Assembly: GCF_009646115.1 (NCBI RefSeq)
Contig: NZ_CP045721.1
Coordinates: forward strand, 186,001 to 250,000
DNA: 64,000 nt
Source of the DNA: Pantoea eucalypti
Lineage (GTDB): Bacteria > Pseudomonadota > Gammaproteobacteria > Enterobacterales > Enterobacteriaceae
Direction of reading: 5' to 3'
Positions 1 through 64,000 of this stretch are shown piece after piece. Every line of letters starts with the position of its first letter. Positions within the stretch are counted from its first letter, which is position 1. The position numbers and the translations under genes were made by a program. A model generated the notes under the pieces. It was not told the DNA's origin. It saw only the letters and a program-made list of their open reading frames with translations, and did not search any database.

Positions 1-711
1 CCGTTACAGATTGGCCTTTTACTCTTTCCTGATGTCACACAACTCGATCTAACCGGTCCCTGGGAGGTGTTTGCGCGCACGCCCGACACCAGTTGTCATC
101 TGGTCTGGAAAGATCTACAGCCAGTGCGTTCCGATCGAGGCCTGTCTGTATTGCCCACCATGACGTTTGATACATGCCCGCAACTGGATGTGATCTGTGT
201 GCCCGGCGGACCGGGTCAAATCGCCCTGATGTCAGATGACGTTACGCTGAACTTCCTTCAAAAGCAGGCCGCTCAGGCACAGTGGATTACATCGGTCTGT
301 ACCGGATCGCTGGTGCTGGGGGCTGCCGGATTGCTTAAAGGATATCGCGCGACATCGCACTGGAGTTCAATCGATCAGCTGGCCTTGCTGGGTGCGGATC
401 CGGTCAGTCAGCGGGTGGTGCGTGACCGTAATCGCATCAGCGGGGCAGGTGTGACCTCGGGCATCGATTTTGCCCTGACGCTGGTGGCAGAAATCGCAGG
501 TGACGCAGTGGCGAAAGCGGTTCAGCTACAGATGGAATATGATCCACAACCGCCATTCACCAGCGGTTCCCCTAAGACCGCACCGCCACAGGAAGTCGAG
601 CAGGCAAAGGCGAAGATGGCGGCGTTTATTGCTACGCGCCGGGCCGCAACCATGCGTGCCGCACAGCGACTACAGGCTGAACAGCTTCCGGATGCCGGGA
701 ATACGCAATAG
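1..711 (+). CDS. inhA: Isonitrile hydratase (DJ-1/PfpI family), 5' end outside window
   Basis: Hydrates isonitriles to N-substituted formamides; cytosolic. The frame is open from base 1, and the residues before the GTG at 67 (IGLLLFPDV, LDLTGPWEVF) are the conserved first strand and helix of the family, so the true start lies upstream of the window and the GTG is internal. Visible family hallmarks are the VPGGPGQ loop, the nucleophile elbow SVCTGSLVLGAAGLL with its Cys, the AT(S)HW segment and the C-terminal QMEYDPQPPF block seen in Pseudomonas isonitrile hydratase. The gene looks intact to the stop. What follows is hydrolase debris, so no operon partner is visible downstream. A generic DJ-1/PfpI amidotransferase-like protein is the alternative, but the C-terminal signature favours the specific call. 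Confidence 0.85.
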   Translation, partial: PLQIGLLLFPDVTQLDLTGPWEVFARTPDTSCHLVWKDLQPVRSDRGLSVLPTMTFDTCPQLDVICVPGGPGQIALMSDDVTLNFLQKQAAQAQWITSVCTGSLVLGAAGLLKGYRATSHWSSIDQLALLGADPVSQRVVRDRNRISGAGVTSGIDFALTLVAEIAGDAVAKAVQLQMEYDPQPPFTSGSPKTAPPQEVEQAKAKMAAFIATRRAATMRAAQRLQAEQLPDAGNTQ

Positions 712-869
712 CAGCAGTAAGAGTGACATCGAAAGGAGCAATGTCAGGGCGATAACCCGTAATTTATCGCCCGGCGTCGGGATGTGGATCGCGGCGGTCT
801 GCAAGTTAATCAGCACTGTCCCATCACCCGGTTTCTTCAGTAAAGATAAGCTGCACCATAAGCGCCTGG

Positions 870-1328
870 AAAACCTGGCATTTCGGTTTTCACTGCGTGG
901 ATGATTTACAGGAAGCACTGATTACCGGCAGAGAAGCGATCTATCCCGACTGGTTTTTTAACCGTAAGTCAGCCAATCCACATCGCATCGATGCGGCGGC
1001 CCGTCATGAATATCTGCGTGTTTTTCAGCAACCCGGCGCATTGCGGGCTGGGTTGGCTTTTTACCGGGCCTTTGCGCAGTCGGCAGAGCCGAATCGCCAG
1101 CGTGCGCGAAAAGGTAAACTGGCTGTGCCACTGCTGGCAATTACCGCCGATCAGGGATCGATTCCTGATATGGCGACACCGTTACGCGCCGTTGCGCACC
1201 AGGTTAGCAGTCAAATTATCCTTAACTGTGGTCATTTTATTCCTGACGAACAACCGGTGAAATTAGCGGAAATACTGGCAAACTTTTTTACTCACACCAC
1301 GAATAAAAGCGAATTAACGCCTCTGTAA
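870..1328 (+). pseudogene. Alpha/beta hydrolase, C-terminal remnant
   Basis: The frame reads TWHFGFHCVDDLQEAL, then GREAIYPDWFF, then PLLAITADQGS and CGHFIPDEQP. This is the cap domain, the acid-residue strand and the catalytic His loop (GHF.PDEQP) of epoxide-hydrolase/haloacetate-dehalogenase-like alpha/beta hydrolases. The N-terminal half, with the oxyanion HG motif and the nucleophile, is absent, so the enzyme cannot be active. The open frame can start at a GTG at 897, but homology runs upstream of it to about 870. Bases 712-869 hold nothing I recognise. Presumably the gene was deleted on its 5' side next to inhA. Confidence 0.7.
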
Positions 1329-1568
1329 ATAAGGGAAAGTAATAGTGTGCAGCGGATTATTAATATTCTTGCTGATCCGCTGCTATCTCATACGCCTTTC
1401 CAGTAAATATGTCTATCTTATTGATTTTAAATCACTAACTGTGGGTTATTCCGCGTTGCTTTCTGAGTCGTGCTGTGAATAAATAAACCGTCATTATCAT
1501 CCACCTTCAGGATGAGTTAAATAAAACCGTCGGCAGCAGACTGCCGATAGCATATTGCCGGGGCTGCG
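1329..1568. other. Intergenic, leader of amidohydrolase/ABC operon
   Basis: AT-rich 240-base gap with no convincing ORF. It must carry the promoter for the operon starting at 1569; I could not assign -35/-10 boxes with confidence. Confidence 0.4.
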
Positions 1569-2756
1569 ATGAATCAGGAAAAGGCACGACTGGCCGGAGA
1601 AATTAAAGCCGGAGTTAATGAACTGGAATCGCAATTAGTGGCGATTCGACGTGATATCCATGCGCATCCTGAATTAGGCTTTGATACGCTGCGCACAGCC
1701 AGGCTGGTCACCGACTATCTGCAGGCGCTGGGACTTCATCCCCGCACCGGTGTAGGTCGCAGCGGTGTGGTGGTGGATATCGACGGTGCAGAGCCGGGCA
1801 AAACATTGCTGTTGCGCGCCGACATGGACGCGCTGCCAATCCAGGAACAGACCGGTTTACCTTTTGCCAGCCGCTATCCTGGTAAAATGCACGCCTGCGG
1901 TCACGATATTCACACTGCGACGATGCTGGGTGTGGCAACGTTATTACCACGCTATCGTCAGCAGCTTAAAGGGCGCGTCCGGCTGATTTTCCAGCCTGCA
2001 GAAGAAACACCCGAAAGTGGTGCTGAAGCGATGATCGCGGACGGCGTAGCGGAGGGCATCGACTGGGCTGTCACTTTGCATAACAAGCCTGAACTGGCGG
2101 CGGGGGAAGTTGCCCTGACACGCGGTGCCAGCACCGCCTCCAGCGACGAATTCGATGTCACGGTACACGGCGTATCCACACACGCGGCACGTCCGCACAT
2201 GGGCACCGATCCAATACTCGCCACCGTGCATCTTATCAGCCAGTTGCAGACCATCATTTCTCGTGAACGCGATCCTGCACACTCTGCCGTCCTGACTATT
2301 GGGCACATTCAGGGTGGGACTACCCACAATATCATTCCTGACAGCTGTCTGTTCCAGGGCACCATCCGCACCAAATCGCCAGAAGTGCGTGCTGCCATGG
2401 AAGCCTCATTTAAGCGGATGTGCGAGGGGGTGGCGCTGGCACAGAACGTGCGCGTGGAGGTTAACTTCCAGCGTGGTGTGCCGCCATTAATGAATGACGA
2501 TCGCCTGATTGATTCACTGGAAGAGATTCTGTCGCATCAGTTTGATAAAGCGATCATCGCGCAGCCCAGCGCCAGCTTTGGCGCCGAAGATTTTTCACTG
2601 TTCACCGAACGGGTTCCGGGTTGCCAGATCCATATTGGTTCGGCCACGCCAGGCCGGGACGATCATCTGCATAATTCCGATTATCAGCCTGATGAACGAA
2701 GCATTACCGCCGGGACGCAGGCGCTGACCCGCCTTGCAATTGATTTGCTCTCTTAA
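1569..2756 (+). CDS. M20 family metal-dependent amidohydrolase (hippurate/IAA-amino acid hydrolase type)
   Basis: Predicted cytosolic enzyme that splits N-acyl or amide-linked amino acids. The 395 residues match the usual M20D length. The di-metal site is visible: RADMDAL at about 83-89, HACGHDIH at about 108-115 (Cys110 and His112 as ligands), and PAEETPESGAEAM near 143 with the catalytic and ligand Glu pair. The dimerisation (lid) domain occupies the middle and the last metal His is in the C-terminal HIGSATPGRDDHLHN region. It is first in an operon with a polar amino-acid ABC importer (next gene 21 bases away), so the likely job is to release an amino acid from a conjugate that the transporter brings in. 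The substrate cannot be read from sequence; plant-derived auxin conjugates are one possibility. Confidence 0.9.
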   Translation: MNQEKARLAGEIKAGVNELESQLVAIRRDIHAHPELGFDTLRTARLVTDYLQALGLHPRTGVGRSGVVVDIDGAEPGKTLLLRADMDALPIQEQTGLPFASRYPGKMHACGHDIHTATMLGVATLLPRYRQQLKGRVRLIFQPAEETPESGAEAMIADGVAEGIDWAVTLHNKPELAAGEVALTRGASTASSDEFDVTVHGVSTHAARPHMGTDPILATVHLISQLQTIISRERDPAHSAVLTIGHIQGGTTHNIIPDSCLFQGTIRTKSPEVRAAMEASFKRMCEGVALAQNVRVEVNFQRGVPPLMNDDRLIDSLEEILSHQFDKAIIAQPSASFGAEDFSLFTERVPGCQIHIGSATPGRDDHLHNSDYQPDERSITAGTQALTRLAIDLLS

Positions 2757-2777
2757 TAATAAATAAATGAGGTTTTT

Positions 2778-3626
2778 ATGATGATGCGCAACCGTCTGTT
2801 CACGGCTTCTCTGACCGTGGCACTGCTCGCCACTTCCGCATTCAGCCAGGCGAAAGATTTCGGCACACTGAAGTTTGCTACCGAAGCGGCCTATCCTCCG
2901 TTTAACCAGACTACGCCGAGCGGTAAAATCGTGGGCTATGAACCGGATATGGTGGCGGAACTGGCAAAGCGTGCAGGCTTTAAATATGAAATCATCGCGC
3001 AGAAATGGTCGGGCATGATTCCTGGCCTGATCGACGGTAAATATGATGCAGTGGTCGACGCCGTGACTGTGACGCCAAAGCGTGCTGAAGCGATCGATTT
3101 CACCCATCAGTACACCGTCAGCGTCTCAAGTTTTGTGACCGCCAAAAAAAGCCCACTGGCCACGCTGCCAGGCAGTGGCACGGTTGTGACGGCGGATGAT
3201 GCCGCTGGCATGAAAAAAGCGATCGACGATCTGAAAACCACCTTTAAAGGAAAAACGATCGCGGTACAGGTTGCCACCATTCAGGCGGACTTCCTGCAAA
3301 AATATCTGGGCGATGTCGCCACCATTCGCACGTATCAGGCCGGTCCTGAAACCTTCGCCGACCTGATGAATGGCCGCGTCGATGCCGTCATGGCTTCGCG
3401 CACCAACCTTAACGCCTTTGTGAAAAAAAACAGCGATGCGATCAGTAGCAGCGGCTACGGCTTCTCCGGTGGCGTGCTGGGTGCGGGATCGGCCATTGGT
3501 CTGCGTAAAGGCAACAGCGAGCTGCAGCAGGTGCTGAATCAGGCGCTGGATTCCATGATCAAAGACGGAACGCTGAGCAAACTGTCGATTAAATGGTTTG
3601 GCGAAGATGTCGCGCCAAAAGCGTAA
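2778..3626 (+). CDS. ABC transporter periplasmic amino-acid-binding protein (family 3)
   Basis: Captures an amino acid or related solute in the periplasm and delivers it to the permeases encoded just downstream. A Sec signal peptide is plain: charged MMMRNR, a hydrophobic stretch, then SAFSQA-KD as the cleavage region. The mature start FGTLKFATEAAYPPFNQ and the GYEPDMVAELAKRAGF segment are the standard lobe I of the SBP_bac_3 fold; DAVVDAVTVTPKRAEAIDF is the hinge region. Length (282 residues) is normal. The stop is only 6 bases before the next start, which supports co-transcription and probably coupled translation. Confidence 0.92.
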   Translation: MMMRNRLFTASLTVALLATSAFSQAKDFGTLKFATEAAYPPFNQTTPSGKIVGYEPDMVAELAKRAGFKYEIIAQKWSGMIPGLIDGKYDAVVDAVTVTPKRAEAIDFTHQYTVSVSSFVTAKKSPLATLPGSGTVVTADDAAGMKKAIDDLKTTFKGKTIAVQVATIQADFLQKYLGDVATIRTYQAGPETFADLMNGRVDAVMASRTNLNAFVKKNSDAISSSGYGFSGGVLGAGSAIGLRKGNSELQQVLNQALDSMIKDGTLSKLSIKWFGEDVAPKA

Positions 3627-3632
3627 CGGCTG

Positions 3633-4358
3633 ATGTTGATGAATATTGACTGGCAGATTCTGGGTTTCGGCGATGAGGGATGGGGTGGTGTGTTGCTTAA
3701 CGCCGCAGCCGTTACTGTCAGCGTATCACTCTGCGCCTGGTTGCTGGGAGCGATGCTGGGCAGCGTACTTTGCTGGATGCAGATTGCTGGATCGCGCTGG
3801 CAGCAGCGGCTTGCGGCAGGCTACATCACGCTGTTTCGCGGCGTGCCGGAACTGCTGGTGATCTATCTGTTCTACTTTGGTGGACGCCAGGTGGTCTCCA
3901 CCGTGGGCAACGCGCTGGGATTCCAGGGACCGTTCGATGTGAACGGTTTTGTCGCGGGTGCGATCGCCATCGGGCTGATCTCCGGCGCCTATCAAAGTGG
4001 TGTGTTTCGCGGCGCGTTCTACGCCATTCCGGGCGGTACGCTGGAAGCCGCGACGGTAACCGGCATGGGGCGGCTGATGATGTTTCGACGCATTATCGTG
4101 CCGCAGGCGTTACGCACTGCGCTGCCGGGCATGGGCAACCAGTGGCAATCTGTTATCAAAGAGTCGGCGCTGGTCTCTGTCACCGGACTGGTCGAAACCA
4201 TGAATCAGGTTTCCACGGCAGCCAACTCCACCCAAATGTCCTTTTTCTTCTACAGCGTGGGTGCGGTGATCTACCTGATTATCACCACCTGTTCCGATAT
4301 GGTTTTCCGCTACGTGGAAAAGTTTGCGATGCGCGGTCAACAGCGCGTGAAGGGGTAA
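3633..4358 (+). CDS. Amino-acid ABC transporter permease (HisQ/ArtQ type)
   Basis: Inner-membrane subunit of the importer. It has several hydrophobic segments and the cytoplasmic EAA loop that docks on the ATPase: GTLEAATVTGMG near residue 137 followed by FRRIIVPQALRTALPG. FRGVPELLVIYLFYFGG is typical of the His/Glu/Gln/Arg permease family. Two start codons sit close together (3633 ATG and 3639 ATG); either gives the same transmembrane layout. It pairs with the second permease 9 bases downstream to form a heterodimer. Confidence 0.9.
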   Translation: MLMNIDWQILGFGDEGWGGVLLNAAAVTVSVSLCAWLLGAMLGSVLCWMQIAGSRWQQRLAAGYITLFRGVPELLVIYLFYFGGRQVVSTVGNALGFQGPFDVNGFVAGAIAIGLISGAYQSGVFRGAFYAIPGGTLEAATVTGMGRLMMFRRIIVPQALRTALPGMGNQWQSVIKESALVSVTGLVETMNQVSTAANSTQMSFFFYSVGAVIYLIITTCSDMVFRYVEKFAMRGQQRVKG

Positions 4359-4367
4359 GGAGTCCAC

Positions 4368-5054
4368 GTGGATATGATGTTTTTACAGCAGACGCTGGTG
4401 GCGTTGCTGAAAGGATTACCGCTGACTATCAACCTGGCGCTGCTCTCGCTACTGGGCGGGGGCGTGCTGGCGCTGCTGCTTAATCTGCTGCGCATGACGC
4501 GCGTCGGCAGTTTTTTCTGTCGTTTCTACGTCTGGCTATTTCGCGGTACGCCGCTGCTGATCCAGATTTTTATGGTCTATTACGGCCTCGGCAGTTTACC
4601 GGCGGTGCGTGAAAGCCTGTTCTGGCCGCTGCTGCGCGATCCTTACTGGTGTGGTTTGCTGGCGCTGATCCTCAACGATGCGGCGTACACCTCGGAGATC
4701 CTGCGTGGCGGGCTGCGCGCGGTCAGTCAGCAATCCCTAGAGGCTGCCAAAGTCTCGGGCATGTCGTCCTATAAGATCTTTACCCGCATCACCTTACCGA
4801 TTGCGATTCGACAGGCGCTACCGGCTTACAGCAATGAAATCATCTCGATGATTAAAGCGACGTCGCTGGTCAGCACCATCAGCCTGATGGAGATGACCGG
4901 TATTGCTGACTCAATAGTCTCTTCCACTTTCCGCGCGCTTGAAGTGTTCCTGAGCGCGGCGGTGATCTACCTGATACTCACCATGCTGGTCAGCAAAGGG
5001 GTATCGATGCTGGAACGACGCTTATCACCTTACTATTTTGGAGCACGCTCATGA
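4368..5054 (+). CDS. Amino-acid ABC transporter permease (HisM type)
   Basis: Second inner-membrane subunit. FRGTPLLIQIFMVYYGLG and the EAA loop QQSLEAAKVSGMSSYKIF with ITLPIAIRQALPAYSNE are the family hallmarks. The translated start is a GTG at 4368 preceded by AAGGAG at good spacing; an ATG two codons in is possible. The last four bases overlap the start of the ATPase gene (ATGA), so translation is coupled. Confidence 0.9.
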   Translation: MDMMFLQQTLVALLKGLPLTINLALLSLLGGGVLALLLNLLRMTRVGSFFCRFYVWLFRGTPLLIQIFMVYYGLGSLPAVRESLFWPLLRDPYWCGLLALILNDAAYTSEILRGGLRAVSQQSLEAAKVSGMSSYKIFTRITLPIAIRQALPAYSNEIISMIKATSLVSTISLMEMTGIADSIVSSTFRALEVFLSAAVIYLILTMLVSKGVSMLERRLSPYYFGARS

Positions 5055-5830
5055 CCGCACCAACCATCATGCTGAGTCATCTCAGAAAGAGTTATGCGGG
5101 ACATGAAGTGCTGCACGACATCAGCCTGACCGCGCAGGATGGCGATGTGATTTCGCTGATTGGTGCGAGTGGGTCGGGTAAAAGTACGTTATTACGCTGC
5201 ATTCCCTTTCTGGAAGTGCCGCAGGCGGGCGAAATCGCGGTCGGGGAGGTAAACGTTACGCTGGATAACGCCGATGAAAAACTAAGTCGCGAGCAGCGCC
5301 GCCGTATCAAGCTGATGCGGATGCAGCTCGGCTTTGTGTTTCAGAGCTTCAACCTGTGGCCGCATAAAACCGTGATGCAAAATATCATCGAAGCGCCGGT
5401 TCATGTGCAGAAGCGCAGTCATAAAGAGGCAGTTGAAGAAGCCGAAGCGCTGCTGCATAAAGTGGGACTCTATGCAAAACGCGACGCCTGGCCGTCGCAA
5501 CTCTCTGGCGGACAGCAGCAGCGCGTGGCAATTGCCCGGGCGCTGGCGCAGCAGCCGAAAGCGATCCTGTTTGATGAGCCGACCTCTGCGCTGGATCCGG
5601 AGCTGGTGGGGGAAGTATTACGAGTGATACGCAGCCTGGCAGAAGAGGGACGCACCATGATTATCGTGACGCACGAAATGGGCTTTGCGCGTGACGTGTC
5701 GAACAAAGCGGTGTTTCTGCATCAGGGCATGATTGAGGAGTCCGGTTCGCCGGAGCAGGTGTTCCTTGACCCCATCTCGCCACGCTGCCGAACCTTCGTG
5801 AACAGCCACTTTGAGCGTAATGCAGGCTAG
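5051..5830 (+). CDS. Amino-acid ABC transporter ATP-binding protein (HisP/GlnQ type)
   Basis: Cytoplasmic ATPase that powers the importer. All nucleotide-binding motifs are intact: Walker [10 protein letters not shown] near residue 38, Q-loop [13 protein letters not shown], signature [15 protein letters not shown], Walker [14 protein letters not shown] and the switch His in [10 protein letters not shown]. It is the last gene of the operon, directly followed by a strong terminator. All parts of a five-gene uptake-and-hydrolysis unit are present and uninterrupted. Confidence 0.93.
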
Positions 5831-5877
5831 AGCAGCAGGGGAACGTATTACCGCTAAGCCGCGTGTCTTAAAATCAG

Positions 5878-5907
5878 AAAACCCCGGAAGCATTTCCGGG
5901 GTTTTTT
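5878..5907 (+). terminator. Rho-independent terminator of the ABC operon
   Basis: CCCCGGAA and TTCCGGGG arms around a short loop are followed by seven T, 50 bases after the ATPase stop. The A-run on the left arm means it may also work for transcripts from the right. Confidence 0.9.
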
Positions 5908-5957
5908 TCAGCCAGGCTGGGTGATTCAGATGAGCCTGTAAACGCAATATCCTGAAA

Positions 5958-6665
5958 TTAAGGATTGAAAACAGGGCGGCCCGCTTCAACCAGTGCCTGC
6001 CACTGCTGATAGCTGGGACGGCGCTGGATGTTTGAATACCACGCTTTCAGAGCAGTACATTCGTCTGGCACAGCAAGGTTCACCAGAGCCGCGAAGATCA
6101 TGCCGCCGGTTACAGCGATGTCGGCCATCGTAAACGTATTGCCCGCGACATAAGGCTGTGAGCGTAAAACGGCATCGAAATAGTGCATGCCACGGATGGC
6201 CTTTTCACGCATCTTCTCACCCCATTCCACATTCTGATAGAGCTCAACCTCTGGCCCTAATCCTGCGGTGGCATGGTGGAAATAGACGCTGACCGCATCA
6301 AGAAATTCGATTTCAGCCCGTTTGGTCATCATATGGATAACGCCTTTTTCTACCGGCGTGACGCCCGTCAGAACAGGGTTTTCATCCAGCACGTCCAGAT
6401 ATTGCGTAATCGCGGTGCACTCTGCGATCAGCGTTCCATCTTTCAGCGCTAATACTGGCAGGGTTCCTGAGTAATTGATCGCTAAAAATTCAGGCTTTTT
6501 GTGCTCGCCTTTCCACAGATTGATCGGAATAAATTTCACCTGAGAAAGTAATCCTTTTTCCGCCAGGGCAATTCTTACCCGAGCAGGATAAGGGCCATCA
6601 TACCAGTCATAGATTTTCATCGAGGGGAGTGAAGAAGCTGCAGATGCATTGTTGATATCAGTCAT
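5958..6665 (-). CDS. Glutathione S-transferase family protein
   Basis: Probable cytosolic GST acting on electrophiles. After a short variable tail the thioredoxin-like domain starts at MKIYDWYDGPYPARVRIAL; SGTLPVLALKDG holds the cis-Pro and LIAECTAITQYLD the glutathione-contacting segment. The all-alpha domain ends with the N-capping motif YVAGNTFTMADIAV. At 235 residues it is a normal length. The gene is divergent from a TetR regulator across a 135-base region with two operator-like repeats, one of which overlaps its ribosome-binding zone, so local repression by that TetR protein is likely. A related TetR/GST pair lies at 56.8-58.4 kb. Confidence 0.9.
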   Translation of the reverse strand: MTDINNASAASSLPSMKIYDWYDGPYPARVRIALAEKGLLSQVKFIPINLWKGEHKKPEFLAINYSGTLPVLALKDGTLIAECTAITQYLDVLDENPVLTGVTPVEKGVIHMMTKRAEIEFLDAVSVYFHHATAGLGPEVELYQNVEWGEKMREKAIRGMHYFDAVLRSQPYVAGNTFTMADIAVTGGMIFAALVNLAVPDECTALKAWYSNIQRRPSYQQWQALVEAGRPVFNP

Positions 6666-6678
6666 GATTAAAATACCT

Positions 6679-6753
6679 ACCTGTCAATTGGTAGGTAGAT
6701 AGTGGCGCCAGATTTTTATCCTGTCAAGACCTATCTACCAGTTGGCAGGTAAA
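6679..6753. promoter_or_regulatory. Two TetR-type operators between GST and tetR
   Basis: Site 1 (6679-6696) reads ACCTGTCAATTGGTAGGT, an imperfect palindrome around CAATTG, inside longer TACCTACC/GGTAGGTA arms. Site 2 (6729-6753) starts ACCTATCTA and ends GCAGGTAAA with CAGTTGG in the centre. Both lie in the divergent promoter region. Near copies occur upstream of the second TetR/GST pair (58427-58451 and 57454-57473). Confidence 0.7.
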
Positions 6754-6800
6754 ATTTTTTCTTTATAATGGGTTTAAACTTCAATAAGGAAAACCGACTG

Positions 6801-7370
6801 ATGAGCCTGAACGCACGTGAAGCTATCCTGGCAGCAGCAAAGAGTGCTGCTCAGAATCATGGCTATAACGGGATTAACTTTCGCAGCATCGCTGATGAGG
6901 TGGGGATTAAGAATGCCAGTATCTATTATCATTTCGCCAGCAAAGCCAACCTGGGGGCCGCCGTCGCTAACCGATACTGTCAGGACACGGCGCAGAATTT
7001 AAAAACCATTCGCGAACAAAGTGCGTCACCGGATGAGGCGCTGCAGCGTTATCCGCAGATTTTCCGTATGTCGCTGGAAGATGCCAACCGGCTCTGTCTC
7101 TCCAGCTTTATGGCAGCGGAATATGACGATCTGCCGGAGGAAGTGAAGCGCGAGGTGCAGTGTTTCGTTGAGGCGAACGTTGAGTGGCTGACGCAGGTCC
7201 TTAATGAAAAGGAACCTGATAATACCGGGAAAAATGCTCAGCGCGGACTGGCGATCTACACCGCAGTGGCCGGTGCGCAATTAATTGCCCGCACGCGTCA
7301 GGATATTAACCTTTTCGATAGCCTGATTATGACCTATCAGGAGACCGGCCTGATTCCGCTGTCGCGATGA
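6801..7370 (+). CDS. TetR/AcrR family repressor
   Basis: Predicted dimeric repressor of itself and the divergent GST gene. The N-terminal HTH is clear: INFRSIADEVGIKNASIYYHF at about residues 25-45. The rest is the helical ligand-binding domain. I chose ATG 6801 because AAGGAAAA lies at the right distance and MSLNAREAIL is the normal family N-terminus; a longer version from 6768 would add residues without a ribosome site. It is closely similar along its whole length to the TetR protein at 56830-57393 (shared HGYNG/QGYNG, SIYYHF, NRLCL), so the two are paralogues. Confidence 0.9.
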   Translation: MSLNAREAILAAAKSAAQNHGYNGINFRSIADEVGIKNASIYYHFASKANLGAAVANRYCQDTAQNLKTIREQSASPDEALQRYPQIFRMSLEDANRLCLSSFMAAEYDDLPEEVKREVQCFVEANVEWLTQVLNEKEPDNTGKNAQRGLAIYTAVAGAQLIARTRQDINLFDSLIMTYQETGLIPLSR

Positions 7371-7373
7371 ACA

Positions 7374-8144
7374 TTATCCTTCAGGCACATAAATCGACAT
7401 CTTCAGCGAGGGCGCATCATTCGACATGAAGCTGGAATAACTGAAATTTCGCTTCACGCCATCCTTGCCTGTCAGGCATTTTGTCCCGGAGACGGGAGCA
7501 GCTATCACATGCTCGTTCCACCATTCGCTGAATTCCTGACACTCGCGCTCAAGCCGGCTAATGAGTGATGGAAATGCGGGGTTATGCGCATTTCGATCGT
7601 AGTCAGCATGAAACAGGCCCAGCATTCTTTGGGCTTCTTTATGCCAGGTGTCTCCGAACAGGGCACGGGCCTCAGCTGTGGTCAGCATGAAAATCAGGAT
7701 GTTCCTGTCTTTGACCGATAACTGGCCGAAGTCGGTGATCAGCTCTGCAGCAGCGCTGTTCCATATCAGCACATCCCAGTGTGCGTTAGTGACGTAGGCG
7801 GGCTCGGCTAAGCTCCGAATCAGTTTGATTACGCCCTCCGGAATAACGCCGTCGTTCTCAGTCTCTGTTTTCCGGCGAGTAAGCGACTGCAGATGCAGCA
7901 CCTCGACCTTATCAAGCTCCAGCGCCCGGCCCAGCGCGCTGACGATCCGGTCTGAGAGCGTGTCTACCCGGCCCTGTTCGATTTTTGTATACCATTCTGT
8001 ACTGATGCCAATTCTTGCTGCGACCTCTTCACGCCGTAATCCCGGCGTGCGACGCCTTTCACGGGTTCTTAAATCCCTGCTGTCAGGCTTGGTCCTGGCG
8101 CGGCGCGAACGCAGGAAATGACTTAATTCACTTTTTGGCTGCAT
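7374..8144 (-). CDS. XRE-family regulator with MmyB-like ligand-binding domain
   Basis: Residues 1-75 form an HTH_XRE domain (GLRREEVAARIGISTEWYTKIEQGR), typical of the GLRREEVA subgroup. The C-terminal part (YVTNAHWDVLIWNSAAAELI, then WWNEHVI) is the MmyB/MLTR PAS-like ligand-binding domain. These regulators usually control an adjacent oxidoreductase gene. Here the divergent neighbour is an MDR oxidoreductase starting at 8249, with a 104-base shared promoter region. The gene converges with tetR and is separated from it by 3 bases. Confidence 0.9.
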   Translation of the reverse strand: MQPKSELSHFLRSRRARTKPDSRDLRTRERRRTPGLRREEVAARIGISTEWYTKIEQGRVDTLSDRIVSALGRALELDKVEVLHLQSLTRRKTETENDGVIPEGVIKLIRSLAEPAYVTNAHWDVLIWNSAAAELITDFGQLSVKDRNILIFMLTTAEARALFGDTWHKEAQRMLGLFHADYDRNAHNPAFPSLISRLERECQEFSEWWNEHVIAAPVSGTKCLTGKDGVKRNFSYSSFMSNDAPSLKMSIYVPEG

Positions 8145-8248
8145 GAGTTAACCTGGTCGTGATTTATACCCCTATAAAACTAGTCTATTTTCGCCACCGT
8201 TAAGCCCTTTTATAGTCGTGTTCTCTACAGCAGATGAGAGGTAACACT

Positions 8249-9328
8249 ATGAAAGCAGCTGTACTCGAATCATTCGGTAATCCACTCAGCATTCAGGATG
8301 TCCCGCCGCCGATCCTCGGAACAGGGGAGGTGATCGTGGATGTTGTAGCCGCTCCCGTTCTTTCCTACGCCAGCGAAGTATTCAGTGGCGCCAGAAGATA
8401 TCTTTTACCTCCACCGGTTATTCCTGGGTGTGGGGCCATTGGCCGGGTGCGCGAAACAGGGCCCGATGCTGCATGGCTTAAACCGGGTGACTGGGTTTTT
8501 TGCGATCCCACCGTCCGATCAAGAGATAACGCGCAGTCGCCTGAAATCGTGTTACAGGGCTGGAGTGCACGGGGGGAAGGCGGACAAAAAATCCAGCAAT
8601 ACCATCTGAATGGCAGCTTCGCCGAACAGATTCGTGTGCCCACTGAAAATGCTGTGGCAATGGGTGATATCGATCCTGCTGAAGCCGCTGCATGGTGCGC
8701 CATCAATACGTTACTGGTGGCCTATGGTGGTTTGCTGGCGATGGAACTTAAAGCCGGTGAGAACTTACTGGTTAGTGGGGCCACCGGTAATTTTGGCAGT
8801 TCAGCCGTACTGGCTGCCCTCGCCATGGGAGTCAGTAAAGTCATCGCGCCCGGACGCAACCCGCGGGTTTTGCAGGAGCTCAGGAAACGGTTTGGCTCGC
8901 GGATTGAAACCGTCACGCTCAGCGGTGTCGCTGATGAAGATATTTCTGCAATGAAAAGTGCTGCGGAGGGTCCCATTGATGCGGTGCTGGACTTGCTCCC
9001 GCCTTCAGCTCCGGCATCCGCGGCGCGCAATGCCATTATGTCGGTGAGGCCCTATGGTCGTGCGGTGCTGATGGGGGGCGTCGGCATGCTGGGTGGGGAT
9101 GATCTGGCGCTGCCTTATCCGTGGATCATGCGCAATCTCATCACCATTAAAGGACAGTGGATGTATGAACCTCAGGCTGTGTACACGCTCGTGGGGCTGA
9201 TCCGGGCAGGATTACTGGATCTCAGCCATTACGCGGTAACGGAATTTGCACTGAGTGATATTAATCGCGCCATCACGCATGCCGCTGAAAATAGCGGTCC
9301 CTTTAAGCTGACGGTGATCCGCCCGTAA
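8249..9328 (+). CDS. Zinc-type alcohol dehydrogenase-like (MDR) oxidoreductase
   Basis: A 359-residue medium-chain dehydrogenase/reductase. The N-terminal GroES-like domain (MKAAVLESFGNPL) and a Rossmann domain with LLVSGATGNFGSSAV near residue 175 are visible. The usual catalytic Zn ligands of true alcohol dehydrogenases (Cys and GHE motif) are not evident, so a zinc-independent reductase of enoyl/quinone type is more likely. ATG 8249 has GAGAGG seven bases upstream. The XRE regulator encoded divergently is the probable controller. Substrate unknown. Confidence 0.85.
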   Translation: MKAAVLESFGNPLSIQDVPPPILGTGEVIVDVVAAPVLSYASEVFSGARRYLLPPPVIPGCGAIGRVRETGPDAAWLKPGDWVFCDPTVRSRDNAQSPEIVLQGWSARGEGGQKIQQYHLNGSFAEQIRVPTENAVAMGDIDPAEAAAWCAINTLLVAYGGLLAMELKAGENLLVSGATGNFGSSAVLAALAMGVSKVIAPGRNPRVLQELRKRFGSRIETVTLSGVADEDISAMKSAAEGPIDAVLDLLPPSAPASAARNAIMSVRPYGRAVLMGGVGMLGGDDLALPYPWIMRNLITIKGQWMYEPQAVYTLVGLIRAGLLDLSHYAVTEFALSDINRAITHAAENSGPFKLTVIRP

Positions 9329-9568
9329 CGGTTTCAGAGAAAGCCTGTTGCTTACTTTTAGATGCGCTATTCATTTACGCTCAATAACGACGCCTCATGG
9401 ACTAACCCATTAAATGTCGAGTGATTTATAATTTCTGCGCAACTGAATGCGCCAGGGAATCCCGGTAAATAACAGAGTCGTAGTCGTGACTACCCATGGC
9501 AGCTAAATAACAGTAACAGGACATTCAGTCAGGTTCAGGCTTAATTAAACTGAATCACTAAAATGTGG

Positions 9569-10078
9569 TTAGTCGAAGACACCATTGATGACGGCGGTTA
9601 CGATAGCGGTGCTTAGAGCAATAAGCACCAGGTCATCTCCTACGGCTCTCCACTCGTAGCCAGGATAATAGGGCAGTTCATTTATCATTGATAGAGGCAA
9701 CGTTTTTTTGGCGATACCCGGCGGCAAAGGTTTACCACGAGCAACTTTTTTTGCTATTCCTGGCGGGAGGGACTGATAATCGACCAGTCCATGATTGACG
9801 GCAAGATTACGCGCAAGAGAGAAGTTGATATCTGACTCAACGTGATTGGGTTGCCTATCGTGCTTACGATTTCCGTGTTTGTCTTTTGCGCCCGCATTAC
9901 CATGCCCCTTGTTTCCGTGCTCTCCGCTTTTGCCGTTATTACCCTGGGTTCCGCTATTACCATTACCCTGACCGCCACCACCGTTGCCGTTGCCCGGATT
10001 TGCAGAAACTGGTGCAGCAAGCACGGTACAGGATATAACCACCGCAAATGCGGCTTTTAAAGAGCGAGATTTGATCAT
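9569..10078 (-). CDS. CigR-like / RcnB-family envelope protein
   Basis: A 169-residue exported protein. It has a signal peptide (AVVISCTVLAAPVSA), a low-complexity Gly/Asn/His/Lys-rich region (about residues 28-80), two copies of the LPPGIAKK motif separated by ARGKP (about 103-127), and a hydrophobic C-terminus (LVLIALSTAIVTAVINGVF). The twin PPGIAKK motifs and the tail are the signature of CigR, an anti-virulence regulator in Salmonella. The role here is unknown; membrane association is inferred from the tail. Confidence 0.85.
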   Translation of the reverse strand: MIKSRSLKAAFAVVISCTVLAAPVSANPGNGNGGGGQGNGNSGTQGNNGKSGEHGNKGHGNAGAKDKHGNRKHDRQPNHVESDINFSLARNLAVNHGLVDYQSLPPGIAKKVARGKPLPPGIAKKTLPLSMINELPYYPGYEWRAVGDDLVLIALSTAIVTAVINGVFD

Positions 10079-10461
10079 GTTATCTTTCCTTAATATTATT
10101 CAATATTCTGAACCAGGACATTAAAAAGCGATGTAAGGAGGTGACATGAGTTCAACCTCATCACATTATTATTCCACCTGTTCATTATTACCCAGCATTA
10201 AACGGTCGACAAGCGCATAGCAATCTTAAGAATTATCTCAAAAAAAAATCCTAAAAAGCTGTACCGTGTTTTGATATTTTGTATGAATTTCATGCTGAAG
10301 CCTTTGCTTGTAATAGATAAAAATCCGGCTTTAAGCGAGGCGGAATGCCTTTTCATTATTTTTATAATGCTGCAATTCATTGTATATATTTGCGATTACC
10401 TGAAATTACTACGACGCTTAATAACTCTGCAATATATGGCACCTTAAGCGAGGTAGAAAAG
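10079..10461. other. Intergenic, no clear gene
   Basis: AT-rich region between the divergent CigR-like and KGG genes. It should contain both promoters. A 60-codon minus frame (10198-10380) has no ribosome site or family features and is not called. Confidence 0.4.
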
Positions 10462-10620
10462 ATGACGATTCATCGAGGCGGATCAGGTAATTTCCTGGAA
10501 AACCCGCAGCGGACTGAAGAAGCGGAAAGCAAAGGCGGCTCTGGCCGACACTTCGCACCTGCAAGTTTCATCTCTTTCTACCGTGATTGCCAGCTACCAT
10601 TTCCTGTATTAAAAATCTGA
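10462..10620 (+). CDS. KGG-motif small stress protein, atypical C-terminus
   Basis: Starting at ATG 10462 (GAGG upstream) the product begins MTIHRGGSGNFLENPQRTEE and continues AESKGGSGRHF. This is one GGSGNF...KGG unit of the YciG/ConB-type stress-induced family. The normal second and third repeats (EAGRKGG... GGNF) are replaced by FAPASFISFYRDCQL, which is unlike the family, so the gene looks truncated or altered at its 3' end. The product is 52 residues; function of the family is poorly defined (general stress, motility). Confidence 0.65.
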   Translation: MTIHRGGSGNFLENPQRTEEAESKGGSGRHFAPASFISFYRDCQLPFPVLKI

Positions 10621-10733
10621 ACGGCTTTAGCAATACGCGAGTTCACGCGCGAACTGATACCTGGACTTATTTCACTATCAGGCTGAGCTGAGTTTTCTGA
10701 TACCGGTCTCCCCATAATATTCAGGAGTTCAAA

Positions 10734-11303
10734 ATGAAAATTAATAAAAGCTATAAAGGATGGCTGGCTGTATCAGCCGTTGTCGCTCTCTTCAGCACTG
10801 CCAGCGTGCAGGCTGAGACGCAGACAAGCGCCCCGCAGGGTGGGAATACACCGCAGACCATTAAGAATGACAAGCTCAGTCCTGGTGACGAAAAAGCACT
10901 GAAGGATATGGCTCAGGCCAATATCAATGAAATTGCCGCCGCCAAAATTGCGCTGAACACGACACAAAGCGCAGAAGTTAAAACCTTTGCGCAGAAGATG
11001 GTTGAAGATCATGGCAGTGCCTTGAAAAAAGTTCAGGCGGTTGCTAAGCAAAAAGAGGTGGCATTACCGACTGCACCAGATGCTAAACATAAGGCCATGG
11101 CCGACAAACTGGAAAAGCAGAGCGGTGGTAATTTTGACAAAATGTATATGGAAAATGCCGGTGTAATGGACCATAAGAAGGTGCTGGCGACGTTGAAAAG
11201 TGACGCGACGAAGATAAAGGATCCCGATGTGAAGGCGCTGGCCGATGCACACACCCCTGTTGTAGAACAGCATCTGACGTCCGCCCAGCACATGTCGATG
11301 TAA
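10734..11303 (+). CDS. DUF4142 periplasmic protein
   Basis: A 189-residue exported helical protein. The signal peptide is KGWLAVSAVVALFSTASVQA-ET. The mature part has a ferritin-like/DUF4142 helical pattern: MAQANINEIAAAKIAL, then VKTFAQKMVEDHGSALKKVQ, and a C-terminal DAHTPVVEQHLTSAQHM with conserved His residues. AGGAG precedes the ATG. DUF4142 proteins are common near stress genes in Enterobacterales; biochemical function unknown. Confidence 0.88.
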   Translation: MKINKSYKGWLAVSAVVALFSTASVQAETQTSAPQGGNTPQTIKNDKLSPGDEKALKDMAQANINEIAAAKIALNTTQSAEVKTFAQKMVEDHGSALKKVQAVAKQKEVALPTAPDAKHKAMADKLEKQSGGNFDKMYMENAGVMDHKKVLATLKSDATKIKDPDVKALADAHTPVVEQHLTSAQHMSM

Positions 11304-11840
11304 CGGGGCTGCCCGGTTTCCGAATTATCCGCCAGCGCTGTTACGGGATCAATTAAGCGGATTCACATCTACGTGGATCCCGATTTCGACAGCACGCATG
11401 AAGAGCGATTTTTTGTGGCGTGCAGTGGATATGACTCGTTCAGGTGACCTCTGGATGATGAAGTGGCATGCGCTCAGACACTGACGTGGAAGCCGTCATT
11501 CACGCCATTCCGCTGCCAGCACTCAGTAGCCGGAGATCATTATGACGCGGTGCAAACTGCTATGTCTCCGGTCAACGATACCGGCTTTGAACCCGTGTAC
11601 TCAGTGCCGATCGCGGAATCATGGCGTCAGCAGCCTTGTTACTGCTGTGACCGGGAAAGCATCCGTTATGCTGCGTGCTCAGGTGGTAACCAACGAGGGA
11701 GAAGGTCAGGCCCGGTTGCCACTGCTTTACGCCAGCTTCGCAAAGCTGGGTAGTGCACCTTCTCCTCAGGATATTATCGAAAACAACCGCGCCATAAACT
11801 GGCCGGTTAGCCCGGTTCCGCTGCTAACATCCAGCCTGAA
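11304..11840. other. Gap with no assignable gene
   Basis: Several overlapping frames are open, for example 11463-11753 and 11542-11949 on the plus strand, but none has a ribosome site or a recognisable motif, and they are rich in Cys, Ser and Arg as chance frames are. Possibly a decayed gene; I could not identify it. Confidence 0.3.
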
Positions 11841-11862
11841 TAAAGCCCCGAAACGAGGCTTA
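11841..11862 (-). terminator. Probable terminator of eptA
   Basis: On the minus strand AAGCCTCG-TTT-CGGGGCTT forms a short stem followed by TATT, eight bases beyond the eptA stop. The T-run is weak. Confidence 0.5.
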
Positions 11863-11869
11863 ATGATTT

Positions 11870-13519
11870 TTATTTTCCACCAGGCTTATTCCTGCATGTC
11901 GCCAGTATATCGTCCGTCGCAACATATTCCCGAGTCTGAACGCCGGTAATACCCAGCATGGTAGAAAACAGATTGTCCTGAGAGTATTTTTGCGTCGAAC
12001 CCTGATGGCTCAAACATGTGTAGTCCACGGCATAACGCTGCTGGTAATCGGGCGACAGCCAGATAAGCAGCGGCACGCGGGTCTGGACTTCAGGCGCGAT
12101 AGCATAGGGCAGGCCATGCAGATAAACACCTTTTTCACCCAGTGACTCACCGTGATCAGACAGATAAACCAGACTGGTCGTAAACTTCTCCTGATGGGCT
12201 TTCAGTAATTCAATCGCTTTATCGACGATATAGTCCGCATACAGGATGGTGTTGTCATAGGTATTAACCAACTGTTCCTGCGAACACTCCTGAATCTGAT
12301 TAGTTTCACAGGTGGGTTTAAATTTGCCGAATTCCGGAGGATAACGGTGATTGTAGGTCGGGCCATGACTGCCGATAGTGTGCAGCACGATCACGCCACT
12401 GCCCTGAAGCTGGTTGATATACTCCTCCAGGCCATGGAAAAGAATCTCATCATAGCACTCGCCTTTGATGCACATTCCCGGAAGATTCAGCGCGGTCATA
12501 TCCTGATTAGGCACGCGATCGCACGCCCCTTTGCATCCCGCATCGTTCTCATGCCATAGAACACTCAGACCTGCACGCTGAATCACATCCAGCAATCCTT
12601 CCTGATGACTGGCCAGGGCGTCATCGTAATGCCTGCGTGGCATGTTCGAGAACATGCAGGGAACAGAGACAGCCGTGGAGGTGCCACAGGAGGAGAAGTC
12701 ATGAAAATAGACAACGTCCTCTTTCGCCAGTAAGGGGTTGGTCGGTCGTTGATAACCGCCCAGAGAAAAATTGGCGGCACGAGACGTTTCACCCACCACC
12801 AGAATCGTCAGGTTCTTTTTAGGGCCATCCAGCATGACCGGAAGTTGATGGGCATCTTCACCTATTTTCACCAGCGGAAGATTGGCCCGCTCGCGGTGAT
12901 TATAGTAGGAGAGCGAGGCAGCAATGAAATTAGACGGACTCAGGGATTTCACCAGCTCATGATTGTTACGAAACAGTGAGGCGTAATGCTTATAAAACAA
13001 CATGGCTATGATGGCTATCAGTGCAACAGAAATCACCAGACTCACCGCGCGCTGAATCACGCCTTTCCATACCGGAGCCGACTTTTTAAACGCAGGCCAG
13101 AAGGCCAGAGCAGCCATAAAAATACCGGTAAAAAATATCACCGCAATCATCTTTGGTGTCAGGAGCGCCATACTTTCTGCTGGCGTGGTATCCACCATAT
13201 TGGTGATCATCGAGCGATCAAGGACGATGCCATAGTGCTGAATAAAGTACTGAGCCGCAGCGGAGACAATGACAAACAGTGCAATGGTTATCCTGTCCAG
13301 CCACAAAAATGAGGCAAGCGTCAGCACAATATTAATGACGCAGAAAGCGACGATTGGCATGGAGAGGAAAAAAAGATATTTGCTAAGCCCGTTCATCTCT
13401 ATAAGCGAGTAAGCCTGGCGGTAAAAGGCGAAATTGAGAAAAACAGAAATATAGAGTGAGAATAACAGGATGAATGTAATGCGGGGCAATACAGGCTGAC
13501 TCATTCTGAAGCGTGCCAT
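11870..13519 (-). CDS. eptA: Phosphoethanolamine transferase, EptA type
   Basis: Inner-membrane enzyme that transfers phosphoethanolamine from phosphatidylethanolamine to lipid A phosphate, lowering affinity for cationic peptides and polymyxin. About five N-terminal membrane helices (residues 10-175) precede the periplasmic sulfatase-fold domain. Catalytic features are intact: metal ligand Glu244 in GETSRAANF, nucleophile Thr280 in SSCGTSTAVSVPC, and DHGESLGEKG plus HGLP ligands near residue 450. Disulfide cysteines typical of EptA (GCKGAC, MCIKGEC) are present. Start 13519 or an internal ATG at 13504 are both possible. It is preceded by a 33-residue membrane peptide and a response-regulator-like site, with no two-component genes adjacent, unlike the pmrCAB arrangement. 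Confidence 0.92.
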   Translation of the reverse strand: MARFRMSQPVLPRITFILLFSLYISVFLNFAFYRQAYSLIEMNGLSKYLFFLSMPIVAFCVINIVLTLASFLWLDRITIALFVIVSAAAQYFIQHYGIVLDRSMITNMVDTTPAESMALLTPKMIAVIFFTGIFMAALAFWPAFKKSAPVWKGVIQRAVSLVISVALIAIIAMLFYKHYASLFRNNHELVKSLSPSNFIAASLSYYNHRERANLPLVKIGEDAHQLPVMLDGPKKNLTILVVGETSRAANFSLGGYQRPTNPLLAKEDVVYFHDFSSCGTSTAVSVPCMFSNMPRRHYDDALASHQEGLLDVIQRAGLSVLWHENDAGCKGACDRVPNQDMTALNLPGMCIKGECYDEILFHGLEEYINQLQGSGVIVLHTIGSHGPTYNHRYPPEFGKFKPTCETNQIQECSQEQLVNTYDNTILYADYIVDKAIELLKAHQEKFTTSLVYLSDHGESLGEKGVYLHGLPYAIAPEVQTRVPLLIWLSPDYQQRYAVDYTCLSHQGSTQKYSQDNLFSTMLGITGVQTREYVATDDILATCRNKPGGK

Positions 13520-13585
13520 AAAGGTATTCCGTAACCTTGAATAAGTGGATCCAAAAAGATTGTTTTTAAAATTGATTAGTAAAAA

Positions 13586-13687
13586 TTAATAAAAACTATG
13601 TGCCATATACCACAGATAGATGAAGCTCAGCACAGTAAATACTGAAATAGCCAAAGAAAAACATTCGCTTAATGAAAATTTGAGCAT
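13586..13687 (-). CDS. Small membrane peptide resembling PmrR, upstream of eptA
   Basis: An ORF of 33 codons on the eptA strand: it starts MLKFSLSECFSLAISVF and continues TVLSFIYLWYM. One hydrophobic helix fills most of it, with a Ser/Phe-rich face and an aromatic C-terminus. In size, position of the helix and the S-F-(I/L)-Y-(L/I)-W pattern it resembles PmrR, the PmrA-controlled peptide that inhibits LpxT, as I remember that sequence. Its stop lies 66 bases before eptA. A recognisable Shine-Dalgarno is weak (CAGG 13 bases upstream). The family assignment is an inference that alignment would settle. Confidence 0.5.
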   Translation of the reverse strand: MLKFSLSECFSLAISVFTVLSFIYLWYMAHSFY

Positions 13688-13711
13688 GGCGGGTGCCTGA
13701 AAGTTTGCGTA

Positions 13712-13742
13712 TTCACATTAGCTAATGTGAAGCTAAAATGAA
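13712..13742. promoter_or_regulatory. Palindrome and 11-bp tandem repeats upstream of the small ORF/eptA
   Basis: 13712-13731 is a perfect 20-base palindrome, TTCACATTAGCTAATGTGAA. Overlapping it, 13721-13731 (GCTAATGTGAA) and 13732-13742 (GCTAAAATGAA) are adjacent direct repeats, 9 of 11 identical. Tandem half-sites with an 11-base period are the format used by OmpR/PmrA-class response regulators. The site ends 25-34 bases before the small ORF start, suitable for a promoter-proximal activator. Confidence 0.55.
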
Positions 13743-14031
13743 CTTATTGCTACAGTTTGTGCGGTATATCTTGGGTTTTTGTGATCTGTATCTCATTAAT
13801 TAAACTGAGGCCCTGAAATTGATTAGTGTGGCTGGGGGATTACATAACAATTTGAGAGACGCTGAACGTCTGGTATCTGACAGGAATCTATAAAATAAAA
13901 AGAGTCAGCGCCCGTTCAGTCTATCCTCTGTAATATTAGCCCTGCGTCTCATACGCAATCGGCTTCATCAGAAAAGGCTCAATCCGGATAGAAAGCGAAC
14001 GGGTTTCCCCGTCCGTTTTTACCAGGAACAG
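13743..14031. other. Intergenic, nothing coding
   Basis: AT-rich spacer between the eptA regulatory site and the end of the FAD oxidoreductase. A small hairpin (GAACGGG/CCCGTCC followed by five T on the plus strand, about 13996-14020) faces away from both neighbouring genes. Confidence 0.35.
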
Positions 14032-15267
14032 TTACACCTCTTTTCGTCCAGAAAAACGCTCTTTCATCAGAGAAAACGCAATGCCGATATCCAGCTCCGG
14101 TGAGGGTGGCATAAAACTGGCTTTTCCCAGCGACAGCATATCCGCAATATGCGGGTTATCCTGCTTCATAATGAAATCTGCCAGCAGACTGCCCGCTACG
14201 GTCTGTTTAGAAACGCCAGCACCGTTACAGCCACCCGCTGTGCAAACAAATTTGTTCAGCATGCCCCATTCAGGCGCCCCGTTCCGCGTAACGCTGATGG
14301 TACCGGACCACGTGTGAGATAACTTGACACTGCTCAGGGTCGGATAGACTTTATTAAATAAACGCTGATGCAGTTGAGTTGCCAGGTAAGTCCTGGCGGT
14401 ACTCACCTGACCTTTAAGCGCGGGTATTACATGCTGGCGAATCAGGAAGCGGCGATCTGTTGTGAAACGGAAGGTTGCTCCGGCAATGGCATTGACGGGC
14501 GTCAGCCCCCAACTCTGCATAGGAGGAAGGGTCGCGAGTTGTTCATCTGTCAGTGGATCGGTAATGCTGGCAAACGTGGCCATAGCGGCCTGACGCGAGA
14601 GTCCCGGACGCAGCTCTGGCGAGAGTGCATTGGTAGCCAGCATCACTTTTGGTGTTTTGATCACGCCAAATGGCGTCAGCACTTCAGCCACGCTGCCATA
14701 ACGAATATCCAGTACTGGTGTATTATCGTAACGTTGAACATTTTCAGGTAAATAATGGTTCAGGCCAGCAATCAGCTGCGCCGGATTAACCAACACGCAA
14801 ACTGGCGTGAATATTCCTTTGCTGTAAAAGCGCGTGCCGAGTTTAGGGTACAGTTCTTCGCTGCTTAACATCTGCCACGACTCATTCATTAAATCGAGAT
14901 GGCTGGCGTACTCTTTCAAAACACGATCGTTGCTATTCGCGGCCTGACAGTGATATTTACCGACCTGTTCCCAGTCGCACTGAAGATCATGCTCTGAAAT
15001 AATCTGCTCCAGCTGACGAATGCCTTCCTGTAGCAGGTTACGGTAAGCGTTGGCCTTTTTTAATTCGGCCGTTGAGCTGCCAATATTATGAGGCAGCCCG
15101 ATAACAAACCCGGAGTTGCGTGCGGATGCGCTTTCCCTTGTGGTGTACGCGTCGACGATGATGATTTTCAGGGTGGGATTAATTTCAGCCAGGCGGCGCG
15201 CAAAGGCGACACCGGCAAATCCCGCGCCGACAATGACCCAGTCGGCAGTGATATCCCCCCGCAACAT
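14032..15267 (-). CDS. FAD-dependent oxidoreductase (DAO family)
   Basis: A 411-residue flavoprotein of the D-amino-acid/amine oxidase fold. The dinucleotide motif DWVIVGAGFAGVAFARRLAE is at residues 9-28, followed by the acidic strand end IIIVDAY. SARNSGFVIGLPHN is the active-site/FAD contact common in gamma-glutamylputrescine oxidase-like members. The C-terminal FVCTAGGCNGAGVSKQT is the flavin-binding loop. No signal peptide, so cytosolic or peripheral. No catabolic partner is adjacent; substrate (amine or amino acid) is undetermined. Confidence 0.85.
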   Translation of the reverse strand: MLRGDITADWVIVGAGFAGVAFARRLAEINPTLKIIIVDAYTTRESASARNSGFVIGLPHNIGSSTAELKKANAYRNLLQEGIRQLEQIISEHDLQCDWEQVGKYHCQAANSNDRVLKEYASHLDLMNESWQMLSSEELYPKLGTRFYSKGIFTPVCVLVNPAQLIAGLNHYLPENVQRYDNTPVLDIRYGSVAEVLTPFGVIKTPKVMLATNALSPELRPGLSRQAAMATFASITDPLTDEQLATLPPMQSWGLTPVNAIAGATFRFTTDRRFLIRQHVIPALKGQVSTARTYLATQLHQRLFNKVYPTLSSVKLSHTWSGTISVTRNGAPEWGMLNKFVCTAGGCNGAGVSKQTVAGSLLADFIMKQDNPHIADMLSLGKASFMPPSPELDIGIAFSLMKERFSGRKEV

Positions 15268-15513
15268 AGGTTGCGAGGGGAAACATGACTCACCCGCAGG
15301 TCAGCCTGAATGATTATGATTGAACGGTATTGATGAATAGCGCAATTCCCTGTGCCTTATTTGAAAAATAAAGCAATTTTTATAAGGGAAAGTGGGATAA
15401 CTGTGCCAGCGGTAATCTGACTATTGTTGATTTCAGACAAGTAAAATTCCGGTGGATGATTATTACTCAACAGGTAAAGAGGGGGAGAGCATCGCAAAGA
15501 TGCCTGTAGGGCG

Positions 15514-16122
15514 TCAAAGCACTCTGTTAATTTCAGCGACTACCTGCATTGTGGCCTCTTCAATGCTTCCTTCATTGCGGCATAAAAACCAGCCGTGCCT
15601 GGCAACCTCAAGCTCAAAAGCACGGGTACAGGCGATATGTTCTTCCAGGCGGTGAATCACCGTACTTCCCAGACCCCGCGAACGCGCTGCGGCTCTTTCC
15701 CATGATACCTCTGGTGCCGTGACCACCCCGACATGCAGGTCTGGTGCTCGCACGTTGTGCTCTATATTTAGCTGCACTATCTCCGCGAAAGGCACCATTC
15801 GTCGAAATGCGGCATCCGACGGATACCAGCGATCCATCAGAATAATGCAGTTCTCAGGCTGCTTAGTGAGTACGTTCTGTGAAATCCAGGCACGGCTTAA
15901 AGCAAAGCGTTCACAAATCTCCCGTTCCAGATCGACGGAGGGATCTCTGGCAAGTCGGTTGACCAGCGCCATGGATTCCGCCCTGAAGGGATCGCTTTTT
16001 TGCTCGCTAAGTCGGATCACCTTGCTGTTATCTGCTCTTAGCACTTGCGTAATGGACTCCAGCAGGGTGGTTTTACCGGTTCCCTTGGGCCCATCCAGAG
16101 TCACAAAAAGCTGACGACTCAT
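15514..16122 (-). CDS. dTMP kinase-like P-loop ATPase
   Basis: A 202-residue P-loop protein with Walker A GPKGTGKTT at 11-19, a second motif DRWYPSDAAFRRM near 97 (the DR(Y/W)xxS motif of thymidylate kinases), and a lid-like Arg-rich segment (ERAAARSRGLG). Nucleotide kinases share this layout, but the sequence departs from housekeeping Tmk and the gene stands alone, so it may act on another nucleotide or be a regulatory ATPase. The product is likely cytosolic. Confidence 0.75.
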   Translation of the reverse strand: MSRQLFVTLDGPKGTGKTTLLESITQVLRADNSKVIRLSEQKSDPFRAESMALVNRLARDPSVDLEREICERFALSRAWISQNVLTKQPENCIILMDRWYPSDAAFRRMVPFAEIVQLNIEHNVRAPDLHVGVVTAPEVSWERAAARSRGLGSTVIHRLEEHIACTRAFELEVARHGWFLCRNEGSIEEATMQVVAEINRVL

Positions 16123-16465
16123 GATCCCGATGACACGGGAGTCGGGGAGTTTATATAGCGGGTACTTGCCAAAAGCATGTTTTTTACCTGATAAAGCTGA
16201 GCTTACGTCGTTCGCTGAGGCCGTATAAGCGCATGGATTGAGATCAGTACGGTGTAGTTTAAGGGAAGCGTCAATAAAACGGAAAAAATCCCGCGAGTGT
16301 CTGTCTCTGGTTTATCTATTCAAATCCACGCCTTCATTGGAAATAACAAGGTGTTAAAGGAAACCTCCAGCACAGGCTGGAGTCTGGTGAGCAATACACG
16401 TCTCGATTATGCTCATAGCGCCTCGTTAAATTGCTTCTATTCTAATCCTGCGAAAGGTGGCTTTG
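16123..16465. other. Intergenic, nothing coding
   Basis: No ORF with support. It separates the kinase-like gene (leftward) from the sseB-like pseudogene (rightward) and should hold divergent promoters. A perfect CCAGC-ACAG-GCTGG hairpin is near 16367. Confidence 0.3.
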
Positions 16466-16810
16466 ATGTCTTATGAAGAGGAAACCAAACTGGAGACCGC
16501 TTTAAAACTGGCGGCCGATCATCAAGCAGAACGACCTGAATTTTAACGGGTACTTTTGGCGTCATCGCTTTACCTCCCTTGTACTTCCGGACGGAAAATG
16601 GGTGAGGGTAAGGTCGAACTGAAGGCGGGTGAGAATATATCAATTCAGCTTTGGGAAAAACCGGATGGCACGCCAGTCATTCCGGTATTCAGTTCGCAGC
16701 GAAGAGAGCCGGGGGTCTGGACTTCTGGTTAATGAATTGCCAGCGACGTACAGGATTTTAAATACCGCGCGCGGAACAGAGCTAAAATTCAGTCAGACCC
16801 GCAAGCATCC
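16466..16810 (+). pseudogene. SseB-family (enhanced serine sensitivity) gene, decayed
   Basis: ATG 16466 (AAAGGTGG upstream) opens MSYEEETKLETALKLAADH and continues to PEF, the SseB N-terminal domain. The next codon is TAA, where family members have Tyr (PEFYRVLL). The same frame then resumes as RVLLAS, KVELKAGENISIQLWE and GTPVIPVFSSQRRE, all SseB-like, to a second stop near 16732. Further homology (YRILNTARGTELKFS) is in another frame. So there is at least one nonsense change plus a frameshift, and the C-terminal domain is gone. The remnant runs into the end of the converging GDYXXLXY gene. Confidence 0.7.
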
Positions 16811-16817
16811 CTTACCC

Positions 16818-17348
16818 TTAAGGCTGAATCACCTTACCCTGCTCATCAAGCAGATCCGTCAGGAGTGCCGTGCCATCGCTCCCCACCCGGAAGGCTCCGA
16901 AACGAGCTTGCGCAAAACGCTCGCCATGGCCTTCCTGAAAGAAATAAGCGTTAGTGCCGACGGTCAGCGAACCATAATGTTGATGGTATTTCACCCGCAG
17001 CTGATTGGGTTGCAGAGATTCACCCTGATCAAACCGGGCCTGAGTCGCATGACGCTGCGCATCGAGATCAACAATCAGGGTTCCGCTGGTGGGCAGACAT
17101 GGCGCTGACAGTGTCGCACCGCAGGCCTCAGCCTGTTGATACAACGTCAACTCCAGAGGGCGGGTAAGGGCATAATTCAGTGCCATGTAGTCGCCCTGCA
17201 TCAGGGATCGTGGGTCAACCGGGGCAAGAGGTAAAATCATGACCGCGCCTTGCTTCAGCAGCTGCTCTTTTTGCCAGATGCTGACATTGACGGCTATCAG
17301 CGCCAGCACTATTACCGCGGCTGCCAGCCATCGGCTCTGTTTACGCAT
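16818..17348 (-). CDS. GDYXXLXY domain protein, partner of the DUF4401 membrane protein
   Basis: A 176-residue protein with one N-terminal membrane anchor (WLAAAVIVLALIAVNVSIW) and a periplasmic part. The family motif GDYMALNY is at about residues 52-59. I use ATG 17348, which overlaps the stop of the upstream gene by 8 bases; an in-frame ATG at 17366 is less likely. This gene pair (DUF2157/DUF4401 followed by GDYXXLXY) is conserved in proteobacteria, but its function is not known. Confidence 0.88.
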   Translation of the reverse strand: MRKQSRWLAAAVIVLALIAVNVSIWQKEQLLKQGAVMILPLAPVDPRSLMQGDYMALNYALTRPLELTLYQQAEACGATLSAPCLPTSGTLIVDLDAQRHATQARFDQGESLQPNQLRVKYHQHYGSLTVGTNAYFFQEGHGERFAQARFGAFRVGSDGTALLTDLLDEQGKVIQP

Positions 17349-19548
17349 TCTCACGGGCACCTCCAATCTGTGCAGGTAATACTTTTTTGACTCCCCATGC
17401 CAGGCCCAGTAAAACCAGACCGCCCGCCAGCAGCAGCAGGGATTTCTGCAACAGCGTCACTTCCATGAAGTAATACCAGCCAATGACGTACAGAACTAAG
17501 AAACCGCTACTGACCACCAGCAATCCCGGACTTCCCTGATAACGCGCCATCAGAATCAGCCACAAGCCCAGCCCGATACCCGGTGCGAAAAGAGCGGCAG
17601 CACCGCAGATCAGGGCCGCGGGCAGTGTGATTATCGAAAACAGCGGCTGGCCGTTCTTTCTTTGACTGAGCACACTTAGCATTAAACCTGCCGCGATCCC
17701 TGTGCCCATAGCAGACTGAAGCGTAGCAAACTGCGCAGCGGACCAGAACAAATCCGTGATAAACGCCGCGTTTATTCCCAGGAAACTCAGCATCATCAGA
17801 CCAGCCGGTATGCCATACAGCAGGGGATGTAGCGCGTCAGCATATGGCCCAGCCTGTAACCTCAGTTGATGGCTGACAATCCCTAGCCACAAAAATATGA
17901 CCGCCGCCACCAGTATGGAAACAGCAAAGTGACCCGCCGTCGGCGACAGGGTCAGCCGGGCCAGTGAATAGCCCGCCAGCACCAGAAAAAAGGTCATGGC
18001 CGTGATGGCCATAAAACGGTAGGTGCGGTCAGGCATCGACACGGCCATCACGGCAAGAATCGGCAAGGCACACAATGAACCAGACATCATAAAGCTGAAG
18101 TCACTGCTCTGGATTTGCAGCAGAACGCCGAAGATCAGCCCGCACGTTGCCGCAATAGCCCACGCCAGCCCGAGGTGATGTTTATCATCACGCTCATTGC
18201 GTAACAGGCCTCGCGCAATGACGGCGAGCAGCAGTGAAGGAAGAATAAGGGTGGCAGAATTCGGATCGTCGAGTAAGTCAGCGGTATAGAGCACCAGCGC
18301 CATCAGTAACAGAATGATGATGGCTGCGATCCAGCCTCCGACACTCAGCGCGAGCCTCAGATACCAGGGCAGATCCGATGCGTGACCGCGTTGATTAATT
18401 TCCTCAATCTGCGAGGCGCTCAGCAAACCCTGCTGACGCAAGGTGCTTGTCAGTAAGGTCAGCCTGGCAGGAACCAGATCGATTGGCCCCTTTTCAGCCA
18501 GTTTGCGTTGCCAGTTCAGCAGGATAGAACCATTGACCAATACCCAGCAAATCATTAGTGCACCGGTCAGAAACAGGTCACCCGTATCATAGGCCAGCAG
18601 GAATAGCTGCATGATCAGCGCGCAGCCCACAACGGTCAGACTGGCAACACCCAGCGTCAGCATGCAAAGGTCCACGTAGCGATAACGGTACAGGTAATAA
18701 CCGGCCAGCAGGGTGATCATCCAGCCTATCGTGACAGATGTAACGTGGTTAGACCCTTGCCAGTCAGAGAGATTTCCGGTCACGATGGTGGTCAGCAGCA
18801 ACAGTAAAAATCCTGCCATGACGCGTGAGAACCAGCGGCTTGCCAGCCAGCTTTTAGGGCGATGGGTAATCGCCCGCCAGGCCAGCGCTTCCCGGACAAC
18901 CAGGCAGGCTGCCAGCAGCGCCAGATAGCTATAAAGCACAGCTGTCGGGAGCCGGGTAACGTTGTCAAAGACAGCGAGATCCAGCAGTGACGTGGGTAAC
19001 GTGGTGTAATAGAGCTGAAACCCCAGGTTAGCGACCAGCCAGCTGCAAAACCACAGGCTGTTTTGCCGGGCTATCAGCGCCAGCGGCAAAAGAACGCATA
19101 ACCAGGCCCTGAAGAGCTCCCAGCTGTCAGCTCCGGTCTGGTAAATCTGCCCGTAGAGTGCAAACAGGGCGCCGAACCCTAAACCTGCCGCCAGCAATGC
19201 GCTGCGAGCCAGCGTGCTATACCATCGCCACCAGACCAATACCGAGAGCGCGACGATCAGCAGTTCAGCCAGGGCAAATTTCGCCATCTTCGGCAGCCAG
19301 ACCCAGTTCCAGGCAACAAAGAAAACCGCGCCAGCAACCAGTGACAGCAATCCCAGACAGCAAAGTACCGGGATAAGAAACTGTCGCCACTGAGCATCTG
19401 ACGGTCTGATACCACAGAAAGTATAGATACGCTGGCAGGTCTCCGGCGTAAGGCTTCCGGCTTTCACCAGGTCAGCGATCTGACGACAAAGATACGCTGC
19501 CGTCCGTGACGGCATTCCGGTTATGCCATCGGGTGCAATCTCCCTCAT
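17341..19548 (-). CDS. DUF2157 + DUF4401 polytopic membrane protein
   Basis: A 735-residue inner-membrane protein. The soluble N-terminus (residues 1-55, with LVKAGSLTPETCQRIYTFCG) and the first membrane block to about 340 match DUF2157. A linker (TSTLRQQGLLSASQIEEINQ) precedes the second block from about 390, DLPWYLRLALSVGGWIAA, typical of DUF4401. There are around twenty hydrophobic segments. It overlaps the GDYXXLXY gene and forms a two-gene operon with it. The function is unknown. Confidence 0.88.
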   Translation of the reverse strand: MREIAPDGITGMPSRTAAYLCRQIADLVKAGSLTPETCQRIYTFCGIRPSDAQWRQFLIPVLCCLGLLSLVAGAVFFVAWNWVWLPKMAKFALAELLIVALSVLVWWRWYSTLARSALLAAGLGFGALFALYGQIYQTGADSWELFRAWLCVLLPLALIARQNSLWFCSWLVANLGFQLYYTTLPTSLLDLAVFDNVTRLPTAVLYSYLALLAACLVVREALAWRAITHRPKSWLASRWFSRVMAGFLLLLLTTIVTGNLSDWQGSNHVTSVTIGWMITLLAGYYLYRYRYVDLCMLTLGVASLTVVGCALIMQLFLLAYDTGDLFLTGALMICWVLVNGSILLNWQRKLAEKGPIDLVPARLTLLTSTLRQQGLLSASQIEEINQRGHASDLPWYLRLALSVGGWIAAIIILLLMALVLYTADLLDDPNSATLILPSLLLAVIARGLLRNERDDKHHLGLAWAIAATCGLIFGVLLQIQSSDFSFMMSGSLCALPILAVMAVSMPDRTYRFMAITAMTFFLVLAGYSLARLTLSPTAGHFAVSILVAAVIFLWLGIVSHQLRLQAGPYADALHPLLYGIPAGLMMLSFLGINAAFITDLFWSAAQFATLQSAMGTGIAAGLMLSVLSQRKNGQPLFSIITLPAALICGAAALFAPGIGLGLWLILMARYQGSPGLLVVSSGFLVLYVIGWYYFMEVTLLQKSLLLLAGGLVLLGLAWGVKKVLPAQIGGARENA

Positions 19549-19835
19549 ACTTTCCCTGCCTCTGTTTGCGGTGTGACTTTGATGATGACGTTAACCACTG
19601 CTTTTCCCTGTGATCAATCCATGAGTTGCTCTGCTGAGCAGCAGATAAGTTTGCTGCACAAATGTAAACATCTTTTCCGGGATATAACAGCGTAAATCAA
19701 AGGAGAGGAGGGAGCTCTGCGCGATCCGCCGCATGCTTATGCTCATGAGTATCGCTGACCAGAAACATCTACATTTACTGATGTAAAAATTCGGACCATT
19801 GTGTCTGAACAGACAGATTCATCCTGCTTTCTCAT

Positions 19836-20130
19836 CGGGGTATCTATATCGGCATAGACTTCACCGGCGTTGGGCTGGGTGTATATGAGAACGTCAAAGC
19901 ATTTTTCCCGCAGGTGAAGGAGTTTGTCTATAACCCAAATGTTAAGAACACCCTGGTGCTGAAGGGTTACGACACCATCGCCAGCGGGCGGCTGGAGTTT
20001 GACGCCAGCCGCAGCGAAGGAGTCAGCCACGGCGATTTAGCCTGGGCGACCATGCACGCGCTGGCAAACGAGCCGCTGCAGGGACAGGCGGCACACACGC
20101 AGAATGCAGAACATTGTGGAAATTTACTGA
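19836..20130 (+). pseudogene. P2-type terminase large subunit (gpP), C-terminal remnant
   Basis: The frame reads IGIDFTGVGLGVYENVKAFF, then LVLKGYDTIASGRLEFDA, then SRSEGVSHGDLAWATMHAL and NEPLQGQ. These are the nuclease-domain and C-terminal blocks of P2-like gpP. Between GRLEFDA and SRSE about 30 codons of the family (the FMSIR... segment) are missing, apparently an internal deletion. Near 20108 the family ending moves to another frame (NIVEIY-stop, TGA at 20128-20130), one more indel. The TGA overlaps the portal ATG, as in intact P2-type P-Q operons. Confidence 0.75.
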
Positions 20131-21163
20131 TGAGCAAACGCAGTAACCGCATCCGCTCGTAGCCCATGCCGCGGCCGGATAACATGACCAGCGGGGCAGC
20201 GTCGGAGGCTTTTACCTTTGGCGACCCGAACCCGGTACTGGACCGCCGCGAACTGCTGGACTACCTGGAGTGTGTTATCAATGATCGCTGGTATGAACTG
20301 CCTGTCAGCGTTGACGGGCTGGCGCGCGCGTTCCGCGCCGCCGTGCTTCACAGCTCACCCATCAGCGTAAAGTGCAATATTCTGGCGAGTACCTTTATCC
20401 CACATCGGCTGCTGAGTCAGCAGGCGTTTAGCCACTTTGCGCTGGATTATTTGATTTTCGGTAATGCCTACCTGGAGAAGCGGACCAGCCGCCTAGGCAG
20501 CGTGCTGAAGCTGGAACCGTCGCTGGCGAAGTTCACCCGGCGCGGACTCGACCTGGACACGTACTGGTATGCGCACTATTGCATTGATACGGAGACGTAT
20601 GAATTTGAGAAGGGCAGCGTGTTTCACCTGATGGAGCCGGACATTAATCAGGAGATTTACGGTCTACCGGGCTACCTGTCGGCTATACCGTCGGCGCTGC
20701 TGAATGAGTCGGCTACACTGTTCCGCCGCAAGTATTACCTTAACGGCAGCCATGCGGGGTTCATCATGTACATGACTGACCCGGCGCAGAGCCAGCAGGA
20801 CGTGGACAATATCCGAGGTGCTATGAAAAGCGCGAAGGGCCCTGGCAACTTCCGCAACCTGTTTATGTACAGCCCGAACGGGAAAAAAACGGCATCCAGA
20901 TCATCCCGCTGTCTGAGGTGGCGGCGAAGGATGAATTTCTGAACATCAAAAACGTGAGCCGTGACGACATGCTGGCCGTGCATCGGGTTCCACCTCAGCT
21001 GATGGGGATTATCCCCAGCAACACGGGCGGGTTCGGTGACGTGGAAAAGGCAAGCAAAGTGTTTGTGCGTAATGAACTCATGCCGCTGCAAAGGCTTTTC
21101 AAAGAGTTAAACAGCTGGCTGGGTGAAGATGTCATCAATTTTGAAGAATATATTCTAAATTAA
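20130..21163 (+). pseudogene. P2-type portal protein (gpQ), broken by a stop and a frameshift
   Basis: ATG 20130 opens MSKRSNRIRS, then an in-frame TAG (20160-20162), then PMPRPDNMTSGAASEAFTF and a nearly full portal sequence (VLDRRELLDYLECV, SPISVKCNILASTFIPH, DYLIFGNAYLE, MEPDINQEIYGLPGYLSA). At an A7 tract (20883-20889) the frame is lost; adding one A restores KNGIQIIPLSEVAAKDEF and continues to NSWLGEDVINFEEY. So it is a recent, two-lesion pseudogene. Together with the terminase fragment this is all that remains of a P2-like prophage on this side. Confidence 0.85.
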
Positions 21164-21202
21164 GCATGACGGGGGACTAAACCCCCGTCATAAAAACATG
21201 AA

Positions 21203-22789
21203 TTATGAACGCAGGTAGTTTAGCATTTTCATATATTCCTCTACCTTTCCCTGCCATATTTTACTCCCATCGCCTATCACATCAGTAATGTTGCGAAACA
21301 ACAAATCACCAGCATCTTTTATTTTTTTTATATCTTGTACGCCTTCTGGTAAGAAATCGGTCATATGCATGTCAATGCTGGCTTTTTTTGTCTTAAAAGA
21401 AGAGTCGCATTCAGAGCAATAATCTATAAATTGGTTAATAGAAACATTCTTTTCTCTGCACATTCCTAATAAGTGCTCTAAACCATCGATAGTAATATAA
21501 TAAACGCGACTTAGAGGAATGGGTATAACCCCATACTCCTGAATGAGTTCCTCGCTCAATGATTGATAAATTAATGACTCAACATCGGTACCAGTTGAAA
21601 GATAGTGGTCTCTATGTACAACTATAATGATGGATTTTTTCTTGCAAGAATCAATCAACCCTGAACTCAAAAGATTAAAAGCAGTGTGCTGACCCTGAAA
21701 GATACCTTTAATAAAGCTGGATTTTAGCCTTTGCCTTAATCGCTCCGGGTCACTAGTGGTTTTAATGTACGGAGCAGGCTCAATAGCCTTACAATCTATT
21801 AGAGTAAAACCTTCATCCTCATGAATCAGAAAATCAACAGATTTACCATCTAACCCGTGAGTTTTATACAATTTTTTTATGTCATTTTCCCTAATAAAAC
21901 CATAACCGTAGTGACTAAAGACATCAGCAGTATATGCTTCAAGGGCTGTTCCGAAAGCAACCTTATAATCTTCTTTGAAATGGCTCTTAAGTATTTCCGG
22001 CACTAAGTTTACTAAGCCTGCTTTCAAGATTTTTTTTGAAAGTACAACCAATCCATCTTCTGCAAGAAATGCAGGTTTTCTTAACATAGGGGTATCTTCA
22101 TAATATTCAATGGTGAGGTTTTTATTTAATTTAAAATCTGCCATGAAATTTCTAAGACCCTCAGGCATGACAGTAATTAGATCGAAAAACCTTTTAACCT
22201 GCTCAATGCCAATCAATGGAGCCCAATGAAGAATGAAAAGCTTATGAGGGAAAATCTCAGAGTCATTTCTTTTATTTATTGAGGATAGAATAACGAAGTA
22301 GCTCGCCATTCGGTAGTAATTACTAAGGCTGAGTCCTGTAATTTCAAAAAATCTATCATTAAAATATAAGTCATCACCATACCAAATATACTGCCTAATT
22401 AGAGATGCATAATTAAACTTGTCTGTGTGCTGATAAAGAAACTGATTTATCATCAGCCTTCTAATACCTAAAACCAAATTACTTTCCGAGTTAAGATTAG
22501 ATGCTTCCGATTGAAGATCGTAGATTCTATTCACTATTGAAATGAAATCTGAATAAGACATGCTTTTTGCATCTCTATTTTCTATATTTGAAAACTTCCA
22601 CTTCAATGCAAGAAAACAACACCATGGGAAATTGGCAGCTATTCCAGAATGTTCATCACGAAAAGAATGGAAGTGCCTGTAAAAGTTTGTGATAAAGTCG
22701 CAATCATTAAATCTAGCCAGTTTTTTCTTTATGGCATCAACTTTCAGAGAGTATGAAATAGGAGTTAAAGTTTTTACTCTGATTGACAT
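21203..22789 (-). CDS. PD-(D/E)XK nuclease-like protein in a P2 cargo position (candidate anti-phage gene)
   Basis: A 528-residue protein of unknown family. ATG 22789 is chosen because AGGTGG lies five bases upstream; an in-frame ATG 16 codons earlier lacks a site. The N-terminal 270 residues are helix-rich with many aromatics and show no motif I know. Residues about 279-337 carry a PD-(D/E)XK signature: Glu284 in FGTALEAYTADVF, Asp319 in GKSVDFLIHEDEG, and Asp332-Cys-Lys334 in FTLIDCKAIE. The gene is intact, visibly more AT-rich than all its neighbours, and sits 40 bases from the portal gene in convergent orientation, which is where P2-like phages carry defence cargo. Nuclease-based phage defence is an inference. 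Confidence 0.6.
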   Translation of the reverse strand: MSIRVKTLTPISYSLKVDAIKKKLARFNDCDFITNFYRHFHSFRDEHSGIAANFPWCCFLALKWKFSNIENRDAKSMSYSDFISIVNRIYDLQSEASNLNSESNLVLGIRRLMINQFLYQHTDKFNYASLIRQYIWYGDDLYFNDRFFEITGLSLSNYYRMASYFVILSSINKRNDSEIFPHKLFILHWAPLIGIEQVKRFFDLITVMPEGLRNFMADFKLNKNLTIEYYEDTPMLRKPAFLAEDGLVVLSKKILKAGLVNLVPEILKSHFKEDYKVAFGTALEAYTADVFSHYGYGFIRENDIKKLYKTHGLDGKSVDFLIHEDEGFTLIDCKAIEPAPYIKTTSDPERLRQRLKSSFIKGIFQGQHTAFNLLSSGLIDSCKKKSIIIVVHRDHYLSTGTDVESLIYQSLSEELIQEYGVIPIPLSRVYYITIDGLEHLLGMCREKNVSINQFIDYCSECDSSFKTKKASIDMHMTDFLPEGVQDIKKIKDAGDLLFRNITDVIGDGSKIWQGKVEEYMKMLNYLRS

Positions 22790-23074
22790 TTTCCACCTAA
22801 CTAGTGCTGTAAGTGCCTGAGATTTTATTGTAAGCAAGTTATATACGATGATTTAACATTCAAGCCAAAAAAATTGGCTCTTTAATATAAATACCCTCAG
22901 CGCGCGCTCGTAGCCCCGCCACGCCTGCCCGCTTTATGGAGTGGTTTTCATGCACCTGCATGACACAAACAAAAGCCCGCCAGTACTGGCGGGCCGGAGG
23001 GTAAACGATCTTTGTGGGATCATGCGGATTCATGCAGCATAGACATGCACATGGCTAAAGCGCGCTGAGATCAC
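22790..23074. other. Phage-derived non-coding flank
   Basis: No ORF. Base composition shifts from AT-rich (to about 22890) to GC-rich. The GC-rich part (from about 22897, GCGCGCTCGTAGCCCCGCC onward) with the palindrome at 22975-22994 resembles the non-coding end region next to gene Q in P2-like phages, possibly including a relic of the cos area. Low certainty. Confidence 0.35.
22969..22995 (-). terminator. Strong hairpin terminator
   Basis: GCCCGCCAGTACTGGCGGGC (22975-22994) is a perfect 20-base palindrome; on the minus strand it is followed by TTTTGTTTG. It would end transcripts from the toxin/immunity pair before they reach the AT-rich gene. Confidence 0.75.
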
Positions 23075-23413
23075 TCAAAACTTCGACAACTCTGAGGAAT
23101 GGCCGTTAGCGTGAAGGTGTTCGATCACTCTTTCCTTAACGATACTGAGCCATTGCGCTGCTGTCATATCCCATCTGTCCGGTGCAAAGTCATACCTGTA
23201 CCGGTCGGAAAAAACCTTTAGGCCATCAGATTCCTGTTCAAAATCCTGAATATTAGCCAGTAGCATTCTCAGATTGACAGGGTTGGAAGTGGCAAGATAT
23301 TCATTTAGCAGGTTATCAAAATCACAATCAGGGTCGAAAATATCACAATCCTGACCATAATACGCCACAACGAGATTATCCATCTCGCAAGATTTAGTCA
23401 TATCAGTATCCAT
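23075..23413 (-). CDS. cdiI: CdiI-type immunity protein
   Basis: A 112-residue acidic cytosolic protein. YYGQDCDIFDPDCDFDNLLN and the later RYRYDFAPDRWDMTAAQWL match the CdiI_2 family of contact-dependent inhibition immunity proteins (initial Y..QD motif, D-F-D-L segment, C-terminal W.L.). AAGGAG lies directly before the ATG. It begins 8 bases after the reconstructed end of the CdiA-CT toxin frame, the standard toxin-immunity order. Expected role: binds and blocks the cognate RNase toxin delivered by neighbours. It is intact although its toxin gene is not, so it could act as an orphan immunity gene. Confidence 0.8.
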   Translation of the reverse strand: MDTDMTKSCEMDNLVVAYYGQDCDIFDPDCDFDNLLNEYLATSNPVNLRMLLANIQDFEQESDGLKVFSDRYRYDFAPDRWDMTAAQWLSIVKERVIEHLHANGHSSELSKF

Positions 23414-23421
23414 ATAACTCC

Positions 23422-23985
23422 TTATGGCGTAGGAAACGCAGTAACAAGATAATATTGCTTACCATTGAAAGTCGTGGGCCTGATGACTATTCGGACACCA
23501 TAGGCTTTCTTAACCTCTGCCGCCCCCGCTCAATGTATGTACCGATCGGAAAATTGAACTTGTGCGCATAAACAAGTGTGGTGCGTGCATGTGAATACTT
23601 CAAAGCATACTCAATCTGTGTTCTTTTAACAGATAGCACTTCAGATATGACCAGCTCTGCCTGCCTGAGATTTTTGAAGCTACTAGATACATGGGGCGCG
23701 CGGGGTTCTGAAAAACGGGCAATCAGTTGTTCCGGTGTCCTTCCTACGTGACGCGCAATCGTATGTCCCAGCACTCCGCCCTCATGCTCAGTCAGCCTGA
23801 TACGGCCAGAATACACCGAAGCAACTCTTGCAGCACCCGCGGCTGAGGCGAAAATAAAGGGTACGGCAAGATCAACGGTTACCCCTACTTTGTAAGCTGT
23901 AGCATAATCCGCCCCTAACTCACCCGCCGCAATTTCAGCTACTACGGCGCCTTCGCCAGCGCGTTTCCCCAGGGTTTGCCGGTGG
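23422..23985 (-). pseudogene. Orphan CdiA-CT toxin fragment, RNase A-like domain, frameshifted
   Basis: Reading leftward the frame is open from the junction (about 23985): GEGAVVAEIAAGELGADYA, VDLAVPFIFASAAGAARVA, then LTEHEGGVLGHTIARHVGRT, matching the bacterial RNase A-like CdiA-CT family (EHEGG...GHT..RHVG with the catalytic His/Arg). At a run of five C (23523-23527, G on the coding strand) the frame shifts; adding one G restores GAAEVKKAYGVRIVIRPTT and YYLVTAFPTP up to a TAA at 23422-23424. That tail carries the second catalytic segment (TA(Y/F)P). As written, the protein ends early at 23487 without it. No CdiA filament or CdiB gene is present, so this is an orphan module. Confidence 0.75.
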
Positions 23986-25180
23986 GTATCGGCTCAGGTT
24001 TGCTTTTTACCGGCAGGCAGGGGATGCGCTGACCTTTGCGACCATCACCGATCGCGGACCGAATGCCGACTCGCCTGATAGGGGTAAGAAAGAGTCAAAA
24101 ATTTTTGTCACGCCAGATTTCGCCCCATTGCTGATGAATATTCGTGTACAGAACGGCAAAGCCGAAGCCACGGATGCCCGACCGTTGCATGACGATAAGG
24201 GCAACGTAAACGGATTGCCGTTGCAGGATGGCGTCATCGGAGCAACCAATGAAATCGCATTAAGCGATACGCTGAAAGTGCTGCAGGGAGATAACCGCGG
24301 TCTGGATACAGAAGGCATTGCGCCGGATGGGAAGGGCGGATACTGGCTGTGCGATGAGTATGGCCCGTTCCTGATTAACGTTGATGAGCACGGTAAAATT
24401 CTGGCGATGCATGGCCCTCAGGCAGCAGACGGTGAAAAATCCATCACGGGCGGACTGCCGAACATACTCAAATGGCGTCAGCCTAATCGTGGTTTTGAGG
24501 GAATCACCCGCATGCCAGATGGGCGAATCATCGCTGCGGTGCAGTGCAGAGCACGCTGGATATCGACGGTAAAAGTAAAAAGCAGGCGCGCTTTACACGG
24601 CTGGTTAGCTTCGATCCGGCGACCGGAAAAACCGCGATGTATGGTTACCCTATCGACGGCGAGGCTTACAGTAAAAACAGTGATGCAAAAATTGGCGATA
24701 TCGTGGCGATCGACAATCAGCATCTTCTGCTGATAGAGCAAGGCACCAACAAAAATGACGCGATGCGTAACCTTGTCTACAAGGTAGATTTGCGTCCGGC
24801 TACCGAGCTTTCAGCATTTGATAAGCCTGGCGACGGAGTTCGACGACGAGAAAACGCTGGCGCAGCGCGGTATTAAGCTCGCAGCGAAATCGCTGGTGGT
24901 CGATTTACGTCAACTCGGCTGGCAGCAGGAAAAGGCCGAAGGACTGGCATTGATCGATAATAGAATGCTGGCGGTCACGAATGATAACGACTTCGGTGTG
25001 AAAGCAGTCATGCAAAATCCGGTTGAAGGCAAGAAGCGCAAAGATTATCGGGTGACGGATCAGGGGACACTGACGGTAGATGATAAGCCGGTGGCCACGA
25101 CAATCGGCCTGAAGCCGCTGAAGAAACCTGAGGTGGATAGCGAGTTGTGGATCGTAACACTGGCGGAACCGCTTAAATAA
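23940..25180 (+). pseudogene. Esterase-like activity of phytase family protein, 5'-truncated and frameshifted
   Basis: Segments in order are YYGAFASAFPQGLPVGIGSG, then TFATITDRGPNADSP, DTEGIAPDGKGGYWLCDEYG, GFEGITRMPDGRIIAAVQ, FDPATGKTAMYGYPID and VDSELWIVTLAEPLK. They form one esterase-like/phytase-type beta-propeller protein but in several frames, with shifts near 24020, 24540 and 24825. The signal peptide and first part are missing; homology begins exactly where the divergent toxin frame ends. The function of the parent family is a secreted or periplasmic hydrolase-like protein. Confidence 0.75.
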
Positions 25181-25787
25181 ACGATATCCCTAACCCGGGC
25201 TGTGTTCCTTAATTGCATCACCTGCTGTAAAAGAGCCGGATGTAACAGCCCGATTTTAACACCGACAGATATTTCCCGGCCGTTTTGTCACAAGGTGTGG
25301 CAGTCCGCTAGTCATTTCTTACCATTCAAATGTTTCTCTGATGCTTTGCGGCGTTAATCTTCATGGGTGAGTTCTGTGCGCCTGGCCGAAACAGAGTAAC
25401 TTGCAATTGCGAGCGCACTACGGCCATCTGTGAACCTGATGGCATCAGAAAAGTGGTCGTTTGCTGATCGTGCATTTAGTCATCTCAATTTCTCCTGTTA
25501 ATGATGCTTCCTTAATTATGTATCCCCCGCTTATCAGCGTATGAAGATGAAAAATTTTGAAAACGACATTCGTTCAGAAGTTTTCAAAAGGGTAATGCCT
25601 GCAATTGCCTTTCGGGAAATAACTTTGTTTTTCATTGAGTTGAACAGTAATCTCGATGGCTATTATTTATTGTTACATTATAACGTAACTAAAAATGTCG
25701 CATATTTGAACCCTTTCTTTAATCTGTCGTCTCAGCAGCAGTAGGTAACTGACTGATTTTAAGAATTTAAGGACGAGGTGCATCATA
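25181..25787. other. Intergenic upstream of eptB
   Basis: Nothing convincing. A 67-codon frame (25541-25744) in the AT-rich part has no ribosome site or motif. The last 200 bases are AT-rich and probably contain the eptB promoter. Confidence 0.35.
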
Positions 25788-27446
25788 ATGTTTCAAAGGC
25801 AGTGGCTAAAGCAATTTTACATGCCAGCATTCATTTCATTTTATATTGGTGTTTTATTAAACACGCCTGTTTTTATCCGCCGTTATAATCAACTGCATTT
25901 TGATAATAAACTTGCGATAACTTTCGAAGTTATAGCCGCCTTCTTTTTTGTCATGTCATTAACGCTGCTGATTTCCCTGACAGGAAAAATTCTGACACGC
26001 GTACTCCTGACGTTACTTGTTATTTTTTCAAGTGCTGCCAGTTACTACATGATATTTTATAACATTGATATTGGTTATGGCATTATTGCTGCCGTTTTAG
26101 CAACTGACTCCTTAGATCTTTCAAAAGAGTCTGTTGGATGGCATTTTATTATCTGGTTAATCTTTGTTAGCATCCTGCCCCTTTGGGCAGTCTGGCGCGG
26201 ATCGCGTACGCTTCCTGCTTCAAAAAATACAAAAAAGCGCGACTGGTATTGCAGAAGTTCAGTATTTTTCATCGCCGCTTTATGTTGCTGGCTGCCCTTA
26301 AATGTCATGGGGAAACTTCAGAACGAACAGGATAAAAAAACCAATCGAATGATGGCGAGTTATGGCGGCATTGTTGCAGGTACTTATTCTCCATCTAACT
26401 GGTTGTCAGGCATCGGATTGCTGGCATACAGTTCGCTCAGTCAGGCTGAAGATAATCATAATCTTTTCGATCCTTCCGAACATTTCCGATATGTTGCACC
26501 CAAAAAATCAGATGATTTATATATTGTGTTCATTATTGGTGAGAGCGCACGGCGTGACCATATGGGGTTATACGGTTATGCCCGCGATAATACGCCTTAT
26601 CTCGATCGTGAAAAAAATCTGGTTCACCTGCAGGGTTACTCATGCGATACCTCGACCAAGCTCTCGCTCCGCTGCATGTTTGTCAGAATGGGAGGCGCAT
26701 CCGAAGCACCACAGCGCACCTTAAAAGAGATGAACGTATTTACGGTAATGAAAAAGCAAGGTTTTACTGAAGACTTATACTCCATGCAAAGTGAGGCATG
26801 GTTTTATAACAAGGTCATGGCGGACAGTTACTCGCTCAGGGAATCTATTCAGGCCGAGAAACGTCACACCGGTCAGCCGGTGGATGATATGGCTCTGGTG
26901 AGTGAATTAAAGGATTCAATACAGCAACATCCCAAAGGAAAACATATCGTCATTCTGCATACGAAAGGCTCACACTACATGTATACAGAGCGTTATCCGC
27001 GCGAATTTGCACGTTTTAAACCTGAATGTCAGGGGATCGATGATGCCTGCAGTACACGGGAGATGGTGAATTCTTATGATAATAGTCTGCTATATATGGA
27101 CTACTTTATTAAACAGACACTCGATACCCTGAGAGATAAAAATGCTATCGTTTTCTACGCATCAGACCACGGTGAGTCGATTTCTGAGAATATGCATTTT
27201 CATGGTACACCACGCGATCACGCACCCTTAGCCCAGCGCACTATTCCTGTGATGGTCTGGGCTTCTGACAAATTCCTTGAGGATAAAGATAACAACGCCT
27301 CTTTTGAAAAATTAAGACAACTGCAGGACAAAAAAACACCGGTATTTCATGAAAAGCTATTTGACAGCATTTTAGGTTGCTCTGGATTTACATCACCTGA
27401 TGGCGGTATTAATCCGTTAAGAAACTGGTGTTCCCATTCGCAGTAA
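25788..27446 (+). CDS. eptB: Kdo2-lipid A phosphoethanolamine transferase, EptB type
   Basis: Inner-membrane enzyme adding phosphoethanolamine to the outer Kdo of LPS. The 552 residues follow Escherichia EptB closely: N-terminal membrane helices (FYIGVLLNTPVFIRRYNQL, SSAASYYMIFYNIDIGYGII, TDSLDLSKESVGWHFIIWL), then the periplasmic sulfatase-like domain with Glu252 in FIIGESARRDHMG, nucleophile Thr288 in YSCDTSTKLSLRCMFVR, HTKGSHYMYTERYP, and DHGESISEN with HFHGTPRDHAP. The C-terminus GCSGFTSPDGGIN is conserved. ATG 25788 is preceded by GGACGAGG. With eptA at 11.9 kb this gives two lipid-A/core modifying enzymes in one window. Confidence 0.93.
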   Translation: MFQRQWLKQFYMPAFISFYIGVLLNTPVFIRRYNQLHFDNKLAITFEVIAAFFFVMSLTLLISLTGKILTRVLLTLLVIFSSAASYYMIFYNIDIGYGIIAAVLATDSLDLSKESVGWHFIIWLIFVSILPLWAVWRGSRTLPASKNTKKRDWYCRSSVFFIAALCCWLPLNVMGKLQNEQDKKTNRMMASYGGIVAGTYSPSNWLSGIGLLAYSSLSQAEDNHNLFDPSEHFRYVAPKKSDDLYIVFIIGESARRDHMGLYGYARDNTPYLDREKNLVHLQGYSCDTSTKLSLRCMFVRMGGASEAPQRTLKEMNVFTVMKKQGFTEDLYSMQSEAWFYNKVMADSYSLRESIQAEKRHTGQPVDDMALVSELKDSIQQHPKGKHIVILHTKGSHYMYTERYPREFARFKPECQGIDDACSTREMVNSYDNSLLYMDYFIKQTLDTLRDKNAIVFYASDHGESISENMHFHGTPRDHAPLAQRTIPVMVWASDKFLEDKDNNASFEKLRQLQDKKTPVFHEKLFDSILGCSGFTSPDGGINPLRNWCSHSQ

Positions 27447-27774
27447 AAGGGTGGTCAGCGCTTATAAGATCTGACTAAAAATGAAATCATTACGAAAAGG
27501 TGAACTGAATTATTTCATTTCACCTTTTCTTTTTTGCCTGCGCTCACACTGTTAATACTGCCCGTGATCGCCGGCTCCACAAGGATTCAGAAGCGTCATC
27601 TTTCTCAGACTGCTTTTGTGCGTCATCCCCGCAGCAGCACGCCTCAACACAGCCAGCCAGGAAATATCCCGATTACTGTGCTGCCGATCGCGTTATCAGC
27701 CATGGCAGCTAAGCTTAGCTGACAATCACCCGGCCGAAAGAGAGTCTACTTCCGGACGCAAGCAGGAGAAGATC
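27447..27774. other. Intergenic after eptB
   Basis: Contains the eptB terminator (27495-27535) and the promoter region of the dehydrogenase gene at 27775. No other supported feature. Confidence 0.5.
27495..27535 (+). terminator. Terminator of eptB
   Basis: AAAAGGTGAA and TTCACCTTTT arms enclose about 16 bases and are followed by CTTTTTT. Confidence 0.85.
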
Positions 27775-28908
27775 ATGAAAGCAGTAATTTATAACGGTCC
27801 CTATGATGTAAAAGTTAAAGATGTCCCTGATGCGAAAATTGTTCGTCCTACAGATGTCCTTGTCCGCATTACCACCACTAACATTTGTGGGTCTGACCTG
27901 CACATGTATGAGGGCCGGACCAGCTTTGAGCAGGGACGTATTCTGGGGCACGAAAACATGGGTGAGGTGGTTGAAATTGGCTCGGGCGTTGAGCGTATCA
28001 AGGTCGGTGACTATGTCTGTCTGCCATTCAATATCGGATGCGGTTTTTGCGAGAATTGTGAAAAAGGTCTGACGGGATATTGCCTTACCGCCAATCCGGG
28101 TACCGCGGGAGCGGCCTATGGGTTTGCCGAAATGGGCTCCTGGGAAGGCGGTCAGGCGGAACTGCTTCGGGTTCCTTTTGCAGATTTTAACTGCCTCGTG
28201 CTTCCGCCTGACGCAGCGGAAAAAGAAGATGACTATGTGATGCTCTCGGACATTTTCCCTACCGGCTGGCATGCAACAGAACTTGCCGGATTAAAGCCCG
28301 GCGAAAGCGTTGCCATTTATGGCGCGGGGCCGGTGGGTTTGATGGCTGCACACTCAGCCATCATAAAAGGTGCTTCACAGGTATTCGTTGTGGATACACA
28401 TAAAGACCGTTTAGCGCTGGCAGAAAAACTGGGGGCAACGGCCATCAATGCTGTTGGTGATGAGGCCGTGCAGAAAATTCTCGACCTGACGGACGGGCGT
28501 GGCACCGACTGTGGCTGTGAATGTGTGGGTTATCAGTGCTGTAACAAACATGGCCATGAAGACAATTCAGTCACCATGAACAGTCTCGTTGCGTCAACGA
28601 AAGCAACCGGGGGAATCGGTGTTGTTGGCGTATTTGTTCCTCAGGATCCGGGAGCTTCTTCGGACCTTGCTAAAGAAGGTAAGATGCCCTTTGATTTCGG
28701 GAGTTTCTGGTTTAAAGGACAGGCAATCCGCACCGGTCAGGCTAATGTCAAAGCCTATAATCGTCAGTTGTCACGCCTGATTCATCAAGGTAAAGCCAGC
28801 CCGGGAGACATAATCTCACACCGTCTTTCGCTTGCAGAAGCGCCTGCGGGATATAAGCATTTTGACGACCGCGATGAAGGATGGACGAAGGTTATACTGA
28901 AGCCATAA
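27775..28908 (+). CDS. Zinc alcohol dehydrogenase, glutathione-independent formaldehyde dehydrogenase type
   Basis: Cytosolic NAD-dependent enzyme of 377 residues. Catalytic Zn ligands are visible: Cys in TTNICGSDLHMYEG and His in GRILGHENMGEVVE. The structural Zn cluster is GCGFCENCEKGLTGYC. The Rossmann motif is SVAIYGAGPVGLMAA near residue 180, and ECVGYQCCNKHGHE is a stretch characteristic of the formaldehyde-dismutase/formaldehyde-dehydrogenase branch. ATG 27775 has AGGAG nine bases upstream; the frame is open further upstream without support. Isolated gene. Confidence 0.9.
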   Translation: MKAVIYNGPYDVKVKDVPDAKIVRPTDVLVRITTTNICGSDLHMYEGRTSFEQGRILGHENMGEVVEIGSGVERIKVGDYVCLPFNIGCGFCENCEKGLTGYCLTANPGTAGAAYGFAEMGSWEGGQAELLRVPFADFNCLVLPPDAAEKEDDYVMLSDIFPTGWHATELAGLKPGESVAIYGAGPVGLMAAHSAIIKGASQVFVVDTHKDRLALAEKLGATAINAVGDEAVQKILDLTDGRGTDCGCECVGYQCCNKHGHEDNSVTMNSLVASTKATGGIGVVGVFVPQDPGASSDLAKEGKMPFDFGSFWFKGQAIRTGQANVKAYNRQLSRLIHQGKASPGDIISHRLSLAEAPAGYKHFDDRDEGWTKVILKP

Positions 28909-29284
28909 CATAAGTTGGCCGGTAAGCAAAAATCGTAGAAATGCTGAAGTGCCGACGGGATATCATTGCGTATCCCGTCATCATATTTTTCTGCAGCAAC
29001 CAGCCGCTCTGACTCTCGTCAGCCACTTATTAAACAGGCATTCCGTTCTGTTTTTTTTATCATCACATCACATCATGTCGTGTAGCCCTGGAATGCTTCT
29101 GTTCTCTGTTTTGAAAGAGACCGGCGCCCTATAACCGGGAGCAGCGTCGGGCCTTGCATTAAATCACCTGCAGCCCATGCCGCTAAAACAAACAATAGAA
29201 AATTTAACGATTTATCTCGCTTATATAAGCTGTGATATGGCCGATAACATGACTGTTATTTATTTTTTCTCACCGGGAGCCGTT
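28909..29284. other. Intergenic, nothing coding
   Basis: No ORF with support. The TATCCCGTC/GACGGGATA pair near 28955-28980 forms a small hairpin that may end the dehydrogenase transcript. Confidence 0.35.
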
Positions 29285-30448
29285 ATGTTAGGTAAATTAT
29301 TCAAAAAATCACCCTCCGCCGCAGAGGTCATTTCATCCACAGTGCCTGAAGTGTTAATTGAAGAGTTCCAGCCACGTAGTCAGCTACCCGAACGTCTGGA
29401 CAGCTTTTTGGCCCTGCTGCCAGAAGTGTTATGGATATGTGAGGGTAAAGACATCAACGAGAGCACGACGCTATGGATTTCATCGGCAGCGTCGTTAGGT
29501 TTGTCACGCGGAAGCAGTAATACCACGACGCTCTCAGCGCTCTGTTCCCTTGTTCATGAAGAAGATAAAAGCCATTTCAGGCATCTTTTACGAAACACGC
29601 AGGCCCCAGTTTCTCGCGACGTAAAGCAAAAATGCCGTTTTAAGACAGCGGGCGGAAGTTATGAGTGGTTTCAGGTGGCGGTAAAACGTGAGCGCAGCCC
29701 GGACAGCCAGAGTCAAAGACTGACTGGAATGTTGCTGAACATTAACGATGATGTTGCGCACGAAAGTGAATACGACATCGCCATGACCCGTTTCAACCTG
29801 TCACGTGAAATGCTGAATGACGGCCTATGGGATCTTCAGATTATTAATGGTGACCCTTTACATCCGAAAAATGTGTTCTGGTGGTCTCCACAGTTCAGGA
29901 AACTGCTCGGATTCGAAACTGTTGAAGAGTTTCCTGATGTGATTGACAGCTGGGCTTCGCGTCTTCACCCGGACGACAGCCATCACACGCTGGATGCCTT
30001 TATAAAACACCTTAACGATCATTCAGGCGCAACAGGTTATGACGTTGACTACCGCGTCAAACTCAAAAACGGCAATTACCGATGGTTCCGGGCCCGCGGT
30101 CAGACCCGACGCGACAAAGACGGCGTACCTTTGCGGGCGGTCGGTGCCCTGATTGATATCCAGACACTGAAAGACCGGGAAGCTCAGGCTGAGCATGAAC
30201 GTCAACGAAAACATGAGGCTGCAGCGTCTGTCAGTGAAATTGCTGATTTGGTCTCCGAAAATGCAAATATCGCTGCTCAGATCAAACTCATCTCATTGAA
30301 CGCCAGCATTGAGGCCGCAAGAGCAGGGGTACAGGGGCGGGGCTTTTCCGTTATTGCCAGTGAAATTCGCGAACTGGCGGACAGAACCGCTGAGATAACC
30401 GAAAACATTAGCCGCCTGCAGGTCCGGCTGGAGGCTCTGTCGCATTAA
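29285..30448 (+). CDS. Soluble PAS-domain chemoreceptor-like protein
   Basis: A 387-residue cytosolic protein. Two PAS/PAC modules are visible: about residues 25-150 (FLALLPEVLWICEGKD, ending RLTGMLLNINDDV) and about 165-290 (MLNDGLWDLQII, FWWSPQFRKLLGFETVEEFP, then YRVKLKNGNYRWFRARGQ). A short MCP signalling segment follows, LISLNASIEAARAGVQGRGF, ending soon after at EALSH. There are no membrane segments. The signalling hairpin is much shorter than in normal MCPs; this compact PAS-MCP type is known in enterobacteria. ATG 29285 has CGGGAG upstream. Ligand unknown; PAS may bind haem or flavin. Confidence 0.85.
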   Translation: MLGKLFKKSPSAAEVISSTVPEVLIEEFQPRSQLPERLDSFLALLPEVLWICEGKDINESTTLWISSAASLGLSRGSSNTTTLSALCSLVHEEDKSHFRHLLRNTQAPVSRDVKQKCRFKTAGGSYEWFQVAVKRERSPDSQSQRLTGMLLNINDDVAHESEYDIAMTRFNLSREMLNDGLWDLQIINGDPLHPKNVFWWSPQFRKLLGFETVEEFPDVIDSWASRLHPDDSHHTLDAFIKHLNDHSGATGYDVDYRVKLKNGNYRWFRARGQTRRDKDGVPLRAVGALIDIQTLKDREAQAEHERQRKHEAAASVSEIADLVSENANIAAQIKLISLNASIEAARAGVQGRGFSVIASEIRELADRTAEITENISRLQVRLEALSH

Positions 30449-30493
30449 GGAGCCGTCAGGTAACATGCTGTTTTTTTTGTAATGTTGCCGAAT

Positions 30494-31188
30494 ATGTCCT
30501 TGATCCAGAAATCTTTCCGACGCTTCCATTATCCCGTTGATATTATCGCGCAGTGTGTCCGCTGGTATCTGGCGTACTCACTCAGCCTGCGCAACCTCGA
30601 AGAGATGATGGCTGAGCGGGGTATTATTGTTGATCACTCCACACTTCACCGCTGGGTCATCCGCATGGTACCCCGGCTGGACAGGGCGTTTCGCAGATGT
30701 AAACGCACAGTGGGTCGTCGATGGCGGATGGATGAAACCTCCATAAAAGTTAAAGGTGAGTGGAAATACCTGTACCGGGCAGTTGACACTGATGGTCAGA
30801 CTATCGACTTTCTGCTGACGGCTAAACGGGATGCAGCGGCAGCACTACGTTTTTTCCGCAAGGCCATGCGCCACCACGGTGAACCGGAGGTTGTGACCAT
30901 TGATAAAAGTGGCGCCAATACGGCAGCGTTGACCATACTCAACGCCGGTAAATCAGCAGATGGAAGCATCAGGGTCAGACAGAGTAAGCACCTGAACAAC
31001 CTGGTGGAACAGGATCACCGAAACATCAAGCGCCGGATACGGCCCATGCTGGGATTCAAATCATTTGGCGAGCGCAGACGATACTGGCTGGCATTGAATT
31101 ATTGCACATGATACGCAAGGGTCAATTTCATCATTCAGCCAACAGTGAATTGTCACCGGCAGAGCAATTTTATCAATTGGCTGTTTAA
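30494..31188 (+). pseudogene. IS6-family transposase, frameshifted near 3' end
   Basis: A DDE transposase of the IS6/IS26 type: FRRFHYPVDIIAQCVRWYL, LSLRNLEEMMAERGI, VDHSTLHRWV, catalytic Asp in RRWRMDETSIKVKGEWKYLY, Asp in VTIDKSGANTAAL and Glu in NNLVEQDHRNIKRRIRPMLG. The frame ends at 31111 as WLALNYCT, but one base shifted at about 31080 it continues LAGIELLHMIRKGQF to a stop at 31188, the normal IS6 C-terminus. I could not find the expected terminal inverted repeats or a target duplication, so the element's ends may be degraded. Confidence 0.85.
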
Positions 31189-31655
31189 TAAATCGGCAAT
31201 GCCACTTTTGCTGACTTGTCTACGCTAATGCGACAGAGCCGTCACAGCGGCGCAGCCATTACCCATGCCTTTCTCATTTCGCTTCTCATAATGGTCGCCT
31301 GCCTGACTATCGGGGCAGCACTGTGTACCCGGCTTATCCGGCTCGGATCGCTCCGCGAGCCCGGCCCGCGTATCCCAACGGTAACTAGCAGGCTCAGCTG
31401 GCTGCGTTGCAGCGGCCAGCAGATAGACTCTCTGTTTTCACTTAAGTGGTGCACAGCCTATGCATGGGAATCTGATCGCTTCTTCAGTCCGGAACGACAG
31501 AAGAGTGGCCACTATTTCAGCAGTCATCGATCAAGCAGACAGGGCAACAGACCCGGTTCGCATTAAGTGAGCAGCAGATGCGCCATCACTGATATCAACC
31601 TTACTGACAGGCATCACACACTTATGGAAGGAATTGCGCCGCGAGGCCAGGAGTA
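31189..31655. other. Gap after the IS remnant
   Basis: A 116-codon frame (31216-31566) is open but has no ribosome site and unconvincing composition. Nothing else seen. Confidence 0.3.
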
Positions 31656-31757
31656 ATGGTGCATTTCAGAGCCCTGATCGACAACATTGCGTCATCGTCC
31701 ATTACAGAGCTGGTTAAAAAGCATGCTAAAGCGGGGTTGGTTAAGCTGGCGCAGTAA
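31656..31757 (+). CDS. Small ORF of 33 codons, unknown
   Basis: ATG 31656 follows CAGGAG at five bases, and the stop TAA is at 31755-31757. The product begins MVHFRALIDNIASSSITELV and ends KAGLVKLAQ: amphipathic, Lys/Ala/Leu-rich, no membrane segment. I do not recognise it. It could be a small protein or the end of a lost gene. Confidence 0.3.
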   Translation: MVHFRALIDNIASSSITELVKKHAKAGLVKLAQ

Positions 31758-31892
31758 CAAAGCTAACGGGGTGCTTTAATCGGTCAAATGAACTGCACCT
31801 CATCAGTCAACAAGGCTTGTAAAAATTTCACAGGATTACGGCCAAAACGCAGTTAAATGGTCTGGTTTTAACAGGCACGTGATGCCTGGACG

Positions 31893-31918
31893 AAAAAAAA
31901 TGGGGCCCTGAGGCCCCA
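31893..31918 (-). terminator. Terminator of the PQQ dehydrogenase operon
   Basis: On the minus strand TGGGGCC-TCAG-GGCCCCA is followed by eight T. It lies 28 bases beyond the dehydrogenase stop. Confidence 0.92.
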
Positions 31919-31945
31919 TGCTACTTAGCGTTTCTTCGGCGTCTG

Positions 31946-34042
31946 TTATTCAGGCAGGGCGTAAACCACCACCTGATCACCCACCTGATCTTTCAGGATG
32001 GTATTACCACCCGCGACAAACGCCACATACTGACGGCCTTTGTACTCGTAGACCGATGGGTTAGCTACCGCAGGGGCTTCTGCCTGATCGGACCATAATT
32101 CTTCGCCGCTCTCAACAGAGTAGGCGCGAACTTTTGCATCCATTGAAGCACCGATGAAAATGACGCCACCTGCCGTTACAGCCGGGCCGCCAATCGTCGG
32201 GGAGCCCCAGCTTTCTGGCATAAAGAAGCCATACTGCTGTGATGCGCCAACAGGACGACGCCATTTAACGTCACCGGTGTGCATATCAATTGCGACAATT
32301 TCACCAAATGGCGGCTGCCAGCACGGCATACCCAGCCAGTTGTTTGCAACCATCAGGCGCAGGCCGTAGGGCGCGCCTTCCTGAGGGGCAAAACCGCTTT
32401 CATTGCCGGAACCGTTATCCGCTTTTTCATAATCTTTGCGGCTGTAAAGTTTCACATACTGCACAATGTGAGAGGTGTTAACGATAGCAATCTGTTTTTG
32501 TGGATCGAACGCCACGCCGCCCCACTGTACGCCACCGGCACTGTCCGGGTAGGTCAGTGCACCTTCGCCTTTGGTCGTTGGCGGCGTATACATACCCTCA
32601 TAGGTCAGCTTATCCCACAGTCGTGAACACTGACCAGCACCCACCACATCCGCCAGTTTCCAGATCGCTGGTTTTTTCGACTGATCGAGCAGCGGCGCAG
32701 GTTTGGTTGGGAATGGCTGGGTTGGCGAGAGCACTTCACCCTCTACGGATCCATCACCCTGAGGCACCGGTCGCTCTTCAATCGGCCAGACATCCTCGCC
32801 GGTCAGACGGTTAACCACAAACAAAAAGCCCTGCTTGGTGGCCTGAATCAGTGCCGGGATCTGTTTACCGTTGACGGTGATATCCATCAGCGTTGGCGCA
32901 GAGTTGATGTCGTAATCCCATACATCGTGATGTACCCACTGGCGGGACCAGACAACTTTACCGGTATCAATATCCAGTGCCGTGGTCGAGGTACCTAGTG
33001 GAATAGGCGCGGTGCGGTTACCGCCCCAGTAGTTAGGAGACGGCGACGAGACAGGCAGATAGACCAGACCGTGCGCCTCATCGGCAGACATATGCGTCCA
33101 GACGTTAGCCGTACCGGTGCGTTTGCGAACCTCCGCCGGAATGGCTTCAAATGTCCATTCACGTTTGCCGGTCTGCGCGTTGACGGCAAAAACGGTGCCT
33201 GGAGGGGCTTCAGCATAGGCCCAGTCTTTACCTGCCCAGCCAATCAGAAGATGGTTACCGACAACCGTGGGTGGCTGTAGCACCGACAGCGGGTATTTGG
33301 CATTCACAGTGTTCCACTGATTAAGATCTAATATGCCATTTTCCGCAAAATCGCTGCACGGTTTACCGGAATCCGCATCCAGCGCAAAAAGTTTGCCATC
33401 CACGGTTCCCATGTAGACGATCTTCTGACAGGCCTGGCCGGCAACCGGATTTTTAGCCTGCCAGTAGGATACGCCACGGTTTTTCAGAACCGGCTGAGTC
33501 AGCGCTTTACGGGATGATTTAGTGTCATAGTGCCACTTCTCTTTACCTGTGCCTGGGTCAAGCGCGATCAGGCGATCAAACGGTGTACCGATATAGAGTG
33601 TCTGATTGGCAAAAATGGGTGTTGCTGACCAGACGGTAGCGGGTGTATCGCCTTTACCATCGGAGACATCGCCGGTATGAAACTCCCAGACTTTCTTCAG
33701 TTTGCTGACGTTGTCAGCGGTAATCTGTTTAAGAGGACTGTATTTCTGCGCATTCAGCTGACCATGAAAGCTGTCCCAGGTGGCAGAGGCGGGCACCAAT
33801 GGGGTGGCGGGATTATCCGCAGAGAGGACATTTTCTGCACTATGCGTACCGCTTGATGCTTCATCAGTCGTTTTTGTCGTGCCTGGCGACTGTTGATTGG
33901 CCGCCTCAGCATCGACTTTTTCGCGCGCGCCCATTGAGGCTTCTGCGGCTTTATCCTGCGCATGGAGAGTGAGCGGCGCAAGCAGCAGCGCCAGTGCCGT
34001 CATACTGACTTTCATGAGTGGAGAATAGTGATTGTTTTGCAC
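31946..34042 (-). CDS. PQQ-dependent dehydrogenase, large periplasmic subunit (SldA-like / Gcd-like)
   Basis: A 698-residue exported quinoprotein. The signal peptide (KVSMTALALLLAPLTLHA-QD) is followed by a low-complexity linker to about residue 75 and an eight-bladed propeller from WDSFHGQLNAQKYSPL. Repeated tryptophan-docking motifs (GKEKWHYDT, GKREWTFEA, GKVVWSRQW, DVKWRRPVG) and the PQQ/metal segment HHDVWDYDINSAPTL are clear. No CxxCH is present, so electrons go to ubiquinone via a membrane partner rather than a fused cytochrome. Unlike Escherichia Gcd, the membrane anchor is not fused but encoded by the gene just upstream, 10 bases away. Oxidation of a polyol, glucose or quinate is possible; the substrate is undetermined. 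PQQ synthesis genes are not in the window. Confidence 0.88.
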   Translation of the reverse strand: MQNNHYSPLMKVSMTALALLLAPLTLHAQDKAAEASMGAREKVDAEAANQQSPGTTKTTDEASSGTHSAENVLSADNPATPLVPASATWDSFHGQLNAQKYSPLKQITADNVSKLKKVWEFHTGDVSDGKGDTPATVWSATPIFANQTLYIGTPFDRLIALDPGTGKEKWHYDTKSSRKALTQPVLKNRGVSYWQAKNPVAGQACQKIVYMGTVDGKLFALDADSGKPCSDFAENGILDLNQWNTVNAKYPLSVLQPPTVVGNHLLIGWAGKDWAYAEAPPGTVFAVNAQTGKREWTFEAIPAEVRKRTGTANVWTHMSADEAHGLVYLPVSSPSPNYWGGNRTAPIPLGTSTTALDIDTGKVVWSRQWVHHDVWDYDINSAPTLMDITVNGKQIPALIQATKQGFLFVVNRLTGEDVWPIEERPVPQGDGSVEGEVLSPTQPFPTKPAPLLDQSKKPAIWKLADVVGAGQCSRLWDKLTYEGMYTPPTTKGEGALTYPDSAGGVQWGGVAFDPQKQIAIVNTSHIVQYVKLYSRKDYEKADNGSGNESGFAPQEGAPYGLRLMVANNWLGMPCWQPPFGEIVAIDMHTGDVKWRRPVGASQQYGFFMPESWGSPTIGGPAVTAGGVIFIGASMDAKVRAYSVESGEELWSDQAEAPAVANPSVYEYKGRQYVAFVAGGNTILKDQVGDQVVVYALPE

Positions 34043-34052
34043 AGGGGGTTCC

Positions 34053-34421
34053 TCAGGCGTTGACGCGATGGCGGACGGAGTGATTGTTAAGTGTAATCAG
34101 GCCAATCAGGCCAATCAGGCCGATCACCATCGCTGCGGTAATGATGTACTGATGCAGCAGCGCAGCAGCAAAACCGATACCGATCAACAGGAGTAAAGTC
34201 AGCACCATTAACGTAATGCGCGCACCACGCCTGGATGCGCCACGCAAAAGAAACGTCAGCAACGCCAGTACTACGCTGGCAATAGCCACACCCAGCGCTC
34301 CGATGGTGCCAGTCACGCCGGTCAGTGGTGTGAGCCACGCATACAAAGCGACCGCGAAGCCAATCACGGCGGCGAGTAGCATGAGTAAGCCGCCCAGGCG
34401 GGAAGGTTGAGAGTGCATCAT
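34053..34421 (-). CDS. Small membrane subunit of the PQQ dehydrogenase (SldB-like)
   Basis: A 122-residue protein of four hydrophobic helices (LGGLLMLLAAVIGFAVALYA, IGALGVAIASVVLALLTFLL, ARITLMVLTLLLLIGIGFAA, ITAAMVIGLIGLIGLITL). Its size and position directly before the catalytic gene match SldB of Gluconobacter SldBA, and the sequence resembles the N-terminal anchor of Gcd. I prefer ATG 34421 because AAAGGA lies 11 bases upstream; a start at 34454 adds residues without a site. Expected role: ubiquinone-binding anchor for the periplasmic subunit. Confidence 0.75.
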   Translation of the reverse strand: MMHSQPSRLGGLLMLLAAVIGFAVALYAWLTPLTGVTGTIGALGVAIASVVLALLTFLLRGASRRGARITLMVLTLLLLIGIGFAAALLHQYIITAAMVIGLIGLIGLITLNNHSVRHRVNA

Positions 34422-34909
34422 ACCGGTAAATCCTTTTTGAATTCGATCAGTCATTAAATATGGCGCACTGACGTAATTTTGCGGATTATTTTTCCTGAAC
34501 CCGGTAAAGGGAACTATTCACGCAATCCACACAACGATTATTGGTCACTAAACCTCCTGTCGGAAGGTGAGCGCCCAACTGTTTTCCCCGTTCTTCTGTC
34601 TTTCAGCCCAAAGCGGTCAGAGAGTACGGGTATCGACGCGGAATTGCGCGTCTTGAGAAGGCGTATATGAAAACTATGCTCATCACCACAGTCGTAATCA
34701 GTTAATGCAGCCAGCAGTGTTTTATTTCGACAGGAGAAATGATGTTATGCAACGGATAATTAAGACATCGCTGTGCCCAAATACAGGACGTGCAGGCGCA
34801 TGACATCTTGAATAAAGAGCAGCATAAAGATCAGTAAAGCGCCGGAGTGAAATGGCCGCTGGTGCGAGCGGCCATCATTATTCAGGGAACGCTTTGTATC
34901 AGTAACGGT
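34422..34909. other. Intergenic upstream of the PQQ operon
   Basis: No supported gene. Near 34855 a GGCCGCT-GGTGCG-AGCGGCC hairpin lies just beyond the SDR stop and may end that transcript, although its T-run is short. Confidence 0.4.
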
Positions 34910-35743
34910 TTACCCATCCGTTGAGCGTGTGAGGTTTTCCCATTGATCTATTTCCCGACCTAATGCGGCGAGATCCTGCCGTACTAACGATAATGCATCA
35001 CTGCCTAATAACAAATGCCTGGGTGGGTTCTGACTGTTAATTAATGTCAGGATGGCGTGAGCAGCCTTGACGGGATCACCGGGTTGCTTACCACTTTTTT
35101 CCTGACGTGCCTGACGAATGGGGTCGAATAAAGCGTCATAGTCCGGGATACTGCGGTCGCTACGCACCATTGAACGCCCGGCCCAATCCGTGCGAAACGA
35201 GCCGGGCGCCACGGCAGTCACATGTATATTAAAGGGTGCCAGCTCTTTGCTTAATGTCTCCGATATTCCTGCCAGTGCAAATTTGCTGCCACAGTAATAG
35301 CTTATGCCGGGCAGCGTAATGAAACTGCCCATTGAGGTGATATTAATGATGTGTCCACGGCGCCGATGGCGCATTCCCGGCAGGACAGCTTTGATCATCG
35401 CGACTGCGCCAAACACATTCACGTCAAACTGCCGTCGCATCTCAGCGAGCGAGGATTCTTCCAGAATGCCCTCATGGCCATAACCGGCATTATTTACCAG
35501 GACCTCAATGGGCCCGACGTCGGACTCAATCTCATTGACTACCTTATCAATACGCTCAACGTCCGTGACATCAAGCAGTCGTCCAAAAGCGCGCTGTGCA
35601 TCAAGCGCCTCAAAAGCCTTTTGGGCTTCGCGGTTGCGCACAGTACCGATGACTTGATGGCCTGCGGCAAGTGCTTCCCGTGCCAGCGCGAGACCAAAGC
35701 CACTGCTGACGCCGGTGATTAAAATGGTTTTTGCAGATGTCAT
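34910..35743 (-). CDS. Short-chain dehydrogenase/reductase (SDR)
   Basis: A 277-residue classical SDR. TILITGVSSGFGLALAREAL near the start is the TGxxxGxG cofactor motif, followed by LVNNAGYGHEG (NAG), the catalytic Ser in NITSMGSFITLPG and YYCGSKFALAG (YxxxK). I start at ATG 35743; the frame runs further upstream but only into the AraC promoter region. It is divergent from an AraC regulator, the typical arrangement for regulated aldehyde/ketone reductases in this family. NADP preference is likely but not proven. Confidence 0.9.
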   Translation of the reverse strand: MTSAKTILITGVSSGFGLALAREALAAGHQVIGTVRNREAQKAFEALDAQRAFGRLLDVTDVERIDKVVNEIESDVGPIEVLVNNAGYGHEGILEESSLAEMRRQFDVNVFGAVAMIKAVLPGMRHRRRGHIINITSMGSFITLPGISYYCGSKFALAGISETLSKELAPFNIHVTAVAPGSFRTDWAGRSMVRSDRSIPDYDALFDPIRQARQEKSGKQPGDPVKAAHAILTLINSQNPPRHLLLGSDALSLVRQDLAALGREIDQWENLTRSTDG

Positions 35744-35849
35744 AAAAAAGAACTCCCATACAGTGTGAAGGTTGCATGGTATTCTCAGTATCGCCGCATT
35801 CTTAGGCCGTATCTTCTCTTTTTCTTGCCTGATTTTATGAGGTGGCGGG

Positions 35850-36770
35850 ATGTCAGGAATCATTTCTCTGGTGAAAACACTTGCGGTGCAGGAGGGATAC
35901 AACCTCACTGCCTTACCCGATGTGCGCATTTTGCGCTCCGACCGACCGCTTAGGAGAACGCCTGTCCTTTACGATCCGGGCATTGTGATCGTCTGCCAGG
36001 GCAGTAAATGCGGTTATTTCGGTCAGCAGACTTATCTATATGATGAGCAGCACTATCTGGCGGTTTCAGTGCCCGTACCCTTTGTGATGGAAACCGACGC
36101 GTCGGCAGAACATCCGTTACTGGCGATGTATCTGCATCTGGACTTTCAGCTTGCCGCTGAACTGATGCTGCAGATTGAGAAGCATGGCACCCCGCATCCC
36201 TCGGCAGTGCCGCAAAGCATGATGTCGAGCATAATGGATGACAGGGTTAAAACGGCTGTGCTGCGCTTGCTCGAAGTCCTGAATGATCCGCTTGAGGCGG
36301 AGATCCTGGGTCCTGCACGCCTTCGTGAACTCTATTTTCGCGTGCTGACAGGCGTACAGGGCAACGCAATGCGTGCCGCGCTGGCCTTACAGGGCCAGTT
36401 TGGCAAAATCGGCAAAGCGTTACAGCGCATCCATGCCACTTACGCGGAGCCGTTAACGCTGACACAACTGGCGATGGAGACGGGAATGAGCGTACCGACG
36501 TTCCATCATCATTTTAAAGCGATAACCCGGATGCCGCCGATGCAGTATGTGAAATCGATACGCCTGCATCAGGCGCGCATGCTGATGGTACGCCAGCAGA
36601 TCACCGCGGCCGCCGCGAGTTATGCCGTTGGTTATGAAAGCCCGTCGCAATTTAATCGCGAGTTCAAACGCCTGTTTGGCTTGCCGCCAGCAGAGGAGAT
36701 AAAACGTATGCAGCGTCATTTTGTTGTCCCGCCTCCGCAGCCAGCGTCGGTATTCATTTCATCGCATTAA
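35850..36770 (+). CDS. AraC family regulator with AraC_N ligand domain
   Basis: 306 residues. The N-terminal cupin-like AraC_N domain (VLYDPGIVIVCQGSKCGYFG, HYLAVSVPVPFVMETDASAE) is followed by a C-terminal double HTH (LTLTQLAMETGMSVPTFHHH and AAASYAVGYESPSQFNREFK). It probably controls the divergent SDR gene across 106 bases. GAGG precedes the ATG. The protein converges with the SulP gene, 59 bases apart; a GGCGTGC/GCACGCC hairpin lies between them. Confidence 0.9.
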   Translation: MSGIISLVKTLAVQEGYNLTALPDVRILRSDRPLRRTPVLYDPGIVIVCQGSKCGYFGQQTYLYDEQHYLAVSVPVPFVMETDASAEHPLLAMYLHLDFQLAAELMLQIEKHGTPHPSAVPQSMMSSIMDDRVKTAVLRLLEVLNDPLEAEILGPARLRELYFRVLTGVQGNAMRAALALQGQFGKIGKALQRIHATYAEPLTLTQLAMETGMSVPTFHHHFKAITRMPPMQYVKSIRLHQARMLMVRQQITAAAASYAVGYESPSQFNREFKRLFGLPPAEEIKRMQRHFVVPPPQPASVFISSH

Positions 36771-36829
36771 GCTTTCTCAGTTTCGCGGAATAGGGCGTGC
36801 GGATTGGCACGCCAGTGATCTCATGTGGA

Positions 36830-38308
36830 TTAATGGCCACCCATTATCCGTTCAACCTCTTCAGGTTTGTCATGCACACCAAAACGGTCAATGAGCGTGC
36901 GGGTTGCGTCGTTCATGCCCCGGATTTCCACTTTGGCACCCTCGCGGCGGAATTTAATCACGATGCGGTCCAGCGCGTTGATCGACGTAATGTCCCAGAA
37001 ATGCGCGAACGTTACGTCAATCACCACTCTTTCCTGAGTTTCCTGAAAATCAAAGTGGCGGGTAAAACGATCTGCTGAGGCAAAAAAGACCTGGCCTGTC
37101 ACTGTGTAGGTTCGGGTATCACCCTCCAGTGACGACCTGACTGTCATAAAATGGGCCACTTTTGTGGCAAAGTTCAGTGACGCAATCAGCACGCCGGTCA
37201 GCACACCAAACGCAAGATTGTGGGTTGCCACCACCACGACAACGGTCGCCAGCATTACGATGCTGGTTGAAACCGGATGGGTCCGCAGGTTCGTAATTGA
37301 TCGCCATGAGAAGGTGCCGATGGAAACCATAATCATCACCGCAACCAGCGCCGCCATGGGTATCTGAGACACCCAATCGCGCAGGAAGATCACCATCAAC
37401 AGTAGCACCACGCCGGCCGTGAGAGTGGAAAGCCTCCCCCGTCCACCCGACTTCACGTTAATCACTGACTGACCAATCATGGCGCAGCCCGCCATGCCGC
37501 CAATAAATGCCGTACAGACGTTGGCAATACCCTGCGCCTTGCACTCGCGGTTTTTATCGCTCGGGGTGTCGGTCATATCGTCCACAATAGTGGCGGTCAT
37601 CATGGATTCCAGCAGCCCTACAACGGCAAGGCCGGCGGAGTAAGGCAGGATTATCAGCAACGTATCCATGTTCAGTGGAATGTCCGGGATAAGGAACACC
37701 GGCAGGCTATCCGGCAGCTTGCCCATGTCGCCTACGGTGCGCACATCTAAATGCAGCCACATGGAGATGGCGGTCAGCACCACGATGCAGACCAGCGGGG
37801 AGGGAAGGGTTTTATTGAGGTAGGGAAAGAGGTAGATGATTGCCAGGCCTGCGGCGGTGAGCGCATAGACGTGCCAGGTGACGTTTGTGAGCTCTGGCAG
37901 TTGTGCCATAAAGATCAGTATCGCCAGCGCATTGACGAAGCCGGTCACGACCGAACGGGATACGAAGCGCATCAGGCTGCCGAGTTTCAGGTAGCCGGCG
38001 AGCAGCTGCAATATGCCGGTCATTACCGAGGCAGCAAGCAGATACTGCAGCCCGTGGTCCTTAACCAGCGTGACCATCAGCAGCGCCATTGCGCCGGTTG
38101 AAGAAGAGATCATCGCCGGACGGCCGCCAAAGAAAGCCATGACGATGGGGATACAGAATGCGGAGTAGAGTCCAACCTGCGGATCTACGCCAGCGATAAT
38201 AGAAAAGGCGATCGCTTCTGGAATGAGTGCGAGCGCGACAACAATACCAGCAAGGACGTCACCACGGACGTTGCCCAGCCAGTCCTTACGCGTCGAGGAC
38301 AGCAGCAT
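36830..38308 (-). CDS. SulP family anion transporter with STAS domain
   Basis: A 492-residue inner-membrane carrier for sulfate, bicarbonate or dicarboxylates. The start [20 protein letters not shown] and [20 protein letters not shown] are the SLC26/SulP signature, with many hydrophobic helices to about residue 385. The C-terminal STAS domain ([37 protein letters not shown]) is complete. Transcription must cross a 480-base leader with a short peptide frame and hairpins (see separate entry), implying attenuation control. Confidence 0.9.
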
Positions 38309-38590
38309 AGTAATTTCTCAGATTTTGAATACAGTCAGCCCGGGAGGGCAAAAAGTTTCAGGTACAAAAAAGCACATCCGCAGACAGGATGTTTTCGAGT
38401 GTGCGACTGAGATTACTCAGTGCGACAGGGGAGGGTGAAGACTCAGGGTGGCGTAAGACGCATGATTTTTGAGTTCTCCTTTAAGGCAAAAAGGTGCCTG
38501 CAGGACTGAATTTAGCCAGCAGAGACGGTGGAGGCTGCGCTGACGGTGATGTCCGTTCTTATCCGGACAGGCAATCAACTATAAACGAAA
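38309..38590 (-). promoter_or_regulatory. Long leader of the SulP gene with MRLTPP-stop peptide and hairpins
   Basis: On the minus strand, AAAGGAGAA is followed 11-12 bases on by an ATG (38463) coding MRLTPP and a TGA (38443-38445). Downstream come a hairpin ACTGAG-TAAT-CTCAGT (38405-38420) and then ACATCC-loop-GGATGT followed by GC and six T (38366-38392), a terminator-like element about 60 bases before the SulP start. Upstream there is a GTCCGG...CCGGAC-like stem near 38555-38575. Tandem Pro codons before a stop are known to slow translation termination, so ribosome-dependent attenuation is plausible. Not a riboswitch class I recognise. Confidence 0.5.
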
Positions 38591-38793
38591 GGGATGTGAG
38601 GTCAACATTTGAGCGCGCAGAAGGGTGTCGGTGACAGCCGCAGAAACGGGCATGCAGGTACGCGCCATCCGGGGCATAGCACAGTAATATGTGAAACCAG
38701 CTGAACAATATATGTGGAATGATGCATGTGTGTTGACGGCACAGAGATAGAAAGTCACACTGTTTTTTTACCCCTGTTATCGGGAGCTCTATC
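38591..38793. other. Intergenic between SulP leader and arsR
   Basis: Should hold divergent promoters for the SulP leader and arsR. TTGACG...CACACT near 38730-38760 is a possible arsR promoter; no clear operator seen here. Confidence 0.3.
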
Positions 38794-39147
38794 ATGCCCC
38801 AGCTTTCTCCTCTTCAGCTCTTCAAAGGGCTGTCGGACGAAACGCGTTTAAACCTTGTCCTGCTTTTGCGCGAAAAAGGCGAACTCTGTGTGTGCGAGCT
38901 GACGCTTATACTGAAAGAAAGCCAGCCCAAGATATCGCGGCATCTCGCTTTACTCAGAGATACAGGCCTGCTGATTGACAGGCGAGAGGGCAAATGGATT
39001 CATTACCGGTTGTCACCTCACATGCCCGCCTGGGCGGCAGCGGTGATTGAACAGGCTTATCTTTGTCAGCGGGATGACATTTTGGATCTCAGCAAGCAGG
39101 CTGAACGGGACAACGTGACCACTAACGGCAAATCTGTCTGCATTTAA
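38794..39147 (+). CDS. arsR: Arsenical resistance operon repressor ArsR
   Basis: A 117-residue ArsR/SmtB repressor. The As(III) site [11 protein letters not shown] (Cys-Val-Cys) lies on the recognition-region helix, and [20 protein letters not shown] is the winged HTH. The sequence is collinear with Escherichia ArsR. It releases DNA on binding As(III) or Sb(III). First gene of arsRBC; the gap to arsB is 86 bases and contains an operator-like repeat. Confidence 0.95.
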
Positions 39148-39157
39148 AAATTTTATA

Positions 39158-39185
39158 CATACACATATGTTTTTTCATATGTATT
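39158..39185. promoter_or_regulatory. Putative ArsR operator between arsR and arsB
   Basis: ACACATATG-TTTTTT-CATATGTAT is a near-perfect inverted repeat with CATATG half-sites and a T-rich spacer, like the ATCATATG...TTATGTG site bound by Escherichia ArsR. Its place before arsB suggests a second regulated promoter for arsBC, or a hairpin that tunes expression. Confidence 0.5.
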
Positions 39186-39233
39186 TTGAATTGCTGTGCC
39201 CGTTATGACAGGCGCAGTATTAAAGGAGAGTGT

Positions 39234-40517
39234 ATGTTTCTGGCGGGTGCAGTTTTTATCCTGACACTGGTACTGGTTATCTGGCAGCCGAAAGGGCTCA
39301 GTATTGGCTGGAGCGCCGTTATTGGTGCTGCGCTGGCACTGCTCACCGGCGTGGTGCATATCGATGATATTCCGGTTGTCTGGCAGATTGTCTGGAATGC
39401 CACGGCCACGTTTATTGCGGTCATCATCATCAGCCTGCTGTTAGATGAGTCTGGCTTTTTTGAGTGGGCGGCTCTGCATGTTTCCCGCTGGGGAGGCGGC
39501 AGAGGCAGACTGCTGTTCACCTGCATTATTTTGCTGGGCGCGGCGGTGGCGGCGCTGTTTGCCAATGACGGTGCTGCACTTATCCTGACGCCCATCGTCA
39601 TCGCTATGCTGCTTGCGCTGGGTTTCAGTCCGGCTGCCACGCTGGCATTTGTTATAGCGGCCGGCTTTATCGCGGACACGTCCAGCCTGCCGCTTATCGT
39701 CTCGAACCTGGTCAACATCGTGACGGCGGATTTCTTTAAGCTGGGCTTTAGTGAGTATGCGTCCGTCATGGTTCCGGTGAATATCGCCTCTGTTGCCGCC
39801 ACGCTGGGAATGCTGCATCTGTTTTTCCGCAAAGAGATTCCGGTCACCTATGACCTGACCAGGCTGAAGCTTCCACGGGAAGCTATTCGTGACAGGCGAA
39901 CCTTTAAAGCCGGCTGGCTGGTTCTGCTCCTGCTGCTGGCCGGCTTTTTTGGTCTGGAGCCGCTCGGCGTGCCGGTTAGTCTGGTTGCGGCGGTGGCGGC
40001 ATTTATCCTCTGGCTGGTTGCCCGAAAAGGGGCGGTTATTGATACCGGTAAAGTGCTGAAAGGTGCGCCCTGGCAGATAGTCATCTTTTCGCTGGGCATG
40101 TACCTCGTCGTGTATGGCCTGCGCAATGCCGGACTCACGGATTACCTATCGGCTGCACTGAACCGGTTTGCGGAGCACGGCGTCTGGGGTGCGACGATGG
40201 GTACCGGTTTTCTCACAGCCTTTTTGTCATCAGTGATGAACAACATGCCAACGGTCTTAGTCGGAGCGCTCTCCATTGACGGCAGCACCGCTCAGGGTGT
40301 GGTGAAGGAGGCGATGATATATGCCAACATCATTGGCTGCGACCTCGGCCCGAAAATCACTCCGATTGGCAGCCTGGCAACCCTGCTGTGGCTGCACGTT
40401 CTGGCACAGAAAAACATCAGCGTCAGCTGGGGCTATTACTTTCGCGTGGGCATTATCATGACCCTGCCGGTGCTTTTTGTGACGCTGGCCGCGCTGGCCC
40501 TGCGTCTCTCTGTTTAA
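39234..40517 (+). CDS. arsB: Arsenite/antimonite efflux pump ArsB
   Basis: A 427-residue inner-membrane carrier that exports As(III) using the proton motive force. AAAGGAG lies six bases before ATG 39234. It is collinear with Escherichia ArsB from [20 protein letters not shown] through [20 protein letters not shown] and [20 protein letters not shown] to the end. No arsA ATPase is adjacent, so it works as a secondary transporter. Confidence 0.96.
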
Positions 40518-40565
40518 CCTTAATCTGGCGCTGCGTGCACGCACCGTCTTAAAGGAACATCGCTA

Positions 40566-40967
40566 ATGACTGACATAACTATTTATCACAACCCGGCCTG
40601 TGGGACGTCTCGTAACACCCTGGCGTTTATCCGCAACAGTGGTGTAGAGCCTTTAGTGATTCTGTATCTGGAGACGCCGCCGACCCGCGACGAGCTGCAA
40701 AAACTGATTGCAGAGATGGGAATAAGCGTGCGCGAATTACTGCGCAAAAACACGGAACCGTATGAGCAACTGGGGCTGGCAGAGGACAAGTTCAGCGATG
40801 ATGAACTGCTTGATGCCATGCTGGCTCATCCTATCCTCATTAATCGTCCGGTGGTGGTGACGCCGCTCGGCACAAAGCTTTGTCGTCCGTCGGAGGGGGT
40901 TCTGGAGATTCTGCCGGACCCGCAGCAGGGACCGTTTACCAAAGAAGAGGGTGGGAGTAATCAGTGA
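40566..40967 (+). CDS. arsC: Glutaredoxin-dependent arsenate reductase ArsC
   Basis: A 133-residue cytosolic enzyme reducing As(V) to As(III) for ArsB. Catalytic Cys12 is in YHNPACGTSRNTL, with the downstream Arg positions in the NRPVVVTPLGTKLCRPSE region. The C-terminus is a little shorter than in plasmid R773 ArsC. AAAGGAA precedes the ATG, 48 bases after arsB. Completes an arsRBC operon. Confidence 0.95.
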   Translation: MTDITIYHNPACGTSRNTLAFIRNSGVEPLVILYLETPPTRDELQKLIAEMGISVRELLRKNTEPYEQLGLAEDKFSDDELLDAMLAHPILINRPVVVTPLGTKLCRPSEGVLEILPDPQQGPFTKEEGGSNQ

Positions 40968-41330
40968 AACATCAGCGCGTCTGATAACGTCAACGTGGGC
41001 AGATTCGGTTACGCTTCAGGCAGACCTGAGAATACCTTGTGGGCATGTATCAGAGCGGATACGGCAGGGCCGCAGAGAGCGATGTTATCCGCAGCGGATA
41101 AAAGCGCGAAGGTAACCTGACCGTAAAACGGCTGGTTACTCTCAATTTAATTGTGAAAGGTTCTCAGTTAATGATAAAAAACCCGCCATCTTCAGCGGGT
41201 TGAACAGTTAAGTCGTTCAAGTTTTATTCCAGGCGCCAGCTCCAGCAGTGAAGTGGCACATTTCAGCCTGGAAGAAAACGCAAATTCTGCAAGACGAATT
41301 AATATTAAAACAGATTAAAGCGCTGAATCA
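40968..41330. other. Intergenic after arsC
   Basis: No gene. Contains the terminator for the leftward MCP gene (41171-41197); no clear terminator for arsC itself. Confidence 0.4.
41171..41197 (-). terminator. Terminator of the MCP gene
   Basis: On the minus strand AACCCGC-loop-GCGGGTT is followed by TTTTA. It lies 134 bases after the MCP stop. Confidence 0.8.
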
Positions 41331-42992
41331 TCAAAAGCTTTGCCAGTTCTGATCACCTGCTGCCGCGACGGCAGGACCTGTGCGCAAAACGGGTGCGGCC
41401 GGTACCGGGCGGTTTACATTGCTGTGTGATGGCGACGCAGGGACAGACGATGAAGCGAGCGTGAAAGTATTGACCAGCTGGTTAAGTGACGCCGCCTGCT
41501 CCATCAGCGAACGTGAGGCTGCAGAAGCCTCTTCAACCAGCGCGGCGTTTTGCTGTGTTACATCGTCCATCTGATCCACGGCTTGATGAACCTGTCCGAT
41601 TCCCTGAGACTGCTCACTGGCCGCCACGGATATTTCATCGACCAGATGAGTAACCTGACGAACGGCATCGTTCATTCTGGCAATATTTTCGCCCACACCT
41701 TCTGCCTGTGCTGAGCCAGCCTGAACAAAGCCCATAGACGATTCGATAAGCGCCTTGATTTCACGCGCTGAAGACGATGAACGCTGCGCAAGATTGCGGA
41801 CTTCACCGGCCACGACGGCAAAGCCACGGCCCTGCTCACCAGCACGGGCAGCTTCTACAGCGGCGTTGAGGGCCAGAATATTGGTCTGAAAAGCGATCCC
41901 CTCGATCAGTGAAATGATATCGGTGATTTTCGATGAGCTTCCCCGGATATCGCTCATTGTTGACAGCAGAGTGTGCACACGACCTGCACTGTCTTCTGAG
42001 ATTTCATGCGCATTTTTTGCCAGCTGGCTGGCAAGACGCGTGTTTTCTGCGGTCTGACGGACGGTCTCACTCAACTCAGACATACTGGCAGCCGTTTGCT
42101 CCAGTGAGGCAGCCTGCTCCTCAGTACGGGATGAGAGATCTTCGTTACCGGCAGATATCTGCGCCGAGGCTGAGCTGACCGACTGAGCAGAAGCTTCTAC
42201 TTTTGAAAGCGAGGCTGAGACATTGCCGATGAGCTGATTGAAGGCCTTCGCGGTCATGCCGATTTCATCCCGGCGTGACTCGTCCACCCTGAGGGTAAGG
42301 TCAAGCTTCTCGCTGGCTGTTTCCATGGTCTTCCGCATACCATTCAGCTGACTACGGATGGCGAAAATAGTTTTCAACGCAAAGAATGCAAGAATAGTGA
42401 TAGCCAGCGCGGAGCCACCCATCAGGCTCCAGAGTGTCACCTGATAACTCCGGTCGTTCTCTTTTCTCAGGGCTTTACTGATGTCCACATTAAGCTGAAG
42501 CTGTTTCTTGTAACCTGCAATCAACTGGCGTGCCCATTCGCCAAGGCCGTCATTACTTTGAAGCGCGCCTAGCGCAACAGCGTCATTCTGTGCGCGTGAG
42601 CCAGCAAGAAACTCCGGAAGTGAGGCGTCAATTTTTTTTATGGTAGAGAATGCATCCTCAGTTAACTGCCGGTCTTCCTCATTGGAAATGTCGTTGCTGA
42701 GGTAAAACTGATTCATGGATTTGATATTGCTGATAGTTTCATCAATTTTTTTTTCAACTTCAGCCTGGCGCCGGGGTTCTGTTGCACTCTGGTGGCGGTA
42801 CAGCCAGATAATTAGCGTATTACTGTCGTCAACCAGTTTGCCCAGATCCAGAAGCGATGGAACCGTGTTTTCCTGCACATACTGAAAGCGGGACTGAAAT
42901 CCGCTAGCAACGAAGACGGCCACAATAACCATCGCGACCAGCGCGGTAGAGAGAAGTTAAAAGGTGAGCAATAATCGCTGTGTAATTGTCAT
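41331..42992 (-). pseudogene. Methyl-accepting chemotaxis protein with early stop codon
   Basis: The natural start is ATG 42992 (AGGAATAAAG upstream): MTITQRLLLTF, then an in-frame TAA (42957-42959), then [20 protein letters not shown], which completes the first membrane helix. The rest is an intact 4HB-type periplasmic domain, second helix ([20 protein letters not shown]), HAMP and full signalling domain ([40 protein letters not shown]). Translation could restart at ATG 42932, but half of the first helix would be lost. A single stop separates this from a functional receptor. No pentapeptide CheR tether was evident at the C-terminus. Confidence 0.8.
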
Positions 42993-43294
42993 CTTTATTC
43001 CTGCTTTTTTAAGTGGTTAATGATATGGGCTGTCTATTTGAAAATATTCAGCATATCTATCGGCATAAAGATGAACTTAATTAGAAAAAAACTGATGTTT
43101 CAGGTAACTGAAGTTCAGTGCAGTGTCTTGACTGGCATAGTCGTCGTAAGGATCAGAAATACAGGTTGGGAGTAACGTCTGCTTCTGGCACAAAGCGAAC
43201 ATTGATGGCATTAGCCATGAGAGGGTGCAATTGTCATACTGGACACAATTATAATTCTGTCCAGACCATGCAAATTGAAATCACAGGAAGAATT
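42993..43294. other. Intergenic with one dispersed repeat
   Basis: Promoter region of the MCP gene; carries dispersed repeat copy 43177-43200. Otherwise nothing. Confidence 0.4.
43177..43200. repeat. Dispersed palindromic repeat, copy 1 (type A)
   Basis: GTCTGCTTC-TGGCA-CAAAGCGAAC, a variant of the type A unit whose arms are GTCCGCTT and AAGCGGAC around CTGGCACA. See the finding on the repeat family. Confidence 0.75.
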
Positions 43295-43747
43295 ATGGAC
43301 ATCCAACTCACAAGCGTTACCCCGGACAGCCCAGGATTTGCTGAGTTAAGATCGCAGAGCATGGCTGAAGGATTTAACATGTTACGCCGACTGCAAGATA
43401 ACTGGCTTAGCGGACAGAATCGCTTTGATAGACCAGGAGAAAAACTAATTGGGGCATCTATAGATGGATTAATGGTTGGCGTTTGTGGACTTAACATCGA
43501 TCCATTTACCTCAGAAACTGGCATCGGACGTCTGCGACATCTCTATGTAGACTCAGGATGGAGAAAAAGGCAGATCGGCAGTGCCCTGCTCAGTGAGATA
43601 ATTAAGGATTCTGACCGCTGGTTTGATTTTATCAACACAAACGCTCCTCCATTGGCATTCATTTTTTATGAACGAGCTGGCTTTGTTGCTTTAACTGGCA
43701 TAGAAAAAGTCACCCACCATCTCTGCCTCAGAGACCCAGCGCGTTAA
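43295..43747 (+). CDS. GNAT family N-acetyltransferase
   Basis: A 150-residue acetyl-CoA-dependent acyltransferase. The motif A region RLRHLYVDSGWRKRQIGSAL holds the pyrophosphate loop, and FYERAGFVALTG is the usual C-terminal strand. I take ATG 43295, which has GGAAG eight bases upstream; the frame is open further up. Substrate unknown. Confidence 0.85.
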   Translation: MDIQLTSVTPDSPGFAELRSQSMAEGFNMLRRLQDNWLSGQNRFDRPGEKLIGASIDGLMVGVCGLNIDPFTSETGIGRLRHLYVDSGWRKRQIGSALLSEIIKDSDRWFDFINTNAPPLAFIFYERAGFVALTGIEKVTHHLCLRDPAR

Positions 43748-44182
43748 TACAGTCATCTTGTGGATTGACCACATATTCTGTCCAGTGAACCTTTTTTACA
43801 GGAATGCCGGCCAGGGTATAGTCCTGGCGTAATCAAACCGTAAATCAGAGACATTACATTAAATCCATGCCGCCTGGACACACTGCGTTTCTGAGCAGGT
43901 TTGCAGAACGGCGACTGGAAAATCTTCAGGATATCAAATGAACTGACTGGCAGCTTTGAGCGAAGAGCGGACCTGTAGGCTAAGAATGTAGGCTGCAATA
44001 CCATTATGCTGATTTATTGTGCAGTGAGGTATCCTGCATCATGTTAATGAAGACAATATTCATAGCGATTAGCCAATCGGCATTTTTTCTGAAAGAGAGT
44101 ATGTTAAACCGTCTGCTTTGATTAGAGTTTCAACATTCATAAGGTCCTCTGTTCTCTGCCAACCAGTTTGTCACCTGAACAT
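43748..44182. other. Intergenic with a type B repeat
   Basis: An 83-codon minus frame (43753-44004) has no support and overlaps the repeat half-unit TTTGAGCGAAGAGCGGAC at 43955-43972. Nothing else recognised. Confidence 0.4.
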
Positions 44183-44584
44183 TCAATCACCGTCGTACTG
44201 TTCTCTTGCTACCCGAAAATAGCTGGAGGAGGTGATAATCCAGGACCATAAAGGTAACATCCGCATAAGCATTTCTTTTCCCATATGGGTAATCGCATAA
44301 ACCACCCGGGGCAATTTTTCCTCGTAATCACAGCGGGATATAAGCCCGTCCCGCTCCAGATGGCGTAATGTTCGCGTCAGCATTCTTTGAGTGACATCCG
44401 TAAGGTAGCGGCGTAACTCACCATAGCGAAGAGGTCCGCTGGTACCAAGAATATGCAGCACGCCCAGCGACCAGCGATTACCTGCATGCGCCAGGATCTC
44501 ACGTTTCAGTCCCTCATCATCGTTGCTTAATTCTTCACAAAACTCCTTTGAAAATTGCAACAGTGCTTCCCGTTCAGACTCCAT
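44183..44584 (-). CDS. HxlR family transcriptional regulator
   Basis: A 133-residue winged-HTH protein: GNRWSLGVLHILGTSGPLRY, ELRRYLTDVTQRMLTRTLRH and LERDGLISR are the HxlR core. GGAGGTGAT lies just before the ATG. It is divergent from the NmrA-like gene at 44670 over an 85-base region and probably controls it. HxlR proteins often sense reactive aldehydes or quinones. Confidence 0.9.
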   Translation of the reverse strand: MESEREALLQFSKEFCEELSNDDEGLKREILAHAGNRWSLGVLHILGTSGPLRYGELRRYLTDVTQRMLTRTLRHLERDGLISRCDYEEKLPRVVYAITHMGKEMLMRMLPLWSWIITSSSYFRVAREQYDGD

Positions 44585-44669
44585 ATCACCTCCGGTATCA
44601 TGTGTGTGCCTAATTGAACCAGGCTATGTCAGCTGTCAGGATGACGTTTTAATACAACAGGAAGCAAGA

Positions 44670-45605
44670 ATGAATTTCGACATAAAACCTATAAACACTG
44701 TTCTTATACTGGGTGCTGGAGAGCTTGGTATTCAGGTACTGAGAGCGATGAGCAATAAAGCGCAGGCGCATACTCATGTAAAAATTAGCGTGTTACTCAG
44801 ACGCGAAGCCGCTCATGCTGTTTCTGGTTCACGCAGGGCACGGCTGGATGAACTGATGAAGCTTGGGATCGCTTTGGTGGAGGGCGATCTGCAGGAAAAC
44901 AGTATTGATGAACTGAGTGAGCTATTTGCTTCTTTCGACGCCGTCATCAACTGCAGTGGTTTTGTTGGCGGCCCGGGAACGCAGATAAAAATTACGCAGG
45001 CGGTATTGAAAGCGGCTGTAGCCCGCTACTTTCCATGGCAGTTTGGCGTTGATTATGACGTTGTGGGTAAAGGCAGCGGGCAACAAGTCTGGGATGAACA
45101 GCTTGAAGTTCGCCACCTTCTACGCCAGCAGAATGCGACAGGATGGGTCATTGTATCTACAGGTATTTTTACCAGCTATCTGTTTGAGCATGATTTTGGT
45201 GTGATTGACGCAAAAAGTAAAACTGTCTGTGCTCTGGGAGACTGGCAGCACGCCGTAACGCTGACCACACCTGAAGATATCGGCCAACTGACAGCGGACA
45301 TTTTCTTCCATCAGCCCACTTTCCAAAACGAGATTATCTATATTGCAGGTGATACGCTAACTTATAGTGAACTTGCTGATTTAATGCGTGACCACTGGGG
45401 TGCTGAAGTAAACAGAAAATTACTGGACAGGCAAAAGCTCCAGGATGATGTGCAACATAATCCGCAGGATGTCGGGGCAAATTACCGACTTGCTTTCGCA
45501 CGGCCTGACGGAGTAGCCTGGAATAAGAGCGATACTTACAATCAACGTCAGGGGATTGCAACTACAACGGCCCGTCAGTGGCTTGCAAAACAGCATGGAA
45601 TGTAG
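44670..45605 (+). CDS. NmrA-like NAD(P)-binding protein (aromatic alcohol reductase type)
   Basis: A 311-residue atypical SDR. NTVLILGAGELGIQVLRAM near residue 8 is the dinucleotide motif, VINCSGFVGGPG follows, and RYFPWQFGVDYDVVGKGSG is the NmrA/isoflavone-reductase-like active-site region. ATG 44670 has AGGAAG eight bases upstream; earlier in-frame starts would overlap the HxlR gene. Likely NADPH-dependent reductase or redox-sensing protein under HxlR control. Confidence 0.85.
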   Translation: MNFDIKPINTVLILGAGELGIQVLRAMSNKAQAHTHVKISVLLRREAAHAVSGSRRARLDELMKLGIALVEGDLQENSIDELSELFASFDAVINCSGFVGGPGTQIKITQAVLKAAVARYFPWQFGVDYDVVGKGSGQQVWDEQLEVRHLLRQQNATGWVIVSTGIFTSYLFEHDFGVIDAKSKTVCALGDWQHAVTLTTPEDIGQLTADIFFHQPTFQNEIIYIAGDTLTYSELADLMRDHWGAEVNRKLLDRQKLQDDVQHNPQDVGANYRLAFARPDGVAWNKSDTYNQRQGIATTTARQWLAKQHGM

Positions 45606-46009
45606 CAGTCCGGTACTGACAAAAGCACAACATTACGCGGTGCATGCCAAAGTCTGATACCGATGTCGTTAATATATTGCTCTATATTTCACCGAAAAAA
45701 ATTTCCTGGCAGTTTTGCTGACAAGACGATTGGCCCACGTATGCTAAAAAGGCCAGAACGTAAAGTGATGGCCCTAACTTAGTTAGGGAGGGCCTTTGTA
45801 TTGGATCAAGGTTTTAATGTCCGCTTCTGGCACAAAGCGGACTGATGCATGGCCAACGTCCGCTTTAGGCGAGGAGCTGACGCTAACGTTATTTTTTAAA
45901 AATTTGGTTTGTATCTTTTTGCATTAGTCTGTAGTCGAAAAATATTGCGTCGGTTATTTACCCTATGTTTTTCTGAACATTGTAATAAACGCGCTGCCTG
46001 AGCCGTTTT
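45606..46009. other. Intergenic with hairpin and repeat pair
   Basis: 45773-45797 holds CCCTAAC-TTA-GTTAGGG, a possible terminator of the NmrA-like gene. Repeats at 45819-45842 (type A) and 45858-45881 (type B) follow. No ORF. Confidence 0.5.
45819..45881. repeat. Dispersed palindromic repeat, copy 2 (type A + type B)
   Basis: Type A (45819-45842) has perfect GTCCGCTT/AAGCGGAC arms around CTGGCACA. Type B (45858-45881) starts GTCCGCTTTAGGCGAGGAGC. The two are 15 bases apart. Confidence 0.85.
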
Positions 46010-46927
46010 CTATGGGGAAAACTGCTTTTCACCTGCGCCTTCGTTGAAAAGCCCGGCGACCCAGTCAGCAAAAGCACGCACGGCGGGAGAGAGAAAACGC
46101 TGATGCGGATAGAGCATCGTCACCGGCACGGAGGGTGGCTGCCAGTCCGCAAGAACCTCGACCAGTTTGCCTTGCTGCAGATTCTTTGAAATCACATTCT
46201 CAGCAAGCTGCGCCAGACCAAAACCCTCAAGACACAGTCTGATGTAAAGTCCCGTTTCGTTGACGGCTGTATCCCCCTCAACCGGAACAGAGAAGGCCTC
46301 AGCGCCTCGTATAAAACGTAGCTCATTAGTGCGTCTTCCCGAACTGGAAAAGTAATGAATCGCCCTATGCTGCGATAATGCCTCCGGCGTCTCAGGAATA
46401 CCGTATTCCCTGAGATAGTCCGGCGAGGCGCAGGTCAACCAGCGAAAACGGCCAAGCGGACGTGCAACCAGTGTGGAGTCAGTTAATTCACCGGTTCGTA
46501 TGACGCAATCCACACCTTCGTGCACAAGATCGACCTGCCGGTCGCTCACACCAATCATCAGGTAAATATCCGGATAAAGTCGGTAAAAGTCTTTCAGGTT
46601 GGGCAGGACGATGAAATGCGCGATCCCACCGGGCATATCAACCCGCAGGCGCCCACGGGGGCGCCTGTTCGAATCAGCCAGACTGGCTTCAGTATGTTCA
46701 ATTAAAGCCAGAATTTCCCGGCATTGCGCCAGATACTGCAGGCCTTCAGGCGTAAGGCTGACCCGTCTTGTTGTGCGGTTCAGCAGACGTACCTGCAGGT
46801 ATTTCTCCAGGTTTTTAATAGTACTGGTAACAGTGGAAGAAGGCAGTGACAGCGTTTCTGCCGCGCGTACAAAGCTCCCGGCCTCAGCAACCCGTATGAA
46901 AATCTGCATAGCCTGAATCCGATCCAT
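46010..46927 (-). CDS. LysR family transcriptional regulator
   Basis: A 305-residue LTTR. The N-terminal HTH (MQIFIRVAEAGSFVRAAETL, SLPSSTVTSTIKNLEKYL) and effector domain (IEHTEAS..., GRLRVDMPGGIAHFIVLPNL) are of the CrgA/DsdC-like subgroup. The start ATG at 46927 is preferred (MDRIQAM); 46939 is also possible. It is divergent from the amidohydrolase gene; ATTCGCAAATTATGAAT (about 46963-46979) between them fits a T-N11-A LysR site. Confidence 0.9.
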   Translation of the reverse strand: MDRIQAMQIFIRVAEAGSFVRAAETLSLPSSTVTSTIKNLEKYLQVRLLNRTTRRVSLTPEGLQYLAQCREILALIEHTEASLADSNRRPRGRLRVDMPGGIAHFIVLPNLKDFYRLYPDIYLMIGVSDRQVDLVHEGVDCVIRTGELTDSTLVARPLGRFRWLTCASPDYLREYGIPETPEALSQHRAIHYFSSSGRRTNELRFIRGAEAFSVPVEGDTAVNETGLYIRLCLEGFGLAQLAENVISKNLQQGKLVEVLADWQPPSVPVTMLYPHQRFLSPAVRAFADWVAGLFNEGAGEKQFSP

Positions 46928-47057
46928 CATCCTTCCCATGGGTAAAAATTGAGTCTGATTATTCGCAAATTATGAATTATGAAAACGGTTTAAGCACCTT
47001 TTTCAGGGTAATGGCGTGGCGTATCGTTTCCACATTGATCAGGAAAGAGGCAAGTTA

Positions 47058-48455
47058 ATGACCGGCTATATCAGAAATATTGTTAACAATCAGAATCTCA
47101 CTTCACAGGCTATGTTGATACGTGGTGCCACGATACTGAGCATGGACGAGAGTGTCGGTAACATTGAACGCGGTGATATTCTCATCAACGGTTCAACGAT
47201 TAACGCTGTGGGTCAGGACCTTGACGCGCCGGGTGCTCACGTCATTGATGCCAAAAATATGATTGTCATGCCGGGGATGGTTGATTCTCATCGTCACGCC
47301 TGGGAAGGTCAGCTGCGCCGAATTAACCCTAACGCCACCTGTCTGGACGACTACAGCAACGCCACGCACTTCTCGTTCGCTAAATATTACCGCCCTGAAG
47401 ATATCTATGTCGGTAACCTGCTGACGGCGCTGGGTGCGATTGACGCGGGCATTACCACGATGATTGATAATTCGCATAACAGCCGCACCGCAGAACACGC
47501 CGATGCCGCAGTCGAGGCCCTGCTTGATAGCGGTATTCGCGCTATCCATGCTTCCGGCGCACCGGTTGCGGGTGAATGGAACAAGGCGCACTGGCCTTGC
47601 AACTGGCAGCGTCTGCAGGAAAAATATTTCAGGGATAATCCAGAGAGTCTTGTGACGCTGGGCGTCATGGCTCAGCTGGAGCCGGAATTGTGGGCTGAGG
47701 CCCGCAGACTGGGGCTGCCGATTGTCACCGAGTTCTTTGGTGCTGAAATGGCCTCCGAGCTCGAATCACTGCATCAGCAGGGTCTTCTTGGCCCGGACAA
47801 TATCTTTAACCACTGCACAGCCCTGCCTGATGAGGGATGGGAAATCCTGCGCGACGCCGGTGTCCGGGTCAATGTCTGCCCGCGCTCAGATTCGCACTAT
47901 GGGATCGAAAGCGGGATGTTCGCCATTGAAGCCGCGCAGCGTCATGGCATCAATCCTGGACTTAGCGTGGACAATGAAACGTCTTACAGCACCGATATGT
48001 TTACAGAAATGCGCGTGGCGTTCTATCTGCAGCGTGTGATGGGTATGCATAAGCAGCACTGCTGTGATTCAGAGCATTCGCTGACAACGCTTCCGGCTGC
48101 TAAGTTGCTGAAATCGGCAACCGTTGATGGCGCGTTTTGTGCCGGACTGCAGGACAAAATCGGGAGCCTGACGCCAGGCAAACAGGCTGACCTGATCCTG
48201 ATTAACGCGACTGACCTCAACCTCTATCCAAACGGGAATGCGTTTGGCACGGTGGTGCATGCTGCTGAACGCAGCAACATCGATACCGTGATGATCGGCG
48301 GTCGCATCGTCAAGCAGAACGGCAAAGTGCTGGGTGTGGACAGCGAGCGCCTTCGCGCAGCGATTGACGAATCACGTGAGCACCTTTTTGCGGCAGCAGG
48401 GTATGAACCAGACATCTTTGCGGAAAAATTCCTGCCACTTATTCAGTCTGACTGA
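47058..48455 (+). CDS. TRZ/ATZ-type amidohydrolase
   Basis: A 465-residue metal-dependent hydrolase of the cytosine/guanine deaminase group, probably deaminating or dechlorinating an N-heterocycle. GMVDSHRHAWEGQLRR gives the HxH pair; IFNHCTALPDEGWEIL gives a later His, and LSVDNETSYSTDMF the catalytic Asp. The position where relatives have a metal His on strand 5 reads LPIVTEFFGAEMAS, with no His. ATG 47058 has AGAGGCAAG upstream; an upstream in-frame GTG at 47016 is less likely. Divergent from the LysR gene, which probably regulates it. Confidence 0.85.
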   Translation: MTGYIRNIVNNQNLTSQAMLIRGATILSMDESVGNIERGDILINGSTINAVGQDLDAPGAHVIDAKNMIVMPGMVDSHRHAWEGQLRRINPNATCLDDYSNATHFSFAKYYRPEDIYVGNLLTALGAIDAGITTMIDNSHNSRTAEHADAAVEALLDSGIRAIHASGAPVAGEWNKAHWPCNWQRLQEKYFRDNPESLVTLGVMAQLEPELWAEARRLGLPIVTEFFGAEMASELESLHQQGLLGPDNIFNHCTALPDEGWEILRDAGVRVNVCPRSDSHYGIESGMFAIEAAQRHGINPGLSVDNETSYSTDMFTEMRVAFYLQRVMGMHKQHCCDSEHSLTTLPAAKLLKSATVDGAFCAGLQDKIGSLTPGKQADLILINATDLNLYPNGNAFGTVVHAAERSNIDTVMIGGRIVKQNGKVLGVDSERLRAAIDESREHLFAAAGYEPDIFAEKFLPLIQSD

Positions 48456-48581
48456 CAGAGACGAACAGCATGATTAATCGCCGGCTAGCAGCATTGTGTC
48501 CCGTGGAGTTTCGAATCAACCAGAACTATCACCAGGCCAGCGAAGTGCTGGGCGTTGAACCGAATATTGGGGACAAACTTG
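48456..48581. other. Intergenic, possible small frame
   Basis: An ORF of 45 codons (48470-48607) beginning MINRRLAALCPVEFRINQNY is open. The text loosely recalls the end of an IS3-type OrfB (xxLSPVEFR) but I cannot confirm it. It directly precedes the IS3 OrfA remnant on the other strand. Confidence 0.25.
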
Positions 48582-48930
48582 TCAGCCCGCAGGTACGACA
48601 GTGCTAAAGACCTGGAGCCTCACACTTGACTTACAAGACTTCATATTTTTGATTAATTGCCAGAACTTACGGATCAGAGTCATCTGAAGTGCCTCCCTGG
48701 CCAGCATGGCTTCAGCGAGCAGCTTCCTGATGCGTGTATTCTCCTCTTCAAGCGACTTGAGCTGCTTCACTTCAGGAACCTTCAAGCCGCTAAACTTCTT
48801 GCGCCAGGTGAAAAAGATGACGTCGGAAATAGCTTTTTACGGCAGAATTCACCGGAAGAAAAAACAGCCTCATCTGAGCGGAGGATACTGATGATCTGTT
48901 CGTCGGAAAAAGCTTCCTGGTAGGGGTGTA
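48582..48930 (-). pseudogene. IS3-family OrfA remnant
   Basis: In two frames: EAFSDEQIISILRSDEA and GEFCRKK, then TWRKKFSGLKVPEVKQLKSL, then EEENTRIRKLLAEAML. This is the HTH and leucine-zipper OrfA of IS3/IS407-type elements, with a frameshift near 48805 and a divergent C-terminus. No OrfB catalytic region was found with confidence. An old insertion relic. Confidence 0.75.
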
Positions 48931-49271
48931 CGCAGGTGGCTTATGAGGACATCACTTACATCGCCTGTGTTAATCAGCGGAGGGCAGGTCAGCCTGTTTA
49001 TGGAGGAGGTTATATTACAAAAGCTTTTCTGGTTTAAGGATAAGAGATGTAAATCAGAACTGCTAATTTGACCTTTATCAGCTAATACAAAGCTGGTGGC
49101 GGGGTAGATAGTTAAGCACGGGATTTTGCCTGCGATGTTCATGGCCGTACGGTGTGTTGTTAACCAATCGGCCAGAAAGTATGCAATTGACGCACTTCCT
49201 GACCGGCTTAATCATTAAATTACAGGCTGTTTTGCAGGAAATTATTATGTCATCAAACCTTTCTGATGACG
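48931..49271. other. Intergenic, nothing recognised
   Basis: No supported ORF or strong hairpin in this 340-base gap between the IS relic and the permease stop. Confidence 0.35.
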
Positions 49272-50516
49272 TTAAAATACCGGCAACAGATCAAACTCGC
49301 TCAGCGCCCATGAAAGGATGTTCAGGGCGGCGAATACCATAATCATGCACAACTGAAGCCCGTCCCACTGGCTGCGCTGATAGCCTGAGTCATGACGGGA
49401 TCGCATTTTCAGATGAAGTAATCCCGGAACAATCACTGCCCATACTGTCGCGATTAGCCCGGCATAACTAATCGCCCTAACAAACCCATCCGGAAAAAGC
49501 AGAGATAAACTCAATGGCGGCAGGAACGTGATCGCTGTGGCTTTGAGGCGTCCCGTTCTGGTCCTGGGAAGAGTCAGGCGGTCACTGATGTAATCCACAA
49601 GGCCCGCTGTCACCCCCACGAACGAACAGATAACGGCAAAATGCGAAAATATTGAGAACAACAGCGACATCCCGGCGGTATAACCGCGCAGACTAAACGC
49701 GTGCATCAGCGCGGCAATGTCGCCGCCCTGGCTGGCAATTTCCGGAAAGGCTGAGCGCGGAAGGTTACCCATCGTGCAGATTATCCAGAAAAGATAGATA
49801 ACCAGCGCCACGGCGGAGCCTGTGCACAGACATCTTTTCACGCGTCGATGATCGCCATTGTAATAGCTAATCAGACCAGAAATGTTTCCATGATAACCGA
49901 ATGAAGCAAGGCAGAATGGCACGATGCCTAACATATAGGGCCAGTAGGATGCTGCCGGATTCTGACTGTCCAGCAGGTAGTCGACATTCACGGTAGTAAA
50001 TAAACCACCAAACAGGATAAGTAACAGAACAATTTTAGTGATGAGCAAAACAGACATTATCCTGCCAATGCTGCTGGTGCCTAACCAGACGATGGCAGCC
50101 ACGGTCAGGCTTAACATAACTTTGGCTTCGGATGATGAAACCGTTTTGCCGGTCAGTCTGCTCAGTGAGTGATCATAAACAGGCCCGACCGCTGAAATAT
50201 AGGCGTATGTCAGAATGCCCAGCACGAAAACCAGGCTCAGGCCATTTACTTCAGCCCAGTTACGGCCTAATACATCACGGACGATTTTGTCATAGCCGGT
50301 TTCCAGAGGGTAATGCTGGCTCACACGGTGAAACATCAGACCACTGATTAACATACAGACCCAGCTAAACGTCAGTATCAGTAACGCCCATCCAAACCAT
50401 GCCCCGGCCATCACGACCGGCAGGACGAACATGCCTGCACCCACCACGGTGCCGCAAATGATGGCCGCTCCCCAAAATACCGAAGGAGAACGCCTTGAAA
50501 TTGCAATATCTGACAT
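49272..50516 (-). CDS. Aromatic amino-acid permease (HAAAP family, Mtr/TyrP/TnaB type)
   Basis: A 414-residue inner-membrane proton symporter, most similar in pattern to tryptophan permeases. FWGAAIICGTVVGAGMFVLP is the diagnostic first helix; GYHGNISGLISYYNGD and a series of about eleven hydrophobic segments follow, ending FAALNILSWALSEFDLLPVF, which matches the Mtr C-terminus. The gene is complete and isolated. The choice between tryptophan and tyrosine cannot be made by eye, though Mtr is favoured. Confidence 0.88.
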   Translation of the reverse strand: MSDIAISRRSPSVFWGAAIICGTVVGAGMFVLPVVMAGAWFGWALLILTFSWVCMLISGLMFHRVSQHYPLETGYDKIVRDVLGRNWAEVNGLSLVFVLGILTYAYISAVGPVYDHSLSRLTGKTVSSSEAKVMLSLTVAAIVWLGTSSIGRIMSVLLITKIVLLLILFGGLFTTVNVDYLLDSQNPAASYWPYMLGIVPFCLASFGYHGNISGLISYYNGDHRRVKRCLCTGSAVALVIYLFWIICTMGNLPRSAFPEIASQGGDIAALMHAFSLRGYTAGMSLLFSIFSHFAVICSFVGVTAGLVDYISDRLTLPRTRTGRLKATAITFLPPLSLSLLFPDGFVRAISYAGLIATVWAVIVPGLLHLKMRSRHDSGYQRSQWDGLQLCMIMVFAALNILSWALSEFDLLPVF

Positions 50517-50790
50517 AGGGGTTCCTGAAGTGAAAATTTAGCGCTGAAGGATAGCCTCTATAGCCAGGGCATGGCTAATTAACTGACGATCTTCTTTCGG
50601 CAACCCATCTGACGATAATCCTGCTGACAAATGTCCCCGGCCAGTAACCGGCATTTTATGCTGGGCACACCTGTGCTGCTGGCAATGTCGGTGTTACGAA
50701 TAAGTTTATTGGAAATATCAGGTAGACCGGCATTACCGATTCGTGGCACTTCACACCACAGAGTCGGATAGACTCAGCCGGTAGCCCTGA
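50517..50790. other. Intergenic, nothing recognised
   Basis: Promoter region of the permease on the right side. No ORF with support. Confidence 0.3.
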
Positions 50791-51030
50791 TCATGCAGGC
50801 AGACGAGGGATAACAGCGGGTTCACCCATCACTGCTGCGTCGGGTAGCGACAAGTTGCTGACTGTCGGGGCAACAAATCCAGGGGTATCTTTGGTGAGGG
50901 ATATAGGAACAATACCCCGGCTGAATAACTTCCCTGCGAAAATGCGCACATACCGGCAGCTACCGATGCGATACTTCCGCCGCTGCTTATAACTACCCGC
51001 TCCCGGGGAAATCAGCGACAAAGAGCACCT
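50791..51030 (-). pseudogene. Amidase-signature enzyme remnant
   Basis: On the minus strand one frame reads SSGGSIASVAAGMCA (the amidase GSSGGS...AAGM catalytic loop) and, after a shift, another reads FAGKLFSRGIVPISLTKDTP and G, the following block of indole-acetamide hydrolase/aspartyl-tRNA amidotransferase-A-like amidases. The intervening conserved stretch (GTDTGGSVRIPA) is lost. Only about 80 codons remain. Confidence 0.6.
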
Positions 51031-51322
51031 AAGCAACAGGTTTCACGGCGGGACTGAGCGCTGATTTCAGGCATAGATTATGCAAAATCTGTGGGGTTCA
51101 GAGGCGGGCAGGGGGAGTTTAACAGGTTTAATACTTGTTTAGAGAAAGTGTGCTGCTCCGAAGGTCAGGGTTCGCTTTGAGCGATAAGCGGACGTGAAAT
51201 AGTATCGATAGGGACGTTCTGCTATATCAAATATAACGATACGCTCGCGAACCCTTGTTGGTGTTGATTTTTCAGACAGAAGTGCAGGGCAATATAAACC
51301 CCAGGTTTTTAATGCAACCAGC
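51031..51322. other. Intergenic with a type B repeat
   Basis: Repeat copy at 51170-51193; a 63-codon minus frame (51139-51330) reads through it and is not credible as a gene. Confidence 0.4.
51170..51193. repeat. Dispersed palindromic repeat, copy 3 (type B)
   Basis: GTTCGCTTTGAGCGATAAGC then GGAC. One mismatch in the left arm relative to the type B consensus. Confidence 0.75.
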
Positions 51323-51532
51323 CTATCCACGTTTTACTTTTTTAATTGCCATTTTTACTAACCAATACATGGCTAAAGCGTAAAAAGCGATAACGGTCAC
51401 AAGGGAAAAGAACGTAACCGGATCCTTACCGGCTTCGTATACGTCATCCTGATAACTGCCGAAAATTTGATGAGAATGTTCAACGAGCCACGCCGTCAGC
51501 GGATAGAGTGGCATCCCGTAACGCGATACCAT
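51323..51532 (-). CDS. Small two-helix membrane protein next to a Tlde1-like gene (candidate immunity protein)
   Basis: From ATG 51532 the product has 69 residues with one clear helix near the C-terminus (TFFSLVTVIAFYALAMYWLV) and a basic tail. The same frame is open further upstream to the stop of the Tlde1-like gene and encodes an extra hydrophobic stretch (SGFFVCFIAAFMVSRYG), so the original protein probably began upstream and had two membrane helices. No good start codon lies there now. The position directly after a Tlde1 effector fits an immunity gene (Tldi1 type), but I see no sequence proof. Confidence 0.5.
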   Translation of the reverse strand: MVSRYGMPLYPLTAWLVEHSHQIFGSYQDDVYEAGKDPVTFFSLVTVIAFYALAMYWLVKMAIKKVKRG

Positions 51533-51571
51533 AAAGGCCGCAATAAAGCAGACGAAAAACCCGCTGCTTTT

Positions 51572-52102
51572 CTAGCGAATTTTGCTGTTTGCAAAATTAC
51601 TTTCTCCCTGAACGTCAACGTAGCCGCATGCCATCAAGCTGTTTCGCGAACCCGGCTCGCGAATTGTTTTTCTCCGGAGCAGCGCCTGTCTTACCGTATA
51701 GAAATCAGTGCGCCGCACGAAGGTGATACACCCTTCACTTTCTCCGGAGCCGTCTGGCCGAAGAGGATGCAGGCGGAAACCGCCGCGGGCAACGCCATTG
51801 ATGAAGATGGAAACACTCATCGTTTCCGAATTAAAGAGCGCAAACCATTCAGAATGATTTGAGTTGTTCCAGGTGTCGACGGCCTATCCTCTGATCCGGT
51901 TAGCGATACTGCCTTCAGGACGCGGAACAATCCAGTAGCGCCCGACCGGAATGGCACTGTTAGGCTTGTAAGTACAGTTTGGATCATTGGTATAAGGCTT
52001 TTGGCCGGAAAATACCGGGAAGGTACCCACGCCGTAAACGTGTAGCTTTGCTTCGCCGCCGCCCTTTGTCAGATCGTCGTAGGTCATTCTCTTTAACTGC
52101 AT
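51572..52102 (-). pseudogene. Tlde1-like (DUF2778) T6SS L,D-transpeptidase effector with in-frame amber
   Basis: ATG 52102 (AGGGAG upstream) begins MQLKRMTYDDLTKGGG; VYGVGTFPVFSGQKPYTNDP and IPVGRYWIVPRPEGS are the Tlde1 N-terminal blocks. A TAG at 51884-51886 interrupts, then the same frame continues AVDTWNNSNHSEWFALFNSE, NGVARGGFRLHPLRPDGSGE and SEGCITFVRRTDFY, with the catalytic HP...S-GCI motif (His, Ser, Cys) and the normal C-terminus (GYVDVQGE). Thus one amber codon breaks an otherwise complete effector that would cut or edit peptidoglycan stem peptides. No T6SS structural genes are in the window. Confidence 0.8.
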
Positions 52103-52297
52103 TAAACGCTCCCTGCAGGTTATAAGGCATGCCAGTGAACCGGGCAATGCTACCATTCATTCATAGAGAAGTTAACGGGCAGGCGGGCGCTTGACAGCCA
52201 GTGTTCTTCTGCGAGCCAGACAGCATTATTTATCATAAGACTATTTGCCGCATCCCGTCATAGGCATTCGGCGCGATCCTTCAGCACAAATACGTAT

Positions 52298-52362
52298 GTC
52301 CGCTTCTGGCACAAAGCAGAAGTGCGTCTTAGGCAAGGTCCGCTTTTCAGCAAGTCGCGGAC
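52298..52362. repeat. Dispersed palindromic repeat, copy 4 (type A + type B)
   Basis: Type A (52298-52321) has GTCCGCTTCTGGCACAAAGC then AGA. Type B (52338-52362) has GTCCGCTTTT...GCGGAC arms. They are 16 bases apart, as in copy 2. Confidence 0.8.
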
Positions 52363-52402
52363 GTTGCTAAAAGCGTTCTGTATGAATTAACAGGGAGCAG
52401 GT
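52357..52402 (+). repeat. 46-bp direct repeat, left copy, flanking ferrochelatase
   Basis: Starts GCGGACGTTGCTAAAAGCG, continues TTCTGTATGAAT and ends GGGAGCAGGT. It matches 53962-54007 at 42 of 46 positions. It begins within the right arm of a type B palindrome. Confidence 0.8.
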
Positions 52403-52450
52403 CAGTCGCCTACATCACTTTTACGCATAAAAAGATAAAGCCTGAGGCAT

Positions 52451-52481
52451 GCATCTGCGCGAGCATCCAGATGCGGTTTTT
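52451..52481 (+). terminator. Terminator-like hairpin
   Basis: GCATCTG and CAGATGC arms around ten bases, then GGTTTTT. No gene ends nearby on this strand, so its role is unclear. Confidence 0.4.
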
Positions 52482-52743
52482 CTCACCTCCTCCAGCCAAC
52501 TAACCCCCACACGCCGACTTCGATAATGACGTCGCGTAGCCCCGCACCGGTTAAATCTGACGATAGAGAAAGTAATGTTTTTACTGATGATATGCCCTAA
52601 AATCATGATCGTTCAGTCAAAGCGATGGCTGCAATCAGTTGCATAGAATCATAAGCCGTGAAACCGTAAAGCTGCATTGCAAATATTTCTACAAAATGAG
52701 GTCAAATTGAGGCCTGAAGACAAGCAGCTACGGAGTGACTGGC

Positions 52744-52794
52744 ATGAGTGAATTAGTGACAATGGCTTTGAGGGCCCCACTTAATGACGAATAA
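52744..52794 (+). CDS. 16-codon ORF overlapping the ferrochelatase start
   Basis: ATG 52744 (GGAG 12 bases upstream) encodes MSELVTMALRAPLNDE and stops inside the first codons of the ferrochelatase gene (overlap 11 bases). Such overlap fits translational coupling through a leader peptide, or it is the relic of a preceding gene. Confidence 0.3.
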   Translation: MSELVTMALRAPLNDE

Positions 52795-53755
52795 ACAGGG
52801 TGTTTTGATTGTTAACCTTGGAACACCAAATGAACCAACGCCTGCTGCGGTTAAGAAATTTTTATCTAAATTTCTGCATGACTACAGAGTGGTCGACTTA
52901 CCGAGAATCATTTGGTGCCCCATTCTACATGGCGTGATTATCCCATTACGTGCGAAGCGAGTGGCGAAATTATACTCTTCGATTTGGATGGAGGAAGGTT
53001 CCCCTCTCATGGTTTACAGCGTCAGGCAAGCCCGTGCGCTTGAAGAAGTGACAGGTTTGCCCGTCGAGCTGGGGATGAGTTATGGCGAGCCGGGTATAGG
53101 TAGTGCAATTGACAGGCTACTGGAAAAAGGCGTCGATAAAATTATCGTCATTCCTTTGTATCCCCAGTTTTCATCTTCGACCGTTTCTTCTGTTTGGGAT
53201 AGCGTGAGCCGTCACCTGCAGACAATGAAGAACCGCTATACACCCTCCATAAATTTCATCAATGACTATGCCGATCTTCCTGCCTACATTGAAGCGTTAA
53301 AAGCATCCGTTCTGGCATCTTTCGAAGCTAACGGCATTCCAGATGCATTGTTGATTTCATATCATGGTATACCGGTAAGGTTTGTCAAAGAGGGGGATCA
53401 ATACCAGGAAAGATGTGAGTTAACGACAAAGTTACTCATTGAAGCAATCAATATGCCGTCATTGAAAATATTGATGACGTTCCAGTCAAGATTCGGCAGA
53501 GAGCCATGGTTAACGCCTTATACTGATGAGACAATTAAAAATCTGCCGAATGAAGGAATAAAAAGCCTGCATGTAATCAGCCCGGGGTTCGCATCAGACT
53601 GTTTAGAAACGCTTGAGGAGCTTGATGAGCAGAACAGGGAGATTTTTATGCATGCGGGTGGTAAATCGTTTACTTACATACCGGCGCTTAATGATAAACC
53701 GATTCATATCGAGATGCTGCGACAACTTGTGAACCTTAATCGGTTTCAGGCATGA
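52784..53755 (+). CDS. hemH: Ferrochelatase (probable second copy)
   Basis: A 323-residue protoporphyrin ferrochelatase, peripheral at the inner membrane. GVLIVNLGTPNEPTP opens the family; catalytic His194 is in LISYHGIPVRF and Glu275 in SDCLETLEEL, with the QSRFGREPWLTPYT block intact. It is outside any haem operon, has only a distant GAGG as ribosome site, and lies between two copies of a 46-bp repeat. This suggests an extra gene copy gained by transfer, with the housekeeping hemH expected elsewhere near adk. It may serve haem turnover or removal of porphyrin. Confidence 0.92.
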   Translation: MTNKQGVLIVNLGTPNEPTPAAVKKFLSKFLHDYRVVDLPRIIWCPILHGVIIPLRAKRVAKLYSSIWMEEGSPLMVYSVRQARALEEVTGLPVELGMSYGEPGIGSAIDRLLEKGVDKIIVIPLYPQFSSSTVSSVWDSVSRHLQTMKNRYTPSINFINDYADLPAYIEALKASVLASFEANGIPDALLISYHGIPVRFVKEGDQYQERCELTTKLLIEAINMPSLKILMTFQSRFGREPWLTPYTDETIKNLPNEGIKSLHVISPGFASDCLETLEELDEQNREIFMHAGGKSFTYIPALNDKPIHIEMLRQLVNLNRFQA

Positions 53756-53943
53756 TTTTCACATTCTTGTGAGCAGGATGTTGCAGGTGTCAACATTCAT
53801 AGTGAAACCAGAAGTGGGCCCTCCCGGACATGTATTTGATACGTGCCGGGACGGCCTTATAGGGGCCGCATGGAAAACCCGCTACGCCAGCTGCAAGCAA
53901 CTGTCTTATACGTGGGTATGAGTCGAAGATTATTCGAGGGCAG

Positions 53944-53967
53944 GTCAGCTATAAGCGAGGAGCGGAC
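53944..53967. repeat. Dispersed palindromic repeat, copy 5 (type B, degenerate left arm)
   Basis: GTCAGCTATAAGCGAGGAGC then GGAC. The right arm is intact; the left arm has two mismatches. Confidence 0.7.
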
Positions 53968-54026
53968 ATTGCTAAAAGCGTTCTGTATGAATCAGCGGGG
54001 AGCAGGTTAAACATCGCCTGCTCCCC
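53962..54026 (+). repeat. 46-bp direct repeat, right copy, with strong hairpin
   Basis: 53962-54007 repeats 52357-52402 (42 of 46). Its last ten bases, GGGGAGCAGG, pair perfectly with CCTGCTCCCC (54017-54026) across a ten-base loop. The left copy has only part of this hairpin. Confidence 0.8.
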
Positions 54027-54085
54027 GTTAATTAATCCTGAGTCTCGTTAAAATTGCGTCCTGTTCAGGCAAACACCCGCGCCAT

Positions 54086-54781
54086 TTACTCTACTAGCGC
54101 CACTGCCCGGATTGGCGAAGCCGATGCACCTTTAATCCTGAGCGGAAATGCCATGAAAATAAATTCGGAAGGCAAGGCTTGAAGATTAGCCAGATTCTCA
54201 ATGATCAGGCAATCAGAGCCGAGAACGGCAAGGTGAGCCGGGTATGCTTCATTATTATATCTGTCCAGCGACATGGCATCTGTACCGAAAACAGTAACGC
54301 CTTTTTCAATCAGATAATCTGCTCCTTCGCCTGATAAGCCTGGCCAGTTTTGCAAAAATGGCGCCTGGTTTGGACGACAGCTCCACTTCTCATCATAACC
54401 CGTTCGAAATATCACAATATCTTCTGCAATGATTTTTCCTTTATCAGCTTCCCAGGACTGGATCATTTCTACAGTGATGTCACTGTTCTCTGCCAGATGC
54501 GACATATCCAGGCAGCGACCCCGTCCGGTGAGCTGGCGCACGTCAATCTGCTCTATAGTTTTTCCACCTTCAATGAAATGAACAGGCGCATCCACATGAG
54601 TACCGCAATGATCGCCGAGGCTAAGTTGACAGTTATAATTGCCATCACCAGCAATGTAGTCTTCGGCACGGCTGCAGAAGAATTTTCCATGGGTTGGCCA
54701 GACTGGCATGAACTCTTCATAGAGATGGTTTAACTCAATGAGTTTATGGTGACGTAATAAAGTGATCAGATCGCTGGTCAT
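54086..54781 (-). CDS. Cyclase family protein (kynurenine formamidase-like)
   Basis: A 231-residue metal-dependent hydrolase of the cyclase/KynB superfamily. The metal motif is GDHCGTHVDAPVHF at about 57-69 (HxGTHxDxPxHF). GLSGEGADYLIEKGVTVFGT and DCLIIENLANLQ are the conserved downstream blocks. It starts one base after the stop of the MFS gene (TGATATG), so the two are translationally coupled. The pair suggests uptake and ring opening or amide hydrolysis of an aromatic or cyclic compound. Confidence 0.88.
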   Translation of the reverse strand: MTSDLITLLRHHKLIELNHLYEEFMPVWPTHGKFFCSRAEDYIAGDGNYNCQLSLGDHCGTHVDAPVHFIEGGKTIEQIDVRQLTGRGRCLDMSHLAENSDITVEMIQSWEADKGKIIAEDIVIFRTGYDEKWSCRPNQAPFLQNWPGLSGEGADYLIEKGVTVFGTDAMSLDRYNNEAYPAHLAVLGSDCLIIENLANLQALPSEFIFMAFPLRIKGASASPIRAVALVE

Positions 54782-54782
54782 A

Positions 54783-56132
54783 TCAGGCCTTTTTCAACGT
54801 TACCGTTTCTTTAATGAACCAAAGTGGAACACATGAGATAAGTAATACCGCGACAATAACCAAATAGTGCACGGTGAAACCGTAGTTGTGAATAATCCAA
54901 CCACTAATGGGTGCGACCAGAATACCAGCGATGCCAACTGCGAGGCCGATCATCAATCCCATGCTGGACGCTGCAGCACGAGGAGATGAGTCGATAAGTA
55001 AAGCATAAGCCACAGGGTAAGGTGAGTTGCGGAACAGGCCCCAAAAGATAAGAATGGCCCAGCCAAGTGTTGCGGAATGGATGAACATGCAAAGCGCCGC
55101 TGCCAGAATCCAGCCCGTAATAATGATGCCCAGAGAGCGTTTACGCCCTTTCAAATCCGAGAAGCTGCCCCACAAAATCTGCCCAATCCAGCCAGTCAAT
55201 CCGGATGCACCAGAGATGATTGCTGCGGTCGAGAGGTCGAGTCCAACTTCACGCGTCAGTTGCAGCGTCAGAAAGTTAGCTATCCCCATCTCTGCCCATG
55301 TAAAACCAAAAATCAGCAGAATACTCAATTGGCAGTTGCGGTTTTTCAGGCAAGATGCGGCATTAGCCCATACCGAACTCTTTTCAATGGTGTTCTGCAA
55401 TGATTCCGTAACGGGCGGGGTCAGATTGTTATCAACAATCCAGTCATTAACCCTCTGATGATTTTTACGTGTACCAACGATTAACTGTGCCACCAAAATA
55501 ACTAAGCCAATCAGTGGAATAAACAGAAATGCTTCACGCCAGGTCGCAAAAGCCAGAATGGCTGCGATCAGGATAGGACCAATAAATTGTCCTAGCGGAA
55601 ATCCGGTATGATGTACTCCAATAGCAAATCCACGGTTCTCTTTCTGCCACCACTCCCCGAGCAGAGCAACGTTTATCGGTTCCGACCCCCCGGTTCCCAT
55701 GCCCATTGTGACACGCAGAACCTGGAACGCTCCCAGCGTCTTACAAAAGGCAGTCGCAACACCTGAGATAATTTCCACAAGCACCGTTACGCACCAGCTG
55801 TAACAGCGCTTATGCCCGGCACCTAACCAGTCTGAGAACAAACCGAAAACCACAGCGCCAGCTAAGGTTCCAACAAAGCTAAGTGAGTTGAGCCAACCTG
55901 CCTGAACTTCGGTCAGGTTAAATGACTGCATTATTGCCGGAAGCAGAGTAGGAAGAATAATCCTGTCAATTGAGTTCATCAGGATCGCAAGAGTCGTAAT
56001 GACCAGCATCCACCAGGAGAGAGGATGCGCTTTAGGGAGAAAACGATATAGCCCGGTGCGCGGAGCGTGTTCACCGTCAGTCCAGGTCTCTTTTGGCGAC
56101 TTTTTCGTCTGTTCAGATGTGGAAGTTGTCAT
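54783..56132 (-). CDS. MFS transporter (anion:cation symporter type)
   Basis: A 449-residue inner-membrane carrier with a soluble N-terminal tail of about 35 residues and twelve expected helices. The first loop VVFGLFSDWLGAGHKRCYSW is the MFS motif A (G..SD..G..R). The central loop (TRKNHQRVNDWIVDNNLTPP) and ILWGSFSDLKGRKRSLG repeat are typical of the ACS/phthalate-permease-like group that carries organic acids. Co-transcribed with the cyclase gene. No dedicated regulator is adjacent; the TetR gene downstream on the same strand belongs with the GST. Confidence 0.88.
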   Translation of the reverse strand: MTTSTSEQTKKSPKETWTDGEHAPRTGLYRFLPKAHPLSWWMLVITTLAILMNSIDRIILPTLLPAIMQSFNLTEVQAGWLNSLSFVGTLAGAVVFGLFSDWLGAGHKRCYSWCVTVLVEIISGVATAFCKTLGAFQVLRVTMGMGTGGSEPINVALLGEWWQKENRGFAIGVHHTGFPLGQFIGPILIAAILAFATWREAFLFIPLIGLVILVAQLIVGTRKNHQRVNDWIVDNNLTPPVTESLQNTIEKSSVWANAASCLKNRNCQLSILLIFGFTWAEMGIANFLTLQLTREVGLDLSTAAIISGASGLTGWIGQILWGSFSDLKGRKRSLGIIITGWILAAALCMFIHSATLGWAILIFWGLFRNSPYPVAYALLIDSSPRAAASSMGLMIGLAVGIAGILVAPISGWIIHNYGFTVHYLVIVAVLLISCVPLWFIKETVTLKKA

Positions 56133-56829
56133 ATCTGGTGCCTTAGAAAAATATTTATTGTCAGCAGCCCTACTGATGCCGCTGGCGAGCCCAGCCCCTA
56201 TTTGTAGTTATTATTGTTATGTTTAAGGAAACAATAGATCAAAATTTAAACACCTTGGTAACATAGCTATTGCGGCTACTACCATACAAGTAGCTTGCAG
56301 TTGATACTTGACCTTGATCACGGTTAATCAATGATTAAATAAAAAAACCATTAAAGAGATCACATAACTGGACTGATTTGTCGGGTGATTTATAACCAGG
56401 CAGGCTGTTCAGGTATTAAATTGAGTTTAAAGCAGTAAAATCCGAGTGTCCGCTTCTGGCACAAAGCGGACATGCGCGCTAGCACTCTGTCTGCTGTGAG
56501 ACTGGAACTTAATGGGTCACAAACGCTATTCTTAAAGAAGTTTGGATGTCGCTATGAAACGAAGAACGCAAATTGACTCCCTGTGCCAGGTGGATCGTTT
56601 TCCGGTTTAGCTTAACAGGCGCGGGGTCAGATAATACGTAAGCGTTCTTCTGAAGAGCCCACATTGCGTATCAGCATAGATGGCATAGATAGTGGGCTCA
56701 TCGTTACGAACCGTTGGCAAAAGTGATGCATTCCTGAGTGTAAAAGCACATGCACGATCGGGCGCCGCTTCGCATTGAGGGCGCATGCGGCAAAGCTGCC
56801 CGTTCATGGAACCGCATTGCTGGCAGTTG
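56133..56829. other. Long intergenic region
   Basis: No gene. Bases 56150-56400 are AT-rich, the probable promoter zone of the MFS/cyclase operon. Repeat 56448-56471 lies near the middle. A 119-codon minus frame (56607-56966) overlaps the TetR gene out of frame and is rejected. Confidence 0.4.
56448..56471. repeat. Dispersed palindromic repeat, copy 6 (type A, perfect arms)
   Basis: GTCCGCTT and AAGCGGAC arms around CTGGCACA, identical to the type A unit at 45819-45842. No type B partner is adjacent. Confidence 0.85.
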
Positions 56830-57393
56830 CTAAGCCGGCACAGGTCCGAACGCGCGGTATGAGTCGACCAGTGCATCGAAAAGCGAGATATCTGAGCGAC
56901 TTCTGGCAAAAAGCTGGGCACCAACAATAGCTGCGAAAATTGCGCGTGCTCTGGATTCACTCTCACTTGATTCGCACACCTCCGCAGCCAGCAGAAGCTT
57001 GTTTAGCCACGCAATATTGACATCAGCAAAGGTCTGGATTTCTTTGGTCAATTCAACAGGTAAATTATCTTTTTCAGCGCCCATGAAACTGCCCAGACAG
57101 AGACGATTGTCGGCCTCAAGCGATCTTCGGAAGATTTCAGGAAAGCGATGCAGAGCGTCAAGCGGAGAGGGACTTTCTGATTCGATCATCTCAAGTGCAA
57201 GCGCGCCATCCTCCCAATATCGTCTGGCAACGGCAACACCCAGCTCGGCTTTGCTTGGGAAATGGTAGTAAATACTCGCCGCTTTGATACCAACCTCTTG
57301 CGCGAGGTCGCGGAAATTCAAACCATTGTAGCCCTGAGATTGGGCAATTTTCCTGGCCGCCAACAAAATGGCTTCCTTTGAGTTCGTGCTCAT
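56830..57393 (-). CDS. TetR/AcrR family repressor (paralogue of 6801-7370)
   Basis: A 187-residue repressor. The HTH is LNFRDLAQEVGIKAASIYYHF; NRLCLGSFMGAEKDNLPVEL and GAQLFARSRSDISLFDALVD match the first TetR protein at the same places. GGGAGG lies nine bases before the ATG. An operator-like sequence (57454-57473) is directly upstream, and another set lies upstream of the GST gene on the same strand, so it likely represses both genes. Confidence 0.9.
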   Translation of the reverse strand: MSTNSKEAILLAARKIAQSQGYNGLNFRDLAQEVGIKAASIYYHFPSKAELGVAVARRYWEDGALALEMIESESPSPLDALHRFPEIFRRSLEADNRLCLGSFMGAEKDNLPVELTKEIQTFADVNIAWLNKLLLAAEVCESSESESRARAIFAAIVGAQLFARSRSDISLFDALVDSYRAFGPVPA

Positions 57394-57453
57394 CCTGGTG
57401 CCTCCCGACCTGGTAGGATCTTTTAAACTGGTAAGCTTATTTTATAGCAAACC

Positions 57454-57473
57454 CCTAACGGTTGACAGGTAGA
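57454..57473. promoter_or_regulatory. TetR operator upstream of the second tetR
   Basis: CCTAACGGTTGACAGGTAGA shares CTA-C--GTTG-CAGGTA with operator 2 of the first cassette (6729-6753). It lies 60-80 bases before the tetR start. Confidence 0.55.
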
Positions 57474-57641
57474 TTATCAGTTAGCGCAATGAGTTCACTC
57501 CTTCCAGAGGGTTCATGCAGATGTCGTTCCATCATAATCGGGCAAGCGGCATCGACAAATGACGCTATCAGGCACAAGGCGGTGACCGGGAAAGTCAGGG
57601 AATGGCGATCCCGGCGTACCGGAGTGTTGATTGAGAAGCGC

Positions 57642-58349
57642 TTACTGGGCTGGCGAATCCAGCTCAGGAATGCCGCTGTTGCGATCAGAGTAGGCCGCCT
57701 GGAAAGCGGGACGTTTTGTCCAGCGCTGCCAGTACGCATCTAAGAACTCAAAACGCTCGTCCAGTGGAGTGGCATTGACCGGGAATTTCGAGAAGGCGAT
57801 CGCGGTTGCCAGCGTTATGTCCGAAAAGGTCGGTTCATTGCCGCCAAGCAGCCATTCGCGGCCGTCTGAAAGGTGGCGATTGACCAGTGCGGCGTGAGCC
57901 AAAGCTTCCTTACGGCAGTGTTCGCCCCACGCCTCATTTTTGGTCAGTTCCAGCTTAAAGCCGAGACCGGTGTGCAACACGTGAAACGCAGTAACGATGC
58001 GATACAGAATATGCACCCACACCCGGTTATCCCACATGTTATCCAGACCCTGTTCCAGTGCTGTCTCCCCCATGATTCTGCGACCAGGATAAACCTGGTC
58101 CAGATAACGGACGATGGCAGCCGTTTCGGAAATGTAACTACCATCTGTCAGTTGAAGGGTGGGCGTTTCGCCCCACGGGTTCATATTCAGGTGACGCCAG
58201 CCACGCTGTTCTCCTACAGAAGACATGTCATAGATGGTCTCATTAAATTGGTCAGCGATGCCCTTTTCGTGCAGGAACAGGCGTAGACGCTGAGGGTTCG
58301 GAAAAGCTGAAGGCGAGGTGAAAAGGTGAAGTTTAGCAGTCATGGTCAA
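57642..58349 (-). CDS. Glutathione S-transferase family protein (second)
   Basis: 235 residues. Thioredoxin-like domain KLHLFTSPSAFPNPQRLRLF, then GETPTLQLTDGSYISETAAI with cis-Pro and the Glu-Thr glutathione contact, then an alpha domain with WLLGGNEPTFSDITLATAI (N-capping box). AAAGGA lies before the ATG. Its promoter region has two operator-like repeats; it is followed by tetR on the same strand 248 bases on. Differs from the GST at 5958-6665 in detail, so the two may act on different electrophiles. Confidence 0.9.
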   Translation of the reverse strand: MTMTAKLHLFTSPSAFPNPQRLRLFLHEKGIADQFNETIYDMSSVGEQRGWRHLNMNPWGETPTLQLTDGSYISETAAIVRYLDQVYPGRRIMGETALEQGLDNMWDNRVWVHILYRIVTAFHVLHTGLGFKLELTKNEAWGEHCRKEALAHAALVNRHLSDGREWLLGGNEPTFSDITLATAIAFSKFPVNATPLDERFEFLDAYWQRWTKRPAFQAAYSDRNSGIPELDSPAQ

Positions 58350-58374
58350 TCCTTTAAGTGAGTGGCTGGGATAA

Positions 58375-58451
58375 CTAACTAACGTTAGGTAAACAAACCT
58401 TAGCGGGCAACCTGACGTACGTCAATACCTATCTAACATTTGTTAGGTAAA
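58375..58451. promoter_or_regulatory. Two TetR-type operators upstream of the second GST
   Basis: 58375-58394 (CTAACTAACGTTAGGTAAAC) has a perfect CTAACGTTAG core. 58427-58451 starts ACCTATCTA and ends TTAGGTAAA; it matches operator 2 of the first cassette (6729-6753) at 21 of 25 positions. Confidence 0.7.
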
Positions 58452-58680
58452 TCGTTTTGTGTGTCTTTCCGGTTGATACGATATCTCACCGCGTGCATCG
58501 CTGAAGGCAGGGAATAGGATGAGTCCAGAGGGTAGGGCGAATACCAAGACTGGTAAGGTCTGATACATACAGGTGTAAGGGTGCAATGCAATTTCGCGAT
58601 TGCTGTCGGCAGTTCAGGGTCCGCTAAGAGCGAGAAGCGGACCTTTTACCTCGGTCCGGGATACCGGATTGTTTAGTCAG
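58452..58680. other. Intergenic with a type B repeat
   Basis: Repeat 58619-58642 near the LysR stop; otherwise nothing. Confidence 0.4.
58619..58642. repeat. Dispersed palindromic repeat, copy 7 (type B)
   Basis: GTCCGCTAAGAGCGAGAAGC then GGAC, with GTCCGCT/AGCGGAC arms perfect. Confidence 0.8.
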
Positions 58681-59589
58681 TTATATGCCTTCCTTGCTGC
58701 GTACCTCTAAATCGGCAATAGATAATTGCAAATGTTCCAGAAACGCCTTCACTTTGACAGGTAGATATTTTCTGCCGGAATACAGCGCGTAGAGCACCAG
58801 ATCTTCAGGTTCGCGATTACAGTTAATTTTTATAAGGGAGCCGTTGTCGATTTCGGATTCACACGCATGGAGAGGCAAAATGGCGAAGCCAAGTCCTTTT
58901 AATGCAGCGGCTCTCGCCATCTGTCCGCTGTTCACCTTGTAACTGGAATGTACCCGGACGGTTTGGTTTTGTTTAAATCTCCAGGGCGTTCCCTGGAGTA
59001 CCGACATACTGGTAATGCAAGGGATGTTGGCTAATTCATCTGGCGATCGTGGCAAGGGGTAACGTTTCAGAAGTTCTGGTGCGGCCACCACACAGCTTGG
59101 CCAGCGCAGAATTTCCCTGGCAACCCAGCTGGAATCTTCCAGTGGTCCACGCCCAAAGCGTAATACTAGATCAAATCCGTCCAGTAATCCTTCTGTTGGA
59201 TCCAGCTGAGTGTCACAACTGAGCTGTATTTGTGGATGCCTGATGCAGAAGTCAGCAAGGATATCGGCCATGAATGGAAGGTCTGGGGTAATGATCTTCA
59301 GATGGCCTGAAAGTGAATCACCGAATAGGGATACTTCTTCAAGGGCATGGTCCAAAGCGCGCGTGAGCGGTGTAATGGATTGATATAGTTGTTTACCGGC
59401 TGCGGTCGGAATTATCTTGCGGGTTGTGCGCTCCAGCAGCCGCACGCGAAGTTGTTGTTCAAGTAAAACGACATGACGGCTGACATTGGATGATGGCAGT
59501 TGAAGCTGATCTGCTGCGAGCTTAAAGCTCAACTTTTCATAAACAGCCTGGAAGCAGATCAGCCACTGCATCTCAAATTTCTCAATCAT
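58681..59589 (-). CDS. LysR family transcriptional regulator
   Basis: A 302-residue LTTR. MQWLICFQAVYEKLSFKLAA and QLQLPSSNVSRHVVLLEQQL form the HTH; the effector domain begins about residue 90. It is divergent from an FAD monooxygenase across 100 AT-rich bases and probably activates it. An inverted repeat TTACG-TTT-CGTAA (59667-59679) lies just before the monooxygenase start. Confidence 0.9.
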   Translation of the reverse strand: MIEKFEMQWLICFQAVYEKLSFKLAADQLQLPSSNVSRHVVLLEQQLRVRLLERTTRKIIPTAAGKQLYQSITPLTRALDHALEEVSLFGDSLSGHLKIITPDLPFMADILADFCIRHPQIQLSCDTQLDPTEGLLDGFDLVLRFGRGPLEDSSWVAREILRWPSCVVAAPELLKRYPLPRSPDELANIPCITSMSVLQGTPWRFKQNQTVRVHSSYKVNSGQMARAAALKGLGFAILPLHACESEIDNGSLIKINCNREPEDLVLYALYSGRKYLPVKVKAFLEHLQLSIADLEVRSKEGI

Positions 59590-59689
59590 AAATTATCCCA
59601 GTAAATGAGATTAATAAAACTATATTGCCATATTTATCAGTAATAAGGCGGTCATTACAATTTCTATTACGTTTCGTAACAGGAAGAAG

Positions 59690-60805
59690 ATGATGACCAG
59701 ACCTAAGAAAATTGCCATCGTAGGGGCCGGGATTGCTGGAATGGCGCTGGCAATACTTGCAATCAGACAGGGCCATCAGGTCAGCATATTTGAACGTGGC
59801 AGCACCGTATCCACTTCAGGAGCGGGTGTGACGTTGTGGCCCAATGCCATGTTCGTCATGCAGAAGATGGGTCTGGACAAAAAGGTAATTCAGGTGGGTG
59901 GTACGCCCTGCATGATGCGCCAGTTTGACCGATATGGTCTTCTTCAGTCTGAGTTCGATATTTCAGCAGTAAATTCACTATGCGGTTTTCCCAGCGTGAC
60001 AGTCTTACGACGTGAGCTACTCAGCTTACTGATCGGTGCGCTGGATAGTCTGGATTGCGAGATCAAATTCAGTTGTGCAATCACTACTGCAGACGTAATG
60101 AAGTTAAGCCAGGAGTTTGACCTGGTCGTGGGGGCTGACGGGCGTATGAATTCAGTCGTCCGCCAGGCGTTGTATGCGGAGAGAATACCTCCTCATTATC
60201 ATGGCTTTGTGAACGTAATAGGAGTAGGCAGGCAACGAGAGGGCAGCCTGAGCAATGCTATCGATGATTTTCGAGGCCGGGGGGAGCGTTTTGGCATCGT
60301 GCCGGTGAATAACGAGTGGTGCTATTGGGCAGGTGCATGGAACGCTCCTGTTAACGATGAACGCCTTCGAGCGCATTATTTCGATGAGTTGCATCAGCGT
60401 TTTCAGGACTGGCCTGATCCTGTGCAGAATGTATTGCAGTCATGTGATAAAGCATTAATTAAGTGCATTTTTGTTCATGACATTGATCCACTTCCTTTCT
60501 GGCATCAGGACAATATTTTACTGATCGGAGACGCGGCTCATGCTTCCTTACCGACTTCCGGGCAGGGAGCATGCCAGGCGCTGGAAGATGCATGGCATTT
60601 GGCTCGCTTATTGAGGGAGATCGACGATATAAACATTGTTCCGGAAAGCTTTTACCAACTAAGACATAGCAAGACCTCAGCAGCACAGCTGACTGGAAGA
60701 CAATTCGCTGATAAGATTTTTTCTGAACAACCTGAACCACTGTTGCCTGCCACTAATATTTCTACTGCTGAACTCAGTCGGTTTTGGATGCAAGGTTTGA
60801 CGTAA
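59690..60805 (+). CDS. FAD-dependent aromatic-ring monooxygenase-like protein
   Basis: A 371-residue class A flavoprotein hydroxylase. IAIVGAGIAGMALAILAIRQ (GxGxxG, residues about 8-27) binds ADP, DLVVGADGRMNSVVRQAL is the DG motif, and ILLIGDAAHASLPTSGQGAC is the GD motif. Two ATG codons in tandem (59690, 59693) follow AGGAAG. The likely role is NAD(P)H-dependent hydroxylation or epoxidation of an aromatic or isoprenoid compound, under control of the divergent LysR regulator. Confidence 0.9.
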   Translation: MMTRPKKIAIVGAGIAGMALAILAIRQGHQVSIFERGSTVSTSGAGVTLWPNAMFVMQKMGLDKKVIQVGGTPCMMRQFDRYGLLQSEFDISAVNSLCGFPSVTVLRRELLSLLIGALDSLDCEIKFSCAITTADVMKLSQEFDLVVGADGRMNSVVRQALYAERIPPHYHGFVNVIGVGRQREGSLSNAIDDFRGRGERFGIVPVNNEWCYWAGAWNAPVNDERLRAHYFDELHQRFQDWPDPVQNVLQSCDKALIKCIFVHDIDPLPFWHQDNILLIGDAAHASLPTSGQGACQALEDAWHLARLLREIDDINIVPESFYQLRHSKTSAAQLTGRQFADKIFSEQPEPLLPATNISTAELSRFWMQGLT

Positions 60806-60908
60806 TAGCCATTTAAAACCCAGTCATGGTGACCGGATTTGTCTATATGTCAGCTGGACACAGAATTAACCAGCGCGCCGATGGTTATCTGAGCCCGGAC
60901 CTGGCAGG

Positions 60909-60970
60909 GTCCACTTCTGGCACAATGCGGACGATCGGCGCTGAAGGTCCGTTATGAGCGAAAAGCAAAC
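60909..60970. repeat. Dispersed palindromic repeat, copy 8 (type A + type B)
   Basis: Type A (60909-60932): GTCCACTTCTGGCACAATGC then GGAC. Type B (60947-60970): GTCCGTTATGAGCGAAAAGC then AAAC. They are 14 bases apart. The region 60806-61021 has no gene. Confidence 0.8.
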
Positions 60971-61021
60971 GTCAAGCCTATGAAGTAGAGATGTTATGCC
61001 ACATTAGACATAACATCCCTG

Positions 61022-61528
61022 TTATGAATCGGTCTCAGAGTTCCTCCTCATGAGGAACTCGTCATAATATACCCCGTCAACGCATAGTGCAGCGGTGTCT
61101 GTTGCCCACTTGATGAATCCGAAGGAACGATAAAGCGCATACGCAGACCGGTTAGTGGTAACCACGGTGAGTTTTACTGTTTTAGCTGAGCTGGCGGCTT
61201 CCAGCGCCGCCTCCATGAGACCAGATGACAGGCCACTCCCTCTCATCCCGGAGCGAACATACATTCCCCAGATATTTGCAACGTGGCTCAGTTTAGGCAG
61301 CGAGCTGCGGCTAACGCCAATCATGCCCTGCAGAATATTATGATGGTCGTATCCGCCAAAAACATGGCTGGCTCTCAGCTGTTCGGCAAAGAACTGCAGT
61401 GGCTTATGATTGCATTCCTCGTAAGAGGCACCAAAGGCGTCAGGATGAAGCCGTAAAGCTTCCAGCCTCAATTCTCTGAAGTCGCCAAGATCGCTTTCGG
61501 TGATGCGCCGTACCGTAAATTTTTCCAC
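61022..61528 (-). CDS. GNAT family N-acetyltransferase
   Basis: A 168-residue acetyltransferase. FTVRRITESDLGDFRELRLE starts the fold, and the acetyl-CoA loop is MYVRSGMRGSGLSSGLMEAA (RxxGxG). Middle LHPDAFGASYEE is common in a subgroup annotated as ribosomal-protein or small-molecule acetyltransferases. Substrate unknown. Confidence 0.88.
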   Translation of the reverse strand: MEKFTVRRITESDLGDFRELRLEALRLHPDAFGASYEECNHKPLQFFAEQLRASHVFGGYDHHNILQGMIGVSRSSLPKLSHVANIWGMYVRSGMRGSGLSSGLMEAALEAASSAKTVKLTVVTTNRSAYALYRSFGFIKWATDTAALCVDGVYYDEFLMRRNSETDS

Positions 61529-61685
61529 TGCTGGTTCCCTGGTGTCATTGATTTAAATTTTCATAGCTCACTCAATTTAACATAAGAGTTCGATCCCGAA
61601 TCGCGTCAGGCAGACTCCGCTGTACAGAATCAGCTAACTTCAGATATGTTACCCATGACATGCCACCATATTCATGGAGTACACC

Positions 61686-61928
61686 ATGCCGGAGTTCTGC
61701 TTTTTTAAGAAAGGTCAGCACATCGCCGCCCTGGAAAGATCTGACTCGGAAAAAGCCGCACAACTTGCCGGTGAAGGCTGGGAAAAGCAGTTTGAAGAGG
61801 TTAGCGCCGCCGATGCCGAAAGCGCGCTCGCCAGACTGGCAGATATGCGAAAAGAGGAAGTGACGACGGAGCGCGCTTTCATAACGGGGTCCGTATTCAG
61901 CAGTCTCCTCACAGCCATTCTCAAATAA
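61686..61928 (+). CDS. Small hypothetical protein
   Basis: 80 residues from ATG 61686 (GGAG seven bases upstream): MPEFCFFKKGQHIAALERSD, a helical charged middle (SAADAESALARLADMRKEEV), and a weakly hydrophobic end (FSSLLTAIL). I recognise no family. Good ribosome site and codon pattern support a real gene. Confidence 0.6.
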   Translation: MPEFCFFKKGQHIAALERSDSEKAAQLAGEGWEKQFEEVSAADAESALARLADMRKEEVTTERAFITGSVFSSLLTAILK

Positions 61929-62002
61929 CGGACGACTGGCCGCGTTTAATGACCCTGCCAGCCACTCGCTTTTAACATAAGGCTACGGTTACAAACTGTG
62001 GC

Positions 62003-62398
62003 TCAGAGCTTGCCCCAATGCATGTTTTGAATTACAACCCTGTATCCATCCATATCTTCAAAGGTAACGCCATCGCGTTCCCAGTAGGGATTGAATGATT
62101 TAACTCTGGCGAAGCCAGCATCATCCATATTTTTACAAGTGGTTCGCCAACTGTTCTTCTCTGGAATGTACAGTACCAAAAGATCTTCATTTGAGGGTGA
62201 GGGGTGCACCGGATGATCATGGCACTGGGTAAACTCAAGATGCCAAGACAAACTATCCAGTCCTAACATGTATCCGCTGAATCCATTGTGGTCTGTAAAG
62301 TCGCCGATTTTTTCTAACCCAAGCCCGTTACAGTACATTTCACAGCTTTTACTTAGTGCGCTGACAGGCCTGGCTATCCTCAAGTGCTGCAAAACCAT
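62003..62398 (-). CDS. VOC (glyoxalase/bleomycin resistance) family protein
   Basis: 131 residues from ATG 62398, which has GGAGG nine bases upstream; the frame is open further but without support. LQHLRIARPVSALSKSCEMY is the first beta-alpha-beta unit; WHLEFTQC, LLVLYIPEKN and FEDMDGYRVVIQN complete the VOC fold, with His and Glu in metal-ligand positions. Resembles YycE-type proteins. Activity unknown. Confidence 0.85.
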   Translation of the reverse strand: MVLQHLRIARPVSALSKSCEMYCNGLGLEKIGDFTDHNGFSGYMLGLDSLSWHLEFTQCHDHPVHPSPSNEDLLVLYIPEKNSWRTTCKNMDDAGFARVKSFNPYWERDGVTFEDMDGYRVVIQNMHWGKL

Positions 62399-62609
62399 AA
62401 ATGCCTCCACTTTACATCCTGATTTACCATAACAGTGCTTGGTCGCACCCCCCAAAGCCCCTCAGCGCGTTTCTGCGGCCTGAGGGCCGTTTCCTGCACC
62501 TTTTCCCTGTCCATACCCCTGAGAAACGCGCCTGATGATTTTGATACGTCTGCATGGCTATGCAGTGAGTGCTCGTCTTGAAAAATCAATGCATGCAGAT
62601 GTTGGAAAC

Positions 62610-62671
62610 GTCTGCTTCTGGCATGGAGCAGACACTCGCGCTGTAACGGCCGCTATGCGCGAAGAGCGGAC
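62610..62671. repeat. Dispersed palindromic repeat, copy 9 (type A + type B)
   Basis: Type A (62610-62633): GTCTGCTTCTGGCATGGAGC then AGAC, with compensatory changes that keep the arms paired (GTCTGCT/AGCAGAC). Type B (62648-62671): GGCCGCTATGCGCGAAGAGC then GGAC. The 62399-62747 gap holds nothing else. Confidence 0.8.
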
Positions 62672-62747
62672 CGTTTACGTAAAATGGAAGAGTCAGATGA
62701 AGGCATCTTGAGTCACCTCATCAAATTAACCGGTATATGACTTAAGT

Positions 62748-63458
62748 TCAGGTGATCTTCAGCTTAAACAGCCGATATAATGCAACCCGGCCTGGATCGG
62801 TTACGTTCACTTCACGGTATCCCTGTGTACGCGTTAACCATTCTTTTTGCAGGAAAAGTGTAAACAAGGCTGAGCCAGCGTCACCGCCGAGATGGAAACG
62901 TCTTTCACTCCAGTCCAGACAGCCGCAACAGGGCTTGCGTCGTGTGCGAGAGTTAAGCAAAACGCCCATTTTCTCAAAATGTATTTTGCCGGCTGATGTC
63001 AGTTCCGAGCCATCTGCTTCAAGCCATTTTTCCTGCAGCATAAATTCATAAATATTGACAGCAAGCTCGCCTGCCAGATGGTCATAGCAGGTGCGCGCAT
63101 AACGCAGATAGACCGGCGTACTGGAAACGGGAGCTTTGGAAGTACCCATGGAAACTCCCATCAGGTTTTCCAGCAGTCCGGCGATATGATGGCCCGCAAG
63201 GCTGTAATAGCGATGACGCCCCTGCGTCAGGCAAATGACCAGACCGTTGCTGAGAAGTCTGTTCAGATGTCCGCTGGTCGTAGAGGCTGCTATGCCAGCC
63301 ACTACGCTAAGTTCTGTAGCTGTCCATGCGCGCCCGTCCATCAGGGCGCACAGAATGCTTACCCTTGACGGATCAGACAGCGCAGAAGCCACCATTGCCA
63401 TTGATGTTTCAAGGACACCATCTGGCTCAATGTCGCGCTTTGTTTTAACGAGGTTCAT
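62748..63458 (-). CDS. ArsR-type winged-helix regulator, extended
   Basis: A 236-residue protein, about twice the length of classical ArsR. The wHTH is in residues 20-95 (ALSDPSRVSILCALMDGRAW, GIAASTTSGHLNRLLSNGLV, GRHRYYSL). The C-terminal half contains a Cys-rich motif RKPCCGCLDWSERRFHLGGD and may sense a metal or a thiol-reactive ligand. Its start overlaps the ACT-domain gene stop by 4 bases (ATGA), so they form an operon. Confidence 0.88.
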   Translation of the reverse strand: MNLVKTKRDIEPDGVLETSMAMVASALSDPSRVSILCALMDGRAWTATELSVVAGIAASTTSGHLNRLLSNGLVICLTQGRHRYYSLAGHHIAGLLENLMGVSMGTSKAPVSSTPVYLRYARTCYDHLAGELAVNIYEFMLQEKWLEADGSELTSAGKIHFEKMGVLLNSRTRRKPCCGCLDWSERRFHLGGDAGSALFTLFLQKEWLTRTQGYREVNVTDPGRVALYRLFKLKIT

Positions 63459-63847
63459 TCAGAAGGTATTGCCCATCTTCGGGTTACTTCGGCTGCCCGG
63501 GCATCATCATCCGTAATGAGAATGAGCCGGTTACTGTGATCGCTGTACTGTACCAGAATATTGATGCCGTTCCGGGCAATTGTGTCAGCTATTTCTCCCA
63601 GCTCTCCGGGCCGTTCCTGAGGTAATTTTCTTACCAGGGGACGGCACACGTTGCACACATCAAAACCGGCTTCAGTCAACACCTTGCGTGCTTTATAGCC
63701 GTCTTCAACCAGGAAGTGTGCGTGCCCGCCTTCAGTTCCTGCAAATACGCCACCGCCTTCAAGCCCCACTCCGTTTTCACCCAGTACACTACCCAGTGAA
63801 CCAAGTGAGCCCGGGCTGTTTTTTAGAATAACGTGAATGTCATACAT
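63455..63847 (-). CDS. Tandem ACT domain amino-acid-binding protein
   Basis: 130 residues from ATG 63847. MYDIHVILKNSPGSLGSLGS is the first ACT unit (PG-L ligand loop); ERPGELGEIADTIARNGINI is the second. ACT pairs bind amino acids and usually act as regulatory modules. Coupled with the ArsR-like gene; the two may control a transporter or enzyme encoded divergently to the right of the window. Confidence 0.85.
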   Translation of the reverse strand: MYDIHVILKNSPGSLGSLGSVLGENGVGLEGGGVFAGTEGGHAHFLVEDGYKARKVLTEAGFDVCNVCRPLVRKLPQERPGELGEIADTIARNGINILVQYSDHSNRLILITDDDARAAEVTRRWAIPSE

Positions 63848-63910
63848 GCTGATTTGTTCCCTTATCAGAAGAGTAATCACGGAATACGCTGGCTACCCGT
63901 ATTCTGTAGA

Positions 63911-64000
63911 ATGAAAAAATCGACTGCTTACCTTCTTTCTGAGCGGCCTGATGCATTAGATTCCGCTTCCATCCGGCTACAGACTCCTCATTCTCCCACC
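63911..64000 (+). CDS. Possible gene start running off the window
   Basis: ATG 63911 opens MKKSTAYLLSERPDALDSAS and stays open to the last base (30 codons). It is divergent from the ACT/ArsR-like pair, the usual place for their target gene. The ribosome site is weak (GTAG). Confidence 0.25.
   Translation, partial: MKKSTAYLLSERPDALDSASIRLQTPHSPT

Follow-up and report, generated by a model that had tools for sequence, protein, structure and literature searches.

In P2-like phages of Escherichia coli, a hotspot that adjoins cos and is flanked by gpA and gpQ has been described; it houses old-tin along with many further systems (Rousset et al. 2022, PMC9122126). The founding paper of the GapS1 family is that of Mahata et al. 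2024 (doi 10.1038/s41564-024-01840-5, cited in PMC12774648), the title of which names the family for Gamma-Mobile-Trio elements. One sentence of a conference report describes Klebsiella pneumoniae GAPS1 as protective against many phages (PMC12908700), and the authors of Phold mention a GAPS1-like protein in the Klebsiella prophage ST437-OXA245phi4.1 (PMC12774648). Here we analyze a gapS1 gene in a stretch of 64,000 nucleotides (the window) from the 4.8 Mb genome of Pantoea eucalypti, a plant-associated bacterium. Our reading is that it probably encodes a single-gene GapS1 anti-phage nuclease carried as cargo of the gpQ-gpA hotspot. We put the probability at roughly 0.85, a value that covers family identity, slot and nuclease-based defense jointly, with substrate and trigger outside it. 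The reading draws on a profile match, conserved residues, a predicted fold, the hotspot position and a step in nucleotide identity.

The locus is a remnant of about 3.2 kb of a P2-like prophage, of which the gene A side and the remainder are gone. Its features, and the layout of the GapS1 protein, are as follows.

19845..20105, plus strand: 3' fragment of gpP, the P2-type terminase large subunit (tblastn; Terminase_6C)
20130..21163, plus strand: P2-type portal gene gpQ, broken over two frames, with phrog_68 in both pieces
21165..21192, no strand assigned: terminator-like hairpin of 11 pairs, 7 of them G-C, between the convergent portal gene and gapS1
21203..22789, minus strand: gapS1, encoding a GapS1-family protein of 528 residues (open reading frame, NCBIfam NF047931.1, conserved residues, structure model)
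22894..23050, no strand assigned: conserved cos-proximal element at the right edge of the remnant, with nucleotide matches in P2-like prophages
GapS1 residues 1 to about 225: N-terminal half, predicted to be mostly helical
GapS1 PD-(D/E)XK half: predicted nuclease part with E284, E301, D319, D332, K334 and Q365

The initial annotation had described a decayed terminase and portal followed by an intact gene for 528 residues that faces the portal at a distance of 40 bases, and this description agrees with our analysis. The terminase fragment is truncated and has suffered an internal loss, with 87 codons aligned by tblastn to residues 470-583 of 588 (Terminase_6C in Pfam, 29.9 bits, cut-off 22.6). 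The portal gene has a stop near its start and is split over two frames, and its pieces are 80.5% and 64.8% identical to an E. coli P2-like portal in tblastn. On the minus strand, the gapS1 frame runs uninterrupted from its ATG at 22789 to a stop at 21203, with AGGTGG directly 5' of the ATG. The two genes are convergent, and 39 bases separate the portal stop, which ends at 21163, from gapS1. Given its orientation toward the portal and the terminator-like hairpin at its end, gapS1 may be transcribed on its own; we offer this as a guess, since a scan for promoter-like sites 5' of gapS1 on the same strand found none. Across the 2 kb scanned, terminator-like sites number 5 against 1.5 expected (sd 1.1), and promoter-like sites 2 against 7.5 by chance.

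The gene looked new because Pfam and PADLOC were blank for its product (0 families each at E up to 1) and its PHROGs family, phrog_14259 (E 1.5e-28), is unnamed. In NCBIfam, however, the protein matches antiphage_GapS1 (NF047931.1) over model positions 1-455 of 455 with 492.6 bits against a cut-off of 320 (E 1.1e-147). By this profile match, the window gene belongs to GapS1, which NCBIfam already lists as an anti-phage family, and the idea of a gene of unrecognised family is ruled out. The proposal of an anti-phage gene therefore stands as a candidate function through family membership, but the word "new" does not. The related remark that part of the protein matches nothing known holds for Pfam and PADLOC and fails for NCBIfam and phrog_14259. 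Identity with P2 OLD, with its ATPase-Toprim homology, was likewise rejected, as neither Pfam nor PADLOC returned a family at E up to 1.

The GapS1 model is matched at E 0.001 or better by all 16 aligned sequences (the window's included), two of which fall under the cut-off (G814 with 272.7 bits and G665 with 166.9 bits). RefSeq names four of six E. coli relatives gapS1 and the other two hypothetical. When the 16 members were searched, PADLOC returned just two families with one weak member apiece, Pfam TPD was weakly matched by four members (best E 0.00087), and the remaining Pfam matches were single and weak. The window protein resembles described GapS1 in that the full model length is matched and the active-site residues are common to other members; it shares 41% identity with a Klebsiella copy located among conjugative-element genes and 49-50% with E. 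coli copies. Whereas the founding family is named for Gamma-Mobile-Trio elements, the window copy sits in a P2 hotspot. The GAPS1-like protein of ST437-OXA245phi4.1 is also a homologue (23.5% identical) in a Peduoviridae phage, but it adjoins an integrase gene outside the Q slot.

Placement of the gene in the P2 cargo slot was borne out on both sides. The Q side and the conserved far-side element are present in the window, where gene A is lost, and another Pantoea species (G002) has a P2-like prophage with a 95.5% identical GapS1 between the portal and A. In that prophage, the terminase, portal, capsid and A genes are matched near full length, and gene A is present both there and at locus L040. 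The far-side element is also matched in E. coli H19 and at L019, L040 and L043; its limits come from a query starting at 22860, with matches at query positions of about 35-191. We infer from its position that the element holds cos. Some part of 22860-23420 is matched in 46 of 61 genus genomes (the window's own included), mostly within 22894-23050 and in some cases over just the first 65 bases or so of the element; in G035, G036, G058 and G060 the matches fall in an immunity gene beyond 23050. The window's own genome (G000) contains a second P2-type portal, 70% identical, at G000:C1:1794579-1795424, accompanied by a match to the far-side element at G000:C1:1796433-1796580.

The Pantoea slot resembles the E. 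coli hotspot in its place beside the portal, its common far-side flank and its interchangeable AT-rich cargo, and the window differs in its Pantoea host and in the loss of the A side along with the remainder of the prophage. We compared the portal-to-element stretch in 15 other Pantoea prophages, which are 15 of the 16 places with a portal of at least 76% identity, with the window and G002 kept apart and G053:C110 excluded for a weak far-side match. Two stretches are nearly empty (179 and 182 bases; GC 0.59-0.62) and 13 are filled with 1.2-3.3 kb of other cargo at GC 0.34-0.41, which accords with the earlier statement that genes beside gpQ are interchangeable. The gapS1 gene, with a GC content of 0.347 against 0.503 in the whole window, had rightly been called AT-rich relative to its flanks. 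However, all 13 filled slots are also AT-rich, so AT-richness is a property of the slot's cargo and does not set gapS1 apart. PADLOC and Pfam searches covered 10 of the 13 filled slots (all but L069, L071 and L074), with one ORF apiece. PADLOC gave four strong matches, all to known or candidate defense proteins (LmuB, PDC-M38A, RmrA and PDC-S42), two weak ones and none for four. The cargo ORFs L060:655-1518, L064:437-1132, L065:1888-2766 and L070:2302-3432, which have no PADLOC or Pfam match at E 0.001, are candidates for unknown defense genes.

An orphan pair of contact-dependent inhibition toxin tip and immunity genes, both on the minus strand, separates the remnant from the next host gene, with the CdiI_2 immunity family at 23075-23413 (Pfam, 61.6 bits, cut-off 26.7) and a CdiA-CT RNase A domain at 23487-23816 (Pfam, 69.7 bits, cut-off 27). 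The host gene to the right of the remnant (24128-25180, plus strand) is apparently split over several frames, and a second stretch of the same genome (G000:C2:297964-298725) is 85% identical to it. The host flanks are approximately 210-230 bases apart in G034, G059, G057 and G002, and the remnant together with the toxin-immunity pair therefore occupies a place that is empty there. In G050 and G019 the same flanks are separated by approximately 3.4-3.5 kb, so insertions may be more frequent at this place. We considered and rejected the idea that the remnant is a prophage in its own attachment site, because the flanks lie so close together in the first four relatives, the left edge of the remnant falls within the terminase gene, and the prophage of G002 occupies a different contig.

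Comparison with the G002 prophage points to exchange of the gapS1 cassette. Approximately 10% of bases differ between the two portal genes, and synonymous distances of 0.42 and 0.75 in the first and second portal pieces contrast with only 0.072 in gapS1. The rise in identity is abrupt and falls near 21084, within the terminal part of the portal gene: the preceding 60 bases contain 11 mismatches and the following 60 contain 1. Recombination in the portal's end is the simplest reading of this step. From these alignments, the gapS1 cassette was probably swapped between related P2-like phages by homologous recombination at that point, and the last 80 or so bases of the portal gene would travel with the exchanged cassette, with the border near 21084.

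The survival of gapS1 beside decayed phage genes had been taken as a hint of selection to keep it. The dN/dS of gapS1 between the window and G002 is 0.28. When changes were placed on branches with three outgroups (3 changes not placeable), the window branch carried 10 changing and 11 silent changes, which departs from the neutral ratio (p 0.0011), and the corresponding counts on the branch of G002 were 13 and 10 (p 0.0099), although these counts are small and the window branch includes time before the decay. The two prophages show no difference in the pattern of change in gapS1 (p 0.76). Private changes in the portal number 14:32 for the window, compared with 13:122 for four pooled relatives (p 0.0014), which shows that the window portal is under relaxed change. 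Taken together, the relaxed portal and the sister-like gapS1 only suggest that gapS1 has been kept by selection since the prophage decayed; under neutrality, 1.27 stops would be expected since the decay and the probability of an intact frame is 0.28.

That last value is what one would cite for the opposite view, in which gapS1 is a passenger that has been in the remnant too briefly to decay and has no present function. The cassette may postdate the decay, which would also suit this view. Set against it are the departure of the window branch from neutrality, which the G002 branch shares, the excess of private changes in the window portal, and the approximately 20 changing changes that would be expected in gapS1 since the decay if the portal-based estimate holds, all of which depend on dating the decay from one gene. 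We regard a young passenger as a possible account with a minority share of our confidence. Our view of retention is also tentative: a slot-dwelling GapS1 clade may move from one Pantoea phage to another as a cassette with the portal end, and the gene may be kept after prophage loss as domesticated immunity.

The nuclease signature that had been pointed out (Glu284 and Asp319 together with Asp332-x-Lys334) is found at those positions and is invariant or nearly so in the alignment. D319, K334 and E301 are invariant across the 16 aligned sequences (the window's included), in which identity goes down to 18%, and E284, D332 and Q365 are nearly invariant. These residue numbers count the initial Met and are one higher than in P0001, which is without it. 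On our reading, the putative catalytic residues E284, D319, D332, K334 and Q365 may serve as the criterion that defines GapS1. A model built by AlphaFold2 from ten sequences (pLDDT 79.6, pTM 0.81) contains a helix at 252-293 with E284, strands at 298-300, 320-324 and 327-334, a helix at 348-376 with Q365 and a strand at 384-391, and it places strands at D319 and at D332-x-K334. The helix-strand-strand-helix order as modelled is the usual order of the restriction-endonuclease core, and the predicted structure fits such a core, in agreement with the PD-(D/E)XK fold that had been proposed.

Upx bears a PD-(D/E)XK domain, and it is the best solved match to the GapS1 model in Foldseek (9wuf, E 2.4e-4), the sole one at 0.001 or below among the 254 listed; the runners-up are Nt.BspD6I (E 0.019) and HindIII (E 0.028). 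Upx has 1212 residues against 528 for GapS1, the alignment of 486 columns gives a TM of 0.30 by query with an rmsd of 10.7, and the family profile had no hit among PDB sequences. No match was found in BFVD at E 0.001. Upx is counted among anti-phage systems in passages of PMC12629846 that give no mechanism. The N-terminal half of GapS1 folded alone gave a weak model (pLDDT 67, pTM 0.48), which matched none of the solved folds (best E 2.3).

Based on this predicted architecture, GapS1 may act as a single-protein defense in which the helical N-terminal half recognizes some sign of infection, the PD-(D/E)XK half then cuts nucleic acid, and the cutting blocks the infecting phage. The sensing role is a guess, because the N-terminal half matches no solved fold. 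We lean toward DNA as the nucleic acid that is cut, the better-ranked solved matches being mostly DNA nickases and restriction enzymes, although these are themselves weak (E 0.019 or worse). The other option is cleavage of RNA or tRNA, with growth arrest by abortive infection, in place of phage DNA cutting. In its favor, some PD-(D/E)XK enzymes act on RNA, and the cyclic-oligonucleotide-activated nucleases Cdn1 and Can2 appear in the Foldseek list at E 0.066-0.19; we consider RNA cutting the less likely option. If gapS1 is transcribed on its own, a nuclease of the proposed kind may still act after the phage is lost.

GapS1 is sparsely distributed. Matches over the cut-off were found in 3 of 61 genus genomes, in 7 of 394 genomes of the order sample (10 at E 0.001) and in 2 of 369 genomes of the class sample (6 at E 0.001), the window's genome included in each, and a nucleotide search of E. 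coli found gapS1 in at least 6 of 5426 genomes. A contig scan with the single protein as query found no relative. We examined 25 homologue loci for P2 genes, 24 by tblastn and L003 by annotation, after excluding L028 (a 51-bit match) and L035 (which shares a contig with L020); inspection of the neighborhoods set aside H2-H5, H37, H39, H41, H43, H45 and, among weak loci, L011-L013 and L018. A portal gene adjoins gapS1 at three of the 25 loci, namely the window, L019 (from G002) and L040. L038 has only the portal end beside gapS1, with no other P2 gene matched, and L043, whose contig ends inside gapS1, has only the side of gene A and the far-side element. Thus five of 25 loci show the P2 slot or part of it and the other 20 lie elsewhere, so the expectation of homologues beside gpQ is true of the slot clade and not of the family. 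The full-length slot copies (window, G002, L040 and L038) form one clade with L039 (support 100/100). Outside the slot, L032 lies among conjugative-element genes, L033 on a plasmid, and L029-L031 in what look like E. coli islands; the L003 copy neighbors an integrase gene in a Klebsiella phage of the Peduoviridae. Away from gapS1, gene A is matched at 30% in L024 and the capsid gene at 26% in L034, and at the other loci the scanned neighbors do not name the place. The five slot loci and the single slot clade would suit a protein with some other role for the phage (exclusion only of related P2-like phages, or lysogeny or packaging via the nearby cos, with broad defense as a side effect), but this is improbable given the homologues on conjugative, plasmid and island DNA, the Klebsiella phage copy that sits elsewhere than the slot, and the 15 other Pantoea prophages, whose slots are empty in 2 and otherwise filled in 13 and in whose genomes gapS1 was not found and is therefore not needed.

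Both the GapS1 family and the P2 type of hotspot are known already, and the gapS1 gene of the window is a good fresh example that opens no new kind of immunity. It places GapS1 among the defenses traded by P2-like phages in the gpQ-gpA hotspot and extends that hotspot to Pantoea, where several unnamed cargo genes are open to testing. The remnant also offers one case for following the fate of a defense gene after prophage loss, with a portal that is decaying and a neighbor that apparently is not.
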